NCBI RefSeq assembly: GCF_016031625.1
Contig: NZ_JACCHP010000021.1
Coordinates: 1-64,000 of the forward strand
Direction: 5' to 3'
Source: Bradyrhizobium agreste
GTDB lineage: Bacteria > Pseudomonadota > Alphaproteobacteria > Rhizobiales > Xanthobacteraceae
DNA length: 64,000 bases
Under the pieces are notes generated by a model. That model did no database searches. It worked only from the letters and a program-made list of their open reading frames with translations, and was not told the origin of the DNA. The first letter of the stretch is position 1, and each line of letters begins with the position of its first letter. Position numbers and translations under genes: made by a program. Positions 1 to 64,000 of the stretch are shown piece after piece.

Positions 1-169
1 TCCTTCCAAGCTGCGTCAGGATTGCTTCGGAAAGTGGTATGACGTCGTGCCGATAGCCGGCCGAGTATGTGAAATAGAGGACACGTTCTGGCGGGCGCTC
101 TGCACGCGCGCCGAGCGGTCGGATTGCCGCCGCGCTGCTGACGAGTGTGATGAACTCGCGTCGCGTCAC
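1..169 (-). CDS. ThuA-like domain protein, 5' part only
   Basis: A partial gene running off the left edge, starting at GTG (167-169) with GGGAGAGG about 5 nt upstream. The first residues are VTRREFITLVSSAAAIRPLG, a twin-arginine-like leader, followed by VLYFTYSAGYRHDVIPLSEA. That second stretch resembles the first beta-strand and loop of ThuA (trehalose utilisation) proteins, which have a glutamine-amidotransferase-like fold. Only 56 residues are visible, so the family call rests on this motif. The leader is nearly the same as those of the two ABC_sub_bind genes to its right, which read the other way. Confidence 0.55.
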   Translation of the reverse strand, partial: MTRREFITLVSSAAAIRPLGARAERPPERVLYFTYSAGYRHDVIPLSEAILTQLGR

Positions 170-498
170 AATCCTCTCCCGATGCTTAACCGGCCAGAAA
201 AGCTTAGCACATATCAGCGCGCCGCGCGCCCTGCGGCGCCGCCCTACGCCCGCGGTTCAATTGATAGCCTCGACTTGGCAATGTCGCTTAATGGCCCGTG
301 GCTGGCTTCCCCTGTTGGCCTCGCACAGTCCGCTTCCGAGGGCCGAGCGGAAACCCATGTGGAGACGCGAAGGGCAGCCTTTGACCCAACTACGACATTG
401 GCTGTGCGGTGCGACAATGGGCTGTCATGGCGGTTTCAAGCCTCTATCATTGTGCCCGCCTAGACCGCTACGATCCGCATGAGAGCTTGGGAGCGGAC
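170..498. other. Intergenic stretch, divergent promoter region
   Basis: About 330 nt between the left-edge minus-strand gene and the first plus-strand binding-protein gene. The reading frames that cross it have no leader, RBS or family resemblance. A short imperfect palindrome with TCCGC/GCGGA arms lies near 330-355. It presumably holds both divergent promoters, but no convincing boxes were seen. Confidence 0.4.
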
Positions 499-1470
499 AT
501 GAGACGGCGCAAGTTCATCACGCTTCTTGTCGGTGCGGCACCTCTATGGCCGCTTGCGGCGAGCGCGCAACAGTCGGCGGTACCTATCATTGGTGTGCTG
601 TCCGTGGGGTCACCTGACATGACGAGCTCTTATGACGCAGCGTTCGAAAGAGGTCTCGCGGAGAGTGGTTACATGGTCGGAAGAAACGTCACGATAGAAC
701 GTAGGTGGGCACGAGGAAACCACGATAGGCTTCCGGAGCTCGCACAAGAGCTCTTGCACCTCAATCCGGCCTTGATCATCGGAGGGGGCAATGTAGTTGC
801 GCTCGCCGCGAGGAGGGCAACTTCAACCATTCCGATCGTATTCATAATCGCGTCAGACCCGGTGAAGCTCGGGCTGGCAAAGAGCTTCGCTCATCCCGGA
901 GGCAACGCCACGGGAATATCTATGATGACAGCGACGCTTGTCCTCAAGCGTCTCGAACTGATTCAGGAGCTGCTCCAGCAAAACGCTACCATCGGATTTT
1001 TGGTAAACCCTGACAATCAAGACCTGCTGCAGGAAATCGACGAAATTGCCCGTTCGACCGGGCGGCCCTTGAAAGTCGCCAAGGCGCGCAACCCGGATGA
1101 CCTCGAACCAGCATTCAGGCAGCTAGTCAGTGCCCAAGTCGGGGCAGTGCTCGTCAGCAACGATGCAATGTTTTTTAACCTGCGTGCGCAAATTGTCGCA
1201 TTGGCAAATCGACATTCGCTTCCGGCCTCCTACGAATTCCGCGAATTTCCGGCGGCCGGTGGCTTGATGAGCTACGGGCCCAGCCTTGTCGGAACTTTTC
1301 AAAAAATCGGCACTTACGCCGCACGTATTCTAAAAGGTGCTCGGCCGGATGATCTGCCCATTCAGCAGCCTACGGAGTTCAATTTGGTTTTCAACTCGGC
1401 AACCGCGCGCTCCTTGGGCATCCAAATCCCCCCATCGCTGCTCGCCCGTGCCGACGAGGTGATCGAATAA
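499..1470 (+). CDS. ABC transporter substrate-binding protein (ABC_sub_bind / TrpX-like)
   Basis: Predicted exported solute-binding protein of 323 residues. The leader MRRRKFITLLVGAAPLWPLA ends near ASAQQ. The family's GxLSxGSPD opening follows, then the middle SDPVKLGLAKSF and HPGGNATG segments and the terminal LLARADEVIE. ATG at 499 is preferred over an in-frame upstream ATG because GGGAG lies 5 nt before it and the signal peptide begins there. Family members bind small solutes such as aromatic amino acids, but no permease or ATPase gene is adjacent, so the ligand is unknown. The gene is followed by a paralogue in the same orientation, and its base composition looks lower in GC than genes further right. 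Confidence 0.85.
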   Translation: MRRRKFITLLVGAAPLWPLAASAQQSAVPIIGVLSVGSPDMTSSYDAAFERGLAESGYMVGRNVTIERRWARGNHDRLPELAQELLHLNPALIIGGGNVVALAARRATSTIPIVFIIASDPVKLGLAKSFAHPGGNATGISMMTATLVLKRLELIQELLQQNATIGFLVNPDNQDLLQEIDEIARSTGRPLKVAKARNPDDLEPAFRQLVSAQVGAVLVSNDAMFFNLRAQIVALANRHSLPASYEFREFPAAGGLMSYGPSLVGTFQKIGTYAARILKGARPDDLPIQQPTEFNLVFNSATARSLGIQIPPSLLARADEVIE

Positions 1471-1640
1471 GGCGCGACTTCCGTTGTTGGCCCACAGCCG
1501 ACGCGCCGCAAGCAGCCGTTCCAGGACCGGCTTGTGACCCATCTGCGACATTTGCCAGTGGCGATCCACGTCCAATCTGTGCTCCATTTAGAATGCCAAT
1601 CTGACTGATACAGTCTGTTTCGTGGGCCTAGGAGCCATGC

Positions 1641-2618
1641 ATGAAGCGGCGAGAATTCGTAACCTTGGTCTGCAGCCTGGTAGCTGCGTGGCCTCTAGTT
1701 GGCCGCGCCCAACCAAAACCCCATAGAATCGGCATTCTTGCAACAACGTCAGCTGCAACGACGCGCTCGGCGCTTTCTGCCTTCCTTGAAGGCATGTCGC
1801 AATTTGGGTATGCGCTCGGTAGCAATATTGAACTTGTGGAACGCTATGCCGACGGCGAGATAGCGGACCTGCCCGTGCTCGCCAGCGAACTGATCGCAGC
1901 GAAAGTCGACGTCATGGTCGTTTCAAGCCGTCCGGCCATCGCGGCTGCACAGCGCGCCACTAAAGATATCCCGATCGTGATGACTGCGGTGGGGGACCCC
2001 GTCGAGGCGGGGTTCGTTGCAAGTCTAGCGCGGCCCGGCGGCAGTATCACCGGGTTGAGCAATATTGCCCCTGAGCTGAGCGGTAAGCGCCTAGAAATTC
2101 TCAAGGAAGTCATTCCCGATCTTAAGCGTGTAGCCATCGTTCGTAACCCCTCTATCGCAACATTCGCACCTATGTGGCAGGAAACAGAAAGAGTTGCCGC
2201 GTCATTGGGGATCACGGCAGTTCCAGTTGATATTGTCGACCCTGCCGGCATTGAGCCCGCATTTGCATCGATGGTAAAAAATCAAGTTCAGGCGGCTGTG
2301 TTTCTTTCCGATGCCGTGACAGCGTCGCAAGCTCCCCGGATCACAGGTCTCGCGGCCAAAGAGCGATTACCCGTCATGTATCCGCTCAATGAGTTCATGA
2401 AAGCCGGCGGCCTGCTTATGTACGGGCCGGACTCCATCGACTTGTGGCGCCGTGGTGCATATTTCGTAGACAGGATTATCAAAGGCACGAGCCCTGCCGA
2501 CCTGCCTGTTCAACAGCCAACGCGTTTTGAGTTGATAGTAAATTTAAGGACCGCCAAAGCCCTAGGTCTCAGCATTCCATCAACTCTTCTCGCACGCGCA
2601 GATGAAGTGATCGAATGA
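1641..2618 (+). CDS. ABC transporter substrate-binding protein, paralogue of upstream gene
   Basis: A second 325-residue ABC_sub_bind protein with the leader MKRREFVTLVCSLVAAWPLV ending at GRAQP. It carries the family segments GDPVEAGFVASLARPGGSIT and LPVQQPTRFEL and ends in LLARADEVIE, exactly as its neighbour does. The two proteins are clearly homologous but diverged, so this is an old tandem pair or two independent insertions of a multicopy family. No transporter partners are adjacent. An orphan periplasmic receptor or a component working with a distant ABC system is the likely role. Confidence 0.85.
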   Translation: MKRREFVTLVCSLVAAWPLVGRAQPKPHRIGILATTSAATTRSALSAFLEGMSQFGYALGSNIELVERYADGEIADLPVLASELIAAKVDVMVVSSRPAIAAAQRATKDIPIVMTAVGDPVEAGFVASLARPGGSITGLSNIAPELSGKRLEILKEVIPDLKRVAIVRNPSIATFAPMWQETERVAASLGITAVPVDIVDPAGIEPAFASMVKNQVQAAVFLSDAVTASQAPRITGLAAKERLPVMYPLNEFMKAGGLLMYGPDSIDLWRRGAYFVDRIIKGTSPADLPVQQPTRFELIVNLRTAKALGLSIPSTLLARADEVIE

Positions 2619-2718
2619 GATGGTCGATGTCGGGTGTTGGCCCTTCAGCGACATTGGAAGATTGCTGCTTCTCCGCCGGTGTCAGGGCTTAAGCGGACAT
2701 CAGGCGGCGGCCAGCCGC

Positions 2719-3522
2719 TTAACGAGTCCACGGCCTAGATGACAGCGCCCGGATCACCGGCAAGGCCGCGAGCGCGGCGGCGAGATGTTTGAGCGTGTGG
2801 CCCGAAACCACGTGGCCGGTCGCCTCGAACACCGTCACATCACCCAGCTCGAGAAGCTTGGCCAGCACATAGAAGGCGATGACGCCGCCGAGCGGCACGC
2901 CGAGTGCGCCAGGCCGCGGGCGTGTGAACGCGAGGCCCACTGCCAGCGCCATGCCGCCGAACTGCACCACCACCCAGGGCGTGAGATTCTCGCGTGCCAC
3001 CCAGGCAGCTAGCAGGCCCGCGATCATCGTCAGCACCAGCACCGCTTCGCCTGCGCGCGTGCTGATCCGATCGCTGGCCGCGATGCCGAGAAAGCCTGCG
3101 AATGCGACCGCCATGCCGAGACGATCGGCCACGAGCCGTTGCGGCACGTCGGGGTCGAGATGATAGAAGCCCGAGCCCAGGCAGGTGAGGATCAGTCCGA
3201 CGAAGAACCAGCTCGCACCGACGGGCGCATCATTTCTGGCGCGCAGGCGCTCCGAGCCCCACACACCCATCGCGAGGAAAGCGAGATTGCTCAGCACGTC
3301 GCCGGCATTGGGCACGCCGAGCCAGGTGCGGTTGTCGACGAAATGCGGGATGTGCCAGGCGGCGGCGGGCAATGCGGGCGCGAAGAGCGCGGTCAACGTC
3401 AGGACGAAGAGAGCACCCAGCAGGTATTTTTCGCGAGCCTGCAGCGCGCCAAGCGCGAAACGGCAAGACAGTGAAGATAGCCTGGCATTGGCCGCTCGGG
3501 CGGGATCGTCTGCGTGCAACAT
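2719..3522 (-). CDS. Ceramidase-like integral membrane hydrolase (alkaline ceramidase / CREST superfamily)
   Basis: A 267-residue polytopic membrane protein with about seven hydrophobic segments. Conserved features are HFVDNRTWLGVPNAGDVLSN, GSGFYHLDPD, DRLGMAVAF and a late HTLKHLAAA. Together these are the Asp/His pattern proposed to bind zinc in alkaline ceramidases and PAQR-like CREST hydrolases. The likely role is hydrolysis of a ceramide-like lipid amide at the membrane, but the substrate is inferred. ATG 3522 is chosen because GGAG lies 6 nt upstream; a TTG at 3546 would overlap the operator. Two TetR-type palindromes lie immediately upstream. Confidence 0.7.
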   Translation of the reverse strand: MLHADDPARAANARLSSLSCRFALGALQAREKYLLGALFVLTLTALFAPALPAAAWHIPHFVDNRTWLGVPNAGDVLSNLAFLAMGVWGSERLRARNDAPVGASWFFVGLILTCLGSGFYHLDPDVPQRLVADRLGMAVAFAGFLGIAASDRISTRAGEAVLVLTMIAGLLAAWVARENLTPWVVVQFGGMALAVGLAFTRPRPGALGVPLGGVIAFYVLAKLLELGDVTVFEATGHVVSGHTLKHLAAALAALPVIRALSSRPWTR

Positions 3523-3539
3523 GCGAGACTCCAATAAAA

Positions 3540-3552
3540 TGAACAACGTTCA
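3540..3552. promoter_or_regulatory. TetR-type operator half of a tandem pair (proximal)
   Basis: TGAACAACGTTCA, an inverted repeat TGAAC-N3-GTTCA, ends 18 nt upstream of the ceramidase ATG. It repeats at 3571 with a 31 bp period, about three helical turns, as expected for cooperative TetR-family dimers on one DNA face. No tetR gene is next to it, so the regulator is unknown. Confidence 0.55.
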
Positions 3553-3570
3553 ATATTCGTATCCTGAAAA

Positions 3571-3583
3571 TGAACAATGTTCA
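3571..3583. promoter_or_regulatory. TetR-type operator half of a tandem pair (distal)
   Basis: TGAACAATGTTCA, the second copy of the 3540 palindrome, differing at one base of the spacer. The flanking AT-rich bases (AAAATGAACAA and AATGAACAATG) are also shared. Confidence 0.55.
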
Positions 3584-3665
3584 ATCGAGATTGTGAGCAA
3601 GTTTTGCGAGCTGCAACCTTATTGAAATCGCTCGTATTTATGGTCAGCGAGGCGGGGCGGAGCGA

Positions 3666-5635
<1,970 letters not shown>

Positions 5636-5639
<4 letters not shown>

Positions 5640-7252
5640 GGGCGGGCCACCGAAAACTGCATGCGCTGGGGTGTGCGCGCATCGCCTTCGCGGCAGATCG
5701 CGAGCACCTCCGACAGCACCGCGCGGGTGTCGCGCGGATCGATCACGCCGTCGTCAAGCACGCGGGCGCTGGTCGAGAACACGTCCATCTGGCCGTCGAA
5801 CACGCCGATGATCTCAGCCTTCATCGCCTCCAGCCTGTCCTTCTCGATCGGCTTGCCGCGGCGGGCCGCTGCGGCCTCGGTCACGATCGCCATGGTCTCG
5901 GCGGCCTGCTCGCCGCCCATCACGGCGGTCTTGGCGTTGGGCCAGGAGAAGCAGAAGCGCGGATGGAAACCGCGGCCGCACATGCCGTAATTGCCGGCAC
6001 CGAACGAGGCGCCGCAATAGATCGTGATCTGCGGCACCGTCGCCGACGTCACCGCCTGGATCATCTTGGAGCCGTGCTTGATCATGCCGGCCTCTTCATA
6101 GGCCTTGCCGACCATGTAGCCGGTGGTGTTGTTGAGATAGAGCAGCGGCGTGCGAGTCTGGCAGCAGGCCTGGATGAAATGCGTCGCCTTGTTGGCGCCG
6201 GCGGGATCGAGCGGGCCGTTATTGGTGATGATGCCGATCGCCTGGCCCTCGATGCGAGCATGGCCGCAAACGGTGGCCGGGCCGTAATTCGGCGCCATCT
6301 CGGTGAAATCGGAATCGTCGACGATGCGCGCGATCACCTGTTTCATGTCGACGGGGCGCTTGTGGTCCATCGGCATGATGCCGAGCAGCTCGTCCTGGTC
6401 GTAGCGCGGCGGCTTGAACTGCACTGAGGCTTTGCCCGGCCGCTCCCATTGCAGCGCCGCCATGATCTCGCGCGCGATGCGAAGTGCGTCGCGATCGTCC
6501 TCGGCGAGATAGTCGCCGAGGCCGGAGATTTGCGTGTGCATCTCGGCGCCGCCGAGCTCTTCCTCGGTCGCGATCTCGCCGGTGGCGGCTTTCAGCAGCG
6601 GCGGCCCGGCGAGGAAGGCGCGGGTGCGGCCGCGGACCATGACGATGTAGTCGGAGAGGCCGGTCTGGTAGGCGCCGCCCGCGGTGGAGGAGCCGTGCGT
6701 GACGGTGACGACCGGCAGTCCCGCCGCCGAGAGCCGTGCCAGGTTGCGAAAGATGTTGCCGCCGCGCACGAAATCCTCGACGCGGTAGCGCAGCAAATTG
6801 GCGCCGGCGCTTTCGACCAGCTGGACGTAAGGCAGCTTGTTCTCCAGCGCGAGCTCCTGCACCCGCAGCGTCTTGTCGAGGCCGTAAGGCTGCAGCGCGC
6901 CGGCATCGATGCCGGAATCGCTGGCGCTGACCATGCAGCGGATGCCCGAGACAAAGCCGATGCCGGCGATGACGCCGCCGCCCGGCACGCTCTTGCTCGC
7001 ATCCGGCACGTCGAACATGTAGCCGGCGAGCGTCGACAGCTCGATGAAGGGCGCGCCGGGATCGAGCACCAGCGCGACGCGCTCGCGCGGCAGCAGCTGG
7101 CCGCGCTTGTGGAAGCGGTCCTTGGCCGCCGCGGACGCCGCGCGCGTGCGCTCCTCCAGCGCGCGCATGCGGCCGATCAGCGCGAGCATGCCGTCGCGAT
7201 TGGCCTGGTAGGCGGCGCTGCCGGGGGATATGGAGTTTTCGATGGTGGACAT
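5636..7252 (-). CDS. Acyl-CoA carboxylase beta subunit (carboxyltransferase; AtuC-like or LiuB-like)
   Basis: A 538-residue carboxyltransferase with the two crotonase-fold halves of the family. Landmarks are the PGGGVIAGIGFVSG loop, STAGGAYQTGLSDYIVMV, AGPPLLKAATGEIATEEELG and, in the second half, the GASFGAGNYGMCGRGFHPRF segment that forms an oxyanion hole. It transfers CO2 from carboxybiotin to an enoyl-CoA. ATG 7252 has GGAGC about 5 nt upstream. The neighbouring AtuD-like dehydrogenase makes geranyl-CoA a candidate substrate, but the closely related 3-methylcrotonyl-CoA carboxylase is not excluded. Confidence 0.85.
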
Positions 7253-7265
7253 TAGTGCTCCTGCC

Positions 7266-7363
7266 CGTCATTCCGGGGCGCGCGGAGCGCGAGCCCGGAA
7301 TCCATACTCCCGATCGTGGTTATGGATTCCGGGCCTGGCCCTTCGGGCCATCCCGGAATGACG
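7266..7363. repeat. Interspersed palindromic repeat, CGTCATTCCGGG family (copy 1)
   Basis: Outer arms CGTCATTCCGGG and CCCGGAATGACG (7352-7363) and inner arms CCCGGAATCCATA (7294-7306) and TATGGATTCCGGG (7321-7333) form a nested hairpin. It lies between the carboxyltransferase start and the stop of the upstream BKACE gene, so it would be transcribed inside the operon. Confidence 0.85.
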
Positions 7364-7373
7364 GAGTGTGTGA

Positions 7374-8240
7374 CTACCTGTTCGTCCCAAAGATCTTCCG
7401 CGCTTCCGCCGGCGACGCGATCTCGCGGCCGGCGCGCCTTGCGCAGGCGGCGACGGCTTCGACCAGCTGACCGTTCGACGTCACCTTCTTGCCGTCGGCG
7501 AGATAGAAGGTGTCCTCGAGGCCGGTACGCAAGTGACCGCCGAGGTCGGCGCAGCGCTGGTGCAGCGGCCAGATCTCCTCGCGGCCGATGGCGGTGACCT
7601 GCCAATGCGCCTCGGGACGCTTCAGCTTCAACAGGATCGACAGCAATTCGGGATCGGCAGGCATGCCGGAGGCAACGCCCATGACGAAATTGTACTCGAG
7701 CGGGCCCTTGTACATGCCGACCTGGGTGTACATGCCGACGCAGCGGACGATGCCGACGTCGAAGCATTCGAACTCGGGGATGGTGCCGACCGCGTTCATG
7801 ACGTCGAGATAGTCCTTCACCTTCTCGACCGCATTGTCGAACATCATCGGCGGCCAGGCCCAGCTGTTGTCTGCCTTCACCTTCAGGTAATTCAGCGAAC
7901 CGGCGTTGCAGGCGGCGATCTCCGGCCGGGTCTGGCGGATGCAGTCGAGCGCGCCTGAATAATTCGGCCCTGACACGCCCGAGGTGTGGTTGATGATCAC
8001 GCCCGGGCAGGCCTCTCGGATCGCCTGCTGGATCTCCTTGCTGACCGCGACCTCCCAGGACGGCAGATGTCCCTTGCCCGGCGCCTGCTGGCGCAGATGG
8101 ATGTGCATGATGGACGCGCCGGCCTCGAACGCAGCCTTGGCCTCGCGCGCCATCTCTTCGGGCGTGACAGGCACGTTGTGCTGCCTGGGGTCGGTGAGCA
8201 CGCCGTTCAGCGCGCAGGTGATGACGGCCTTGTCGCTCAT
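7374..8240 (-). CDS. Beta-keto acid cleavage enzyme (BKACE, DUF849)
   Basis: A 288-residue TIM-barrel protein of the BKACE/Kce family. These zinc enzymes react a beta-keto acid with acetyl-CoA to give acetoacetate and a new acyl-CoA. Visible landmarks are the opening VITCALNGVLT, the metal-binding HIHLR, INHTSG, the FECFDVG segment and the terminal HLRTGLEDTFYL loop. It lies upstream of the carboxylase subunits on the same strand, separated by a palindromic repeat. Context suggests it cleaves a keto acid formed in the same acyl-CoA pathway. The substrate side chain cannot be told from motifs. Confidence 0.8.
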   Translation of the reverse strand: MSDKAVITCALNGVLTDPRQHNVPVTPEEMAREAKAAFEAGASIMHIHLRQQAPGKGHLPSWEVAVSKEIQQAIREACPGVIINHTSGVSGPNYSGALDCIRQTRPEIAACNAGSLNYLKVKADNSWAWPPMMFDNAVEKVKDYLDVMNAVGTIPEFECFDVGIVRCVGMYTQVGMYKGPLEYNFVMGVASGMPADPELLSILLKLKRPEAHWQVTAIGREEIWPLHQRCADLGGHLRTGLEDTFYLADGKKVTSNGQLVEAVAACARRAGREIASPAEARKIFGTNR

Positions 8241-8334
8241 GCGTTCGATGTCTCGCGCGTTGAGAATTCAACGGCGGCGATCATGTGACGCGCGAGATGC
8301 GGCTTCTTGCGCGGAGAAGCTGGGAAAGGAGGTC

Positions 8335-9135
8335 CTACGAAGCCTCCGCCATCCGCACCGTCTCGGTGCTGCGATAGATCGCAAGATCGCGCGAGCCGAC
8401 GAAGATCGCGCGCGGCTTCAATCCGTAGAAGCGGCGGATCGAATGGCTGAAATGGGTCGAGTCAGGATAGCCGATGTCCTGCGCGAGATGGGCGAGGTTG
8501 AGGTCCTGGTTGGCGAAGTGCAGCAGATGCCGCGCGCGCTTCCAGGCCCGGAAGGAGCGGAACGAGATGCCGGTCTCCTCCTTGAACAGATGCAGGAAGC
8601 GCGAGGCCGACAGCCCGGCTTCAGCGGCGCAGGTATCCGCCGTCACCGGCTCGCCGGAGAAGCGCTGGATGCGGGCCACCGCACGCATCACCCGAGGATC
8701 CAAGACGCGGCGCGGCAACGCCTCGCCGAAGCACATCTCGTCAAACTCGGCCGTGGTGATGTCGCCATAGCGGCGCTGACGCAGCAAGGCGTAGGCGGCG
8801 AGGATCTTGCGGGCATAGGCGGCCTGGTCGGGTCCGGTCAGGCGCGCGGCCAAGGCTTCGATCACGCCATCCGGCATGCTTTCCGGCTCCAGCGTCACGC
8901 TGATCACGGTGCGATAGTCGCTGGCGATGGAATGCCGCTGGTTCGGCAGGGTGACGAACAGCTCGCCGGTGGCGAGAACGTCGTCGATCGTCAGGTGCAG
9001 ATTGCCCTTCACCGCGACATAGACGTGGCAGCAGCCGGGTGTCCGTTTGCGGGGACGGCCGAGCAGGCCTGCATAAAACACCCGCTCCGGCGTGATCAGC
9101 ATCAGGTGGTCGGATTCGCGACCGTTATATTCCAT
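8335..9135 (-). CDS. AraC-family transcriptional regulator
   Basis: A 266-residue regulator. An N-terminal cupin-like sensing region (about 1-150) precedes two helix-turn-helix motifs: EAGLSASRFLHLFKEETGIS near 180-205 and DIGYPDSTHFSHSIRRFYGL near 225-250. ATG 9135 has GAGGAGG about 7 nt upstream. Its place among the acyl-CoA genes on the same strand makes it the likely local activator, responding to a pathway metabolite. Ligand and target promoter are not visible. Confidence 0.8.
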   Translation of the reverse strand: MEYNGRESDHLMLITPERVFYAGLLGRPRKRTPGCCHVYVAVKGNLHLTIDDVLATGELFVTLPNQRHSIASDYRTVISVTLEPESMPDGVIEALAARLTGPDQAAYARKILAAYALLRQRRYGDITTAEFDEMCFGEALPRRVLDPRVMRAVARIQRFSGEPVTADTCAAEAGLSASRFLHLFKEETGISFRSFRAWKRARHLLHFANQDLNLAHLAQDIGYPDSTHFSHSIRRFYGLKPRAIFVGSRDLAIYRSTETVRMAEAS

Positions 9136-9239
9136 TGGGGTCCTCCTCGCGCGGCTCTTGGGCCGCTGCGGACGGAGGTCACCTTAGCGGAAATTTGGGC
9201 GCTGTCACGATAGGATAGCGCTGTCAAAAGACATAGTGC

Positions 9240-9329
9240 GTCGTTCCGGGGCGCGCGCAGCGCGAACCCGGAACCTCGAGATTGCTGCGCGAGATTCCGG
9301 GTCGATGCTGCGCATCGCCCGGAATGACG
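9240..9329. repeat. Interspersed palindromic repeat, CATTCCGGG family (copy 2)
   Basis: Arms CGTTCCGGG (near 9242) and CCCGGAATGACG (9318-9329), with an internal GCGCGCGCAGCGCG segment, between the AraC and GST genes. The rest of 9136-9339 shows no gene. Confidence 0.75.
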
Positions 9330-9339
9330 GCTCTGGAAC

Positions 9340-9996
9340 CTACGCCCTCACCCGCGGCGCGACATTCTGCTCCTCCCCGGCCTTTTGCTCCGCAGCAACC
9401 GCGCGCTTGTAGCCGTCGCGCTGCTGCAGGCGCGCCCAATAGGCTGCGACATTGGGCCCGAAATCCCTGGCAAGGCCGATATTGCTCGCGAGCCGAAGCG
9501 CATAACCGATGACAATGTCAGCGGCGGTGAAGCGGCCTGCGCACAATGTTTCGGCATTCGCGGTCGCTGCCTCGACCGCGCGCAGGCGCCCTAAGAACCA
9601 TTTCGCATAATCGGTGGCGACCTGCGGGTTGCGGCGCTCCTCCGGCTCGAGCTGGGTGTATCTCAGCACCAGCGTTTGCGGGAAGGTTAACGTGGCGTCG
9701 CTGAAATACATCCAGTTCAGGAACGTCCCGTAGGCGGGATCCTCGGGGCCGACCATCAACGGCGTCGGGCCGTATTTGACGCCGAGGTAATGGCAGATGC
9801 CGGAGGACTCCGTCATCCTGGTCTCGCCATCGATCACGAAGGGGATGGTGCCGAGCGGATTGAGCGCGAGATAGTCCTTGGCGAAAACGCGCGGCGGGAA
9901 CGGCAGCATCTTCAAGTCATAGGGCAGCCCCATCTCCTCCAGCATCCAGAGCGGACGGAACGAGCGCGCGGCATCGCAGTGATAGAGCGTGATCAT
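9340..9996 (-). CDS. Glutathione S-transferase family protein
   Basis: A 218-residue protein with the two-domain GST layout. The thioredoxin-like N-terminal half begins MITLYHCDAARSFRPLWMLE, with the cis-Pro segment LGTIPFVID and the glutathione-contact MTESSGICHYL. An all-helical C-terminal half follows, with FTAADIVIGYAL as the usual N-capping motif. It probably conjugates glutathione to an electrophile or acts as an isomerase in the surrounding catabolic pathway. The catalytic residue may be Ser11 or Ser12 and remains uncertain. A repeat element lies just upstream of its start. Confidence 0.8.
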   Translation of the reverse strand: MITLYHCDAARSFRPLWMLEEMGLPYDLKMLPFPPRVFAKDYLALNPLGTIPFVIDGETRMTESSGICHYLGVKYGPTPLMVGPEDPAYGTFLNWMYFSDATLTFPQTLVLRYTQLEPEERRNPQVATDYAKWFLGRLRAVEAATANAETLCAGRFTAADIVIGYALRLASNIGLARDFGPNVAAYWARLQQRDGYKRAVAAEQKAGEEQNVAPRVRA

Positions 9997-10010
9997 CAGG
10001 CGTTCCCCTA

Positions 10011-10059
10011 GAGCATGATCCGGAAAAGTGTGAAGCGGTTTTCCGACAAGATCATGCTC
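10011..10059. repeat. GAGCATGATCCGGAAAAG palindromic element
   Basis: A 49 bp element with terminal arms GAGCATGATC and GATCATGCTC and internal CGGAAAA/TTTTCCG arms. It is a very common intergenic repeat in Rhizobiales. Its right end overlaps the stop codon of the acyl-CoA dehydrogenase at 10058-10060. Confidence 0.85.
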
Positions 10060-11218
10060 AAACTTTATGACTGCCAGGCAGCGTGCCCATCATCTTGCAC
10101 AGGACCATCAGCATGACCTCGTCGGCACCGCCGCCGATCGAGGTCAGGCGGCTGTCGCGATAGGCGCGGCTGACCGGCGTCTCGTTGGTAAAGCCCATTC
10201 CGCCCCAAAATTGCAAGCAGGCGTCGGTGAGCTCGCGGCCGAGCCGGCCGGCCTTCAGCTTGGCCATGGTCGCAAGCCGCGTCACATCCTCGCCGGCGAC
10301 CAGCTGCTCGCCGGCGCGATAGATCAGCGCGCGCAAGAGCTCGACCTCGGTCTGCATCTCCGCGAGCTTGAAGTGCACGACCTGGTTGTCGAGGATCGAC
10401 TTGCCGAAGGCTTTGCGGTTGCGGGTGTATTCGATGGTCTGCTCGATGATGTATTCGTGCGCCTTGAGGCAGGCGGCCGCGCCCCACAAGCGCTCCTCCT
10501 GGAACTGGATCATCTGGTAGGTGAAGCCCTGGCCCTCCTCGCCGATCCGGTTGCGCTTGGGCACGCGGACATTGTGGAAGAAGATCTGCGCGGTGTCGGA
10601 GGAGCGCATGCCCATCTTGTCGAGTTTTCGCGCGACCGTGACGCCCTTGGCCTTCATGGGCACGCAGATCAGCGACTTATTGCGGTGAACGGGGCCGTCG
10701 TCGGTGTTGGCGAGCAGGCAGATCCAGTCGGCCTGGGTGCCATTGGTGATCCACATCTTGCCGCCATTGATGACGTAATCGTCGCCGTCGGAGCGCGCCT
10801 GGGTCTTGATCGAGGCGACGTCGGAGCCGGCGCCCGGCTCGGAGACGCCGATACAGGCGACGTAGTCACCGGAGATCGAGGGCGCCAGGAATTCGCGTCG
10901 CACCTCGTCCGAGCCGAACCGCGCCAAGGCCGGCGTTGCCATGTCGGTCTGCACCCCGATCGCCATCGGCACGCCGCCGCAGGTGATGGCCCCGAGCTCC
11001 TCCGCCATCATCAGCGCGTAGGAATAGTCGAGGCCCGAGCCGCCGAACTCGACCGGCTTGTTCAGGCCGAGAAAGCCGAGGCTGCCCATCTTCTTGAACA
11101 GCTCATGCGCCGGGAAAATGTCGGCCTTTTCCCACGCGTCGACGTGAGGATTGATCTCGCCCGCGATGAATTTTTGTAAGGAGCGGCGGATGTCGTCGTG
11201 GTCGGCGGTGAATAGCAT
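10058..11218 (-). CDS. Acyl-CoA dehydrogenase, citronellyl-CoA dehydrogenase-like (AtuD-like)
   Basis: A 386-residue FAD flavoenzyme oxidising an acyl-CoA to the 2-enoyl-CoA. It has the family order: N-terminal helical domain, beta-domain signature GVSEPGAGSDVA and GKMWITNG, then a C-terminal helical domain with RKAFGKSILDNQ and AYRDSRLTSIGGGADEVM. ATG 11218 follows GGGGAAAG; the longer in-frame start lies in a repeat and is rejected. Segments such as PMAIGVQTDMATPALARFGS recall AtuD of the acyclic terpene pathway, from memory of the family and not a search. Its stop codon lies in the adjacent repeat. Confidence 0.8.
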   Translation of the reverse strand: MLFTADHDDIRRSLQKFIAGEINPHVDAWEKADIFPAHELFKKMGSLGFLGLNKPVEFGGSGLDYSYALMMAEELGAITCGGVPMAIGVQTDMATPALARFGSDEVRREFLAPSISGDYVACIGVSEPGAGSDVASIKTQARSDGDDYVINGGKMWITNGTQADWICLLANTDDGPVHRNKSLICVPMKAKGVTVARKLDKMGMRSSDTAQIFFHNVRVPKRNRIGEEGQGFTYQMIQFQEERLWGAAACLKAHEYIIEQTIEYTRNRKAFGKSILDNQVVHFKLAEMQTEVELLRALIYRAGEQLVAGEDVTRLATMAKLKAGRLGRELTDACLQFWGGMGFTNETPVSRAYRDSRLTSIGGGADEVMLMVLCKMMGTLPGSHKV

Positions 11219-11230
11219 TCTTTCCCCTTT

Positions 11231-11333
11231 GTCATTCCGGGGCGCGCGGAGCGCGAGCCCGGAATCCATTCTTCTACGGTACGTGCGGCCCGATGGATTC
11301 CGGGCTCGACGCTTCGCGTCGCCCCGGAATGAT
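11231..11333. repeat. Interspersed palindromic repeat, CATTCCGGGG family (copy 3)
   Basis: Arms CATTCCGGGG (11233) and CCCCGGAATG (11322-11331), with an inner CCCGGAATCCAT/ATGGATTCCGGG pair. Same family as the elements at 7266 and 9240. It lies between the two acyl-CoA dehydrogenase genes. Confidence 0.85.
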
Positions 11334-11341
11334 GGTGGGGC

Positions 11342-12517
11342 TCACAACCCCATCTGCCGCGATGCCAGATCCTTCATGATCTCCTCGGTGCCGCCGCCGA
11401 TGGCGTTGACCTTGACCTCGCGGTAGATGCGCTCGGCCTTGATGCCGCGCATGAAGCCGGCGCCGCCGAAGATCTGCACGGCTTCCGAGGCGCAGAACGC
11501 CATGGTCTGCGTCGCCTGGTTCTTCATCATACAGATCTCGGCGACCGGGCTCTCGCCCTGCTCGAGCCGCCAGGCCAGCATCTCCAGCATGGCCTGGGAA
11601 GCCGCGACCTTCTGCGCCATGTCGACGATCTTGTGGCGGATGACCTGGTGCTGCGCCAGCGGCTTGCCGAAGGTCTTGCGCTCCTTTGCGTAGGCGATCG
11701 CCTCGTCGAGGCAGACGCGGGCAAAGGCGGTGCAGCTCGCGGCCATGCCCATGCGCTCGCTGTTGAAGTTCTGCATGATGATCTTGAAGCCTTGGCCCTC
11801 CTCGCCGATCAGATTTTCGGCGGGCACGCGGCAGTCGTCGAAATGCAGCGTCGCAGTATCGGAGGCCCACCAGCCCATCTTCTTGAGTTTCGTCCTGGAC
11901 AGGCCGGGCGTATCGCCTTCGATCAGGAGCAGGCTGACGCCGCCGGCGCCCTCGCCGCCGGTCCGCACCGCGACGGTCAGATAATCGGCACGCATGCCTG
12001 AGGTGATGAAGGTCTTCTCGCCGCTCACGACGTAGTGATCGCCGTCGCGCCGCGCCCGGGTGCGCAGGTTGGCGACGTCGGAGCCGCCGCCCGGCTCGGT
12101 GATCGCCAGCGCGGAGATCTTCTCGCCGGCCAGCACCTGCGGCAGCACGCGCGCCTTCACCTCGGCCCGTGCCGCCCGCGCGATCGGCGGCGAGCCGATC
12201 GTGTGGCTCATCAGGCTGGCGCTGACGCCGCCTGCGCCGGCGCGCGCAAGCTCCTGGCTCGCCACGATCTTCATGAACTGGTCGGCTGCGACGCCGCCAT
12301 ATTCCTCCGGGAATCCAAGTCCCAGCAGGCCGATTTCGGCCGCCTTGCGATAGAGCTCGCGCGGGAATTCGCCGGCTTCGTCCCATTCATGGGCGAAGGG
12401 CGTGATCTCCTTCTCGACGAAGCGCCGCATCACCTCGCGGAACGCGTCGTGCTCGGCGGTATAGAACGGGCTCTTCATCGCGAGACTCGCCTCGAACGGA
12501 TTCGTCTCGGCCACCAT
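11342..12517 (-). CDS. Acyl-CoA dehydrogenase family protein
   Basis: A 391-residue FAD enzyme, a second dehydrogenase of the cluster. It carries ITEPGGGSDVANLRTRARRD, GEKTFITSGMRADY, KTFGKPLAQHQVIRHKI and the C-terminal IYREVKVNAIGGGTEEIM. ATG 12517 has AAGG 8 nt upstream. An internal ATG at 12478 (MKSPFYTAEHDAF) matches the usual family start and could be the true one. It probably carries out a different oxidation step from the AtuD-like enzyme in the same pathway. Confidence 0.8.
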   Translation of the reverse strand: MVAETNPFEASLAMKSPFYTAEHDAFREVMRRFVEKEITPFAHEWDEAGEFPRELYRKAAEIGLLGLGFPEEYGGVAADQFMKIVASQELARAGAGGVSASLMSHTIGSPPIARAARAEVKARVLPQVLAGEKISALAITEPGGGSDVANLRTRARRDGDHYVVSGEKTFITSGMRADYLTVAVRTGGEGAGGVSLLLIEGDTPGLSRTKLKKMGWWASDTATLHFDDCRVPAENLIGEEGQGFKIIMQNFNSERMGMAASCTAFARVCLDEAIAYAKERKTFGKPLAQHQVIRHKIVDMAQKVAASQAMLEMLAWRLEQGESPVAEICMMKNQATQTMAFCASEAVQIFGGAGFMRGIKAERIYREVKVNAIGGGTEEIMKDLASRQMGL

Positions 12518-12643
12518 GGCTGGAACCTTGGCGGCTCACTTGCGCGGAGTGGCTGATTGGCGCGGACGCTTCAAGCAAGGCAGCAACTGAGCGCAAGAAT
12601 TATAGACGCAAGGACGGCCGATGCTGGATTATTTCTCGCGGGG

Positions 12644-13414
12644 TCACAACGTCAGAAACAGCGCAAACGGCTCCTCCACCGTGCGGCGCAAGTGCTTTCG
12701 ATACAAGGCATGGTTGGAATCGTCGGGCGCAACCCGGCCCAAGGAGGGTTTTGGAATATTCCTGAGCGGCACATAGGCGATCGGCGCGGCGATCGGCGTG
12801 AGCTGCGAGCCGGGCCCGGCGCGCAGCGTCGAGATGATGCCGTACATCTCGCCGGATACCGTCGGCCGCGACACCGTGATCACGCGGTGCTGGCCGTGCT
12901 TGATGATGACGAGGTAGATGAAGCCGGACTGATGGGGCACGGCGACCTCGCCGGTATGCTCGTAGGCGGCATCGGTCCGCTCGCCCTCGCGAAAGACCAG
13001 CGACGAGACCTTCGGCTCCCAGGCGATCTCGGTGCGATAGGCGAAGATCGCATCCTTGTCGCCGAACGACGGCCGCAGGGTGATGTAGACGTCCTCGAGC
13101 CAGGTCACCGCGCGGTGGGCATAGGAGCCGAGGCTGTCGGGCGCGACGTCGTTCGCGGCCGGGGGCGTCACCACGACAACACTTTTGCGCAAGGAAACGC
13201 CGAGCGCCTGCTCCAGCCGGACCGTCGTCGCCAGCGTGAACGGCCGCCGGCCGCCGAGCACCTTCTCCAGCGTCGACAGGCTGAGCTTGGCCTGCTCGGC
13301 CAGCGCCTGCCGGGAGATCCGGCGCCGGGCGAGCTCCTCGCGAATGGTCTCGGCGATCTCGCGGCTCTGCTCGTCCGAGAGCTGCTTGTCGGTGATCTTG
13401 TCCTGCGTCTGCAT
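12644..13414 (-). CDS. HTH (XRE-like) transcriptional regulator with C-terminal sensing domain
   Basis: A 256-residue protein. Residues about 20-75 form a lambda-repressor-like helix-turn-helix (ISRQALAEQAKLSLSTLEKV). The remaining 170 residues are a beta-rich domain of unknown ligand, with WEPKVSSLVFREGE and GFIYLVIIKHGQHRVITVSR. It has GGAGCAGG upstream of its ATG. It is divergent from the sortase-substrate gene, so the 187 nt gap (13415-13601) probably holds both promoters. It may control that operon, but no operator was identified. Confidence 0.7.
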   Translation of the reverse strand: MQTQDKITDKQLSDEQSREIAETIREELARRRISRQALAEQAKLSLSTLEKVLGGRRPFTLATTVRLEQALGVSLRKSVVVVTPPAANDVAPDSLGSYAHRAVTWLEDVYITLRPSFGDKDAIFAYRTEIAWEPKVSSLVFREGERTDAAYEHTGEVAVPHQSGFIYLVIIKHGQHRVITVSRPTVSGEMYGIISTLRAGPGSQLTPIAAPIAYVPLRNIPKPSLGRVAPDDSNHALYRKHLRRTVEEPFALFLTL

Positions 13415-13601
13415 CGTCAGCCCTGCTCCACGCCGGTCACTCTAGCAGGGCGGACAAACCAGCACAAAACCGCACATGGCCGCCCCGGCCGAAACGAGCC
13501 TGGGCCGGCCACGGCGGAACATTGCCGATCATTCTGCTCGCGACAGGCCGCCCCGCCGGCGGATGCTGAGGACCAGCAAACCTGCTTCGGGAGCACGCCA
13601 A

Positions 13602-15866
13602 ATGGACGCCTACGACACGGCCGACAGCGACGAACACCCGCTGTTGAGCCGCCTCATCAAGGTCGGACTGTTTCTTCTCGCGCAAGGCATCGCGGTGATG
13701 CTGGTCGCCTTCCTGGCCCTGCTGGTGAGTTTTGGGGCGAGCTGGTCGGCAACGACCGAACAGGCCAGCCTGCTCCAGCCCGGCGAGGCACGGTCGGGCA
13801 GCCTGCTGCTGAAAGAGGACGGCGCCACCCTAGAGGCGATCCGCCTTGGGACCGATGTCGATATCACGGTGTCGGGCCCGACCTTGCGCGCCCGCGTCAC
13901 GCAAGCATTCCGCAACCCGAGCAAGGATTGGGTCGAGGCCACCTACGTCTATCCGCTCGCGGCCGGCGGCGCCGTCGATACGCTGAAGATGGTGGTCGGC
14001 GACCGCGTCATCATCGGCGACATCAAGGAGCGGCAGCAGGCGCGCGTGATCTACGAGGAGGCGCGCCGCGCCGGCCAGAAGGCCGCGCTCACCGAGCAGG
14101 AACGGCCGAACATCTTCACCAACTCGGTCGCCAATATCGGTCCCGGCGAAACCGTGCTGGTGCAGATCGAATACCAGGAGCCGGTGCATCAAGTCGGCAG
14201 CGAATATTCGTTGCGCCTGCCACTCGTGGTCGGACCGCGCTACAATCCAGCGCCGATCATCCAGAGCGTCGACTTCCGCAAGGATGGCTCGGGCTGGGGC
14301 GCGGCGGCGTCGGATCCGGTGCCGGATCGCGAGCGCATCTCGCCGTCTGTGCTGGATCCCGCCAGGAATGCGCCGGTCAATCCGACCAGCATCACGGTAC
14401 GCCTGCAGGCCGGCTTCGCGCTCGGCGAGGTCAAGAGCCACCATCACAACGTCAGGACGGAAAGCCCGGACACCACGACGCGTGTGATCACACTCGCCGA
14501 TAGCGTCGCGCCCGCCGACCGCGACTTCGAGCTGACCTGGAAGCCAGCTGCGGAGAAAGCGCCGTCGGTCGGCCTGTTTCGCGAGCACATCGGCGATGCC
14601 GATTACCTGCTCGCCATCGTCACCCCGCCGAGCGCCGAGCAGGCGATGCAGAAGCCGCTGCCGCGCGAGGTCGTGTTCGTGATCGACAATTCCGGCTCGA
14701 TGGGCGGCACGTCCATCGTGCAGGCCAAGGCGAGCCTGCTCTACGCCCTCGGCCGCCTGCAGCCGAATGACCGCTTCAACGTCATCCGCTTCGACGATAC
14801 CATGGACGTGCTGTTTCCGGCCGCCGTGCCGGCCGATGCCGCGCATGTCCGCGAGGCGACCTCCTTCGTCGGCGCTTTGCAGGCGCGCGGCGGCACCGAG
14901 ATGGTGCCAGCGATGCGCGCGGCACTGACCGACAGGCTCGGCGAAAGCAACATGGTCCGCCAGGTCGTGTTCCTGACCGACGGCGCGATCGGCAACGAGC
15001 AGCAATTGTTCGATACGATCACGACGATGCGCGGCCGCTCGCGCGTCTTCATGGTCGGCATCGGGTCCGCGCCCAACACTTATCTCATGACCCGCGCCGC
15101 CGAGCTCGGCCGCGGCGCCTTCACCCATATCGGCTCCGTCGAGCAGGTGGAGGAGCGCATGCGCGGCCTGTTCGCCAAGCTGGAGAATCCGGCCGTGACC
15201 GGCCTCACCGCAACTTTTTCCGAGGCCAAGGCCGACGTCACCCCGGCGATCATTCCCGACGTGTATCGCGACGAGCCCCTGGTGCTGGCGGCGAGACTCG
15301 ACAAGCTCGCAGGCTTGCTCGAGATCAAGGGCCGCGTCGGCGATCGTCAGTGGTCGGTGACGTTGCCGCTGCAAAACGCGGCCGAAGGCAAGGGCCTGTC
15401 AAAGCTCTGGGCCAGGCGCAAGATCGCCGATGCGGAGGTGGCGCGCACCCTGCGCGAGATGACATCCGAAGACGCCGACAAGGCGATCCTGGCGTTGGCG
15501 CTCGACCATCAGATCGTCACGCGGCTGACCAGCCTCGTTGCGGTCGACAAGACGCCAAGCCGTCCCGAAGGCGCGCCGCTCAAGCTCAGCGAGCTGCCGA
15601 TCAACCTGCCCGCGGGCTGGGACTTCGACAAGGTATTCGGCGAGCGGCCGCATCCGACGCCGACACAGCTGCGCGAGCGCCATGCCGATGCGCGCAATCA
15701 GCCGGCGACGCGACGGCCGATTGCTGCCGCGCCCGACGCGATCCGCCTGCCCAAGACCGCGACCTCGGCCGAGCTGAAGATGGTCGCGGGTTTCATCCTG
15801 ATCGTACTCGCCGTGATCCTGTTCGTGTTCAACCGGCGTCAGACCTTGCTCACTGACGCCGTTTGA
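13602..15866 (+). CDS. VIT/VWA-domain protein, dedicated class GN sortase substrate (TIGR03788-like)
   Basis: A 754-residue exported protein. An N-terminal membrane segment lies at about 20-45. A VIT domain follows (residues about 80-200, with FRNPSKDWVEATYVYPLA and QARVIYEEARRAG). A von Willebrand A domain has the MIDAS motif DNSGSMGG near residue 362 and a later TDGAIGNE. The C-terminus is a classic sorting signal: LPKTA at about 716-720, a hydrophobic stretch and basic FNRR. ATG 13602 follows GGGAG by 8 nt. It would be cleaved at LPKTA by the sortase encoded next. The role in the envelope is unknown; VWA suggests adhesion or a metal-dependent protein contact. Confidence 0.88.
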   Translation: MDAYDTADSDEHPLLSRLIKVGLFLLAQGIAVMLVAFLALLVSFGASWSATTEQASLLQPGEARSGSLLLKEDGATLEAIRLGTDVDITVSGPTLRARVTQAFRNPSKDWVEATYVYPLAAGGAVDTLKMVVGDRVIIGDIKERQQARVIYEEARRAGQKAALTEQERPNIFTNSVANIGPGETVLVQIEYQEPVHQVGSEYSLRLPLVVGPRYNPAPIIQSVDFRKDGSGWGAAASDPVPDRERISPSVLDPARNAPVNPTSITVRLQAGFALGEVKSHHHNVRTESPDTTTRVITLADSVAPADRDFELTWKPAAEKAPSVGLFREHIGDADYLLAIVTPPSAEQAMQKPLPREVVFVIDNSGSMGGTSIVQAKASLLYALGRLQPNDRFNVIRFDDTMDVLFPAAVPADAAHVREATSFVGALQARGGTEMVPAMRAALTDRLGESNMVRQVVFLTDGAIGNEQQLFDTITTMRGRSRVFMVGIGSAPNTYLMTRAAELGRGAFTHIGSVEQVEERMRGLFAKLENPAVTGLTATFSEAKADVTPAIIPDVYRDEPLVLAARLDKLAGLLEIKGRVGDRQWSVTLPLQNAAEGKGLSKLWARRKIADAEVARTLREMTSEDADKAILALALDHQIVTRLTSLVAVDKTPSRPEGAPLKLSELPINLPAGWDFDKVFGERPHPTPTQLRERHADARNQPATRRPIAAAPDAIRLPKTATSAELKMVAGFILIVLAVILFVFNRRQTLLTDAV

Positions 15867-15895
15867 GAGAGGAGCCTCCCCGAACTCCTCTGTTA

Positions 15896-15943
15896 GCGCG
15901 CGCGGCTGCCCGTCCCCTCCAAATGGCCGCGCGCGCCTTTTTT
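15896..15943 (+). terminator. Rho-independent terminator between sortase substrate and sortase
   Basis: Perfect 11 bp stem: GCGCGCGCGGC (15896-15906) and GCCGCGCGCGC (15926-15936), a 19 nt loop, then C and six Ts. It lies after the substrate stop codon and before the sortase ATG, so the sortase would be made only by read-through or from its own promoter. Confidence 0.8.
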
Positions 15944-15964
15944 CTAACTGTCATTGCGGAAACC

Positions 15965-16534
15965 ATGCCCCGCCTCATCTCTCCCCTCGTATTGGCCCTG
16001 ATCGGCCTCATCCTGTTCGGCGACGGAGCTTATATCCATGCCAAGGCATGGCTGGCGCAGGTACTGCTGGAGCGGGCTTTCGACAGGAGCGTGGCAACGG
16101 GCGTGGCGGTAAAGCCCTGGTCATGGGCCGACACCTGGCCGGTTGCGCGGATCGAGGTCAGGCGGATCGGCGCCAGCACCATCGTGCTGGAAGGCGCGAG
16201 CGGACAGGCGCTTGCTTTCGGACCCGGCCATATCCAGCACACCGCCGATGCGGGCGAACGCGGGATAGCCGTCTATGCCGCACATCGCGACACGCATTTC
16301 CGCTTCCTGCGGAATGTCGCCATCGGTGACATCATCGATGTCACACGACGTGACGGCCGACATTTTCGCTATCGCGCGGATTCCTCGGCCGTGGTTCGTT
16401 TCGATGCATCGGGGATCGACGCCACGGCACGAGATTTCGAGCTCGTGCTCGCGACCTGCTGGCCATTCGATGCCGTCACATCCGGCCCCGAGCGCTACAT
16501 CCTGCACGCGACATTGATTGGCGCAGACGGATAA
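15965..16534 (+). CDS. Class GN (Gram-negative) sortase
   Basis: A 189-residue membrane-anchored cysteine transpeptidase of the TIGR03784 type. An N-terminal hydrophobic anchor (residues about 5-20) precedes the sortase barrel. His107 lies in AAHRDTH, Cys165 in LVLATCWPFD (the TLxTC equivalent) and Arg177 in PERYILHA, giving the complete catalytic triad. ATG 15965 is preferred because upstream in-frame starts would put the coding region through the terminator hairpin. It would act in the periplasm or inner membrane on the LPKTA protein just upstream. The nucleophile that accepts the cleaved substrate is not known in this class. Confidence 0.88.
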   Translation: MPRLISPLVLALIGLILFGDGAYIHAKAWLAQVLLERAFDRSVATGVAVKPWSWADTWPVARIEVRRIGASTIVLEGASGQALAFGPGHIQHTADAGERGIAVYAAHRDTHFRFLRNVAIGDIIDVTRRDGRHFRYRADSSAVVRFDASGIDATARDFELVLATCWPFDAVTSGPERYILHATLIGADG

Positions 16535-16670
16535 ATCGCCCACCGGGCCGACACGCACCGAAGCGCACTTCATTCCATCACACGGCATACCACCCGCACG
16601 GTTGCCACTCCGAAGGACTCGCCATAGAAAGTGACGCACCACCAATAAGAACAACAGGTGAGGTCACGCC

Positions 16671-18887
16671 ATGGAAGCCCATGTGTCTGCTGCGTCCGCG
16701 TCCCGTTCATGGTCTCCGCCGCGCGATGCCAGCGACATCGTCAAGGGCATCCATGCCATGCTGCACCCGCGCAACATCGTGCTGGTGGGCGCAACCGACA
16801 AACCCGGCAATTATGCCGAGCGCATCTGGAACAATCTGGTCAAGTACGGCTACGAGGGCGGCCTCTATCCGGTCAACGCCAAGCGCGACGCCATCTGGGG
16901 CGTTCCCTGCCATAAGGACTTTGCGAGTCTTCCCGAGAAGCCCGATCACGTCCTGGTGCTGGTGCCTGCGCGCTTTGCCGTGCAGGTGATCCGCGACGCC
17001 GCAGCGGCCGGCGCGCGCTCGGCCACCATCGTCACCTCGGGCTTCAGCGAGCTGCAGGATGACGAAAGCCAGAAGCTCGCTGCCGAATTGCAGGCGGCCG
17101 TGCGCGAGACGGGGCTCGCGGTCACCGGCCCGAACTGCCTCGGCAATCTGAGCGCCGGCGAGAAGCTCTTCACCAATATCGACGATCGTATCGTCACCAT
17201 GGAACAGGGCGCGGTGGCGATCGCCGGGCAATCCGGCGCCATCGTCATGGCGATCCGCCAGGCGCTGGAAGACCGCGGTGTCGGCGTCGGCTACATGGTG
17301 ACCACGGGCAACGAGGCTGGGCTCGAGACGCCGGACTTGATGCGCTATTTCGCCGAGGATCCGAGCATCAAGGTGATCGTCGTCTACCTCGAAGGCGTGC
17401 GCAACACCAAGGCCTTCCGCGACGCCTGCAAGGCGGCGCGCGCGGCGAGCAAGCCCGTGATCGCGCTCAAGCTCGGCGCCTCCGAAGGCGGCCGCGCCGC
17501 AGCGATGGCGCATACCGGCGCGCTCGCCGGCTCGATCGAGACGTTCGACGCGATCGCGACGCGCGAAGGGGTGATCCGGGTCGGCGGCCTCGACGAACTG
17601 ATCGAGACCACCGAGTGCTTCGTGCACGCGGCCGTTCCGAAAGGCGACCGGCTCGCGGCCGTAACGCTCTCCGGCGGCAAGCGCGGCATGCTGATCGACG
17701 CCTTCTACGCCGCAGGCCTCAACTTTACGCCGCTGAGCCCGCATGTCAGCGCGGAGCTGGCGAAGATGCTCGGCCCCGGCTCGATCGTCGGCAATCCGCT
17801 CGACGCCGGCTTCGCCGCGGTGGTCGACCCCTCCGTCTACATGAAGTCGATCAAGCTGATGATCGACGACCCCGATATCGACATCGTCATCGTCGATGCC
17901 GAGCTGCCGAAGGCACCGCACGAGCTGCGCGAGCGCAATTTGCGTATCGTCAACGAGATGGCGAGCAAGGCCGGAAAGCCCGTGCTCTACATCAGCGCGA
18001 TGTCGATCGGCTTTACCGAATACACCAAGGGCTTGCGGAAGTCGCTGCCGCATCTCGCGGTGATGCAGGGCATGGACCGCGCGGTGACCGCAATCAGATC
18101 GCTGCTCGCTTACGCCAAGCTGCGCAAGGAGGTGCCCGACATCGTCTCGAGCTCGAAGCCCGCCGCGCGCGCCGTGCTGGAGAAGACGTTGACATCGGCG
18201 ACCGGCGCCGCTCTCGACGAGGTCGCCTCGAAGAAGCTGCTCAAGGCCTACGGCATCCCGACCTCGAAGGAGGCGATCGCACGGACCGCGACGGACGCGG
18301 TGAAGATTGCCAAGCAGATCGGTTTTCCGGTCGTGGCAAAACTCGTCAGCGCGGAGATCCTGCACAAGTCCGATATCGGCGGCGTGGTGCTGAACCTCAA
18401 CAGCGCAGCCGAGGTGAAGAAGGCGTTCGCCGACATCACCGCGCGCGTGGCGAAGCTCAAGGGCAAGCCGAAGCTCGACGGCATCCTGATCGCCCAGCAG
18501 GTCAAGGCCGAGCTCGAGCTGGTGGTCGGCGCCTCGCTCGATGCCGAGATGGGGCCCGTCGTGCTGTTCGGCACCGGCGGCATCGACATCGAGCTGATGA
18601 AGGACGTCGCGCTTGCCGGCGCGCCGCTGGACGAGAGCGAAGCGCGGCTCCTGATCGGCCGCACCAAGGCCGGCATCAAGATGCGGGGCTATCGCGGCAG
18701 GCCGGTCTTGCACGAGGCCTCGGCCGTGAAGGCGCTGGTCGGGCTATCCAACCTGATTGCGGATGCGGGCGATCGTATCGCCTCGATCGACATCAACCCG
18801 TTCCTGATCAACGCCAAAACCGGCGTCGCCGTCGATGCCCTGATCGTGCTGAACAATGCTGCGGCCAGGCGGGCGGCCGGACGTTGA
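16671..18887 (+). CDS. Acyl-CoA synthetase (NDP-forming), fused alpha-beta chain
   Basis: A 738-residue enzyme interconverting acyl-CoA and NDP with acid, CoA and NTP. Domains in order: a CoA-binding Rossmann domain (residues about 25-150, NIVLVGATDKPGNYAERIWN), a succinyl-CoA-ligase-like region with the phospho-histidine in MAHTGALAGS (residue about 280), and a C-terminal ATP-grasp domain (about 510-735, KLVSAEILHKSDIGGVVLNL). The start follows AGGTGAGG by 7 nt. The gene stands alone on the plus strand. Acyl specificity is unknown; it may activate acids for the acyl-CoA genes nearby. Confidence 0.85.
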   Translation: MEAHVSAASASRSWSPPRDASDIVKGIHAMLHPRNIVLVGATDKPGNYAERIWNNLVKYGYEGGLYPVNAKRDAIWGVPCHKDFASLPEKPDHVLVLVPARFAVQVIRDAAAAGARSATIVTSGFSELQDDESQKLAAELQAAVRETGLAVTGPNCLGNLSAGEKLFTNIDDRIVTMEQGAVAIAGQSGAIVMAIRQALEDRGVGVGYMVTTGNEAGLETPDLMRYFAEDPSIKVIVVYLEGVRNTKAFRDACKAARAASKPVIALKLGASEGGRAAAMAHTGALAGSIETFDAIATREGVIRVGGLDELIETTECFVHAAVPKGDRLAAVTLSGGKRGMLIDAFYAAGLNFTPLSPHVSAELAKMLGPGSIVGNPLDAGFAAVVDPSVYMKSIKLMIDDPDIDIVIVDAELPKAPHELRERNLRIVNEMASKAGKPVLYISAMSIGFTEYTKGLRKSLPHLAVMQGMDRAVTAIRSLLAYAKLRKEVPDIVSSSKPAARAVLEKTLTSATGAALDEVASKKLLKAYGIPTSKEAIARTATDAVKIAKQIGFPVVAKLVSAEILHKSDIGGVVLNLNSAAEVKKAFADITARVAKLKGKPKLDGILIAQQVKAELELVVGASLDAEMGPVVLFGTGGIDIELMKDVALAGAPLDESEARLLIGRTKAGIKMRGYRGRPVLHEASAVKALVGLSNLIADAGDRIASIDINPFLINAKTGVAVDALIVLNNAAARRAAGR

Positions 18888-19015
18888 TGTCGCGGAGGCA
18901 GGTTGCGCTTCCGCCTTCGCTCTTTCGAGCTTCGGCGGACAAGTCGTTAACCCGCCCGATGTACCCTTGCGGCCTTCTTCCAACTTTCCCGCTTTGGCCG
19001 TAAAACCCTCCCTGC

Positions 19016-19837
19016 ATGGCACGCGCAAGCAATCTTGTGATCGGAACGGCAACGCTGGCGGCGATCGCCGTGGCGTTCGGCGGCCTGCTCGGCGTGCAGA
19101 AATGGCGCACCATCCAGAGCCGCAGCCAGTTGCGCGTGGTGTTCGAAGGCGGCTCCGCCAGCGGGCTGCGCCGCGGCGGGCCGGTCAATTTCGACGGTGT
19201 GCCCGTCGGCCAGATCCAGTCGATCAAGCTGGAGAGTCCGCGCAGGATCGTGGCGCTCGTCATGCTCGACAACAGCGCGCCGATCCGCAAGGACACCGTG
19301 GCTGGAATCGAGTTCCAGGGCCTCACCGGCGTTGCCGCGATCTCGTTGATCGGCGGCGCCCCTTCCGCACCGCCGGTGCCGCTGGGTGCGGACGGCATCC
19401 CGGTGCTGACGGCCGACCTCAGCGATGCCGAAACCATCGTCGAGACGCTGCACAGCGTCGACCGCACCATCGTGAGCAACGCCCCCGCGATCAAGGAGGG
19501 CCTGCACACGTTCGAGACCTACACGGCCGATCTCAGGAGCAAGGGCGGCGAGATCGACTCCGTCATGGCCAAGGTGGACAGCGCCTTCGCGGGCTTCGAC
19601 AAGGCGGTCGGGAAGATCGAGGGCGCGGTGCCGGGCTTCGTTGACGGCAAGGCCGACGAGCTGTTCGAGAAGATCCAGGGGCTGCATGAGCTCGCCGGCA
19701 CCATGAAGAAGAAGTCGGCGGCTTATCTCGACGACATTCGCCGCTCGCTGCTCGACGTCAGCGAGGCCGCCAACAAGATGGCGGGGATCCCTGTGCCGCC
19801 GCGGCCGCCGCGCAGGCCCGAAGAGAAGAAACGGTAG
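19016..19837 (+). CDS. MlaD/MCE-family lipid-transport protein
   Basis: A 273-residue protein anchored by one N-terminal membrane segment (residues 6-25). An MCE domain follows at about 38-120, with RVVFEGGSASGLRRGGPVNF, DGVPVGQI and the GIEFQGLTGVAAISLIGG loop. A helical region then leads to a proline/lysine-rich tail. MCE proteins form periplasmic rings or tubes that move phospholipids between membranes. The usual permease and ATPase partners (MlaE/MlaF) are not adjacent. The preceding 128 nt holds no gene. Confidence 0.8.
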   Translation: MARASNLVIGTATLAAIAVAFGGLLGVQKWRTIQSRSQLRVVFEGGSASGLRRGGPVNFDGVPVGQIQSIKLESPRRIVALVMLDNSAPIRKDTVAGIEFQGLTGVAAISLIGGAPSAPPVPLGADGIPVLTADLSDAETIVETLHSVDRTIVSNAPAIKEGLHTFETYTADLRSKGGEIDSVMAKVDSAFAGFDKAVGKIEGAVPGFVDGKADELFEKIQGLHELAGTMKKKSAAYLDDIRRSLLDVSEAANKMAGIPVPPRPPRRPEEKKR

Positions 19838-19848
19838 CACTCTTTCTC

Positions 19849-20007
19849 ACCCTCCCCTGGAGGGGGAGGGTCGGCTCACATGGAGCGTAGCGAGATGTGA
19901 GACGGGGTGGGGTGACGGTCTCTCCACCTCGCACACTGCCCGTGTTGAGAGATCACCCCACCCCGCTCGCGCTGCGCGCGATCGACCCTCCCCCTCCAGG
20001 GGAGGGT
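19849..20007. repeat. Large nested palindromic repeat, ACCCTCCCC family
   Basis: Perfect 25 bp outer arms at 19849-19873 and 19983-20007, plus inner arms CGGGGTGGGGTGA (19903-19915) and TCACCCCACCCCG (19953-19965). It fills the gap between the convergent MCE and amidase genes and could end transcription from both sides. Confidence 0.9.
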
Positions 20008-20029
20008 AAGGCGGCATCCACCAAACAGC

Positions 20030-21070
20030 TCAGTAATTGCTCGCCGCCGACCCGTTCGGGATGCCGTCGATCGGACACTCCTCGGTCCCCGGCGTCGCGC
20101 GGGTCATGGCCTCGACCATGTCGCGCGTGCCCTCGGGGTCCCTGATCCAGTTCTTGTAGAAATCATAGGGGCACGCCGCGACGCCGCGCGGGCTGTCGCC
20201 GGAATTGATCATGCCGGTGTAGCCGCGGTGAACCAGCTTGTAGAGATGGTTCTGCGACTGGCCGTTGCGACGCGCGTCGCGGATCAGATGCTTCGACAGC
20301 TGGGCGTACTGGATGCCGTAATCCTCCTCGCCGCACTCGCCGAGGGTGCGGCCGTCGAAGCCGATGATCGCGGAGTGGCCGAAATAGGAATAGACGCCGT
20401 CGAAGCCGGCGGCATTGGCGACGGCGACATAGACGTTGTTGGCCCAGGCCATGGCCTTGGAGATCATGACCTGCTGCTCCTTGGCCGGATACATGTAGCC
20501 CTGGCAGCGCACGATCAATTCCGCGCCCTTCATGGCGCAATCGCGCCAGATCTCCGGATAATTGCCGTCGTCGCAGATGATCAGGCTGACCTTGAGCCCC
20601 TTCGGGCCCTCAGAGACATAGGTGCAATTGCCGGGATACCAGCCTTCGATCGGCACCCAGGGCATGATCTTGCGGTACTTCTGCACGATCTCACCCTTGT
20701 CGTTCATCAGGATCAGGGTGTTGTAGGGCGCCTTGTGCGGATGCTCCTCGTGACGTTCGCCTGTGAGCGAGAACACGCCCCACACTTTGGCCCTGCGGCA
20801 GGCTTCCGCAAAGATCGCGGTCTCCTCGCCCGGCACCACGGACGCGGTCTCGTACATCTCCTTGGCGTCATACATGATGCCTTGCGTGGAATATTCCGGG
20901 AAGATCACGAGATCCATGCCGGGCAGGCCGACCTTCATGCCGACGATCATGTCGGCGATCTTGCGGGCGTTGTCGAGCACCTCGGCCTTAGTGTGCAGGC
21001 GGGGCATCTTGTAATTGACGACGGCGACGCCGACCGTGTCGTTGCTGCTGGAGATGTCACCGTGAAGCAT
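20030..21070 (-). CDS. amiE: Aliphatic amidase
   Basis: A 346-residue cytoplasmic nitrilase-superfamily amidase that hydrolyses short aliphatic amides to the acid and ammonia. The catalytic triad is visible: Glu in FPEYSTQG, Lys in YRKIMPW and Cys in [10 protein letters not shown]. The length and terminal regions match AmiE. GGAGC precedes the ATG. It ends the minus-strand urt-fmd run, so its product should feed on amides brought in by the transporter, releasing ammonia. Confidence 0.93.
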
Positions 21071-21114
21071 GTCGAGCGCTCCTGTCTCTTATTCGTTTGA
21101 GGTCATCGCGTGGG

Positions 21115-21492
21115 TTAGTGGCTGATCATCCAGGGACGTGCGGTCGGAAAACCCTTGGCGCCGCTCCTGGTCTTGGTCATCAACCGCGCCGGCTTTTTCC
21201 TGTCGGTCGAGCTCTTTTCCTTCACCGTCTTGCCGGAGGAACAGCAGCCGCAGCCCGGGCCGTGCGAGGCCTTGTATTGCGCCAGCGTTTGCGGCGCGTG
21301 CGCGCTGCGTTCGTTGACGGCGTGGGCCTTGCGCTTGTCGGCCGGCATGCAGAAGAAGTTCGGCGCGGTCAGGATCACGCGCGGCGCCATGGCCTCGCAG
21401 TGCGGACAGCTTTGCGGATCGTCGCATTCCGCCATCGGGCGCAGGTCCTTGAAGGGCCCGCAATCGTCACAGAGATATTCGTAGACCGGCAT
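21115..21492 (-). CDS. fmdB: FmdB-type zinc-ribbon protein
   Basis: A 125-residue protein starting MPVYEYLCDDCGPF, with CxxC in CDDC and a second pair in CPHC that make one zinc ribbon. A C-terminal GPGCGCCSSGKTV cysteine cluster and a basic tail follow. FmdB proteins accompany formamidase genes and are thought to regulate them or help assemble the enzyme; the mechanism is not established. It lies between fmdA and amiE on the same strand, downstream of a palindromic repeat. The ATG at 21492 is the family start. Confidence 0.85.
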   Translation of the reverse strand: MPVYEYLCDDCGPFKDLRPMAECDDPQSCPHCEAMAPRVILTAPNFFCMPADKRKAHAVNERSAHAPQTLAQYKASHGPGCGCCSSGKTVKEKSSTDRKKPARLMTKTRSGAKGFPTARPWMISH

Positions 21493-21520
21493 CGTGTTGT
21501 CCTTCGTGTTCTTTAATCCG

Positions 21521-21651
21521 CCATCCTGAGGCGCTCTAGATGGGGCGCGTTGCGCCTCATCTAGAGCCTCGAAGGATGTACGGCCGAGATGCAGCCGGGC
21601 GTCGTCCTTCGAGGCTCGCCTTGCCTTGCAAGGCGAGCACCTCAGGATGAC
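21521..21651. repeat. Palindromic repeat, CATCCTGAGG family
   Basis: Outer arms CATCCTGAGG (21522-21531) and CCTCAGGATG (21640-21649). Inner TCTAGATG/CATCTAGA and CCTTCGAGGC/GCCTCGAAGG arms make two further hairpins. It lies between fmdA and fmdB, inside the apparent operon. Confidence 0.85.
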
Positions 21652-21668
21652 GGGGATAGAACGCACGT

Positions 21669-22898
21669 TCACTTGTCCGGCGAGATCGGCATTTTGATAT
21701 CGCCGGTGATGTGCTTGATGGGTCCGGCCGCCGACGGCATCACGTCGAAGTCGAAGATCTCGGTCGGCAGCCACAGCGTGGCGCAGGCGTTGGGCACGTC
21801 GACCACGCCGGAGATGTGGCCCTGGCACGGCGCGGTGCCGAGGATCGAATAGGCCTGGGCGCCGGAGTAGCCGAACTTCTTGAGATACTCGATGGCGTTG
21901 AGGCAGGCCTGGCGATAGGCGATGTGAACGTCGAGATAGTGCTGCTTGCCGGCTTCATCCACCGAGATGCCTTCGAAGATCAGATAGTCCTTGTAGTTCG
22001 GCGTGATCGGCGACGGCTTGAAGATCGGGTTCTTGATGCCGTACTTGGCGACGCCGTCCTTGATCACCTCGACCTTCAGATGCAGCCAGCCGGCCATTTC
22101 GATGGCGCCGCAGAAGGTGATCTCGCCGTCGCCCTGGCTGAAATGCAAATCGCCCATGGAGAGACCGCCGCCGGGGACATAGACCGGGAAATAGATCTTC
22201 GATCCGCGCGAGAGATCCTTGATGTCGCAATTGCCGCCATGCTCGCGCGGCGGCACGGTGCGCGCGCCCTCCGCGCCGATCTTGGCTTTCACATCGCCCT
22301 TGGCGCGGCCGCCGTGCGCGGTCGGTGCGAACGGCGGATTGGCAAGGCCGGGCACGCGGGTCGGGTTGGTCGAGATCAGCTCGCTCTCGCGCTTGTTCCA
22401 GGTGTCCAGCATCTTGGGATCGGGCAGACAGCCGATCAGGCCGGGATGGATCAGGCCGGCGAAGCTGACGCCGGGCACGTGGCGGGACGAGGTGTAGAGG
22501 CCCTTGATGTCCCAGATCGACTTCTGCGCCAGCGGGAAATGATCGGTGAGGAAGCCGCCGCCGTTCTGCTTGGAGAAGAAGCCGTTGAAGCCCCACAGGC
22601 TCTCCTTGAGCGGACCGACGTCGAGCAGGTCGACGACGAGCAGGTCGCCGGGCTCGGCGCCCTTGACGCCGATCGGGCCGGAGAGGAAGTGCACGATCGA
22701 CAGGTCGATGTCGCGCACGTCGTCAGCGGAATCGTTGTTCTTGATGAAGCCGCCGGTCCAGTCATAGGTCTCGATGATGAAATCGTCGCCGGGATTGACC
22801 CAGGCCACGATCGGGATGTCGGGGTGCCAGCGGTTATGCACCATGTCGTTTTCATAGGCCGATTTGGTGAGATCGACCTTGATCAGTGTCTCTGGCAT
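21669..22898 (-). CDS. fmdA: Formamidase (FmdA/AmdA family)
   Basis: A 409-residue cytoplasmic zinc amidohydrolase converting formamide, and weakly other short amides, to formate and ammonia. Family landmarks are the opening NRWHPDIP, DWTGGFIKNNDSADDVRDID, PGVSFAGLIHPGLIGC, REHGGNCDIKDLSRGSKIYF and GDLHFSQGDGEITFCGAIE. GGGGAGC precedes the ATG. It follows urtE by 27 nt on the same strand, so import and hydrolysis appear co-expressed. Confidence 0.92.
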   Translation of the reverse strand: MPETLIKVDLTKSAYENDMVHNRWHPDIPIVAWVNPGDDFIIETYDWTGGFIKNNDSADDVRDIDLSIVHFLSGPIGVKGAEPGDLLVVDLLDVGPLKESLWGFNGFFSKQNGGGFLTDHFPLAQKSIWDIKGLYTSSRHVPGVSFAGLIHPGLIGCLPDPKMLDTWNKRESELISTNPTRVPGLANPPFAPTAHGGRAKGDVKAKIGAEGARTVPPREHGGNCDIKDLSRGSKIYFPVYVPGGGLSMGDLHFSQGDGEITFCGAIEMAGWLHLKVEVIKDGVAKYGIKNPIFKPSPITPNYKDYLIFEGISVDEAGKQHYLDVHIAYRQACLNAIEYLKKFGYSGAQAYSILGTAPCQGHISGVVDVPNACATLWLPTEIFDFDVMPSAAGPIKHITGDIKMPISPDK

Positions 22899-22925
22899 CG
22901 AGATGCTCCCCTTTTACACAGTTGG

Positions 22926-23615
22926 TTAGACGGACAGATATTTCGAGACCTGCGCGGCATCGACGGCATCGCGCGGATCGTCGCGCACGATCTCGCCGTT
23001 CTCGATCACCAGCACGCGGTCGGCGATGTCGAGCGCGAAGCTCAGGACCTGCTCGGAGACGACGATCGAGAGCCCCTTCTCGTCGCGGATGCGCTTCAAC
23101 GTGCGCGCCATCTCCTTGATGATGGAGGGCTGGATGCCTTCGGTCGGCTCGTCCAGCAGCAGCACCTTCGGCTTGGTGGCGAGCGCGCGCGCGATCGCGA
23201 GTTGCTGCTGCTGGCCGCCGGACAGATTGCCGCCGCGGCGGCCTTTCATCTCCAGCAGCACCGGAAACAGTTCGTAGATGTCGCCGGGCACCTCGGATTC
23301 GCCCGCGACGACGAGCCCGGTCTCGATATTCTCCTTCACCGTCATGGTGGAGAAGATCATGCGGCCCTGCGGCACATAAGCGAGGCCCTTGGCGACGCGC
23401 TCAAAGCTCTTGAGGTTGCCGAGCTCGGCGCCGTCCATGCTCACCGAGCCGCGTCTGGCCGGCAGGATGCCCATCAGCGACTTCATCAGCGTGGTCTTGC
23501 CCATGCCGTTGCGGCCCATGATCGCGACGATCTCGTTCGCCGCGACCTTGACGTTGAGCCCGTGCAGCACCTCGCTCTGGCCGTAGGCGACGTGGAGATC
23601 GGAAATGGACAGCAT
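22926..23615 (-). CDS. urtE: Urea/short-chain amide ABC transporter, ATP-binding subunit UrtE
   Basis: A 229-residue ATPase with Walker A GRNGMGKTT, the ABC signature LSGGQQQQLAIARAL, Walker B VLLLDEPTEGI and the H-loop region (SEQVLSFA where many ABC proteins have EH). It has the short length and IQPSIIKEM segment typical of UrtE. It pairs with UrtD to drive the UrtB-UrtC permease. GGAGC precedes the ATG. It is separated from urtD by a palindromic repeat. Confidence 0.9.
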   Translation of the reverse strand: MLSISDLHVAYGQSEVLHGLNVKVAANEIVAIMGRNGMGKTTLMKSLMGILPARRGSVSMDGAELGNLKSFERVAKGLAYVPQGRMIFSTMTVKENIETGLVVAGESEVPGDIYELFPVLLEMKGRRGGNLSGGQQQQLAIARALATKPKVLLLDEPTEGIQPSIIKEMARTLKRIRDEKGLSIVVSEQVLSFALDIADRVLVIENGEIVRDDPRDAVDAAQVSKYLSV

Positions 23616-23642
23616 GATGTGCTCCTAGGCTCGCTGCTTCTT

Positions 23643-23765
23643 CACCTCTCCCCACCGGGGAGAGGACGCGCCGAAGGCGCGGGTGAGGGGGCGCAGGTTT
23701 CTCGAGGGAGCGAAGCCCCTCACCCGAATTGCTGCGCAATTCGACCTCTCCCTCCGGGAGAGGTG
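23643..23765. repeat. Palindromic repeat, CACCTCTCCC family
   Basis: Outer arms CACCTCTCCC (23643) and GGGAGAGGTG (23756-23765), with inner CGCGGGTGAGGGG/CCCCTCACCCG arms. It sits between urtD and urtE, inside the transporter operon, where it could reduce expression of the downstream genes. Confidence 0.85.
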
Positions 23766-23806
23766 GACGGAGTGCGCCGCGCTTGCCCGCCCCGTACGCG
23801 CCATCG

Positions 23807-24562
<756 letters not shown>

Positions 24563-24565
24563 GAT

Positions 24566-24616
24566 CTATCTCCTCACTGCCAGCGCGGCATCGGCATCGT
24601 GATGTCCGATGAGCAT
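24566..24616 (-). CDS. Possible 16-residue leader peptide before urtD
   Basis: A tiny open frame MLIGHHDADAALAVRR that starts 11 nt after the urtC stop, with GAGGGGG upstream, and ends 3 nt before urtD. Its first 17 nt match the start of urtD except for one base, at an offset of 54 nt. It looks like a short tandem duplication of the urtD start region. It may couple translation of urtC to urtD; there is no evidence that the peptide itself has a role. Confidence 0.35.
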   Translation of the reverse strand: MLIGHHDADAALAVRR

Positions 24617-24626
24617 GATTGCCCCC

Positions 24627-25769
24627 TCACTCTGCCGGTGCGCCGTCGGCGACGGAATTGTCGGCCCAGTCCGCCTTCGCCTTGCGCGAGGCGAACAGCC
24701 GATCGATGCGCGGTTGCACGTAATCGGCCCAGAGCCCGGACAGGCCGTTGGGGAAAGCAAGCACGACCGCAATGAACAGCGCGCCGAGGCCGAACAGCCA
24801 GAGCTGGGGGAAGGATTCCGACAGGCTGGTCTTGGCGAAATTCACCAGGATGGCGCCCCAGATCGCACCGAAGATCGACATCCGTCCCCCGACCGCGGTG
24901 TAGATCACCATCTCGATCGACGGCACGATGCCGACGAAGGACGGCGACATGAAGCCGACATTGAGCGCGAACATGGCGCCGCCGATCGCGGCGAAGATCG
25001 CGGCCATGCAGAAGGCAAAGATCTTGAAATTGGCGACGCTGTAGCCGGAGAAGCGGACACGGTCTTCCTGCTCGCGCATCGCGACCAGGATGCGGCCGAG
25101 CTTGGTCAGGCGGATGAACTGCGCGATGCCGATGCAGGCGAACAGCAGCACCACCTCGACGAAGTACAGGATGATCTTGGCGTGGTCGGGCCGGATGTCC
25201 CAACCCTTCAGCGTGCGCAGATCGGTCATGCCGTTGATGCCGCCGGTGTAACCCTGCTGGCCCACGATCAGGATGGTGAGGATGGCGGCGACGGCCTGGG
25301 TGATGATCGCGAAATAGGTGCCGCCGACGCGGCGCTTGAACATCGCGGTGCCGATGATCAGGGCGAACAGGCCGGGGACCAGGATGATGGCGAGAATGGT
25401 GAAGGTGAGGCTGTGAAACGGCTGCCAGAAGAACGGCAGCGCCGTGATCTGATTCCAGTCCATGAAGTCAGGGATGCCGGGCGTCGACTGGATCTTGGTG
25501 TTCTCGACGCTCGATGCCTCGAGCTTGAGGAACATCGCCATGCAATAGCCGCCGAGGCCGAAGAACACGCCCTGCCCCAGGCTCAGGATGCCGCCATAGC
25601 CCCAGCACAGCACGAGGCCGATCGCGACGAAGGCGTAGGTCAGGTATTTCGCGACAAGATTGAGGCGGAACACATCCAGCGTCAGCGGCAGGATCACGAA
25701 CAACACCGCGGCGAGCGCAATGAAGCCCATCAGTTCGGATCGGTTGAAGAAGCGTGAGTTGATGATCAT
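24627..25769 (-). CDS. urtC: Urea/short-chain amide ABC transporter permease UrtC
   Basis: A 380-residue inner-membrane permease of the LivM type with about ten hydrophobic segments. Family landmarks are CWGYGGILSLGQGVFFGLGG near residue 70, the IITQAVAAILTILIVGQQGY EAA-like loop and GRILVAMREQEDRVRFSGY. ATG 25769 (MIINSRFFNRSELMG) is taken as the start; the longer open frame upstream is out of register with urtB and is a shadow. It forms the channel with UrtB. Confidence 0.92.
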   Translation of the reverse strand: MIINSRFFNRSELMGFIALAAVLFVILPLTLDVFRLNLVAKYLTYAFVAIGLVLCWGYGGILSLGQGVFFGLGGYCMAMFLKLEASSVENTKIQSTPGIPDFMDWNQITALPFFWQPFHSLTFTILAIILVPGLFALIIGTAMFKRRVGGTYFAIITQAVAAILTILIVGQQGYTGGINGMTDLRTLKGWDIRPDHAKIILYFVEVVLLFACIGIAQFIRLTKLGRILVAMREQEDRVRFSGYSVANFKIFAFCMAAIFAAIGGAMFALNVGFMSPSFVGIVPSIEMVIYTAVGGRMSIFGAIWGAILVNFAKTSLSESFPQLWLFGLGALFIAVVLAFPNGLSGLWADYVQPRIDRLFASRKAKADWADNSVADGAPAE

Positions 25770-25786
25770 GACTTGCCTGCTTCTCG

Positions 25787-26713
25787 TTATTTGCGGACCT
25801 TGAGGGCGAACAAACCCTGCGGCCGCAGCATCAGGATGCCGACGACGGCGAGCAGCGTGAGCACCTTGGCCATCGAGCCCGACATGAAGAACTCGAGGGT
25901 CGATTGCGTCTGTGAGATCGAGAACGCGGAGGCGATGGTGCCGAGCAGGCTGGCGGCGCCGCCGAACACGACCACCAGGAAGGTATCGACGATGTAGAGC
26001 TGGCCCGACGTCGGCCCGGTCGAGCCGATCATGGTGAAGGCGCTGCCGGCGACACCGGCGATGCCGCAACCGAGCCCGAAGGTGTAGCGGTCGACCTTCT
26101 CGGTGTTGATGCCGACGGCGCCGGCCATGACGCGGTTCTGCACGACCGCGCGGACCTGGCGGCCCCAGCGCGACATGTAGAGAACGTAGGCGACGGCAAT
26201 GGTGATCAGCACGGTGAGGCACATCACGAAGACGCCGTTGATCGGCACCTCGATGCTGTCGGTGACGCGCAGTGAGCCCAGCATCCATTGCGGCAGCTCG
26301 ACGCCGACCTCGCGTGCGCCGAAAACAGAGCGGTAGGCCTGCTGCAGCATCAGGCTGAGGCCCCAGGTCGCGAGCAGCGTATCGAGCGGACGCTTGTAGA
26401 GGTGCCGGATCAGCACCCATTCCACCAGCATGCCCAGCGCGCCGGAGGCGAGGAAGGCGAGGATCATCGCGAGGAAGAAGTAGCCGCTGAACAGGCTCGG
26501 CAAATAGGCCTGGAAGAGATTGGAGGTCATCCAGGTGACGTAGGCCCCGAGGATCATGAATTCGCCATGGGCCATGTTGATGACGCCCATCTGGCCGAAG
26601 ATGATCGCAAGGCCGAGCGCCATCAGGACGTAGACGGAGAACAGGATCAGTCCGGCGAAGCCCTGCATGACGAAGATCGAGCCGAGGTCGCCAATCGAAT
26701 AGTCGCCGAACAT
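25787..26713 (-). CDS. urtB: Urea/short-chain amide ABC transporter permease UrtB
   Basis: A 308-residue inner-membrane permease of the LivH type. Landmarks are ALGLAIIFGQMGVINMAHGE near residue 35, WGRQVRAVVQNRVMAGAVGI and FLVVVFGGAASLLGT. ATG 26713 has GGAGG about 6 nt upstream and is preferred over a start 27 codons earlier. urtC follows 17 nt after its stop. Confidence 0.92.
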   Translation of the reverse strand: MFGDYSIGDLGSIFVMQGFAGLILFSVYVLMALGLAIIFGQMGVINMAHGEFMILGAYVTWMTSNLFQAYLPSLFSGYFFLAMILAFLASGALGMLVEWVLIRHLYKRPLDTLLATWGLSLMLQQAYRSVFGAREVGVELPQWMLGSLRVTDSIEVPINGVFVMCLTVLITIAVAYVLYMSRWGRQVRAVVQNRVMAGAVGINTEKVDRYTFGLGCGIAGVAGSAFTMIGSTGPTSGQLYIVDTFLVVVFGGAASLLGTIASAFSISQTQSTLEFFMSGSMAKVLTLLAVVGILMLRPQGLFALKVRK

Positions 26714-26843
26714 CCATGTCCTCCGTCGGGAAAGGGTCCCGCGTCGCGAGCAGGTTCGCGACGCGGGGGCTTGAGGCATGGACTTGCGATCCACGCCAGG
26801 GAGCGGGTTTGCCTTGAGGGGAAAGTGCGACGGGGGCCGCGAC

Positions 26844-28103
26844 TTACTGATAGCCCTTCGGGAACGGATCCGGCTCGACGAGATCGGCGGTCTCGTAGAT
26901 CAGCTCGAACTGGCCATCGAGCTTGGCGCGTCCGACGCGGGTCTTCGACCAGAGGTGATGATTCTCGTGGATGCGCACATAGCCTTCCGGCGCGCCCTTG
27001 AACTCGACGCCGGGCGAAGCCGCGGCGATCTTGTCGACGTCGAAGGAGCCGGCCTTCTCGACTGTCAGCTTCCACAGCCAGGGGCCGAGATAGGCAGCCT
27101 GGGTGACGTCTCCGATCACGGTCTTCTCGCCCCACATCTTCTTGAACGCCGAGGCGAAAGCCTTGTTGTTCGCATTGTCGAGCGACTGGAAGTACTTCAT
27201 GCAGGCATAGGCGCCCGCGATGTTCTCGCCGCCGATGCCGTCGATCTCGTCCTCGGTCACCGAGATCGTGAGCAGCGGCTGCTTGGCGAGATCGACGCCG
27301 GCCGCCTTGAGCTGCTTGTAGAAGGCGACGTTCGAGCCGCCGACGACGTCGGTGAAGATCACGTCCGGCTTGGTCAGCTTGATCTTGTTGATGACCGAGT
27401 TGAACTGCGTCGAGCCGAGCGCATAATATTCCTCGCCGACGACCTTGCCCTTGAGCACGTTCTCGACGTGCTTGCGCGCGATCTTGTTGGAGGTGCGCGG
27501 CCAGATGTAGTCCGAGCCGATGAAGAAGAACGACTTGGCGCCCTTCTCCTTGGCGATCCAGTTCAGACCGGCGAGAATCTGCTGGGTCGCTTCCTGGCCG
27601 GTGTAGATCACGTTCTTGGACTGCTCGAGGCCTTCGTAGAAGGTCGGGTAGTAGAGCATGCCGTTATACTGCTCGACGACCGGCAGCACCGCCTTGCGCG
27701 AGGCCGAGGTCCAGCAGCCCATGATGGCCGCGACCTTGTCGTTGACGAGCAGCTTCTTCGCCTTCTCGGCGAAGGTCGGCCAGTCCGACGCGCCGTCCTC
27801 CTGGATGAACTTGATCTTGCGGCCGAGCACGCCGCCGGCCGCGTTGATCTGCTCGATCGCGAGCTTTTCGGCCTGGATCGAGCCGGTCTCCGAGATCGCC
27901 ATGGTGCCGGTCGCCGAATGCAGGATGCCGACCGTGACCTCGGTGTCGGTGACGGCCAAACCCGTGGTATTGACCGCCGAGGTCGCCGGCGCCTGCGCAA
28001 AGGATGCCCGCGGCAGCATCGTGATGGCAGGGACGGCCGCCATCCCCATCAGCAATTTGCGCCGCAACGGCGACAACAGGCCCTTGTTTGCTTCGTCTGA
28101 CAT
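26844..28103 (-). CDS. urtA: Urea/short-chain amide ABC transporter substrate-binding protein UrtA
   Basis: A 419-residue periplasmic binding protein with a double-arginine leader (LRRKLLMGMAAVPAI) cleaved near FAQAP. It shows VTVGILHSATGTMAISETGS, GCWTSASRKAVLPVVEQYNG, YYPTFYEGLEQSKNVIYTGQ and the terminal EPDPFPKGYQ usual for UrtA. ATG 28103 is used; a start nine codons earlier is less likely. The first gene of the urtABCDE-fmdA-fmdB-amiE run. No urease is present in the window, so short amides may be as relevant as urea. Confidence 0.92.
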   Translation of the reverse strand: MSDEANKGLLSPLRRKLLMGMAAVPAITMLPRASFAQAPATSAVNTTGLAVTDTEVTVGILHSATGTMAISETGSIQAEKLAIEQINAAGGVLGRKIKFIQEDGASDWPTFAEKAKKLLVNDKVAAIMGCWTSASRKAVLPVVEQYNGMLYYPTFYEGLEQSKNVIYTGQEATQQILAGLNWIAKEKGAKSFFFIGSDYIWPRTSNKIARKHVENVLKGKVVGEEYYALGSTQFNSVINKIKLTKPDVIFTDVVGGSNVAFYKQLKAAGVDLAKQPLLTISVTEDEIDGIGGENIAGAYACMKYFQSLDNANNKAFASAFKKMWGEKTVIGDVTQAAYLGPWLWKLTVEKAGSFDVDKIAAASPGVEFKGAPEGYVRIHENHHLWSKTRVGRAKLDGQFELIYETADLVEPDPFPKGYQ

Positions 28104-28175
28104 GAGCACCCCACTTTTGTTCGAGACCACGCGATTGGTGGCTGTGAGGATGGCTCGAATTTATGCAGGCCGCGG

Positions 28176-28193
28176 ATACGCAAGATCGCGTAT
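28176..28193. promoter_or_regulatory. Inverted repeat in the urtA / sensor-kinase divergent promoter region
   Basis: ATACGC-AAGATC-GCGTAT, a perfect 6 bp inverted repeat with a 6 bp spacer, midway between the divergent genes. A TGCACC half-site like those bound by NtrC follows at 28196. A regulator site is plausible but the protein is unknown. Confidence 0.4.
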
Positions 28194-28222
28194 ACTGCAC
28201 CGCAAAATGCCGACGTAGGCTT

Positions 28223-28240
28223 CTGGTACGGAATTTGCGA
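28223..28240 (+). promoter_or_regulatory. Sigma-54 (RpoN) promoter, -24/-12
   Basis: CTGGTACGGAATTTGCGA matches the sigma-54 consensus (TGGCACG-N4-TTGCA), with GG (28225-28226) and GC (28237-28238) separated by exactly 10 bp. Transcription would start near 28250, just before a GGGAGTGGGG ribosome site (28259) and the GTG start at 28274. It implies nitrogen control of the sensor kinase. Confidence 0.65.
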
Positions 28241-28273
28241 GGGGTCCGGGTCCGTATCGGGAGTGGGGTTTCA

Positions 28274-31200
28274 GTGGCAGGGCGGCAGCGAATAGACCGC
28301 GTCAGGCGCCAGTACAATCAATGGGTCGCCAACCAGACGCTGGAAGATTACGCCCTGCGCTTCACCGCCAAGAGCGCGCGGCGCTGGTCCGCCGCCCGCG
28401 TCGCCAACACGGCACTGGGCGCGATCTCGTTCCTGGCGATGGAGGCGATCGGCGGGACCATCACGCTGAACTATGGCGTCACCAACGCGACTGCGGCCAT
28501 CGTCGTGGTCTCCGTCATCATCTTCGGCTGCGGGGTGCCGATTGCGTATTATGCCGCCAAATGCGGCATCGACATCGACCTGCTGACGCGGGGTGCCGGC
28601 TTCGGTTACATCGGCTCGACCGTCACCTCGCTGATCTACGCCTCCTTCACCTTCATCTTCTTCGCGATCGAGGCCGTGATCCTCGCCTCCGCGCTCGAGA
28701 TGTGCTTCGGGATTCCGCGGCCGGTCGGCTACCTCATCAGCGCCGTCGTCATCATCCCGCTGGTGGCCTACGGCATCACGCTGATCAGCCGCTTCCAATT
28801 GTGGACGCAGCCGCTGTGGGTGATCCTTCACATCATTCCGTTCGCCGCGATCGCCTGGCACAACCCGCACTCCTTTGCGGATTGGCACAAGTTCTCCGGC
28901 GAGCACGGCAATCTCAACGGGCATTTCGATCTGCTGTTGTTCGGCGTTGCGGCCTCGGTCGTGTTCTCGCTGGTGGCGCAGATCGGCGAGCAGGTCGACT
29001 TCCTGCGCTTCCTGCCGCGCGACCGCCGGGCCTCCAAGGCCTCCTGGTGGGTGGCGCTGATGAGCGCGGGCCCAGGCTGGATCGTGCTGGGCGCGCTGAA
29101 GCTGCTGGCCGGCTCGTTCCTCGCCTTCTTCGCGCTCAGCCACGGCGTGCCGCCCGAGGAGGCCGCCGAGCCGGCGCACATGTATCTCGAAGCTTTCCGC
29201 TATGTGCTGTCGCAGCCTGATCTCGCGCTGGCCTTGACCGGCACCTTCGTGATCCTGTCGCAGGTCAAGATCAACGTCACCAATGCCTATGCCGGCTCGA
29301 TCGCCTGGTCGAACTTCTTCTCGCGCTTGACCCACAGCCATCCCGGGCGCGTGGTCTGGCTGGTCTTCAACGTCATCGTGGCCCTGCTGCTGATGGAGAT
29401 CGGCGTCTACAAGGCCCTGGAGCAGACGCTGGCGCTCTATTCCAACGTCGCGATCGCCTGGGTCGGCGCGCTGGTCGCCGATCTCGTCATCAACAATCCG
29501 CTTGGATTGCGGCCGCAGCAGATCGAGTTCAAGCGCGCGCATCTCTACGACGTCAATCCGGTCGGCGTGGGAGCGATGATGATCGCGACCATCGTCTCGA
29601 TCAGCGCCTTCTACGGCCTGTTCGGGCCGACCGCGAAGGCGCTGTCGGCCTTCATCGCGCTCGCGGCGGCCTTCCTCACGGCGCCGTTGATCGCCTGGGC
29701 TACGGATGGCAAGTACTACATCGCGCGCAAGCCGAAGCGGAGCTGGCAGAACATCGAGGCGATCCAGTGCTGCATCTGCGAGCACTCGTTCGAGCCGGAG
29801 GACATGGCCTCCTGCCCCGCTTACGCCGGCCCGATCTGCTCGCTGTGTTGTTCGCTGGACGCACGCTGCCACGATCTGTGCAAGCCGCACGCGAGATTCC
29901 AGGCGCAGGTGTCGGAGACGCTGGGCAGGCTGATGCCGCAGCCGATCTACGCCCGGATCAACTCGCAGGTCGGCCACTATATCGGCGTGTTCGTGATCTC
30001 AGCCGGGCTGATCGCCCTGGTGCTGGGGCTGATCTATTTGCAGACGTCGGCGAGCGTGCACGGCGACAACGAGCTCGTATCCGACGTGCTGTGGAAGGTC
30101 TTCTTCGCGCTAAGCATCATCATCGGCGTGGTGGCGTGGCTGTTCGTGCTGGCGCAGCAGAGCCGCCGTGCCGCCGAGGCCGAGACGCGGCGGCAGACCG
30201 CGCTGCTGATCCAGGAGATCGACGCGCACAAGCGCACCGACGCCGAGCTCCAGCGCGCCAAGGAAGTCGCCGAATCCGCCAATCTCGCCAAGAGCCGTTA
30301 TGTGGTCGGGTTGAGCCACGAGCTGCGCTCGCCGCTCAATGCGATCAGCGGCTATGCGCAACTGCTCGAGCAGGATACGACGCTTGGCGCCAAGCCGCGC
30401 GACCAGGTTCGCGTCGTCCGCCGCAGCGCCGACCATCTCTCCGGCCTGATCGACGGCATCCTCGACATCTCCAAGATCGAGGCGGGGCGGCTGTATCTGT
30501 CGCGAGACGAGGTGCGCCTCAGCGAATTCCTCGACCAGCTCGTCGGCATGTTCCGCCTCCAGGCCGCGGCCAAGGGCATCGATTTCGTGTTCAGGCGGCC
30601 GCCGACGCTGCCGCGCGTGGTCTATGCCGACGAGAAGCGGCTGCGTCAGGTGCTGATCAACCTGCTCTCGAACGCCATCAAGTTCACCCAGTCCGGCAGC
30701 GTGCAGTTCGTGGTGCACTACCGCAGCCCGGTCGCCGAGTTCGAGGTGATCGACACCGGCCCGGGCATCCAGGGCGAGGACCTCGAACGCATCTTCGCGC
30801 CGTTCGAGCGGGGTGCGCTCGGCGCCTCGCAGCCGCAGACCGGCACCGGGCTCGGGCTCACCATCAGCCGCCTGCTCGCCGGCGTGATGGGCGGGGACAT
30901 CAAGGTCACGAGCACGGTCGGCACCGGCTCGACGTTCAAGGTCAAGATCCTGCTCTCGGAGGTCACCAATCCCCAGCGCATCGCGCCGGTGGAGGCGCCG
31001 GTCTCGGGTTATCACGGCCCACGCAAGACCATCCTCGTCACCGACGACGATCCCGTGCATCGCGACCTCTTGCGCGAGGTGCTGACGCCGCTCGGCTTCA
31101 TCCTGCTCAGCGCGCCCGATGGCGCCGGTTGCCTCGCACTGGCGCAGCATTGCCGGCCCGACCTGTTCCTCCTCGACATCTCGATGCCTGCCATGGACGG

Positions 31201-31645
31201 CTGGACGGTCGCCGAGGCCTTGCGCGCCAGCGGTCACCATCAGGCGCGCATCCTGATGGTGTCGGCGAGCGCGCTCGAGGCTCATGGCGCGCCGCTGGCG
31301 CAGCCCTTCCATGACGGCTACCTGATGAAGCCGATCGACATCCCGCGGCTGCTGGAGACGATTCGCCAGCTGCTCAAGATCGAATGGCAATACGGCTCGC
31401 ACGAGGTCGCGGTGCCGTTCTGGCATCCGGAGACCGGATCGAAGCCGCCGCTACGGCACATCGAGGCGCTGATCGGGCTCGGCCAGATCGGCTACGTCAA
31501 GGGCATCCAGCTGAAGCTGGACGAGATCGGCAGCGAGCACCCCGAACATGCCGACTTCGTCGCGCAGATGCGGTCGCTGGTCGATCGCTTCGATCTCGAC
31601 CAGTACATGGCCACATTGAAGACGTTGCATGCTTATGAGCATTGA
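28274..31645 (+). CDS. NCS1 permease-histidine kinase-receiver fusion (transporter-type sensor)
   Basis: A 1123-residue protein starting at GTG with GGGAGTGGGG 6 nt upstream. Residues about 20-490 are an NCS1 (nucleobase/cytosine/hydantoin) permease domain of about 12 membrane segments. Residues 499-536 hold nine cysteines (C499, C500, C502, C514, C522, C525, C526, C532, C536), a likely metal site. Two more membrane segments lie at 568-590 and 605-627. The kinase follows: His682 in SHELRSPLNAISGY, N-box LINLLSNAIKF, and G-boxes DTGPGIQG and GTGLGLTI. A receiver domain has Asp968 (FLLDIS), then a 100-residue tail. The stop overlaps the next response-regulator gene. It probably senses a nitrogen compound through the permease domain. 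Confidence 0.9.
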   Translation: MAGRQRIDRVRRQYNQWVANQTLEDYALRFTAKSARRWSAARVANTALGAISFLAMEAIGGTITLNYGVTNATAAIVVVSVIIFGCGVPIAYYAAKCGIDIDLLTRGAGFGYIGSTVTSLIYASFTFIFFAIEAVILASALEMCFGIPRPVGYLISAVVIIPLVAYGITLISRFQLWTQPLWVILHIIPFAAIAWHNPHSFADWHKFSGEHGNLNGHFDLLLFGVAASVVFSLVAQIGEQVDFLRFLPRDRRASKASWWVALMSAGPGWIVLGALKLLAGSFLAFFALSHGVPPEEAAEPAHMYLEAFRYVLSQPDLALALTGTFVILSQVKINVTNAYAGSIAWSNFFSRLTHSHPGRVVWLVFNVIVALLLMEIGVYKALEQTLALYSNVAIAWVGALVADLVINNPLGLRPQQIEFKRAHLYDVNPVGVGAMMIATIVSISAFYGLFGPTAKALSAFIALAAAFLTAPLIAWATDGKYYIARKPKRSWQNIEAIQCCICEHSFEPEDMASCPAYAGPICSLCCSLDARCHDLCKPHARFQAQVSETLGRLMPQPIYARINSQVGHYIGVFVISAGLIALVLGLIYLQTSASVHGDNELVSDVLWKVFFALSIIIGVVAWLFVLAQQSRRAAEAETRRQTALLIQEIDAHKRTDAELQRAKEVAESANLAKSRYVVGLSHELRSPLNAISGYAQLLEQDTTLGAKPRDQVRVVRRSADHLSGLIDGILDISKIEAGRLYLSRDEVRLSEFLDQLVGMFRLQAAAKGIDFVFRRPPTLPRVVYADEKRLRQVLINLLSNAIKFTQSGSVQFVVHYRSPVAEFEVIDTGPGIQGEDLERIFAPFERGALGASQPQTGTGLGLTISRLLAGVMGGDIKVTSTVGTGSTFKVKILLSEVTNPQRIAPVEAPVSGYHGPRKTILVTDDDPVHRDLLREVLTPLGFILLSAPDGAGCLALAQHCRPDLFLLDISMPAMDGWTVAEALRASGHHQARILMVSASALEAHGAPLAQPFHDGYLMKPIDIPRLLETIRQLLKIEWQYGSHEVAVPFWHPETGSKPPLRHIEALIGLGQIGYVKGIQLKLDEIGSEHPEHADFVAQMRSLVDRFDLDQYMATLKTLHAYEH

Positions 31646-32555
31646 ACCGAAGAAGCGTGACGTCGCGCTCGTTGTCGACGATTCCCCGGAGACGCTCCGG
31701 CTGCTCACCGACGCGCTCGACGGCGCCGGCATGACGGTGATGGTGGCGCTCGACGGCGCCGCGGCGATGCGTATCGTCGACCAGATCACGCCCGACATCA
31801 TCCTGCTCGATGCCGTGATGCCCGGCATCGATGGTTTCGAGACCTGCCGCCGGCTCAAACGCGATGCGGGTCTCGCCAATGTCCCGGTGATCTTCATGAC
31901 GGGTCTCGCCGAGACCGAGCACATCGTGCGTGGATTGGAAGCCGGCGGCGTCGATTACGTGACCAAGCCGATCGTGATTGAGGAGATGCTGGCGCGCATC
32001 CGCGTCCATCTCGGCAATGCCCGGCTGACCCAGAGCGCGCGCGCCGCGCTCGACGTCTCCGGCCGCTTCCTGTTCGCGGTCAACCGCCAGGGCAATGTGC
32101 TGTGGGCGACGCCGCAGGCGCAGAAGCTGCTGTCCGACCATCACGGGGCGCAGGCCGACGACTTCGTGCTGCCGCCAGCGCTGCTGCAATGGCTCGAGCA
32201 GGCGAAGGCCAGGAGCGGCGCGAAATCCCAGGCAGCGTCGCTGCCCGACAATCCGCAGCTCCGCTTCTACTACATGGGCGAGACCGCGCCGAACGAATTC
32301 CTGCTGCGGCTCTCCAAGGAAGCCGGCACCGCGCTGCCGCCCGAATTCACCAGCGAGCTCGGCCTCACCACGCGCGAGGGCGAGGTGCTGGCCTGGCTCA
32401 GCAAGGGCAAGACCAACCGCGACATCGCGCAAATTCTGGGCCTCAGCCCGCGCACCGTCGACAAGCATCTGGAGCAGATCTACGCCAAGCTCGGCGTCGA
32501 GAACCGGACCGCGGCGGCCGCGATCGCCGCCAATGCGACGCGGCGGAATTCGTGA
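31635..32555 (+). CDS. LuxR-type response regulator
   Basis: A 306-residue regulator. The N-terminal receiver (residues about 8-125) has VVDDSPET, the phospho-acceptor in IILLDAVMPGIDG and Lys in TKPI. A 100-residue linker follows, with a PAS-like LFAVNRQGNVLWATPQA stretch. The LuxR helix-turn-helix is at about 235-300 (LTTREGEVLAWLSKGKTNRD, LSPRTVDKHLEQIYAKLGVE). The start overlaps the end of the fusion kinase, so the two form a two-component pair. An ATG two codons upstream is also possible. Targets are unknown; the adjacent amide-import genes are the obvious candidates. Confidence 0.88.
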   Translation: MSIEPKKRDVALVVDDSPETLRLLTDALDGAGMTVMVALDGAAAMRIVDQITPDIILLDAVMPGIDGFETCRRLKRDAGLANVPVIFMTGLAETEHIVRGLEAGGVDYVTKPIVIEEMLARIRVHLGNARLTQSARAALDVSGRFLFAVNRQGNVLWATPQAQKLLSDHHGAQADDFVLPPALLQWLEQAKARSGAKSQAASLPDNPQLRFYYMGETAPNEFLLRLSKEAGTALPPEFTSELGLTTREGEVLAWLSKGKTNRDIAQILGLSPRTVDKHLEQIYAKLGVENRTAAAAIAANATRRNS

Positions 32556-32599
32556 GCGCGGTGTAGATGAGTTGAAGCGCTGCCAACCGAGCAAACGGT

Positions 32600-32749
32600 G
32601 TCGTCCCGGACAAGCGCGCCTCAAGCGCGCGCCGATCCGGGACCCATAACCCCAGGGAGATGTTTGGCGAAGACTCGGAGTGACCAGCTCGCTTCATAAC
32701 CACTCCCTGTGGTTATGGGTCCCGGGCTCGCTTCGCGCCCCGGGACGAC
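32600..32749. repeat. Palindromic repeat, GTCGTCCCGGACAAG family (copy 1)
   Basis: Outer arms GTCGTCCCGG (32600-32609) and CCGGGACGAC (32740-32749), and inner GGGACCCATAACC/GGTTATGGGTCCC arms. It fills the 233 nt between the convergent response regulator and monooxygenase genes. A second copy lies at 60531. Confidence 0.85.
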
Positions 32750-32788
32750 AGTGGAGGGCGAGGCGAGCGCGTCGCCTCCCCTGCTACA

Positions 32789-34291
32789 TCACCCGTACAC
32801 AAACGCCTTGTCGTCGAGGTCCGTCTTCGGGATCTCGTCCTTCTCGGTCCAGTAATCCTGGCTGTGCTGCCATTCCGGCTTGTCGCCGCGCTTGGGCAAC
32901 AGGTCCATGTTGCGCATCATGTAGCCGGGGTTGAAGTTCTCCGGATCGATCCACGGCAGGATCGGCATGTTGTGGTCTTCAGGCCGAAGCTTGACTTCGA
33001 CCTTCCTTGCCCCCTTTGCCTTCATGTGGCCGAGCAGTCGGCAGACGAAATCGGCGACCAGATCGACGCGCAGCGTCCAGCTGGCGCGGAAATAGCCGAA
33101 CACCCAGACCATGTTCGGCACGCCCGTGAACATCATGCCGCGATAGGTGACGGTGTCGCCGAAGACGAGCGGCTTGCCATCGATCTCGAAGGCGATGTCG
33201 CCGAGCGCGGCAAGATTGAAGCCGGTCGCGGTGACGATGACATCGGCCTCGAGCAGCTTGCCGGACTTGAGCTGGATGCCGTTCTCGACGAAGCATTCGA
33301 TCTCGTCGGTGACGACGGAGGCCTTGCCGCTGGCGATGCCCTTGAACAGGTCGGCATCCGGCACGAAGGCGATGCGCTGCCGCCACGGCCGGTATTTTGG
33401 CGTGAAGTGGGTCTCGACGTCGTAATCGGGACCGAGCACGGCGCTGATCTGGCCGATCAGCTCCTTCTTGACCTGCTCGGGCTTGGACACGCAAAGCTTC
33501 GTGAACGCATCCTGCTCGAACAGGATCTTGCGCCGCACGATTTCGTGGATCCAGGCTTCGTCGACCTGCAGCCGGCGCAATTCTTCCGCGATCTCGATGG
33601 CGTTGCGGCCGAGGCGGAAGTAAGTCGGCGAGCGCTGCAGCATGGTGACATGGGCGCATTTGTCGGTGATGTTGGGCACCAGCGTTGCCGCGGTCGCGCC
33701 CGAGCCGATCACCACCACCTTCTTGTTCGCAAGGTCGATATCGTCGGGCCATGTCTGCGGATGGACAATGCGGCCCTTGAAGCGATCCATGCCCTTCCAT
33801 TGCGGCGTGTAGCCTTCGGAATGACGATAATAGCCCTGGCACATCCAGAGGAAGTTCGCGGTGAAGGTCCTGGGTTCGCCGGTATCGGTCGTCACCGCCT
33901 CGATGGTCCAGAGATTCTGCTCGCTCGACCAGCTCGCGGAATTGATCTTGTGCTTGTAGCGGATGTGCCGCGCGATATCGTTGTCGTCGATCACCTCCTT
34001 CATATAGGAGAGGATCTCCTCGGCGGTCGCAATCGGCGGGCCGACCCAAGGCTTGAAGCTGTAGCCAAAGGTATGGAGATCGCTGTCGGAGCGAATGCCG
34101 GGATAGCGATGTGTGCTCCAGGTGCCGCCGAATGTTTCCTGCGTCTCCAGGATGACGTAGCTCGTGCCCGGAAGCTGCTTCTGGATGTGATAGGCGCTAC
34201 CGATGCCGGAGATGCCGGCGCCGACGATCAGCACGTCGAAATGTTCAGAAGCCTGTTTGGCCGTGGCGTGACTGCGAACAGCGACATTCAT
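32789..34291 (-). CDS. Flavin-containing monooxygenase, Baeyer-Villiger type
   Basis: A 500-residue FAD/NADPH enzyme. The FAD-binding GAGISGIGSAY begins near residue 24 and the NADPH-binding GSGATAA lies near 195. Between them is FKGRIVHPQTWP, the FxGxxxHxxxWP fingerprint of Baeyer-Villiger monooxygenases. It resembles EtaA-like enzymes that convert ketones to esters or S-oxidise thioamides. It stands alone on the minus strand. A FixK/FNR-like box lies about 100 nt upstream of its ATG. Confidence 0.87.
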   Translation of the reverse strand: MNVAVRSHATAKQASEHFDVLIVGAGISGIGSAYHIQKQLPGTSYVILETQETFGGTWSTHRYPGIRSDSDLHTFGYSFKPWVGPPIATAEEILSYMKEVIDDNDIARHIRYKHKINSASWSSEQNLWTIEAVTTDTGEPRTFTANFLWMCQGYYRHSEGYTPQWKGMDRFKGRIVHPQTWPDDIDLANKKVVVIGSGATAATLVPNITDKCAHVTMLQRSPTYFRLGRNAIEIAEELRRLQVDEAWIHEIVRRKILFEQDAFTKLCVSKPEQVKKELIGQISAVLGPDYDVETHFTPKYRPWRQRIAFVPDADLFKGIASGKASVVTDEIECFVENGIQLKSGKLLEADVIVTATGFNLAALGDIAFEIDGKPLVFGDTVTYRGMMFTGVPNMVWVFGYFRASWTLRVDLVADFVCRLLGHMKAKGARKVEVKLRPEDHNMPILPWIDPENFNPGYMMRNMDLLPKRGDKPEWQHSQDYWTEKDEIPKTDLDDKAFVYG

Positions 34292-34389
34292 TGTTGCTTC
34301 TATGCCTTGCTTGTCTATGTGGCCGTCCTTGATGGGCGGCGCGTTTCCTCCGCGACGAGCATGATCACCCGCCGCGCCTCCGCTTCAAA

Positions 34390-34403
34390 ATGACATAGAT
34401 CAA
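34390..34403 (-). promoter_or_regulatory. FixK/FNR-like box upstream of the monooxygenase
   Basis: Read on the minus strand it is TTGATCTATGTCAT, against the rhizobial FixK pattern TTGAT-N4-(A/G)TCAA with one mismatch at the end. Its centre is about 105 nt upstream of the monooxygenase ATG. This would link an oxygen-consuming enzyme to low-oxygen control. Confidence 0.45.
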
Positions 34404-34415
34404 GTCGCGGTCAAA

Positions 34416-35174
34416 TCACAGAGCCGCACCCCAGCTCCGCGCGGTCTGCAAGATCCAGTCGCGATAGAGCGTCAGCGGCGTCACGCCGGTCAAGCCGCCG
34501 CAACCGGCGGCGTTGTTCGGTCCTGTCGACCAGCTGATGAGGCCGACGAGCACGGGACCGTTCGGCCTGTCCTCGAACACGGGGCCGCCGGAATCGCCGG
34601 TGCAGGCGCCAATTCCGTCGCGAACACCGTTGGTTACGGGATCGACCAGGCGAATCTGGAGCGTCCCGGGCTGTCCGGTTGCAACGAGGCCGGCAACGCG
34701 CGTCGTGCCGCCGCTCTTGCCGTCACCGCGAACCGTGACGCCGATGCCGGCGATGACGAAGCGGCTGCCGACCTGAATTGGAATCGTCGGCGCGCCGACC
34801 GTCACCGAGGATTTTCCCTTGGGTGGAATTTCCAATTGCAGCAGCGCCACGTCGGCGGTGGCGCGATGCGCCTGCATCGCCTGCATGTTGAAGTTCGGAT
34901 GGATCGCGACGCTGCGCACGTTCAGCAATTGCGGCTGGCCGTCGGCGCCGCGATCGACGACCTTGTAATCCGCGCCAGGCTGCACGCAATGGGCGACCGT
35001 CAGTACCAGCCTCGGGGCGATCAGGCTGCCGGTGCAGAAATTGCCGCGCGAGCCGACGATGGTGACGACGGCGCGGGCGACGCCATCGGCCTGCGGCGTG
35101 CCGCCGCCGACGATCGCGGAGGCTGGCGTCGCAAGCAGCAGCGCAGCTGCGATCAAGGCGGCAGGCATCTTCAT
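34416..35174 (-). CDS. Secreted trypsin-like (S1) serine protease
   Basis: A 252-residue exported protease. The signal peptide MKMPAALIAAALLLATPASA is followed directly by IVGGG, the usual mature N-terminus of S1 enzymes. The triad is present: His in LTVAHCV, Asp in ATADVALLQL and Ser in CTGDSGGPV. The residue six before the catalytic Ser, Asp189 in trypsin, is Gly here, so it should not prefer Lys/Arg. ATG 35174 is chosen to give the signal peptide; no strong RBS is seen and 35192 is an alternative. Confidence 0.82.
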   Translation of the reverse strand: MKMPAALIAAALLLATPASAIVGGGTPQADGVARAVVTIVGSRGNFCTGSLIAPRLVLTVAHCVQPGADYKVVDRGADGQPQLLNVRSVAIHPNFNMQAMQAHRATADVALLQLEIPPKGKSSVTVGAPTIPIQVGSRFVIAGIGVTVRGDGKSGGTTRVAGLVATGQPGTLQIRLVDPVTNGVRDGIGACTGDSGGPVFEDRPNGPVLVGLISWSTGPNNAAGCGGLTGVTPLTLYRDWILQTARSWGAAL

Positions 35175-35279
35175 GGGAATACGGATTGGCATCGGATGAA
35201 GGCGGGCGATTGCTTCGGACTGGCTCTTGCCGATAGCGCATGCTAGCCCTCCTGGAAAGCAATTGACGAGGGCAGGACA

Positions 35280-35915
35280 TTGACGGTCGAAGCGGTGATC
35301 TTTGATTTCGGCGGCGTGCTGACGAGCTCGCCCTTCGAGGCGTTCACGCGGTTCGAGACCGAACGCGGCCTGCCCGCCGATATCATCCGGCGCACCAACG
35401 CCGCCAATCATCTGGAAAACGCCTGGGCCAAATTCGAGCGGGCCGAGGTCGATATCGAGACGTTCGACGAATTGTTTGCCGCCGAATCGCTCGCGCTGGG
35501 CGCGGAGGTGCGCGGCCGTGACGTGCTGCCGCTGCTGCAGGGCGATCTGCGCCCGGAGATGGTCGAGGCCCTGAAGCGCGTCAAGGCGCAATTCAAGACC
35601 GGCTGCATCACCAACAATCTGCCGGCCAACGCGATCGGCAGCATGACGGGACGCTCGCTTTACATTGCCGAAGTCATGGTGCTGTTCGATCACGTCATCG
35701 AATCCGCCAAGATCGGCCTGCGCAAGCCGGATCCACGCATCTACCGGATGATGGTCGAGACGCTGAAGGTCGATCCGAACAAGTGCGTTTATCTCGACGA
35801 TCTCGGCGTCAATTTGAAGCCGGCGCGTCAGATGGGCATGACGACGATCAAGGTGACGAGTGGGGCACAAGCGATTGCGGAGCTCGAGACGGCGACGGGG
35901 CTGAAGCTGCGGTAG
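35280..35915 (+). CDS. HAD-superfamily hydrolase (subfamily IA)
   Basis: A 211-residue hydrolase with HAD motif I FDFGGVLTS (nucleophile Asp), motif II TNN near residue 113, motif III Lys in KIGLRKPDP and motif IV LDDLGVN. It resembles the phosphatase-like N-domain of epoxide hydrolases. The start is TTG with AGGAC just upstream, since no ATG lies before motif I. The substrate is unknown. It diverges from the secreted protease gene. Confidence 0.8.
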   Translation: MTVEAVIFDFGGVLTSSPFEAFTRFETERGLPADIIRRTNAANHLENAWAKFERAEVDIETFDELFAAESLALGAEVRGRDVLPLLQGDLRPEMVEALKRVKAQFKTGCITNNLPANAIGSMTGRSLYIAEVMVLFDHVIESAKIGLRKPDPRIYRMMVETLKVDPNKCVYLDDLGVNLKPARQMGMTTIKVTSGAQAIAELETATGLKLR

Positions 35916-35926
35916 CGCGTCATTCT

Positions 35927-36008
35927 CCGTCATTGCGAGCGTAGCGAAGCAATCCAGACTGCATCCGCGGAGGAATTCTGGATTGCTTCGCTGCGCTCGC
36001 AATGACGG
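35927..36008. repeat. Palindromic repeat, CCGTCATTGCGAGC family
   Basis: Arms CCGTCATTGCGAGC (35927-35940) and GCTCGCAATGACGG (35995-36008), with inner AGCGAAGCAATCCAGA/TCTGGATTGCTTCGCT-like arms. It lies between the convergent HAD hydrolase and mtnA genes and may act as a bidirectional terminator. Confidence 0.88.
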
Positions 36009-36035
36009 CCGTGGCGAGATATCGCCCGGCCAAGG

Positions 36036-37142
36036 CTACTTCGCCGCAACAGCGATCCGCTCCGGAAACGCCGCCGCCAGCGATGCGCGATCCGGCTTCA
36101 GCACGCCGCGCTCGGTAATGAGACCGGTGACGAGCCGCGCCGGCGTCACGTCGAAGGCGTAGTTCGCGACCGGCGAGCTCTCGGGCACGATGCGCACTGT
36201 CTCCAGCCGACCGTCCGCGGTGCGGCCGGTCATGTCGGTGACCTCCACGCCGCTGCGCTGCTCGATCGGGATGTCGCGGACGCCGTCATGAACGGCGAAA
36301 TCGATCGTTGGCGACGGCAGCGCGACGTAGAACGGCACGCCGTTGTCATGCGCGGCAAGCGCCTTCAGGTAAGTGCCGATCTTGTTGCAGACGTCGCCGT
36401 TGGCGGCGACGCGATCGGTGCCGACGATGGCGAGATCGACCATGCCGTGCTGCATCAGGTGCCCGCCGGTATTGTCCGGGATCACCGTGTGCGGCACGCC
36501 GTGATGGCCGAGCTCCCAGGCGGTCAGCGAGGCGCCCTGATTCCGTGGCCGGGTCTCGTCGACCCAGACATGGACCTTGATGCCGCGCTCGTGCGCAAGA
36601 TAGATCGGCGCGGTCGCCGTGCCCCAGTCAACGGTGGCGAGCCAGCCGGCGTTGCAATGGGTCAGCACGTTGACCACGTCGCCCGGCTTCTTCGCCGCGG
36701 TCGCCTCGATCAGCTTCAACCCGTTGTCGGCAATGCCGCGGTTGATCTCGACGTCCTGCTCGGCGATCTCGTCAGCGCGCGCATAGGCCGCTTCCGCCCT
36801 CTCAACCGGATCAACCGGCGCGAGCGAAGAGCGCATCTCGTCCAGCGCCCATTTCAGATTGATCGCGGTCGGCCGCGCCACGACGAGCGTGTCATACGCA
36901 CGTTGCAGCCCGGCGTCGGAGGCATCCTCGCGCATCGCGAGCGCCATGCCGTAGGCGGCGGTGGCGCCGATCAGCGGCGCGCCGCGCACCAGCATGTCGC
37001 GGATGGCAACGGCCGCATCTTCACACGAGGTCAGCCGCGCAATGACGAATTCATGCGGCAGCCGGCGCTGATCGATCGCACCGACCGACCAGCCGTCGCG
37101 CTCGCGCCAGATGCTGCGGAAATGCTTGCCGTCGACCTTCAT
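36036..37142 (-). CDS. mtnA: S-methyl-5-thioribose-1-phosphate isomerase
   Basis: A 368-residue cytoplasmic enzyme of the methionine salvage pathway that turns methylthioribose-1-phosphate into methylthioribulose-1-phosphate. Catalytic Cys lies in [12 protein letters not shown] and Asp in [19 protein letters not shown]. The family's [13 protein letters not shown] and [17 protein letters not shown] are present. It follows mtnP by 30 nt on the same strand, and the product of MtnP is its substrate. Confidence 0.93.
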
Positions 37143-37172
37143 GGCATTCTGCCTTTTCGTTCTTGTTGCGTC

Positions 37173-38048
<876 letters not shown>

Positions 38049-38139
38049 GCCTGCTCCACCCTGTCCGCCAAATCTGACATGGTTAAGCTATGCCAGTTTT
38101 GCGGCAGATTTGGAACGTGGTGGGGAGATGCGCCCCTGG

Positions 38140-38412
38140 TTAAGCCGCGGTCGCCGGCTGCAGCTGGGTCGCCACCATCCGCTCCAGCGTCTCGACAGAC
38201 TGGAAATTCTCCGGCGTGATCTCGGACTGCGGGATGGTGAAGTCGAATTCGGCCTCGACCCCAAGCATGAGATTGACCATGTCCATCGAGGTCAGGCCGA
38301 TATCGACGAGCTTGGCCGAAGGCGTAACGTCTGCGGGAAGCGAATTCTGTTCGAGGATGCCCTTCACCAGCTTGATGATGCGATTGCGCAAATCGGTATC
38401 GAAGGCCTGCAT
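38140..38412 (-). CDS. Acyl carrier protein, probable partner of the aminoacyl:carrier-protein ligase
   Basis: A 90-residue carrier protein. The phosphopantetheine attachment site is Ser42 in DIGLTSMDMVNLMLGVEAEF; the usual DSL is TSM here. Length, the acidic helix after Ser42 and ATG 38412 with GGGAA upstream fit a small standalone carrier protein and not AcpP. It is divergent from the dehydrogenase-ligase-GNAT run. In B. japonicum a similar carrier protein next to the ligase is charged with glycine or alanine; the same role is inferred here. Confidence 0.85.
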   Translation of the reverse strand: MQAFDTDLRNRIIKLVKGILEQNSLPADVTPSAKLVDIGLTSMDMVNLMLGVEAEFDFTIPQSEITPENFQSVETLERMVATQLQPATAA

Positions 38413-38772
38413 CGGCAAATTCCCATCTGTCTATCGGGGTCGGACCGGACTGCCGGCTACGATGGGTGCGGGCTGCCGGTCCTGCAATGGGCGGCACCAA
38501 TACTTCGCGTTTCTTAGTAAACGATGACTCGGATTGTCGAAAAATCCAGGCTTCTTCCAGAGTCCTAACGCGATGCCGGAAAATCCGGTGATGCGAACAA
38601 CCGCACCTTAACTGTTCGTTCGGAATTGGGTTTTGTTTACCCTCTATTTCATCGACGAATTTGAATTAAATCCGTAGCCTCGTCTCACAAGCAAAGATGG
38701 CTGGAGGATCGCGTCAAGCGGCATCGCGAATGATGCCGGCGATCTCGAACGGCAAACCGGAGGCGGACGAGT
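38413..38772. other. Divergent promoter region of the aminoacyl-carrier-protein cluster
   Basis: A 360 nt gap that looks clearly more AT-rich in its middle (about 38500-38690) than neighbouring DNA. No gene was found. It should hold the promoters of the carrier-protein gene and of the dehydrogenase-ligase operon, but no clear -35/-10, sigma-54 or FixK box was recognised. Confidence 0.5.
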
Positions 38773-39990
38773 ATGAACGTGCGTGAAGCAGTCCTCACTG
38801 GCGACGAAATGCAGACGAGCTTTCTCGAGCAGGGTCTTTCCCTGATCGAGCGCGCCGCCCGGACCGCCGCAGCGGCGGCGGCCGACGCAGACGCGGTCGA
38901 TCGCGACGCCCGCTTCCCGCACAAGGCCTTCGACGTCGCGCGTGAGCAGAAGCTGCTCGGCGTGATGGTTCCGGTCGAGTTCGGCGGCCTCAGTGCCTCG
39001 ATCCACGACGTCACCGACATCTGCTACACGCTCGGACGCGCCTGCGCGTCCACGGCGATGATCTACGCGATGCACCAGACCAAGGTCGCCTGCGTCATCA
39101 GGCACGGCCATGGCATCCCGTGGATGGAAACCATGATGCGCCGGATCGCCCGCGACCAGTGGCTGCTCGCCTCCTCCACCACCGAAGGCCAGAATGGCGG
39201 CAACATCCGCGCCAGCGCCGCTGCGGTCGACCACGCCGGCGACACCGTTTCGCTGGTGCGCGACGCCACCGTGATCTCCTACGGCGCCGAAGCCGATGGT
39301 CTCGTCACCATCGCCCGCCGCGCCACCGACGCCGCCGCCTCCGACCAGGTGCTGCTGGCGCTCGCCAAGGACGATTATACGCTGAAGCGGACGCTGGGCT
39401 GGGAAACGCTCGGCATGCGCGGCACCTGCTCGACCGGATTCGAGCTGAAGGTCGACTGTCCCGCCGACCGCGTCTTCCCGGAATCCTATGACAAGATCCA
39501 CGCCCAGACGATGACGCCGTTCGCGCATCTGTGCTGGTCGTCGGCCTGGGCCGGCATCGCTGCTGCGGCGGTGACGCGCGCGCAGGCCTTCATTCGCAAG
39601 GCGGCGCGCTCGTCCGGCGGACAGATGCCCCCGGCCGCGGCGCACTTCACCGCCGCCAAGATGTCGCTGGCCAAGCTGCGCGCGCTGATTGCCGCCAATA
39701 TTGACGCTTTCGCCCGCGTCGAGCACGACGAGCGTGCGCTGACCTCGCTCGACTTCCAGTCCTCGATCACGCTTTTGAAGGTGCAGGCCTCCGAGCTCGC
39801 GGTCGAGACCGTGATGCACGCGATGCGCACCGCGGGCCTCGCCGGCTACCGCAATGACGGCGAGTTCACCATGGGCCGTCACCTCCGCGACGTGCTGTCG
39901 TCGCCGATCATGATCAACAACGACCGGATCCTGGCCAATGCCGCGACATCGACATTGATGAGCGGCGTGCCGACGAGCCTTCGCGACTGA
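38773..39990 (+). CDS. Acyl-CoA dehydrogenase-like flavoprotein of the aminoacyl-carrier-protein cluster
   Basis: A 405-residue acyl-CoA dehydrogenase homologue. It has the N-terminal helical domain, a middle domain with LLASSTTEGQNGGNIRASAA at the FAD-contacting position, where typical enzymes have (S/T)EPxAGSD, and a C-terminal helical domain ending in GRHLRDVLSSPIMINNDRI. GGAGG precedes the ATG. It heads the operon with the aminoacyl:carrier-protein ligase, so its substrate may be an aminoacyl or acyl group on the carrier protein and not a free CoA ester. That is inference from context. Confidence 0.8.
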   Translation: MNVREAVLTGDEMQTSFLEQGLSLIERAARTAAAAAADADAVDRDARFPHKAFDVAREQKLLGVMVPVEFGGLSASIHDVTDICYTLGRACASTAMIYAMHQTKVACVIRHGHGIPWMETMMRRIARDQWLLASSTTEGQNGGNIRASAAAVDHAGDTVSLVRDATVISYGAEADGLVTIARRATDAAASDQVLLALAKDDYTLKRTLGWETLGMRGTCSTGFELKVDCPADRVFPESYDKIHAQTMTPFAHLCWSSAWAGIAAAAVTRAQAFIRKAARSSGGQMPPAAAHFTAAKMSLAKLRALIAANIDAFARVEHDERALTSLDFQSSITLLKVQASELAVETVMHAMRTAGLAGYRNDGEFTMGRHLRDVLSSPIMINNDRILANAATSTLMSGVPTSLRD

Positions 39991-40046
39991 CGTGCCTCCG
40001 CGACCGCTTCAACAAGAACAATTTTGAGATAGCAGGACATCGAACC

Positions 40047-41027
40047 ATGAATATTGCCGTCTTTCCCAATTCGCCCGCGACCGCGCCGCAGATGAGCGAT
40101 CCGCTCGATCATCTCGCCGACAAGCTGTTCCACCGCATGGGCGCCGATGGCGTCTATGCCCGCACCGCACTCTACGAGGGCATCGTCGAGAAGCTGGCTG
40201 CCCTGATCACCGGTCATCGCGAGGCCGGCACCGAGGTGATGCGCTTCCCGCCGGTGATGAGCCGGGCGCAGCTGGAGAAGTCCGGCTATCTCAAGAGCTT
40301 TCCGAACCTGCTCGGCTGCGTCTGCGGCCTGCACGGCACCGAACGCGAGATCAACGCCGCGGTGAGCCGCTTCGATGCCGGCGGCGACTGGACGACGTCG
40401 CTTTCGCCGGCCGATCTCGTGCTGTCACCGGCCGCCTGCTATCCGGTCTATCCGATCGCGGCGAGCCGCGGACCTTTGCCGAAGGGCGGCCTGCGCTTCG
40501 ACGTTGCCGCCGATTGCTTCCGCCGCGAGCCCTCGAAGCATCTCGACCGGCTGCAATCGTTCCGCATGCGCGAATATGTCTGCATCGGCAGCCCCGACGA
40601 CGTTGCCGATTTCCGCGAGCGCTGGATGGTGCGTGCGCAGAAGATCGCGACCGACCTCGGTCTCACTTTCCGCGTCGACTATGCCAGCGATCCGTTCTTC
40701 GGCCGGGTCGGCCAGATGAAGGCGGTGAGCCAGAAGCAGCAGCAGCTCAAGTTCGAGCTCCTCATCCCGCTGCGCTCGGAGGAGCAGCCGACGGCGTGCA
40801 TGAGCTTCAACTATCACCGCGAGCATTTCGGCACGACCTGGGGAATCCAGGATGCCAACGGCGAGCCGGCGCACACCGGCTGCGTGGCCTTCGGCATGGA
40901 CCGTCTGGCCGTCGCCATGTTCCACACCCACGGCACCGATCTTTCCGCCTGGCCCGCCAGGGTGCGGGACATCCTGAGCCTGCAGCCGCCTGTCGCGGCC
41001 GAGGCCCACGGCGAAGGCTGGCGCTGA
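40047..41027 (+). CDS. Amino acid--[acyl-carrier-protein] ligase (atypical SerRS homologue)
   Basis: A 326-residue class II synthetase-like enzyme. It activates a small amino acid with ATP and loads it on the phosphopantetheine of a carrier protein instead of tRNA. The zinc ligands of methanogen-type SerRS are kept at Cys131 (SPAACYPVYP), Glu176 (FRMREY) and Cys279 (AHTGCVAFGMDR), the positions reported for the B. japonicum glycine:carrier-protein ligase. Motif 2 is DCFRREPSKHLDRLQSFRMR and motif 3 GMDRLAVAM. The N-terminal tRNA-binding domain of SerRS is absent. Its carrier protein is probably the divergent gene ending at 38412. Confidence 0.92.
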   Translation: MNIAVFPNSPATAPQMSDPLDHLADKLFHRMGADGVYARTALYEGIVEKLAALITGHREAGTEVMRFPPVMSRAQLEKSGYLKSFPNLLGCVCGLHGTEREINAAVSRFDAGGDWTTSLSPADLVLSPAACYPVYPIAASRGPLPKGGLRFDVAADCFRREPSKHLDRLQSFRMREYVCIGSPDDVADFRERWMVRAQKIATDLGLTFRVDYASDPFFGRVGQMKAVSQKQQQLKFELLIPLRSEEQPTACMSFNYHREHFGTTWGIQDANGEPAHTGCVAFGMDRLAVAMFHTHGTDLSAWPARVRDILSLQPPVAAEAHGEGWR

Positions 41028-41068
41028 CACAACTCACGAGGCCGGTCATTTCCACGGGCAAGACGAGC

Positions 41069-41944
41069 GTGATCCATACCAAGGTCCGATGCCGCGAGAT
41101 CACCGAATCCGACGTCAATAAGATCGCGGACTTGCTGACGCGCGGCTTCGCCGGCCGTTCACGCGATTACTGGATTCAGGGCCTGCGTCGGCAGGCCTTC
41201 CGGACCGTGCCGGAGGGCTATCCGCGCTTCGGCTACATGCTCGACGACGGCGGCACGCCAGTCGGCGTGCTGCTCTTGATCTACACCGCACGCAAGGAAG
41301 GCGAAGAGACCGCCATCCGCTGCAATCTGTCGAGCTGGTATGTTGACCCGGCCTACCGCAATTACGCTCCGCTGCTGACCAAGATCGCCCAGCGGCACAA
41401 GCACGTCACTTATTTCAACATCAGCCCGGCGCCGTGGACCTGGCCGATCATCGAGACGCAGGGCTTTCGCGCCTATTGCCGCGGCATATTCTTCTCGGTC
41501 CCGGCGCTGGCGCGCGTGCCGCGCTGGAGCGAGGTCGAGGTCATTCCGCCGCACGCCAAGGAGATCAAGGGGCTTTCCGAGGCGGAGACCGAGCTCTTGA
41601 CGCGACATGCGCGCTACAATTGCCTCAGCCTCGTCTGCCGCACGCCGAAGGGGACGTTCCCCTTCATCCTGCAACCGGTGCGCATCCGCCGCGGTTTCAT
41701 CGCACCGCCCGCGATGAAACTGATCTATTGCCGGAGCGCCGCAGACTATGCCGAATGCGCCGGCCGCATCGGACGGCTGCTGCTGCGGCTCGGCAAGATC
41801 GCGGTGGCCATCGACACCAACGGGCCGATTTCCGGCCTCGTCGGCATCTACACCGAGCGGCGCGGCCGGAAATACTTCAGGGGCCCGCACCAGCCGGAGC
41901 TCGGCGACCTCACCGACACGGAGCTCGTGCTGTACGGGCCGTAA
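41069..41944 (+). CDS. GNAT-like acyltransferase of the aminoacyl-carrier-protein cluster
   Basis: A 291-residue protein with an N-terminal GNAT-like fold (residues about 8-140: REITESDVNKIADLLTRGF, then GTPVGVLLLIYT and NLSSWYVDPAYRNYAPLLTK). A second half of about 150 residues has no recognised motif. The start is uncertain: GTG 41069 is used, and no ATG lies in frame between it and the ligase stop. It follows the ligase by 41 nt, so it may transfer the aminoacyl or a derived acyl group from the carrier protein to an unknown acceptor. Confidence 0.7.
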   Translation: MIHTKVRCREITESDVNKIADLLTRGFAGRSRDYWIQGLRRQAFRTVPEGYPRFGYMLDDGGTPVGVLLLIYTARKEGEETAIRCNLSSWYVDPAYRNYAPLLTKIAQRHKHVTYFNISPAPWTWPIIETQGFRAYCRGIFFSVPALARVPRWSEVEVIPPHAKEIKGLSEAETELLTRHARYNCLSLVCRTPKGTFPFILQPVRIRRGFIAPPAMKLIYCRSAADYAECAGRIGRLLLRLGKIAVAIDTNGPISGLVGIYTERRGRKYFRGPHQPELGDLTDTELVLYGP

Positions 41945-42102
41945 TCTGGACCCGCAGCCAGCATTCCAGCACCGTCATCTTCGCCATCGCCGGTCACCCT
42001 CCGTAAACTACGGCGCTTAAGGGAATTTTCCGGTCTTTTCGCTAGCCTCGGCCGCTGAATTAGGTTGCTTCAGTCTATTGCCTGCCGAGGCCCTGCCGAC
42101 CC

Positions 42103-44970
42103 ATGACGTCGACCCGCGACAGCGAGCTTGGTACAGGCCGTGAGCAGGGACCGGACGCCCTGGTCGCGCTGAGCCAGCTTGCGCTCGATCACATGGAGCA
42201 GGGCGTCTGCGTCTACGATGCCGAGAACCGGATCGTGCTGGCGAACCAGCGCTACCTCACGCTGTTCGACATGTCGGCCGACATCGTGCGGGTCGGCACG
42301 AGCTACCGGGAGGTGCTTGCGCACAGCGCAAGCCGCGGCAACTTTCCGCAAGACCAGCTCGACGCGTTGTATTCGACGCGAATGGCGCAGATCGCCGCGG
42401 GCAAACCGTTCCGCACCGAGCAATTGCTGGCGAGCGGCCTCGTCATGTCGCTCGAGCTGAAGCCGCTCCCCGGCGGCGGCTGGATGACGATCTGCGACGA
42501 CGTCACCCGCCTCGCGCGGCTCGAAGCGGAACTGCGGGTGCAGACCGAGCGCAGCCAGCACGCGCTCGCCAACATGTCGCACGGACTGATCATGTACGAC
42601 GTCGACAGCCGTGTGGTCGTCTGCAACGATCGGTTCCTGAAGCTCTACAACCTCGATCCTGACATCGTGAAGGCGGGCGTCGCGCATTCTACGGTGATCG
42701 AGCACTGGATGTCGCGCGGCAACCTGCCGGGCATGTCGGGCGACCAGTTCTACCAGAGCCGGCTGGCGGATGTGCGGAGCAGGAAGCCGAAGACGCTGCT
42801 GGTGATGCGCTACGACGGGCGGATGGTGCAGGCGGTCTCCCGCTTCCTGCCCGACGGCGGCTGGGTGACGGTGCACGAGGACGTCACAGAGCGGCTGCAA
42901 TACGAGGAAACGCTGCGGCAGCAGAATTTCATGCTCGATGCGGCGCTGGAAAACATGGCGCACGGGCTCGCCTTCTATGACAGCGACATGCGGCTTCGGA
43001 TCTGCAACACCACCTACCGCAAGATCTACCGGCTGTCGCCGGAGGAGACCCGGCCCGGCACCCATCTGGCCGAACTGATCGAGCGATCGATGGCGAACGG
43101 CGCGTTCAACTCCGAATACAGCCCGCAGCAGATCCTCGAAACCGCCCGCGCGCGGATCGCGAGCCGCGACTCCTCGCCGATGCGCCGGCGCATGTCGAAC
43201 GACACGGTGATTTCGGTGCGCTATTGCGCGCTGGCCGAAGGCGGTTTCGTCGCCACCTATGAGGACATTACCGAGCGCGAACGCGCGATCGAGGAGCTGA
43301 GTGAGCAGTACCGCCGGTTCGACGCGGCCCTGAACAACATGAGCCAGGGCCTGTGCATGCTCGACGCCAGCCTGCGCGTGATCGTTTGCAACCGCCGCTA
43401 CATCGAGATGTACGGACTGTCGCCGGAGATCGTGAAGCCGGGCGTCTCGATGCGGGAGATCATGGACCACGCCTGCGAGCTCGGCATCCATCCGAACATG
43501 ACCGGCGCCAAGCTCTATGCCGACTACGTCGAGAGGCTGCGCGAGGGCGAGCACACGCTGCACTGCCATTTGAACGACGGCCGCATCATCAAGCTCAACC
43601 ACAAGCGCATGGAGCATGGCGGCTGGGTCGTGACCTATGAGGACGTCACCGAGCGCCACAAGGCCCAGGCCCGGGTGGCGCACATGGCCCGGCACGATTC
43701 GCTGACCGACCTGCCCAACCGCACGCTGTTCCGCGAGAAGATGGGCGAGGGACTGAACCAGATCGCGATCGCCGGCGGCGCCATGGCGGTGCTCTGCTTC
43801 GACCTCGACAATTTCAAGACCGTCAACGACCGCCTCGGCCACGCCGCAGGCGACCGCCTGCTGCGCTGGGTCGCGGCGCGCCTCAAGGAGAATGTCGGCG
43901 AGCACGACACCGTTGCGCGGCTTGGCGGCGACGAGTTCGCCGTTCTCCAGCGCGGGCCGCAGCCGCAATCGGCCGAGGAGCTCGCCCGCCGTCTGGTCGA
44001 CATCATCGGTCATCCGCCGCCGCTGGAAAGCCAGTCGATCCATGTCGGCGTCTCCGTCGGCATCGCGATCGCGCCCGACCATGGACTCGATGCCGACGAG
44101 CTGATGAAGTGCGCCGACCTCGCGCTGTACCAGGCCAAGGCCAAGGGGCGCGGCGCCTATCAGCTGTTCGAGCCCGAGATGGAGGAACAGGCGCGCAGCC
44201 GGCACGCGCTGGAGCAGGACCTGGTCGGCGCGCTGGAAGGGCGTGAATTCCACCTGGTGTTCCAGCCGCAGATGCGGCTCGATTCCTCCGAGCTCACCGG
44301 CTTCGAGGCATTGCTGCGCTGGAAACATCGCTCGCGCGGCTTCGTCTCTCCGGCCGAGTTCATCCCGATTGCAGAGGAGAACGGGCTGATCGTTCCGATC
44401 GGCGAATGGGTGCTGCGCACCGCCTGCGCGGCCGCCGCATCCTGGCCCGGCGTCACCGTCGCGGTGAACCTGTCTCCGGTGCAATTCCGCTCCCGCGCCC
44501 TGGTGGCGATGGTCACGAGCGCGCTCGCGGAAGCCGGCCTGCCGCCGCAGCGACTCGAGCTCGAGGTCACGGAGACGGCGCTGCTCGACGACAGCAAGGC
44601 GACCATCGACATCCTGCACCAGCTCCGCGCGCTCGGGGTGCGCGTCAGCCTCGACGATTTCGGTGTCGGCTATTCCTCGCTGAGCTACCTGCGCAAGTTT
44701 CCGTTCGACCGCATCAAGATCGACCGCTCCTTCGTCGGGACGCTCGGCGAAAGCCCGGAGAGCGTTGCCATCGTCAGAACGATCGCGAGCCTCGGCTCCG
44801 TGCTCGGCGTCGAGACCACGGCGGAGGGAGTGGAAACCGAGGAGCAGCTCGACTTCGTCCGCGAATGCGGCTGCACGGCGGTGCAAGGCTATTATTTCGG
44901 CAAGCCGTGTCTCGCCTCGGAAGTCGGCCGCACCATCGAGACGCTGAACATGGTCCGGCGCGTGGCCTGA
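42103..44970 (+). CDS. PAS-rich GGDEF-EAL cyclic-di-GMP enzyme
   Basis: A 955-residue cytoplasmic protein with no membrane segment. Four consecutive PAS-like repeats at about 25-145, 150-270, 285-405 and 410-525 each begin near LxNMxxGLxxYD and contain a VCN(D/R)RF-type core. GGDEF is intact at 608-612 (RLGGDEFAVL). EAL is intact at 735-737 (FEALLRWKH), with DDFGVGYSSLSYL and KIDRSF later. It could both make and degrade c-di-GMP. Four near-repeated PAS domains suggest redox or ligand sensing. No partner gene is adjacent. Confidence 0.9.
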   Translation: MTSTRDSELGTGREQGPDALVALSQLALDHMEQGVCVYDAENRIVLANQRYLTLFDMSADIVRVGTSYREVLAHSASRGNFPQDQLDALYSTRMAQIAAGKPFRTEQLLASGLVMSLELKPLPGGGWMTICDDVTRLARLEAELRVQTERSQHALANMSHGLIMYDVDSRVVVCNDRFLKLYNLDPDIVKAGVAHSTVIEHWMSRGNLPGMSGDQFYQSRLADVRSRKPKTLLVMRYDGRMVQAVSRFLPDGGWVTVHEDVTERLQYEETLRQQNFMLDAALENMAHGLAFYDSDMRLRICNTTYRKIYRLSPEETRPGTHLAELIERSMANGAFNSEYSPQQILETARARIASRDSSPMRRRMSNDTVISVRYCALAEGGFVATYEDITERERAIEELSEQYRRFDAALNNMSQGLCMLDASLRVIVCNRRYIEMYGLSPEIVKPGVSMREIMDHACELGIHPNMTGAKLYADYVERLREGEHTLHCHLNDGRIIKLNHKRMEHGGWVVTYEDVTERHKAQARVAHMARHDSLTDLPNRTLFREKMGEGLNQIAIAGGAMAVLCFDLDNFKTVNDRLGHAAGDRLLRWVAARLKENVGEHDTVARLGGDEFAVLQRGPQPQSAEELARRLVDIIGHPPPLESQSIHVGVSVGIAIAPDHGLDADELMKCADLALYQAKAKGRGAYQLFEPEMEEQARSRHALEQDLVGALEGREFHLVFQPQMRLDSSELTGFEALLRWKHRSRGFVSPAEFIPIAEENGLIVPIGEWVLRTACAAAASWPGVTVAVNLSPVQFRSRALVAMVTSALAEAGLPPQRLELEVTETALLDDSKATIDILHQLRALGVRVSLDDFGVGYSSLSYLRKFPFDRIKIDRSFVGTLGESPESVAIVRTIASLGSVLGVETTAEGVETEEQLDFVRECGCTAVQGYYFGKPCLASEVGRTIETLNMVRRVA

Positions 44971-45173
44971 CCGCTTCGGCCGCTCAAATTCCGCCGCTCG
45001 GCACGCGACCAAACGACGAATTGTCGCATATGTCGGCTCTGTCGGCGTTAGCTGACCGACGGCCGTACAGCGATGTGCGCAATACGCTTTTCTTCTCCGT
45101 CAAATTCAGGAACAATCGCCTCACAAGAACGAGAGACGGCGCCCCCAGAGAGGCGCTGCGAGGGAGGCTTTCG

Positions 45174-46151
45174 ATGTCGGGATATGGGCTGAAGACGATT
45201 GCATTTGCCGCGGTGCACGCCGTCATGGGCGCATTGCTCTCCACGGCCGTCAATGCGCAAGACTATCCGACGAAGCCGATCACCTTGATCGTGCCTTGGC
45301 CGGCCGGCGGATCGACCGATATCTCGATGCGCGCGATCGCCGACAGTGCCTCGAAGGTGCTGGGCCAGCCGATCGTGATCGACAACAAGGCCGGTGGCGG
45401 CGGCACGGTCGGGCCGGCGACGATGGCGGCGGCGGCGAAGCCGGACGGCTATACCATCTCGCAGATCCCGATCACCGTGTTCCGTCTGCCCTTGATGCAG
45501 GAGGTATCGTGGGATCCGGCAAAGGATTTCACCTATATCGTCCATCTCACCGGCTACACTTTTGGCGTGACCACCAGCGCGGAATCGCAGTTCAAGAGCT
45601 GGAAGGACGTGGTGGAGTTCGCAAAGGCGAATCCGGGCAAGGTGACCTATGCGACGCCCGGCGCCGGCACCTCGCTGCATATCGGCATGGAGCAGATCGC
45701 CGCGATGTCCGGCATCAAGCTGACGCAGGTCCCTTTCAAGGGCGGCGCCGAGACCAACGCCGCCGTGCTGGGGCAGCACACCATGCTGCAAGCGGATTCC
45801 ACGGGATGGCGGCCGCTGGTCGACGCCGGCAAGCTGCGGCTCTTGATGGTGTGGACCGGCGCCCGCTCGCCGAACTATCCCGACGTGCCGACGCTGAAGG
45901 AGCTCGGCTATCCCATGGTCTATGATTCCCCGTTCGGCATCGCGGGACCGAAAGGCATGGATCCCAAGATCGTCGCCAAGCTGCACGATGCCTTCAAGAA
46001 GGCGATCGATGATCCCGCGGTGATCGCCACGCTCGCCAAATACGACATGGTGCCGAACTACAAGAGCACCGAGGATTACAAGAAATTCGTCGTCGAGGTC
46101 ACGGAGTCCGAGCGCAAGGTGATCGAGACGCTCGGGCTTGCGAAGAAGTAG
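45174..46151 (+). CDS. tctC: Tripartite tricarboxylate transporter substrate-binding protein TctC
   Basis: A 325-residue periplasmic binding protein with signal peptide (MSGYGLKTIAFAAVHAVMGA, cleaved near VNAQD). Family motifs are YPTKPITLIVPWPAGGSTDI, VIDNKAGGGGTVGP, FKGGAETNAAVLGQHT and PDVPTLKELG. GGGAGG lies 6 nt before ATG 45174. It captures a carboxylate for the TctB-TctA membrane complex encoded downstream, past a palindromic repeat. The preceding 200 nt contains no gene. Confidence 0.9.
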   Translation: MSGYGLKTIAFAAVHAVMGALLSTAVNAQDYPTKPITLIVPWPAGGSTDISMRAIADSASKVLGQPIVIDNKAGGGGTVGPATMAAAAKPDGYTISQIPITVFRLPLMQEVSWDPAKDFTYIVHLTGYTFGVTTSAESQFKSWKDVVEFAKANPGKVTYATPGAGTSLHIGMEQIAAMSGIKLTQVPFKGGAETNAAVLGQHTMLQADSTGWRPLVDAGKLRLLMVWTGARSPNYPDVPTLKELGYPMVYDSPFGIAGPKGMDPKIVAKLHDAFKKAIDDPAVIATLAKYDMVPNYKSTEDYKKFVVEVTESERKVIETLGLAKK

Positions 46152-46161
46152 AGCCACCAGC

Positions 46162-46287
46162 GTGTCCCGGACGCGGTGCAGCGCTCCTTCAGCGATGCAC
46201 CGCAGAGCCGGGACCCATCTTTTCGTCCACACTCATGGGCCCCGGCTCTGCAGCGCATCACTACGTGCTGCGCTGCGTCCGGGGCAC
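46162..46287. repeat. Palindromic repeat, GTGTCCCGGACGC family, inside the tct operon
   Basis: Arms GTGTCCCGGACGC (46162-46174) and GCGTCCGGGGCAC (46275-46287), with inner GGTGCAGCGC/GCGCTGC and AGAGCCGGG/CCCGGCTCT arms. It lies between tctC and tctB and is the only sizeable gap of the operon. Confidence 0.85.
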
Positions 46288-46297
46288 GAGAATCGCG

Positions 46298-46783
46298 ATG
46301 AACAACGACACCAACGTCAAGCTCCGCCTCAGCAATTCCGAACTCTGGGGCGGGCTGATCGGGCTCGCGCTCGGCGGCTTCGTGATCTGGTCGGGCTGGA
46401 GGATCAAGCTCGGCACCATCAACGATCCCGGCTCCGGCTATGTGCTGTTCTACACGGGCATTCTGATGTGCGTGTTCGCAGGCGCCATCATCGTCTCGGC
46501 GGTCACCGAAGGCGGGCCGACGCTGGCCTCGCGCTGGGAGAACGTGCGCTGGAGCAAGCCGCTTGTCCTCATCGCCTGCCTCACCGCATTCGCGTTCGCG
46601 CTGGAGCCGCTGGGATTCCTGCTGTCGTCGATCCCGCTGATGCTGCTGCTGTTGCGGCTGATCGATCCGGTGCGATGGACGCTGGCGGTCCCGATCGCGG
46701 TGCTGGTGCCCTCGGGCATGTGGTGGGTGCTCAAGCGGCTGCTGTTGATCCAGTTGCCGTCAGGCCTGTTCGGGATCGGTTGA
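46298..46783 (+). CDS. tctB: Tripartite tricarboxylate transporter small permease TctB
   Basis: A 161-residue inner-membrane protein with four hydrophobic segments (residues about 17-35, 45-65, 85-120 and 130-150). GSGYVLFYTGILMCVFAGAI follows the usual TctB layout. ATG 46298 is chosen over a start 21 codons earlier that lies inside the repeat. It ends 4 nt before tctA. It supports the large permease TctA; the exact function of TctB is not well defined. Confidence 0.88.
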   Translation: MNNDTNVKLRLSNSELWGGLIGLALGGFVIWSGWRIKLGTINDPGSGYVLFYTGILMCVFAGAIIVSAVTEGGPTLASRWENVRWSKPLVLIACLTAFAFALEPLGFLLSSIPLMLLLLRLIDPVRWTLAVPIAVLVPSGMWWVLKRLLLIQLPSGLFGIG

Positions 46784-46787
46784 CGTC

Positions 46788-48296
46788 ATGGATACGCTTC
46801 TCAACGTGGCACATGGATTCGGCGTCGCGCTGTTGCCGATCAACCTGCTCTACTGCTTCATCGGCGTCTTCATCGGCACGCTGGTCGGCGTGCTGCCCGG
46901 CATCGGCCCGATCTCGGCGATGTCGCTGCTGTTGCCGGTGACGCTGTCGGGCACGCCGGAATCCGGCATCATCATGATGGCCGGCATCTATTACGGCTCG
47001 ATGTATGGCGGTTCGACCACCTCGATTCTGGTCAACATCCCCGGCGAGGCCGCCTCGGTCGTCACCTGCATCGACGGCCACCAGATGGCGAAGCAGGGCC
47101 GCGCGGGCCCCGCGCTCGGCATCGCCGCGTTCGGCTCCTTCGCTGCCGGCACCTTTGCGCTGGTGGCCTTGATGCTGGTGGCGCCGAAGCTCGCCAGCCT
47201 CGCCATTGCCTTCGGCCCGGCCGAGTATTTCAGCCTGATGGTACTCGGCCTCGTCGTGCTCACCTTCCTGACCCAGGGCTCGATGCCGAAGGCATTGCTG
47301 ATGGCGTGCATCGGTGTCGTGCTTGGGCTGATCGGGCTCGACAGCATCACCGCGCAGCCGCGGCTGACCTTCGGCCGCATGGAGTTGATCGACGGCATCG
47401 GCCTCGTGCCCGTGGTGATGGGCCTGTTCGGCGTCGCCGAGGTGCTGCTCAACACCGAGCAGGCGATCAAGCGCGACGTCATCAACACCAGGATCACCCA
47501 TCTCCTGCCCAGCAAAGAGGACTGGAAGGTGAGCGCAGGTCCGGTCGGCCGCGGCACCATCCTCGGCTTTTTCCTCGGCATCCTGCCGGGCGGCGGCGCG
47601 GTGGTCGCGTCATTCGCGTCCTACGCGCTGGAGAAGCGGCTGTCGAAGAGCCCTGAAAGGTTCGGCCACGGTGCGATCGAGGGCGTCGCCGGCCCGGAAT
47701 CGGCGAACAACGCCGCGGCCGGCGGCGCCTTCATCCCGCTGATGACGCTCGGCATTCCGCCGAACGTGGTGATGGCGCTGCTGCTCGGGGCCTTCGTCAT
47801 TCACGGCCTGCAGCCGGGCCCGCTTTTGATCACGCAGAACCCCGGCCTGTTCTGGGGCATCGTCGCCAGCATGTATATCGGCAACCTCATGCTGCTGATC
47901 CTGAACCTGCCGATGATCGGGATGTGGGTGCAGCTGCTCAAGCTGCCCTACAACATCCTGTTCCCTTTGATCATCCTGTTCACGATCCTCGGCGTCTACT
48001 GCTCGAGCAACAACGTGTTCGACGTCCATGTGATGATCGCGTTCGGGATCATCGGCTATTTCATGCGCAAGCTCGGCTACGAGCCGGCACCGCTGGTGCT
48101 GGCCTTCGTGCTGGGGCCGATGATGGAGAACAATTTGCGCAAGTCGCTGATCCTGTCGCAGGGCGATCTCTGGACCTTCGTGCAGCGGCCGATCTCGGGA
48201 GCGTGTCTCGCGCTTGCCCTGGTGCTGTTGATCGCACCGCTGCTGCCGTCGCTGCGCAAGAAGCGCGAGCTGGTGGCACTGGACGAGGGGGCGTGA
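46788..48296 (+). CDS. tctA: Tripartite tricarboxylate transporter large permease TctA
   Basis: A 502-residue inner-membrane permease with about eleven hydrophobic segments. It shows the glycine-rich [20 protein letters not shown] near residue 30, [20 protein letters not shown] and the mirror motif [20 protein letters not shown] followed by [20 protein letters not shown]. The paired motifs form the substrate site of the family. It works with TctC and TctB; the substrate is probably a di- or tricarboxylate, not determined. Confidence 0.92.
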
Positions 48297-48310
48297 GGAC
48301 TTCTTCGTCT

Positions 48311-48402
48311 CGTAGGGTGGGCAAAGCGAAGCGTGCCCACGATCTGTATCCATGAAAGAGGAATGGTGGGCACGGCGCAAGTGCGCCTTTGCCCACCCTA
48401 CG
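48311..48402. repeat. Palindromic repeat, CGTAGGGTGGGCAAAG family
   Basis: Perfect outer arms CGTAGGGTGGGCAAAG (48311-48326) and CTTTGCCCACCCTACG (48387-48402), with inner GCGTGCCCAC/GTGGGCACG arms. It separates the convergent tctA and GGDEF-EAL genes and probably ends both transcripts. Confidence 0.9.
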
Positions 48403-48407
48403 CCATC

Positions 48408-50102
48408 TCAGCTCACAGCAGGCAGCGCACTGTCCGACGGCACGCCCCACGGACGCTCGGCCGAAGCCAGCCCGATCAGGCGTCCCTGGATGTAGTCGCA
48501 GCCCCAATCGCGCAGCATGTTCGCGGCTTCCTCATCCTGCACCCATTCCGCGACGGTCTTGATGTCGAGGCGGCGGGCGAGGTCGATCAGGGTCTGCACG
48601 AAGGCGCGGTCGTCGGCGGAATGGGTGATGTTCTGCACGAAGGCGCCGTCGATCTTGACGATGTCCACGCCGAGCTTGCGCAGATTGCGGAACGAGGTGT
48701 AGCCGGCGCCGAAATCGTCGATGGCGATGCGGCTGCCGAAATGCTTGAGGCGGCTGACGAAGGCGCGGACGTCGTCGATGTCCTGGATCGCGACCGTCTC
48801 GGTGATCTCGACGATCAGCCGCTCGGCAACGCCGGGATGAGCCAGCATCAGCGATTCGATCCCCGCCCACCAGTCGGGATCCATGGTCGTATCCGGCGAG
48901 ATGTTGAGGCTGAGGCAGACGTCGGGCGCCGCCGCGAGCTCGGCGACCACGAGCTCGAGCACGCGGTGATCGACCAGGCGGATCAGGCCGAGCCGTTCGG
49001 CGACCGGCACGATGTCGGGCGCGAGCAGCACCTGGCCATCGCCCTGGTCCATCCGCACCAGGCATTCATGGAATGCGCGCTCGCGCGAGACCGCGGAGAC
49101 GACGGGTTCATAGGCGAGCCTGATGCGGCGCTCGTTGAGCGCGGTGACGATCTCGTCGGTGACGCGAATGTTGACGCGGCGCTGTGCGTCGCGCGCGGCA
49201 TCCGGACGCCAGGCCGCGAACGAGCCGGAGCGGCGGCGCTTGGCGGCATCCAACGTCTCGTGGGCGCGATTGACGGCCTCATCGGTGTTGCGGGCATAGC
49301 GCGGCAGGCTGACGGCGCCGATCGACGCCGTGACCGAGACCGGGCCGGATTTGGTCGGCACCACCTCGTCGCGGATGCCGGCGAGGAAGCGCTCGGCGGC
49401 CACGTTCATGTCGTCGACGGTGCAGTTCTTCAGGATCAGGCCGAACTTGTTGCCAGAGAAGCGCCCGAGCACGTCGCCGCCGCGCAGGCGCGCGCGAATG
49501 CGCTTGGCGATGTCGAGGATCACGGCGTCGGCAACGTCGAAGCCGAAGGCATCGTTGACGCGGGCGAGATGATCGATGCCGACCAGCATGAAGGCGGCGG
49601 TCGAGCGGAAGCGGGTCGTCTCCTCGATCGCCTCGGCCAGCGCCGCGATCAGATGCGAGCGGTTGAGCTCCCCGGTCAGCGGATCGAGCCGGGCCAGCCT
49701 GCTCAATTCCTCGTCGCGGGCGTGGCGCTCATTGTTGATGCGGACGGAGCCGATCGCTCGCGTGGGACGGCCGTCGGGACCTGCGAACCAGCGGCCGGTC
49801 TCCTCGATCCAGATCACGGGATCGGAGGCGCTCATGCGCACGCCGTACTCGACCCGGTAGGGGGTGCCGTCGGCGCCGTGCACCGGGGACGTCAGCGCCA
49901 GCGCCGCCGTCCGCAGCGTTTGCGCGGGCTCGATCAGCTTGGCGAATTCGGCGCCGGTCGCGAGCCGCTCGGCGGGAATGCCGGGGAACACGGCGCTGAC
50001 CTGCTCACCCCAGACGATGGCATCGCTGGCGATGTCCCAGGCGAACACGGCCTGGCCGAGCGCGGCCAGGATGTCGGAGGCTTGCGGCAATCCAGGGGTC
50101 AA
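48408..50102 (-). CDS. Degenerate GGDEF-EAL protein with PAS-like N-terminus
   Basis: A 564-residue cytoplasmic protein, taken from TTG 50102 with GAGG 5 nt upstream; the open frame extends further but without family sequence. A PAS-like segment (residues about 10-130) precedes a GGDEF domain whose signature is SGNKF (GRFSGNKFGLI) and an EAL domain with ECL in place of EAL (FHECLVRMDQ). Other EAL residues stay: DDFGAGYTSFRNL, VKIDGAF and EITET. It probably cannot make c-di-GMP and may have weak or no phosphodiesterase activity, so a sensor or binding role is likely. Confidence 0.85.
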   Translation of the reverse strand: MTPGLPQASDILAALGQAVFAWDIASDAIVWGEQVSAVFPGIPAERLATGAEFAKLIEPAQTLRTAALALTSPVHGADGTPYRVEYGVRMSASDPVIWIEETGRWFAGPDGRPTRAIGSVRINNERHARDEELSRLARLDPLTGELNRSHLIAALAEAIEETTRFRSTAAFMLVGIDHLARVNDAFGFDVADAVILDIAKRIRARLRGGDVLGRFSGNKFGLILKNCTVDDMNVAAERFLAGIRDEVVPTKSGPVSVTASIGAVSLPRYARNTDEAVNRAHETLDAAKRRRSGSFAAWRPDAARDAQRRVNIRVTDEIVTALNERRIRLAYEPVVSAVSRERAFHECLVRMDQGDGQVLLAPDIVPVAERLGLIRLVDHRVLELVVAELAAAPDVCLSLNISPDTTMDPDWWAGIESLMLAHPGVAERLIVEITETVAIQDIDDVRAFVSRLKHFGSRIAIDDFGAGYTSFRNLRKLGVDIVKIDGAFVQNITHSADDRAFVQTLIDLARRLDIKTVAEWVQDEEAANMLRDWGCDYIQGRLIGLASAERPWGVPSDSALPAVS

Positions 50103-50323
50103 AGTCGCCTCGTTTCGGGACAGTGGAAAAGTCCTGAGCCGGCACAGGATAGAGCCAGATTCGTCCCCGACCCTAGGCAAAGTTGATAAACAATTTGGAA
50201 ACCACGTTTCCCCGGTGCGGGGAACCAAGCCGGCCCGGCCGGCATAGGCCTTGCGAGTACAGGACTCGCACCGGCGCCCGCGTCCCGAAACGCGACAGTC
50301 TCGCCGGATCAACGGTGATTGCG

Positions 50324-50584
50324 ATGTCGAGTACGGATCGATCGGACGGGGCGGACAACGGCACAGGCACGGCCCTGGTGCCGCTGATGCCGACGTTGCA
50401 GTGGGTTCACAAGGCACCTCTGCCGCGCCCGGATCCGAGCTTCGTCACACAATTGATCGCCAATGCCGAGCAGCTGCCGCAAACGACCCGGCTCCGCCGC
50501 GCCTCCTCCGAAGATGCGCTGATGGCCTATGGCAGCAAGTGCCCGCTGCAAAGCGTCAGCGCGCGGACACGGCAGGTGGCTTGA
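50324..50584 (+). CDS. Small conserved-looking hypothetical protein
   Basis: An 86-residue soluble protein from ATG 50324, with a Ser/Asp-rich start and then FVTQLIANAEQLPQTTRLRR and ALMAYGS. Codon use is like neighbouring genes and the frame is flanked by genes on the other strand. No motif, signal peptide or membrane segment is seen. Function is unknown. A longer in-frame start at 50183 is unlikely because its extra residues read like non-coding sequence. Confidence 0.5.
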   Translation: MSSTDRSDGADNGTGTALVPLMPTLQWVHKAPLPRPDPSFVTQLIANAEQLPQTTRLRRASSEDALMAYGSKCPLQSVSARTRQVA

Positions 50585-50590
50585 GGTCGG

Positions 50591-50950
50591 TCAGCGCGGC
50601 GGCGTGTCGGAAGACGGTGTGCCGTTCCCCGGCTGCAGCTGCGGCGAGGGAATTTCCGACGAGGGCGCGGTCTGCGCCGGCTTTGGCGACGGATGGTCCA
50701 TCAGCACGGATTCGGCGACGGATTGCGCGGTAGGCGCGGGCGGCGCCGGCTGCGGCGCGATCACCGGCTCGAACTTGCGCTCGGACTCCACGTCGTCGGC
50801 CGGCGCTTCGGCCCTGCGCTTGGCCTTGCGCGGCGCCGGCACCGTCGTTTCGGCGACATAGGTGACGCGGCGGCGCGTGCGCTGGGCAATGCAGCGGGAA
50901 ACCGACCATCGGCTTGATGCCTTCTCGATCAAGATATCCGGACAGAACAA
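50591..50950 (-). CDS. Possible proline/alanine-rich small protein, doubtful
   Basis: A 119-codon frame starting at TTG. The second half is rich in Pro, Ser, Ala and Gln (PQPAPPAPTAQSVAE, PSPQLQPGNGTPSSD), as in some periplasmic linkers, and the first half is basic. No RBS, signal peptide or known domain was seen. An overlapping minus-strand frame (50556-50984) competes. It may be a true small gene, the remains of one, or chance; it is listed because nothing else explains 50.6-51.0 kb. Confidence 0.25.
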   Translation of the reverse strand: MFCPDILIEKASSRWSVSRCIAQRTRRRVTYVAETTVPAPRKAKRRAEAPADDVESERKFEPVIAPQPAPPAPTAQSVAESVLMDHPSPKPAQTAPSSEIPSPQLQPGNGTPSSDTPPR

Positions 50951-51048
50951 TGCAGCGGCGAAGCATCCGCTCCGCCGCCGTCACCGTCTATCTCATGGGT
51001 TGGCCGAACCGGGCGGGTCCGATCTCCCGCCCGCGAAAGATCCTGGCT

Positions 51049-51231
51049 TCAGGACTCTTTCTTCTTCAGGACCTGGCGGCCCTTGTACATGCCGGTCTTG
51101 AGGTCGAGATGGTGCGGACGACGGAGCTCGCCGGAGTCCTTGTCTTCCACATAGGTCGGCTTCTTGATGGCGTCCGCCGAGCGGCGCATGCCACGGCGCG
51201 ACGGCGAGGTTTTTCTTCTCGGAACGGCCAT
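51049..51231 (-). CDS. rpmF: 50S ribosomal protein L32
   Basis: A 60-residue basic ribosomal protein with the invariant opening [17 protein letters not shown] and the [11 protein letters not shown] and GMYKGRQVL segments. It has no cysteines, so it is the zinc-independent form. It stands on the minus strand downstream of mtgA; the usual neighbour pair plsX-fabH is not in the window. Confidence 0.97.
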
Positions 51232-51399
51232 TTCATTATCCTCTAGGGATTGGTGTCATCAGGGCATCGTCCGCGAAGGGACGGCTCAGCACCCGCAATA
51301 CGAGGCGAGCTGAATGCCGATCAAGGCCGCGCTTATAGAGGAAGGCTGGCCGTAAAGCTAGGCTCTTGGGCCGGAAAATACGCCCGGAACGGGCTAAAA

Positions 51400-52074
51400 T
51401 CAGCGATTTTCCCGCCAACAGGTCGCAAGCGAGCTTGCCTGCCCCCGTGCCATATAGGTGGCTGCCAGCCGCCGGACGCCCGGTCCCGGGGTCCGGGCGC
51501 TGCGTTTGACCGGATTCGGCAGGATCGAGGCCAGAAGCGCCGCCTCGCGGGGCGAGAGGCTTTCGGCCGATTTACCGAAGGCATAGGCGCTGGCCGCCTC
51601 GACCCCGAACTGCCCCTGCGGGCCGAGCTCGGCGATGTTGAGGTAGATTTCGAGAATCCGCTGCTTGGGCAGGACGAAGTCGATCCAAAGCGCCAGCGGG
51701 AATTCGAGCGCCTTGCGGACGAAGTCCCGCCCCTGCCACAGGAACAGGTTCTTCGCGACCTGCTGGGTGATGGTGGAGGCGCCCCGGAAGGCGGTGCCGT
51801 CCTCCCTGGCGTCATCGATCGCCTCGCGCAGCGCGCCCCAATCGATGCCGTGATGTTTGCAGAAATGGGCATCCTCGGCCGCCACCACCGCGCGCGCCAG
51901 AGCGGGCGACATGTCGGCGAGATCGATCCATTCCCGCTGCATCGGCGCGCCGCGCAAGCTGCGCCAGGCCATCAGCGTCGAAACAGGGTGGCCGGTGCGG
52001 TAGAACGGCGCGATCACATAGGGCGCGAGGACCACGACCGCGAGCACCACCAGCAGGATCTTGACGATGCGCAA
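51400..52074 (-). CDS. mtgA: Monofunctional peptidoglycan glycosyltransferase
   Basis: A 224-residue membrane-anchored enzyme polymerising lipid II into glycan strands. One N-terminal membrane segment (residues about 4-24) precedes the GT51 domain, with [15 protein letters not shown] (catalytic Glu), [39 protein letters not shown] and [10 protein letters not shown]. The start is TTG 52074 with GGAAAGG 5 nt upstream; it gives the normal family length, and longer starts add unrelated sequence. It diverges from the farnesyl diphosphate synthase gene. Confidence 0.92.
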
Positions 52075-52235
52075 ATCGACCTTTCCGGTGCAAACTGACG
52101 AGCGGCCACGGGCTGGAGTATTAAGTCTGTGATAATTCGGGCCTTTTCCAGCACTTTTTAGGCCTTCCCAACGATTGACTGGCGCGGGCGCATAAAGGAT
52201 TGTCCGGCCGAATTTTAGTTCTGGAGCCCCTCTTG

Positions 52236-53159
52236 ATGACCGGCACGCCCCCGTCCGATTTCGCCAAACGTCTGGACAAGACCGCTGATGACACCGAAGC
52301 CCTGCTCGGGCGCCTGCTATCGGACGACATCCTGCACGACGAAATCGCACGGCCCAAGCGACTGATGGACGCAATGCGCTATTCGAGCCTGAACGGCGGC
52401 AAGCGCTTGCGGCCGTTCCTGGTGGTCGAGAGCGCCGCCGTGTTCGGCGTGCCGCGCGAGTCGGCCCTGCTGGTGGGCGCCGCGCTCGAATGCATCCATT
52501 GCTATTCGCTGATCCATGACGACCTGCCGGCGATGGACAATTCGGACCTGCGCCGCGGCCGCCCCACCCTGCACAAGCAGACCGATGACGCCACCGCGAT
52601 CCTCGCCGGCGACGGCCTCTTGACGCTCGCCTTCGACATCATCACCCGCGACGAGGTCCATCGCGACGCCAATGTGCGGCTGCTGTTGACGCGCGCGCTG
52701 GCGCGCTGCGCCGGCATCGGCGGCATGGTCGGCGGCCAGATCCTCGATCTCGCCGGCGAAGGCCGCTTTGGCGGCAACGAGCCGATCGATGTCGCCCGTA
52801 TCCAGCAAATGAAGACCGGCGCGCTGTTGCGCTACGGCTGCATCGCCGGCGCAATCCTCGGCCAGGCCTCGAAGGCGGAATATCAGGCGCTCGACGATTA
52901 CGGCCGCGCGCTCGGTGAAGCCTTCCAGATCGCCGACGATCTGCTCGACGTCGAGGGCGATGCGGCCGCGCTCGGCAAGCCGGCCGGCGCCGATGCCGCG
53001 CTCGGCAAGACCACCTTCGTCACCCAGCTCGGGATCGAAGGCGCCAAGCAGCGCGTTCGCGACCTGCTCGCGCGCGCCGACAGCGCCGTCTCGATCTTCG
53101 GCGACCGCGCCGCCGTGCTGCAGGCCGCCGCGCGTTTCGTGGCCGAGCGGAAGAACTGA
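52236..53159 (+). CDS. ispA: (2E,6E)-farnesyl diphosphate synthase
   Basis: A 307-residue prenyltransferase. The first aspartate-rich motif is [17 protein letters not shown] (the bacterial DDx4D form) and the second is [21 protein letters not shown] near residue 60 and [10 protein letters not shown] are also family-typical. It condenses isopentenyl diphosphate with dimethylallyl and geranyl diphosphates to make C15. GGAG lies upstream of ATG 52236. A chain-length determinant or specific end product such as geranyl diphosphate is not excluded. The MEP-pathway gene ispG lies 8 kb away in the same window. Confidence 0.88.
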
Positions 53160-53188
53160 GTTTAGGTGGTCAGGGGAGCGGTGCCCCT

Positions 53189-54976
53189 TCAGTTGCAGAC
53201 CTCGACGTTGGCATCGACGTGGGGGCCGCCGCCCCCGCGATAGACGAGGTGGCAACCGGGCTTGACCGGCCGGCACAGCAGAGCGTTGCAGAAAATCTGA
53301 CCGCTGCCGCTCGAGGCACGGCCCGCGCCAGCCGCCGCAGCTGCACCGTAGCCGCCCGCTGCAGCACCGGCCCGCTGCCGTGCAGGGCGGTCCTCGCCGT
53401 CGTCGCGCCGCGAGGTCGCGGGCTTTGACGCGGGCTTGCCGGCGCGCTTCTTCTCGCATTCATTGTCGGCGTTCAGCACATAGCCGTCGCCGCAAACGAT
53501 CCTGGTGCACTTGTCGCCTTCGGCCTTGAAACCATGCTCGCAGACCAGCGGGCAGACCCGCGACGGCCTGGCCTTGACCGCATCGAGTGCATCGGTGCTC
53601 GCCACCTTCACGTCGAGCTTGGTGCCGGCATAGCGGTTGAACTGCGACAGCGACCGCTGCGAGGACGTATTCCAATTGCCGTCGGCCTGGCCGGAGAAGC
53701 AGCCGACGCGGCCGAGCTCACTCTGCACCGCGCGGTTGAGATCGGCCGGCGCGGTCGCTGGCGTGAGCGCGGCGACGTTGGTGCCGGCGGCGCTCGTGGC
53801 CGGCGCAGCGCTCGGCGCCGTAGCGGCGAGATTGACGCGCTGCTGCTCGGCGGCGGCCGCCTGCTGCTGTGCCTGCTCCTTGGCCTTCTGCGCAGCAAGC
53901 TGCGCCTGCTCGGCGGCCTTCGCATCGGCCGCGGCCCTGGCCTGCGCATCCTTCTGCGCGCCGAGCGCAGCAAGGCGGTCGCGCTCGGCCTCGGCCTGCT
54001 TCGCCTTCTCGATCGCCGCCGCATGCGCCTGCTCGGCGCCGATCTTCTCGAGCTGGAGCTTGGCGAGGCTCGCATAGAACCCGTCCGGATGCTGGGCGAG
54101 GAAGGCTTCCCACGCCGGCCGGTTGCCGACCTGGAGCGCGAGCTCGTAGTCGCGGCGGATATCGGCCTGGGGATTGGCCACCGGCGCTGCCGGCGCCAAT
54201 TTGACCGGTACCAGCGGCACGTCCTCGCCACCGAGCGAGCCGTAGACGAACGGCTCCTGCTTGTTGCCGGTCGACTTCAGCACGTCGTCGCGCACGAAGC
54301 CGAAGGCGCGGCGGACGTCGAGGCCCGGCGTCGTCAGATGCTTCGACAGCGCGATGGTGAACGGGCTGTTGGCACCGTCGCCGTCCTGCGCGGTGAAGCC
54401 GGCCTTGGCCGAATAGGCGATCAGCGTATTGGGGCTGGTCGGCTCGACCTGGGCGAGGCCGCGGCCGATGCCGCGCGAGGCGATCGTGCGCTTCATCCGC
54501 TTGCTGAACGGATTGTCGCGGCAGGCATCGAGGATCACCAGACGCAGCTGCTTGGCGGGCTCGACCGCGACCAGGACACGGTCGAGCGAGAGCGCCTCGT
54601 CATAGACGTCGGTGTCGCGCTCCAGCCTGGCATCCACCGGGATCAGGTAGTTCGAGCCCTCGACCTCGATACCGTGGCCGGCGTAATAGACCACGGCGAT
54701 ATCGGCATCTCGGGTCGCGTCGGCGAAGTCGCGCAGCACGCGCCTTGTGTCCAGCGCCGACAGATCGTGCCGGGACTCGACGACGTCGAAGCCGGCCTCC
54801 TTCAGCGTCTTGGCCATGACCGACCCGTCATTGACGGGATTGGCGAGCGAGGGCGCGTGCTGATAGGCCGAATTGGCCAGCACCAGCGCCACGCGTTTTC
54901 CGGCCAAAGCCGGCCCGGCGCCGAACATCAGGCCGAGTGCGACGAGAAGCGGACAAAGTCTGAGCAAGCTGCGCAT
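53189..54976 (-). CDS. Secreted caspase-like (C14) protein with coiled-coil and peptidoglycan-binding-like region
   Basis: A 595-residue exported protein with signal peptide (residues 1-26, ending GPALAG). A caspase-fold p20-like domain at about 27-260 has the catalytic dyad His101 (YYAGHGIEV) and Cys152 (LDACRDNPF). A repeat-like linker around 290-320 and an Ala/Gln/Lys-rich helical stretch (about 320-420) follow. A segment resembling a peptidoglycan-binding domain (LNRAVQSELGRVGCFSGQAD, about 435-490) is next, then a cysteine-rich C-terminus ending in CHLVYRGGGG. Its substrate and trigger are unknown. Confidence 0.85.
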   Translation of the reverse strand: MRSLLRLCPLLVALGLMFGAGPALAGKRVALVLANSAYQHAPSLANPVNDGSVMAKTLKEAGFDVVESRHDLSALDTRRVLRDFADATRDADIAVVYYAGHGIEVEGSNYLIPVDARLERDTDVYDEALSLDRVLVAVEPAKQLRLVILDACRDNPFSKRMKRTIASRGIGRGLAQVEPTSPNTLIAYSAKAGFTAQDGDGANSPFTIALSKHLTTPGLDVRRAFGFVRDDVLKSTGNKQEPFVYGSLGGEDVPLVPVKLAPAAPVANPQADIRRDYELALQVGNRPAWEAFLAQHPDGFYASLAKLQLEKIGAEQAHAAAIEKAKQAEAERDRLAALGAQKDAQARAAADAKAAEQAQLAAQKAKEQAQQQAAAAEQQRVNLAATAPSAAPATSAAGTNVAALTPATAPADLNRAVQSELGRVGCFSGQADGNWNTSSQRSLSQFNRYAGTKLDVKVASTDALDAVKARPSRVCPLVCEHGFKAEGDKCTRIVCGDGYVLNADNECEKKRAGKPASKPATSRRDDGEDRPARQRAGAAAGGYGAAAAAGAGRASSGSGQIFCNALLCRPVKPGCHLVYRGGGGPHVDANVEVCN

Positions 54977-55158
54977 GACACGACTTCCGATAGTTCCGGG
55001 CCGTGCGGCCCTTTGGGACCGCTTTAGCAACATCCACGACCGGCTCTTGTGATGGAGGTCACGAAGAGGACCCCGACGACAGGCCGGACGCCCTCCTTTG
55101 TTTGTCGCGCCAGCGCTGTCGCGGTTCGCCAACAAACGGCGGTGCGGACCGGGTTCCG

Positions 55159-55587
55159 TCAGACAACCCCGATGTGCTCCCGATATTGCGGCAGATCGTC
55201 CGCAATCTCGTGCCAGGGCGCCTTCGAGCCCACGAAAATCTGGGCGCTCGGCCGGATCGAGGGGGCATCGACCAGGGTTCCCATAGCGACATGGACCCAC
55301 TGTCCCTCCCGCACCAGGGAATAGAGCAGCGAGCCACAGCGGCCACAATGCGCGTCATGGGTGGTGTCGTCGCCGAAAATCAGCCGGAGGTCGCCACCCC
55401 TGACAATGCGGAGCCTGTCCTGCCGGATGCCGGCGAACGGCTTGAAGGCGGCACCGGTGGTGCGCCGGCAGTTCGAGCAGTGGCAGTTCATCGCATAGGC
55501 GAATGCATCGGCCACCTCGAAGCGCACGGCGCGGCAATAGCATTCGCCGACAAGAATGCGAGCGTTCGAATTTTCTGATTCTGTCAT
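55159..55587 (-). CDS. GFA (DUF636) family zinc protein
   Basis: A 142-residue protein with the Gfa zinc layout: GECYCRAVRFEV, NCHCSNCRRTTG and CGRCGSLLYSL, making two zinc sites. GFA proteins were first linked to formaldehyde binding of glutathione, but most members have no proven activity. ATG 55587 has AAGG upstream. It lies alone on the minus strand between the caspase-like protein and an NTF2-like gene of opposite direction. Confidence 0.85.
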   Translation of the reverse strand: MTESENSNARILVGECYCRAVRFEVADAFAYAMNCHCSNCRRTTGAAFKPFAGIRQDRLRIVRGGDLRLIFGDDTTHDAHCGRCGSLLYSLVREGQWVHVAMGTLVDAPSIRPSAQIFVGSKAPWHEIADDLPQYREHIGVV

Positions 55588-55681
55588 CGTGACGCCTTCG
55601 CGCAAATCGCTGACACATCCATAGCGCATTTTGACGTGTATGACTAAGTTGGCCCGAAGCCATCATGCAAAGGAGCGATCC

Positions 55682-56056
55682 ATGAGTCAGGACCGGTCGA
55701 GCGTCGAAGCCGTCGTGCAATCCTATTTTGACGGACTTTACGAGGGCGACGCCGACAAGCTCGGCGCCATCTTCCATCCCTCCGCCGATCTGCGCTGGGT
55801 CGAGAAGGGCGAGCTCCAGGTTCTGACCGTGCCGGACTGGCTCGACCGCGTGCGCAAGCGCGCCTCGGCCAAGGCCGAAGGCAAGCCGCGCGAGGACTTC
55901 ATTGTCACCATCGACCGTTCGGACGACAAGACCGCCTTCATCAAGGTGCGCTGCCAGCTGCCGCCGCGCTATTTCACCGACTATCTGGTGGCGATGAAGC
56001 TCGCCGACGGCTGGCAGATCGTGTCGAAGTCGTACCGATATGATTTGAGGGAGTGA
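55682..56056 (+). CDS. NTF2-like (SnoaL/lumazine-binding-like) protein
   Basis: A 124-residue cytoplasmic protein of the NTF2-like fold. An opening helix (VEAVVQSYFDGLYEGDADKL) is followed by AIFHPSADLRWV and a strand-rich half (FIVTIDRSDDKTAFIKVRCQ, YFTDYLVAMKLADGWQIVSK). AAAGGAGCG precedes the ATG. Such proteins bind or isomerise small molecules; no catalytic residue is certain here, so only the fold is claimed. Confidence 0.75.
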   Translation: MSQDRSSVEAVVQSYFDGLYEGDADKLGAIFHPSADLRWVEKGELQVLTVPDWLDRVRKRASAKAEGKPREDFIVTIDRSDDKTAFIKVRCQLPPRYFTDYLVAMKLADGWQIVSKSYRYDLRE

Positions 56057-56194
56057 GGGCAAAAACTTCCGCTGCCCGAAATCGGACGCACTCGCTATCC
56101 ATTTTCCGTCATTGCGAACGCAGCTCTCGCCGCTTCATTGCGACGCGGATGCAGCGTCGGCTACACCTCCCACCCCACTCGCCTGGAAATCCCC

Positions 56195-57052
56195 ATGCTT
56201 CTCGATCGCCGTTCCCTGCTCGTCTCGCTCTGCTGGATGGCCGCCTCTCCGGCACTTGCGGAAGAGGCGCCGCCCGAACTCGAAGCCTATGAACGCGAGA
56301 GCGGCGGGCGGATCGGGCTCTATGCGGAAAATCTCGCGACTGGCGCAAAGCTCGCCTGGCGCGCCGACGAGCGGTTCGTGATGTGCTCGACGTTCAAGGC
56401 TTCGCTCGCAGCCAACGTGCTGGCGCGGGTCGATCGCGGCGAGGAGCAACTCGCGGCCATGATCCCCTATGGCCAGGCGGATCTGCTGGAATACGCGCCG
56501 GTGGCGAGGGAAAATCTCGCGGCCGGCAAGATGTCGGTCGGCGAGATGTGCAAGGCCATCGTCGAGCTCAGCGACAACACCTGCGCCAATCTGCTGCTGG
56601 CGCGGATCGGCGGCCCCGCCGCGCTAACCGCATTCTGGCGGTCGCTCGGCGATACCACCTCGCGGCTCGACCACAACGAGCCCGAGCTCAACCGCTCGCA
56701 GCCGGGCGATCCCCGGGACACCACGACGCCGGCGGCGATGGCGGGAAATTTGCGGCGGCTGGTGACTGGCGACGCATTGTCGCCGGCCTCGCGCGCGCAG
56801 CTCACCGAATGGATGGTGAATTGCAAGACCGGCGCAAACCGCCTGCGTGGCGGCCTCCCCGCGGCCTGGAAGATCGGCGACAAGACCGGCAACAACGGCA
56901 AGGACGCCTCGGGCGACATCGCGGTGGCCTGGCCGAAGCCCGATACGCCGATCCTGATCGCGGCCTATACCCAGGGCGGCACGCCGAGTGCGGCGCAGAT
57001 CGCATCCGCGTTCGCGCGGATCGGCCGGATGGTGGCCGAGCGGCTGGCGTGA
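56195..57052 (+). CDS. Class A beta-lactamase
   Basis: A 285-residue periplasmic serine beta-lactamase with a double-arginine leader (MLLDRRSLLVSLCWMAASPA). All class A motifs are present: STFK (Ser70-Lys73), SDN in ELSDNTCANLLL, ExxLN in NEPELNRS (Glu166/Asn170) and KTG in GDKTGNNG. A cysteine precedes Ser70 but none is seen after KTG, so the disulfide typical of class A carbapenemases is unlikely. No LysR regulator is adjacent, so expression may be constitutive. The antiporter follows 46 nt later. Confidence 0.92.
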   Translation: MLLDRRSLLVSLCWMAASPALAEEAPPELEAYERESGGRIGLYAENLATGAKLAWRADERFVMCSTFKASLAANVLARVDRGEEQLAAMIPYGQADLLEYAPVARENLAAGKMSVGEMCKAIVELSDNTCANLLLARIGGPAALTAFWRSLGDTTSRLDHNEPELNRSQPGDPRDTTTPAAMAGNLRRLVTGDALSPASRAQLTEWMVNCKTGANRLRGGLPAAWKIGDKTGNNGKDASGDIAVAWPKPDTPILIAAYTQGGTPSAAQIASAFARIGRMVAERLA

Positions 57053-57098
57053 GTCGCGCATTGACGTAGCCGTCGCTTCCGGGTCAAGACAGACCATC

Positions 57099-58706
57099 AT
57101 GGAAGCGAAGTTTCAGACCTTTCTCATCCTGCTGGCCGTGCTGGCAGGCGTGGCACTGGCCGCACGACGCTTCAGCGTCGCCCCGGCCATCCTGCTGATG
57201 CTGGCCGGCGTCGGCCTCGCTTTCGTGCCGGGCATGCCGACGGTGGAGCTGCCGCCGGAGCTGGTGCTGCTCGTGGTGCTGCCGCCGCTGATCTACTCGG
57301 CGAGCGTCGCGATGAGCTGGCGCGAATTCAAGAAAAACCTGCGCCCGATCGTGCTGCTCGCGGTCGGCGCCGTGATCTTCACCACGGCGATGGTGGCGGC
57401 CGCCACCCACTACATGATCGGCCTGCCCTGGACCATCGGCTTCCTGCTCGGCGCCATCGTCGCGCCGCCCGACGTGGTGGCGCCGCTCGCGATCGCCCGC
57501 CGGCTGAACATGCCGCGCCGTATCCTGGTCGTGCTCGAGGGCGAGGGTCTCGCCAACGACGCCACCGCGCTGATCCTCTACCGCTTCGCGCTCGCCGCGA
57601 TCATGGTCGGGCACTTCTCATTGCCGCTCGCGGCCGGTGAATTCCTCCTCATCGTCGCCGGCGAGATCGCCTTCGGCATCGGCGTCGGCTGGCTCTCCTT
57701 GCGCTTCCGCAAATGGTCCGGAGATCCGCAGGTCGAGCTGACGCTGTCGCTGATCACGCCCTATGTCTCGTACTGGCTGCCCGAGCACGTCGGCGGCTCC
57801 GGCGTGATCGCAACGGTGGCCTGCGGGCTCTATGTCAGCTGGAACGGTCCATTGCTGATCTCCTCGGCGACGCGCCTGCAAGGCATCTTCTTCTGGGATC
57901 TCGTGATCTACCTGATCGAGGGCATGCTGTTCCTGCTCACCGGCTTCCAGATGCGCGCGCTGTACGAGAAATCGAAGACTTTTCCGCTCGACGACATTCT
58001 CATCGCGACCGCCGTGGTCCTGATGATCGTCGTGATCGCGCGTTTTGCCTGGCTCTATCCCGCGACTTATCTGCCGCGAATGCTCTCCAGGTCGCTGCGC
58101 GAGCGCGATCCGTCGCCGCCATGGCAATGGCCGTTCGTGCTCGCCTTCACCGGCGTACGCGGCGCAGTGTCGCTGGCCGCCGCGCTGGCGCTGCCGTTCG
58201 CGCTGCCGGATGGCGAGGCGTTTCCGTATCGCGACCTGATCCTGTTCGTCGCCTTCGGTGTCATCTTCGTGACGCTGATCGGCGTCGGTCTGACGCTGCC
58301 GCCGGTCGTGCGCTGGCTCGGCGTCGCCGAAGCCGGCCGTCACGAGCATGCCGCCGAGCACGAGGCGGAGATCGCCGCGCGGCGTCAGGCGCTGGAGGCC
58401 GCGCTGAAATCGCTCGACGCGCTCACCGCGGAGAAAGAGGTTTCCGACGAGGTGATGCGGCTGCTGCGCGCCCGCCACGAGATCCGCCTCAACCAGCTCC
58501 CCGCCTCGCTCGATCCCGACCGTCACGACATCTCCGCCGCCGGCACCGCTCTGACCCGCGACCTGATCGCCGCCGAGCGCAAATTCATCCACAACCTCCT
58601 GCGCGACGGCCAGATTACCGACGAGACGCGGCGGCGGATCGAGCGCGATCTGGATCTGGAGGAGGCGAGCCTGGCGAACCGGGAATATAGCGGCGGGCCG
58701 CTGTAG
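57099..58706 (+). CDS. CPA1-family Na+/H+ antiporter
   Basis: A 535-residue inner-membrane antiporter. About 12 membrane segments cover residues 5-415. The NhaP-type ion site is PPDVVAP near residue 125 and LEGEGLANDATALILYRF near 150-165, and FTGVRGAVSLAAALALP lies near 350. A charged cytoplasmic tail of about 115 residues with helical heptads follows (about 420-535). It exchanges Na+ or K+ for protons. ATG 57099 is used; the frame's longer start reads into the beta-lactamase end. Confidence 0.88.
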   Translation: MEAKFQTFLILLAVLAGVALAARRFSVAPAILLMLAGVGLAFVPGMPTVELPPELVLLVVLPPLIYSASVAMSWREFKKNLRPIVLLAVGAVIFTTAMVAAATHYMIGLPWTIGFLLGAIVAPPDVVAPLAIARRLNMPRRILVVLEGEGLANDATALILYRFALAAIMVGHFSLPLAAGEFLLIVAGEIAFGIGVGWLSLRFRKWSGDPQVELTLSLITPYVSYWLPEHVGGSGVIATVACGLYVSWNGPLLISSATRLQGIFFWDLVIYLIEGMLFLLTGFQMRALYEKSKTFPLDDILIATAVVLMIVVIARFAWLYPATYLPRMLSRSLRERDPSPPWQWPFVLAFTGVRGAVSLAAALALPFALPDGEAFPYRDLILFVAFGVIFVTLIGVGLTLPPVVRWLGVAEAGRHEHAAEHEAEIAARRQALEAALKSLDALTAEKEVSDEVMRLLRARHEIRLNQLPASLDPDRHDISAAGTALTRDLIAAERKFIHNLLRDGQITDETRRRIERDLDLEEASLANREYSGGPL

Positions 58707-58743
58707 CCTTTGGTCATTGCGAGCGTGGAAGCACCTGAGCCAA

Positions 58744-59556
58744 CTACCGTCTCTCGCAAAATTCCCTCAGTGCCCCCGCAACGGCGCCCGCGACGGCCTC
58801 CTGCCGCTCGGGCGAGTTCATCTCCATTTCCTCGTCGCGATTGATGATCGAGCCGGCCTCGAGCAGCACGGCGGCGCTCCGCGTGCGCGACAACACGACG
58901 AGCCCGTCGTAGCGATAGACGCCGACATCCTTGTCCAGCAGCTGGCGCCGGTGGCGGCCCATCACCGGCAGAGTGTACTGGCTGGCATAGCGCAGGCCCT
59001 GCTCCTTCAACTGCCGGCCGATCATGCGGGCCAGCATCAAGCTGGTGACGAAGTGCGGATTCTGCTGCGACACGAACAGCGAGTGGCCCGAAAAACGATC
59101 GCTGAAATAGCTCTTTGCGCCGTCGAATTCCCAGGTCTCGAGCAGCTTGTCCGGCACCGAATCATGATGGATCGACAGGAAGAGATCGGCACGGCTTTCA
59201 TTCGCGACGCTGACGCGCTTGAACAGGCTCGGTCGCGCTTTGCCGTCCGTGACGAGCAGACGGGTTGCGGCAAAGCCCTCAGACTTGAGCTTCGCCGCGA
59301 TCAGGCTTGCGAGCCGGAAGTTGAAGCCGAACTCCGGATCGTTGCGTGCGCTCAACGCACCGTAGGAGTCCGCGGTGTGGCCGACATCCACGACGATGCG
59401 GAGTTTTCGCGGCTCGCATTTCTCCGGCAGGGAGAGCCTTGGTTTCGGCTTTGCAGCCTTCCGCGGCCCGGCCGCTTGGCTTTGGTCAGCGGACGAAAAT
59501 AGAGACGGGATCAGCAAAACAGCAATGGCGGCGATGGCGCGCCACGACTTGCTCAC
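58744..59556 (-). CDS. Periplasmic N-acetylmuramoyl-L-alanine amidase (AmiC type)
   Basis: A 270-residue exported zinc amidase that cleaves the peptide stem from peptidoglycan. A signal-like segment (residues about 4-25, AIAAIAVLLIPSLF) precedes the Amidase_3 domain with zinc ligands in VVDVGHTADSYGA and FLSIHHDSVP and catalytic Glu in VLLEAGSIINRDEE. The start is GTG 59556, which overlaps the stop of the upstream dioxygenase gene (GTGA), so the two are translationally coupled. Confidence 0.85.
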   Translation of the reverse strand: MSKSWRAIAAIAVLLIPSLFSSADQSQAAGPRKAAKPKPRLSLPEKCEPRKLRIVVDVGHTADSYGALSARNDPEFGFNFRLASLIAAKLKSEGFAATRLLVTDGKARPSLFKRVSVANESRADLFLSIHHDSVPDKLLETWEFDGAKSYFSDRFSGHSLFVSQQNPHFVTSLMLARMIGRQLKEQGLRYASQYTLPVMGRHRRQLLDKDVGVYRYDGLVVLSRTRSAAVLLEAGSIINRDEEMEMNSPERQEAVAGAVAGALREFCERR

Positions 59557-60449
59557 ACCGGCCGCTCCCCCTTCACCGTCACGCGCGTGCCCGAGCGTGT
59601 ATGCGGCCAGTAGTCCCACATCGCGCGGTGCTGGGTGCAGCGGTTGTCCCAGAAGGCGATCGTGTTCTCGGTCCAGCGGAAGCGGCACTGGAATAGCGGG
59701 TTCTCGGCGTGCTGGTAGAGATAGGCGAGCATCGCATCGCTCTCGTCGCGCGGGATGCCGTTGATGTGGCGGGTGAAGCCGCGGTTGACGTAGAGCGCTT
59801 TCCTGCCGGTGACCGGATGCGTGCGCACGACGGGATGCTCGGCATGGGGATAGGAGGGACGGTCGGCGACGCCATAATTCGCATAGAGACCGCGATAGAT
59901 CGGCTCGCCGTCATGCAGCGCCGTCAAGCCGTCGAGATAGACCTTCATGCGCTCCGACAGCGCCTCATAGGCCGCGTACATGTTGGCAAACAGCGTGTCG
60001 CCGCCGCGCGGCGGACATTGCTTGATGTAGAGGATCGAGCCCATCGGCGGCTCGAGATCGCAGGACACGTCGGAGTGCCAGCCCTCGCCATTGGCGCGCG
60101 GCGAGTTCTTGTCCGCATAGATCTTCATCAAGGCCGGGTCTTCGTCGTCGTGGGGAGCGGCGGGATGGACATGCAGCTCCCCGAACTTGCGGCCGAAGGC
60201 GAGGTGCTGCTGCGGCGTGATGTGCTGGTCGCGGAAGAAGATCACGAGGTTTTCGGCGAGCGCACGGTGGATCTCGTCCATCTGCCGGTTGGAGCGGGCA
60301 TCATCGGAGACGAGCTTGCCGATATCGACGCCGGAGATCTCCGCACCGATGATGGGTGTGAGCTTTTCGACCCGAAGCGTCTCGTATGGTGCGCCGTCTT
60401 CAGCGGTGTGGCGATAGCGCGGGCCCTGCTTGCCGGCGAGTGAGCTCAT
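59553..60449 (-). CDS. TauD/TfdA-family Fe(II)/2-oxoglutarate dioxygenase
   Basis: A 298-residue cytoplasmic dioxygenase. The facial triad is visible: His and Asp in GEGWHSDVSCDLEPP, and the distal His in CTQHRAMWDYWPH, with the 2-oxoglutarate-binding Arg in RSGTRVTV. It probably hydroxylates and cleaves a sulfonate, carboxylate or similar small organic acid. ATG 60449 follows GGGAG by 8 nt; a start six codons earlier is less likely. It overlaps the amidase gene by 4 nt. Confidence 0.87.
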   Translation of the reverse strand: MSSLAGKQGPRYRHTAEDGAPYETLRVEKLTPIIGAEISGVDIGKLVSDDARSNRQMDEIHRALAENLVIFFRDQHITPQQHLAFGRKFGELHVHPAAPHDDEDPALMKIYADKNSPRANGEGWHSDVSCDLEPPMGSILYIKQCPPRGGDTLFANMYAAYEALSERMKVYLDGLTALHDGEPIYRGLYANYGVADRPSYPHAEHPVVRTHPVTGRKALYVNRGFTRHINGIPRDESDAMLAYLYQHAENPLFQCRFRWTENTIAFWDNRCTQHRAMWDYWPHTRSGTRVTVKGERPV

Positions 60450-60530
60450 GGCGTTTCTCCCGATCATCTTGATTGGGAGTCATCGTAACGCGCACGATGA
60501 CGGATGTGCAATCCGCGCCGCAAATGCAGT

Positions 60531-60685
60531 CGTCGTCCCGGACAAGCGCAAGCGCAGATCCGGGACCCATAGCCACAGAATTAGATTTGGCGAATACTCG
60601 GAGTGACAACTGCCAAAACCACGAGGTTCTGTGGTTATGGGTCCCGGATCGGCGCGCGCTTGAGGCGCGCTTGTCCGGGACGACG
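60531..60685. repeat. Palindromic repeat, GTCGTCCCGGACAAG family (copy 2)
   Basis: 19 bp outer arms CGTCGTCCCGGACAAGCGC (60531-60549) and GCGCTTGTCCGGGACGACG (60667-60685), and an inner GGGACCCATA/TATGGGTCCC pair. Same family as 32600-32749. It fills the gap between ispG and the dioxygenase gene. Confidence 0.88.
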
Positions 60686-60714
60686 GCGGAGTATGACGCC
60701 TTAGCGGAGTGAAA

Positions 60715-61998
60715 TCACTCCGCCGCTGATACCGGCACCTTGGTGCCCTGGCCGTAGCGCTGGTCGATGTAGTCTATCACCAGCGCCTTGAAGTCGGCGG
60801 AGATGGTCGGGCCGCGCAGCGTGCGGAACTTCTTGCCGTCGACGAAGACGGGCGCGGCCGGCGCTTCGCCGGTGCCGGGCAGCGAGATGCCGATATTGGC
60901 GTGCTTGGATTCGCCGGGGCCGTTGACGATGCAGCCCATCACCGCGACGTTGAGCTCTTCCACGCCGGGATACTTGGTCTTCCAGGTCGGCATCTCGTCG
61001 CGGATGAAATCCTGGATCGAGCGGGCCAGTTCCTGGAACGTGGTTGAGGTGGTGCGGCCGCAGCCGGGGCAGGCTGCTACCAGCGGCACGAAGGTGCGGA
61101 AGCCCATGGTCTGCAAGAGCTCCTGGCCGACCTGCACCTCGCGGGTGCGGTCGCCGCCGGGCTCGGGCGTCAGCGAGATGCGGATGGTGTCGCCGATGCC
61201 CTGCTGCAGGAGAATGCCGAGCGCGGCCGAGGACGCCACGATGCCCTTCGAGCCCATGCCGGCCTCGGTGAGACCGAGATGGATGGCGTAGTCCGACCGG
61301 CGAGCCAGTTCCTGGTAGACCGCGATCAGATCCTGCACCGCCGAGACCTTTGCGGAGAGGATGATGCGGTCCTTGGGCATGCCGAGCTCTTCGGCGCGCG
61401 CGGCCGAGAGCAGTGCCGACTGCACCATGGCCTCGCGCGTCACCGCGCGCACGTCGCGCGGGTTCGGCGATGCGGCATTCTCGTCCATCAGCTTGGTCAG
61501 GAGCTCCTGGTCGAGCGAGCCCCAATTGGCACCGATGCGCACCGGCTTGTTGTTCTTGTTCGCGATCTCGATGATGTCCGCGAACTGGGTGTCGCGCTTG
61601 TCCTTGAAGCCGACATTGCCGGGATTGATGCGGTATTTGGCCAGCGCCTCGGCGCAGGCCGGATAGGCCGCGAGCAGCTTGTGGCCGATATAATGGAAGT
61701 CGCCGATCAGGGGCGTGTTGATGCCGCGCTTGGCGAGCCCGTCGCGGATATGCGGAACGGCGGCCGCGGCCTCCTCGCGGTCCACAGTGATGCGGACCAT
61801 CTCGGAGCCTGCGCGCGCGAGCGCTGCGACCTGGGCGATGGTGCTTTCGACATCGGCGGTATCGGTGTTGGTCATCGACTGCACGACGATCGGCGCACCG
61901 CCGCCCACGGCGACGTTGCCGACCTTGACCTGGGTGGTCCGGTGCCGGGGCGCCGGGCCCGCAATGTCTGAATCGAGAGAGTTTTCGAGCTTGTTCAT
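60715..61998 (-). CDS. ispG: 4-hydroxy-3-methylbut-2-enyl diphosphate synthase, flavodoxin-dependent
   Basis: A 427-residue [4Fe-4S] enzyme of the MEP isoprenoid pathway. It opens with [20 protein letters not shown] and NTDT, has ADFHYIG-like [10 protein letters not shown] and RINPGNVG, and ends with the cluster cysteines in [11 protein letters not shown] and in [12 protein letters not shown]. It makes HMBPP for the isoprenoid precursors used by the farnesyl diphosphate synthase at 52 kb. It follows the EamA gene by 13 nt. Confidence 0.96.
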
Positions 61999-62011
61999 GG
62001 CGGTCCAAATA

Positions 62012-62965
62012 TCAGGTTTTGGTGACGTTCAGCAATGCATCGCGCGGCGCCGCAGCTGATGAGCTGGGACGGTTAACCAGAAAAAGCCCAGCAATTACAA
62101 GGACCGCTGCGGCCCCGAATGTCAGGCTGAGGCTGTCGTGCATGATGAAATAGCTACCCACCACGCCAAACAAAGGGGTGATGAAGGTAAAAGCCGACAA
62201 TTTGCTGGCCGAATAGGCCTTCACCAGCGCGAACCAAAGCGTGAACGTGGTTCCCACCACCCAGATCGCCTGGAACGCCATCAGGCCGAGCGAGAGCGGG
62301 GCCGGCATGTGCGTGATGGATTCGCCGAACAGCCAAGCCGCCAGCCCCAGGATCGGGACCGAGGTCGCGACCTGATATCCCAGCGCCTTCTCGGGCGCGG
62401 CGAAGCGCAGCCGCGTGCCCTTGGCAACCAGCGTCGTCGCGGCCCACAGCGCGGCACCCCCGACGATCATGAGGTCGCCGAGCAGAACATGCGAATTGAC
62501 ATTGGGCTGGGGGACGCCGATCGCAAGCGCCACGCCGGCAAAACTGATGGAAAGACCGAGCCATTGCGAGCCGCCGAGGCGCTCGCCGAGCACCTGGTAG
62601 GAGCCGAGCGCAACGAAGAACGGCGCCGTGTAGAGAAACACCACCGCACGCGAAGCATAGGTGAGACGCAGTCCCTGGAAGATCAGCACGAATTCGATGC
62701 CGAACATCAGCCCGGCGATCACGCCCGGCTTCCAGGTGCCGTCACGTTCGAAGAATTTGACACCGCGAAAGGTGCCGATGAGGAACAGCACCGGCAGCGC
62801 GCCCATCGAGCGGATGGTGGCCTGGAGCATGGGCGGAATGTCCGGCAGCACCAGCTTCACCGCGATCTGGTTGAATCCCCAGGTCAGGCACAGCATGAGC
62901 ATCAGGGCGATGGCGCCGGCACTGAGGGGACGGCCGGCGGACGGTATGGCTTCGGTTGCGGACAT
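62012..62965 (-). CDS. EamA/DMT-family transporter
   Basis: A 317-residue inner-membrane exporter with ten membrane segments and two EamA repeats ([20 protein letters not shown] at the N-terminus, [20 protein letters not shown] in the second half). The conserved PAFF-type loop is [25 protein letters not shown] precedes the ATG. It sits between zur and ispG with short gaps, so co-transcription is likely. The substrate is unknown. Confidence 0.85.
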
Positions 62966-63001
62966 TTCTTCCCAAAAATCCGGCTTTGCGCCGTTGTTGC
63001 T

Positions 63002-63496
63002 TCAAGACATTTTCTGACAATGCGTGCAGACGCCCGTGATCTCCACCACAGACAGCTTTGGCGCGAAGCCTGAGCTGCGCGCAGCGGCGTTGAGGTCCTT
63101 GGCGAAGGATGACGAGGGGATCTCGCCGACCAGGCCGCAGCGCTCGCAGATCAGGAACGCCACCGCCGAGGTCGAATCGTGGTCGTGGGCGGCGCAGGCG
63201 AGATAGGCATTGCGGCTTTCGATGCGGTGCACGAGGCCGTTGGCCATCAGGAAATCGAGCGCACGATAGACCGTGATCGGCGCCGGCCGCGCCATGGACT
63301 TGGCGAGCTCGTCGATGATCTCGTAGGCGCCGAGCGGGCGGTGACTGGAGAGCAAAGCACCCAGCACCTGACGGCGGATCGGCGTGAATTTCTGCGCGCG
63401 CTGCTCGCAGACCACTTCGGCATGCGCGAGCGCGTCCGCGGTGCAGCGGCCGTGATCATGGTCGGGCGCGGGGAATGCCGGCTTTGCGAGGCTCAT
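63002..63496 (-). CDS. zur: Fur-family regulator, probable zinc uptake regulator
   Basis: A 164-residue metal-dependent repressor. The N-terminal winged helix has FTPIRRQVLGALLSSHRPLG and ITVYRALDFLMANGLVHRIE. The C-terminal dimer domain has the structural CERCGL and CTHCQ zinc-binding pairs, and the middle has ACAAHDHDS. The His-rich DHDHGR near the start also fits zinc binding. Zur in this clade looks alike, but a manganese or iron Fur-type role cannot be excluded from sequence alone. ATG 63496 is used; 63514 is possible. The gene heads the zur-eamA-ispG run. Confidence 0.75.
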   Translation of the reverse strand: MSLAKPAFPAPDHDHGRCTADALAHAEVVCEQRAQKFTPIRRQVLGALLSSHRPLGAYEIIDELAKSMARPAPITVYRALDFLMANGLVHRIESRNAYLACAAHDHDSTSAVAFLICERCGLVGEIPSSSFAKDLNAAARSSGFAPKLSVVEITGVCTHCQKMS

Positions 63497-63609
63497 GTAG
63501 CCGTCTTCTAGCATTTCGGCGGGGGAACCCAAAGCACGACGAGCCGCCCGGCTGCCAGCCATGCTCCTCCCGCGGGACAGCATCGCGCGACTCGGCCCTG
63601 AAATAATCG

Positions 63610-63637
63610 TAAGCTTGCTTATTATATGCAAAGCTTA
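63610..63637. promoter_or_regulatory. Palindromic operator-like sequence before the marR gene
   Basis: TAAGCTTGCTTA (63610-63621) is an inverted repeat TAAGC-TT-GCTTA, and a further GCTTA follows at 63633. The AT-rich stretch sits just upstream of the marR gene, as expected of a MarR autoregulatory site. It also lies upstream of zur on the other strand. Confidence 0.45.
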
Positions 63638-63652
63638 TTGGAGACGAAGCTC

Positions 63653-64000
63653 ATGACGCGCGGGTCGGTCGACCAGAATTTCCTGTTCACGCTCGGTGAG
63701 CTCTACCGCCTCCTGCGCGTCTACGCCGACAAGGAGGCGTCGCGCTTCGGCATCACCCGCGCACAATGGGCGGTGCTGGCCAAGGTGGAGCGCAGCGAGG
63801 GCATGAAGCAGTCGGAGCTCGCCGAGCTGCTGGAGATGCAGCCGATCACCCTGACGCGGCTGATCGACAAGCTCTGCGACAACGACTGGATCGAGCGCCG
63901 CAGCGACGCTTCCGATCGGCGGGTCAAGCGCCTCTACCTCAAGAAGGCCGGGCGGCAGCTGCTCGGCCGCATGAGCGGCCTGAAGTCGGAGCTCACCGCG
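63653..64000 (+). CDS. MarR-family transcriptional regulator, 3' end cut by the window
   Basis: 116 residues visible, running off the right edge. It has the winged-helix MarR fold: an opening dimerisation helix (NFLFTLGELYRLLRVYADKE), recognition region RAQWAVLAKVERSEGMKQSE, LAELLEMQPITLTRLIDKLC and the wing DASDRRVKRLYLKKAG. GGAGACGAAG precedes the ATG at 63653. It diverges from zur, and a palindromic operator-like site lies between them. Ligand and target are unknown. Confidence 0.88.
   Translation, partial: MTRGSVDQNFLFTLGELYRLLRVYADKEASRFGITRAQWAVLAKVERSEGMKQSELAELLEMQPITLTRLIDKLCDNDWIERRSDASDRRVKRLYLKKAGRQLLGRMSGLKSELTA

Follow-up and report, generated by a model that had tools for sequence, protein, structure and literature searches.

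The four genes at positions 38140 to 41944 of the window (the whole 64,000-nt stretch of Bradyrhizobium agreste DNA analyzed here) seem to be one portion of a wider gene set that is inherited together, which is new here. An earlier note, made from the sequence alone, had described a compact set, and this description did not hold. Our reading, to which we give a probability of about 0.5, is that these genes would handle glycine within a larger biosynthetic pathway; we infer the membership of all the genes in one pathway, the order of its steps, and its product.

An aminoacyl carrier protein gene (CP; 38140..38412, minus strand) is separated by a divergent intergenic region of 360 bp (38413..38772, from ORF coordinates and sequence) from three genes on the plus strand: an acyl-CoA-dehydrogenase-fold flavoprotein (FLAV; 38773..39990), an amino acid:[carrier protein] ligase orthologous to Bll0957 (LIG; 40047..41027), and a tandem-GNAT acyltransferase-like protein (GNAT; 41069..41944). 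ORF coordinates, family profiles, and folds thus bear out the proposal that four such genes surround one divergent promoter region. Every one of the 30 loci with a ligase 91% or more identical to the window LIG (a subset of 80 named loci) has all four, so the grouping is more than chance.

CP (90 aa counted from an ATG; the ORF list has a TTG start at 38418 instead) scores above the Pfam PP-binding cut-off, has the phosphopantetheine site GLTSMD, and matches chain C of PDB 4h2s, “Aminoacyl carrier protein 1” (E = 1.5e-48, residues 1–89 of the 89-aa query). LIG, with 326 aa, scores 485.5 bits against NF005479/PRK07080 (cut-off 357); in a control search with NF005479, one of 14 genomes gave a match (Methanocaldococcus jannaschii), and this was under the cut-off. 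LIG is a catalytic core only, with Pfam tRNA-synt_2b alone and no tRNA-binding domain, and its match to Bll0957 is full length. C131, E176, and C279 are at exactly the positions given in the earlier note and are invariant across 24 aligned ligases; we take them to have the zinc role assigned to these residues in the ligase family. LIG and the nearby CP are full-length orthologs (718 and 165 bits) of B. japonicum Bll0957, whose Cys/Glu/Cys positions are retained, and aminoacyl carrier protein 1 (PDB 3mey, 4h2s), and the recognition of an aminoacyl-carrier-protein system was correct. By orthology, LIG probably loads an amino acid onto CP, presumably glycine, which we take to be the amino acid loaded by Bll0957. 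Carrier loading is known, because the window pair is closely orthologous to the solved B. japonicum proteins, and since loading by the ligase family and the structures are already published, that part is not new; the portions of this published work considered here cover loading and structure, and describe no larger set of genes, no oxidation, and no transferase. Aminoacyl:carrier-protein ligases were reportedly described in 2010. The role of the loaded aminoacyl carrier was still given as unknown in the relevant part of a 2022 review (PMC9437257). A PDB search with CP also returned 8zt4 (carrier protein, GNAT family transferase), which may be relevant; no paper for this code was found in the open-licence literature.

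The tandem-GNAT protein (291 aa from a GTG start) matches no Pfam or NCBIfam model at E ≤ 1, but the earlier description as “GNAT-like” is borne out by an AlphaFold2 model (mean pLDDT 91.3) with a tandem GNAT fold: the best VIA-align match has Z 14.3 and rmsd 4.4 over 255 aligned residues, and the top Foldseek matches are all GNAT. It is the sole strong copy in the window genome, with one weak partial second match (E = 8.8e-5).

A ligase tree with 97 clade-1 and 24 clade-2 loci (15 distant ligases kept apart, four duplicates removed) shows that CP, FLAV, and LIG are a conserved core, also new here. FLAV immediately adjoins LIG, in the same orientation, in 95 clade-1 loci and all 24 of clade 2, and CP is found in 90 and 24, respectively, on the opposite strand to LIG in 88 of the 90 and on the same strand in all 24. 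Truncation or short length of the stretch applies to the clade-1 loci that lack FLAV (L192, L193) and to several of those lacking CP. The probable transferase differs from one ligase clade to the other, likewise a new observation: the tandem GNAT, the likely transferase of clade-1 loci, occurs in 68/97 of these and 0/24 of clade 2, while the papain-like DUF1839 occurs in 22/24 clade-2 and 0/97 clade-1 loci. GNAT was not found in the fetched stretch of 29 clade-1 loci, a count that falls to 15 of 73 when at least 5 kb is available on each side. The expectation that the four genes stay together across genomes therefore holds in both clades for CP, FLAV, and LIG, but for GNAT in clade 1 only. Clade-2 loci with DUF1839, such as those on Rhizobium leguminosarum and Azospirillum argentinense plasmids, share the core (24/24), but have DUF1839 and mostly a GH2 protein (21/24) where clade 1 has GNAT and genes of a second carrier module (ACP2, the adenylate ligase AMPL, and a FabG-like SDR). 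DUF1839 resembles the papain-like enzymes of BtrH-type ACP:aminoglycoside acyltransfer, whereas the window clade has the tandem GNAT; the part of PMC10318531 considered here describes DUF1839 as a papain-like protein bearing a C(T/S)H triad, and guesses at a role with cell-wall glycans. For loci with ligase identity below 90%, LIG distances are correlated with the distances for FLAV (r 0.77 in clade 1, 0.84 in clade 2), CP (0.71 and 0.61), GNAT (0.86), AMPL (0.74), and DUF1839 (0.75), and in each of the seven tests 0 of 999 permutations was as high.

D-alanylation (Dlt) systems consist of a ligase, a carrier, and an MBOAT transferase. They share with the window unit the logic of a free-standing ligase, a free-standing carrier, and a transferase, and some of the distant ligases do adjoin MBOAT genes (Pfam MBOAT in L099, L100, and L128); the window unit, however, has no MBOAT, and has a SerRS-like ligase and a flavoprotein.

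In the window genome, the second carrier module, which also includes an acyl-CoA synthetase, is on contig C7, and a MetA-like homoserine acyltransferase, an O-acetylhomoserine-sulfhydrylase-like enzyme, an HSL-type hydrolase, and a class-IV aminotransferase are on contigs C39/C41. Among 198 genomes of the family, AMPL (E ≤ 1e-80) is found in 24 and a strong GNAT match (E ≤ 1e-100) in 25, with both in 24. The exceptions are G114 (96% complete) and G115 (88%), with AMPL and GNAT but no LIG; G045, with GNAT only; and G068 (66% complete), with LIG only. Five further genomes have weak GNAT matches (E 1e-26 to 1e-48), and G080 has a class-IV-aminotransferase match (63% identity) without LIG. Of 11 same-genus genomes, the eight with LIG carry orthologs of AMPL, GNAT, the MetA-like protein, and the class-IV aminotransferase, and the three without LIG have none, so that these four markers agree with LIG presence or absence in 11/11; the co-absence may be a single event, because the three genomes may be one lineage. 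A TPP enzyme linked to GNAT in several clusters was also considered as a specific member, but it gives no support and was dropped, because matches (E ≤ 1e-120) are present in 133 of the 198 genomes.

This co-presence could conceivably reflect lineage-specific gene content held in common and not one pathway, as the separate contigs in the window genome and the possibly single loss would allow. We consider this improbable: in other proteobacterial loci, with ligases 58–85% identical, the core is physically clustered with the second carrier module and the homoserine and aminotransferase genes. Of the 73 clade-1 loci that have 5 kb or more on both flanks, 31 include AMPL in the stretch. A narrower doubt concerns GNAT, which might work in the second carrier module and not on glycyl-CP, the four genes then being neighbors by descent. 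GNAT does track AMPL slightly better than LIG over the 198 genomes and adjoins ACP2 in many loci, but it is just after LIG in all 30 window-type named loci, while AMPL is located elsewhere in the eight same-genus genomes; moreover, a GNAT relative (hhalign 96.9% across its N-terminal portion) is found next to a distant ligase-carrier pair in L126. This assignment of GNAT thus seems unlikely, if still worth keeping in mind.

The chemistry of FLAV is harder to place. The 405-aa protein scores above the Pfam cut-offs for the acyl-CoA dehydrogenase N- and C-terminal domains, and below that for the middle domain. The usual motif of acyl-CoA dehydrogenases is EPxAGSD; as the earlier note had seen, EGQNGGN stands in its place (39184-39204, plus strand; residues 138–144). 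Over 119 aligned FLAVs (118 relatives and the window; one stretch was left out as too short), E138 and G142 are invariant, G143 is present in 118, residue 139 is mostly G (104/119), and N (96) or D (19) is usual at residue 144. The columns of the canonical catalytic glutamates, which we take to be MCAD-376 and IVD-254 with their usual motifs, were located via alignments; none of the 119 has glutamate at either, with Ile/Val at residue 381 and Ala/Ser/Cys/Thr at residue 251 in all. Of the original “dehydrogenase-like flavoprotein,” the fold and the terminal domains stand, but the word “dehydrogenase” is doubtful because both glutamates are absent throughout. These missing glutamates, likewise new here, together with the lack of a beta-carbon in glycine, make ordinary dehydrogenation unlikely. 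Nor could FLAV be assigned as dehydrogenase or oxygenase from its fold: the top Foldseek matches are a mixture of the two, and in VIA-align they tie (Z 36.3–38.0 among the 50 matches listed).

It is tenable, if tentative, that FLAV is a dehydrogenase or oxidase yielding an imino-thioester (iminoacetyl-CP, or glyoxylyl-CP after hydrolysis), with H101 or H252, both invariant in 119/119, as the base. The overall fold and Pfam domains agree with this, and the fold is known to oxidize carrier-bound aminoacyl groups: the prolyl-ACP oxidase 4irn and ColB1 (7xp7, Z 37.8) are both structure matches of FLAV. CaeB1 and ColB1 use this fold on a carrier-bound amino acid, as is proposed for FLAV, but they are trans-acting, serve NRPS modules, and act on cysteinyl. 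According to the portion of PMC8149447 considered, CaeB1 also requires E372, and at the MCAD-type column, whose equivalence we infer, FLAV has Ile/Val. Rather less likely, FLAV might be an oxygenase of the nitrososynthase/DszC type that N-oxygenates carrier-bound glycine, the product being an N-oxidized, N-acylated amino-acid metabolite. The missing glutamates would fit; the sugar N-oxygenase KijD3 is the first Foldseek match by E-value, with nitrososynthase and DszC/TdsC also high and TdsC having the highest query TM-score (0.81) among the 50 matches listed; and an AurF-type N-oxygenase gene is just upstream of three distant ligases (L101, by Pfam AurF; L127 and L129, by a common BLAST cluster). 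Against it, the best of the tied VIA-align matches is a dehydrogenase, a profile search also ranks dehydrogenases first, and no flavin reductase was recognized among the annotated recurrent neighbors of the unit, although a shared reductase is possible.

In the glycine-handling pathway that we favor, LIG would activate glycine and load it onto the phosphopantetheine arm of CP, and FLAV would oxidize the tethered amino acid by a route other than classical alpha,beta-dehydrogenation, either an oxygenation or a C–N oxidation that gives an imine. The tandem GNAT might then hand a carrier-bound acyl group to an acceptor, both donor and acceptor being conjectural, with DUF1839 in its place for this transfer in clade 2. 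The contig C7 module could supply another acyl unit, and the C39/C41 locus an amino-acid-derived partner.

The inverted repeat GGCATC-N6-GATGCC (38720..38737, plus strand) is 53 bp upstream of the FLAV ATG, and a perfect inverted repeat is at −53 in 18/38 upstream regions, window included. The first 12 bases of the window repeat are the predicted PhaR box listed for bll0958 in the table of PMC10888616, as far as considered here; this 12-mer has one exact match in the window, with 0.05 expected. In the same portion of that table, bll0957 and bll0958 are both raised in a phaR mutant, and bll1105 (metZ) and bll7459 (a branched-chain aminotransferase) are also included; the latter two are suggestive as counterparts of the third (MetA-like/aminotransferase) locus. 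One could speculate, at long odds, that soil Proteobacteria have a previously undescribed metabolic pathway in which the glutamate-less FLAV N-oxygenates tethered glycine and the tandem GNAT joins this to an acyl unit from the second carrier and to a homoserine-derived partner. The product would be a small metabolite, for signaling or protection, controlled by PhaR (carbon storage), and other lineages would use DUF1839, MBOAT, or AurF-type enzymes with this aminoacyl-carrier platform.

Among the open-licence papers listed in literature searches, none was seen that deals with what the four genes, or the larger set, do. The wider set, the way its members co-occur, the transferases particular to each clade, and the connection to PhaR provide named genes and a growth condition for tests in Bradyrhizobium, where the old puzzle of the loaded aminoacyl carrier is now directly testable through concrete genes.

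The window unit consists of a carrier-protein gene (CP, 38140-38412, minus strand) and, across a 360 bp gap, three plus-strand genes: a flavoprotein (FLAV, 38773-39990), an amino acid:[carrier protein] ligase (LIG, 40047-41027), and a GNAT-like protein (41069-41944), modelled as a tandem GNAT (mean pLDDT 91.3). The earlier note described these four ORFs correctly; its reading of 38140-41944 as a compact four-gene pathway, product not known, stands only in part: the ligase and carrier are a known system, and the gene set appears to extend beyond four. LIG scores 485.5 bits against family NF005479 (cut-off 357) and aligns over its full length with Bll0957, the B. japonicum ligase (3mey; 718 bits); the corresponding match for CP is aminoacyl carrier protein 1 (4h2s; 165 bits). 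Ligase residues C131, E176, and C279, placed as the note had them, are invariant across 24 aligned ligases 45-94% identical to the window's. With these matches and the Cys/Glu/Cys set kept, the window pair can therefore be assigned to the known system. The label Bradyrhizobium for the window genome and its congeners comes from named loci with 91-97% identical ligases. In the accessible parts of two papers, the amino acids of the family are Gly or Ala (PMC5370406; PMC9437257); a table in the second adds Ser, and its accessible text describes the role as unknown. No description of the extended gene set, of transferases that differ by clade, or of the missing FLAV glutamates was found in the literature searched, beyond whose reach lay the original 2010 paper; these appear to be new.

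A profile HMM for each part was run over 140 loci, 60 unnamed and 80 named, the latter being the top-ranked 80 out of 589 confirmed candidates and thus biased toward window-like ligases. CP, FLAV, LIG, and GNAT are all present in the 30 named loci (30/30) whose ligase shares 91% or more identity with the window's. The ligase tree (n = 136 after removal of four duplicates) has three groups: clade 1, the window type (n = 97, split support 0.96); clade 2 (n = 24, 0.84); and a distant group (n = 15). Clade 1 has CP in 90 loci, FLAV in 95, GNAT in 68, a second carrier (ACP2) in 38, an adenylate ligase (AMPL) in 39, a FabG-like SDR in 37, and neither DUF1839 nor GH2 in any; clade 2 has CP and FLAV in all 24, DUF1839 in 22, GH2 in 21, and GNAT and AMPL in none. 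Many of the scanned stretches are short; where both flanks reach 5 kb or more (73 clade-1 loci), GNAT is found in 58 and AMPL in 31. Every FLAV found (95/95 and 24/24) is encoded within 500 bp of LIG and in the same orientation; CP runs opposite to LIG in 88 of 90 clade-1 loci and shares the LIG strand in 24 of 24 clade-2 loci. Evolutionary distances of the partner proteins correlate, as expected under joint descent, a pattern also compatible with plain vertical inheritance of neighbors. The ligase family is patchy, above cut-off in 30/198 family, 10/385 class, and 28/398 phylum genomes drawn. Ligase relatives are also carried by plasmid records, 22 from Streptomyces, 6 from Apilactobacillus, and 3 from Priestia, all below 60% identity.

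In clade-1 loci other than those of window-type Bradyrhizobium, SDR, AMPL, and ACP2 are often linked to the unit, and some such loci add an acyl-CoA synthetase, an O-acetylhomoserine-sulfhydrylase-like enzyme, a MetA-like homoserine acyltransferase, an HSL-type hydrolase, and a class-IV aminotransferase. The four named last come directly after GNAT in two Bradyrhizobium loci (L158, L159). In the window genome, acyl-CoA synthetase, ACP2, AMPL, and SDR form one run on contig C7 (L225:6505-10797), its AMPL 68% identical to the query (next-scoring match 30%); the MetA-like, sulfhydrylase, and hydrolase genes are on C39, and the aminotransferase is on C41, close to the contig end. No NCBIfam model matches the ACP of the C7 run at E ≤ 1e-5, and this carrier module merits its own study.

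Co-presence across all 11 same-genus genomes drawn was followed for four markers: AMPL, GNAT, the MetA-like enzyme, and the aminotransferase. Orthologs of all four occur in 8/8 genomes with LIG and in 0/3 without it (G105, G122, G138); an aminotransferase paralog in G105 is 30% identical. In the single-contig genome G024, LIG (0.60 Mb), the third locus with the MetA-like gene (1.32-1.33 Mb), and AMPL (2.02 Mb) are far apart, so the pattern there is co-presence, not linkage. Of the 198 family genomes, 24 have AMPL, 25 have a strong GNAT match, and 24 have both; weak GNAT matches occur in five more. The window genome has one strong GNAT copy. Exceptions are G114 and G115 (AMPL and GNAT without LIG), G045 (GNAT only), and G068 (LIG only); G080 has a class-IV aminotransferase match without LIG, and the MetA-like query gave four further weak matches (33-35% identity; 30 genomes searched). 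A TPP enzyme, present in 133/198 genomes, was too common to count as a member.

FLAV has an acyl-CoA-dehydrogenase fold by both structure searches (model mean pLDDT 84.7). The columns of the MCAD-type and IVD-type glutamates were placed via alignments to 7p98, an enzyme that itself has Thr at the first column. In an alignment of the window protein with 118 relatives drawn from the two clades (119 sequences), the MCAD-type column holds Ile or Val and the IVD-type column Ala, Ser, Cys, or Thr, and there is no variation at H101, H252, W255, N383, and E138. Since both glutamates are absent, and glycine, if it is the tethered residue, has no beta-carbon, alpha,beta-dehydrogenation is unlikely, which would leave imine formation or oxygenation. 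Foldseek ranks KijD3, DszC, and a nitrososynthase high, and in a distant clade the gene next to the ligase is of AurF type, but a profile search puts dehydrogenases on top and Z-scores do not separate dehydrogenase from oxygenase. CaeB1, which oxidizes carrier-bound cysteine, requires E372 (PMC8149447, accessible part).

Upstream of FLAV is a 12-mer identical, at -53 by our count, to a box (GGCATCGCGAAT) predicted at -52 of bll0958; bll0957 and bll0958 are up in a phaR mutant at low oxygen (FC 3.0 and 3.0; log2 FC 2.5 and 1.7 in a second column), and the EMSA targets listed in the accessible part of that paper exclude the bll0958 promoter (PMC10888616). The window 12-mer forms the left portion of GGCATC-N6-GATGCC, an inverted repeat that is perfect in 18/38 upstream regions; the flanking bases are likewise conserved, so conservation alone is no proof of an operator.

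Beside CP, two methionine-salvage-like genes (MtnA- and MtnP-like, read by eye; 36036-38048) recur in the 7 further same-genus loci retrieved with wide flanks and in none of the remaining 53 compared; they are perhaps relevant, as the third locus handles homoserine chemistry. A large multi-PAS GGDEF-EAL gene after GNAT (42103-44970, read by eye), also in those 7 loci, is likely a neutral neighbor.

The GNAT donor may be glycyl-CP, oxidized glycyl-CP, or acyl-ACP2. DUF1839, found in clade 2, belongs to the papain-like proteins and carries a C(T/S)H triad; the accessible text of the source, which also lists the ACP:aminoglycoside acyltransferase BtrH as papain-like, guesses at cell-wall glycan processing (PMC10318531). 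The GH2 protein of 21/24 clade-2 loci (e.g., L104:3075-5588) is beta-mannosidase-like, and the product or the acceptor may be glycosylated. Beside distant ligases are MBOAT genes (Pfam match in L099, L100, L128; same cluster in L123), PP-binding carriers (L102, L126), and a GNAT relative (L126; hhalign 96.9%, N-terminal part). The SerRS-like ligases near MBOAT may represent Dlt-type aminoacylation with a tRNA-synthetase-like ligase. Other distant ligases have an AurF-type gene directly upstream (Pfam match in L101; L127 and L129 by the same cluster), which suggests N-oxidation of a carrier-bound amino acid. From gene content, we infer an aminoacyl-carrier platform with swappable tailoring and transfer enzymes.
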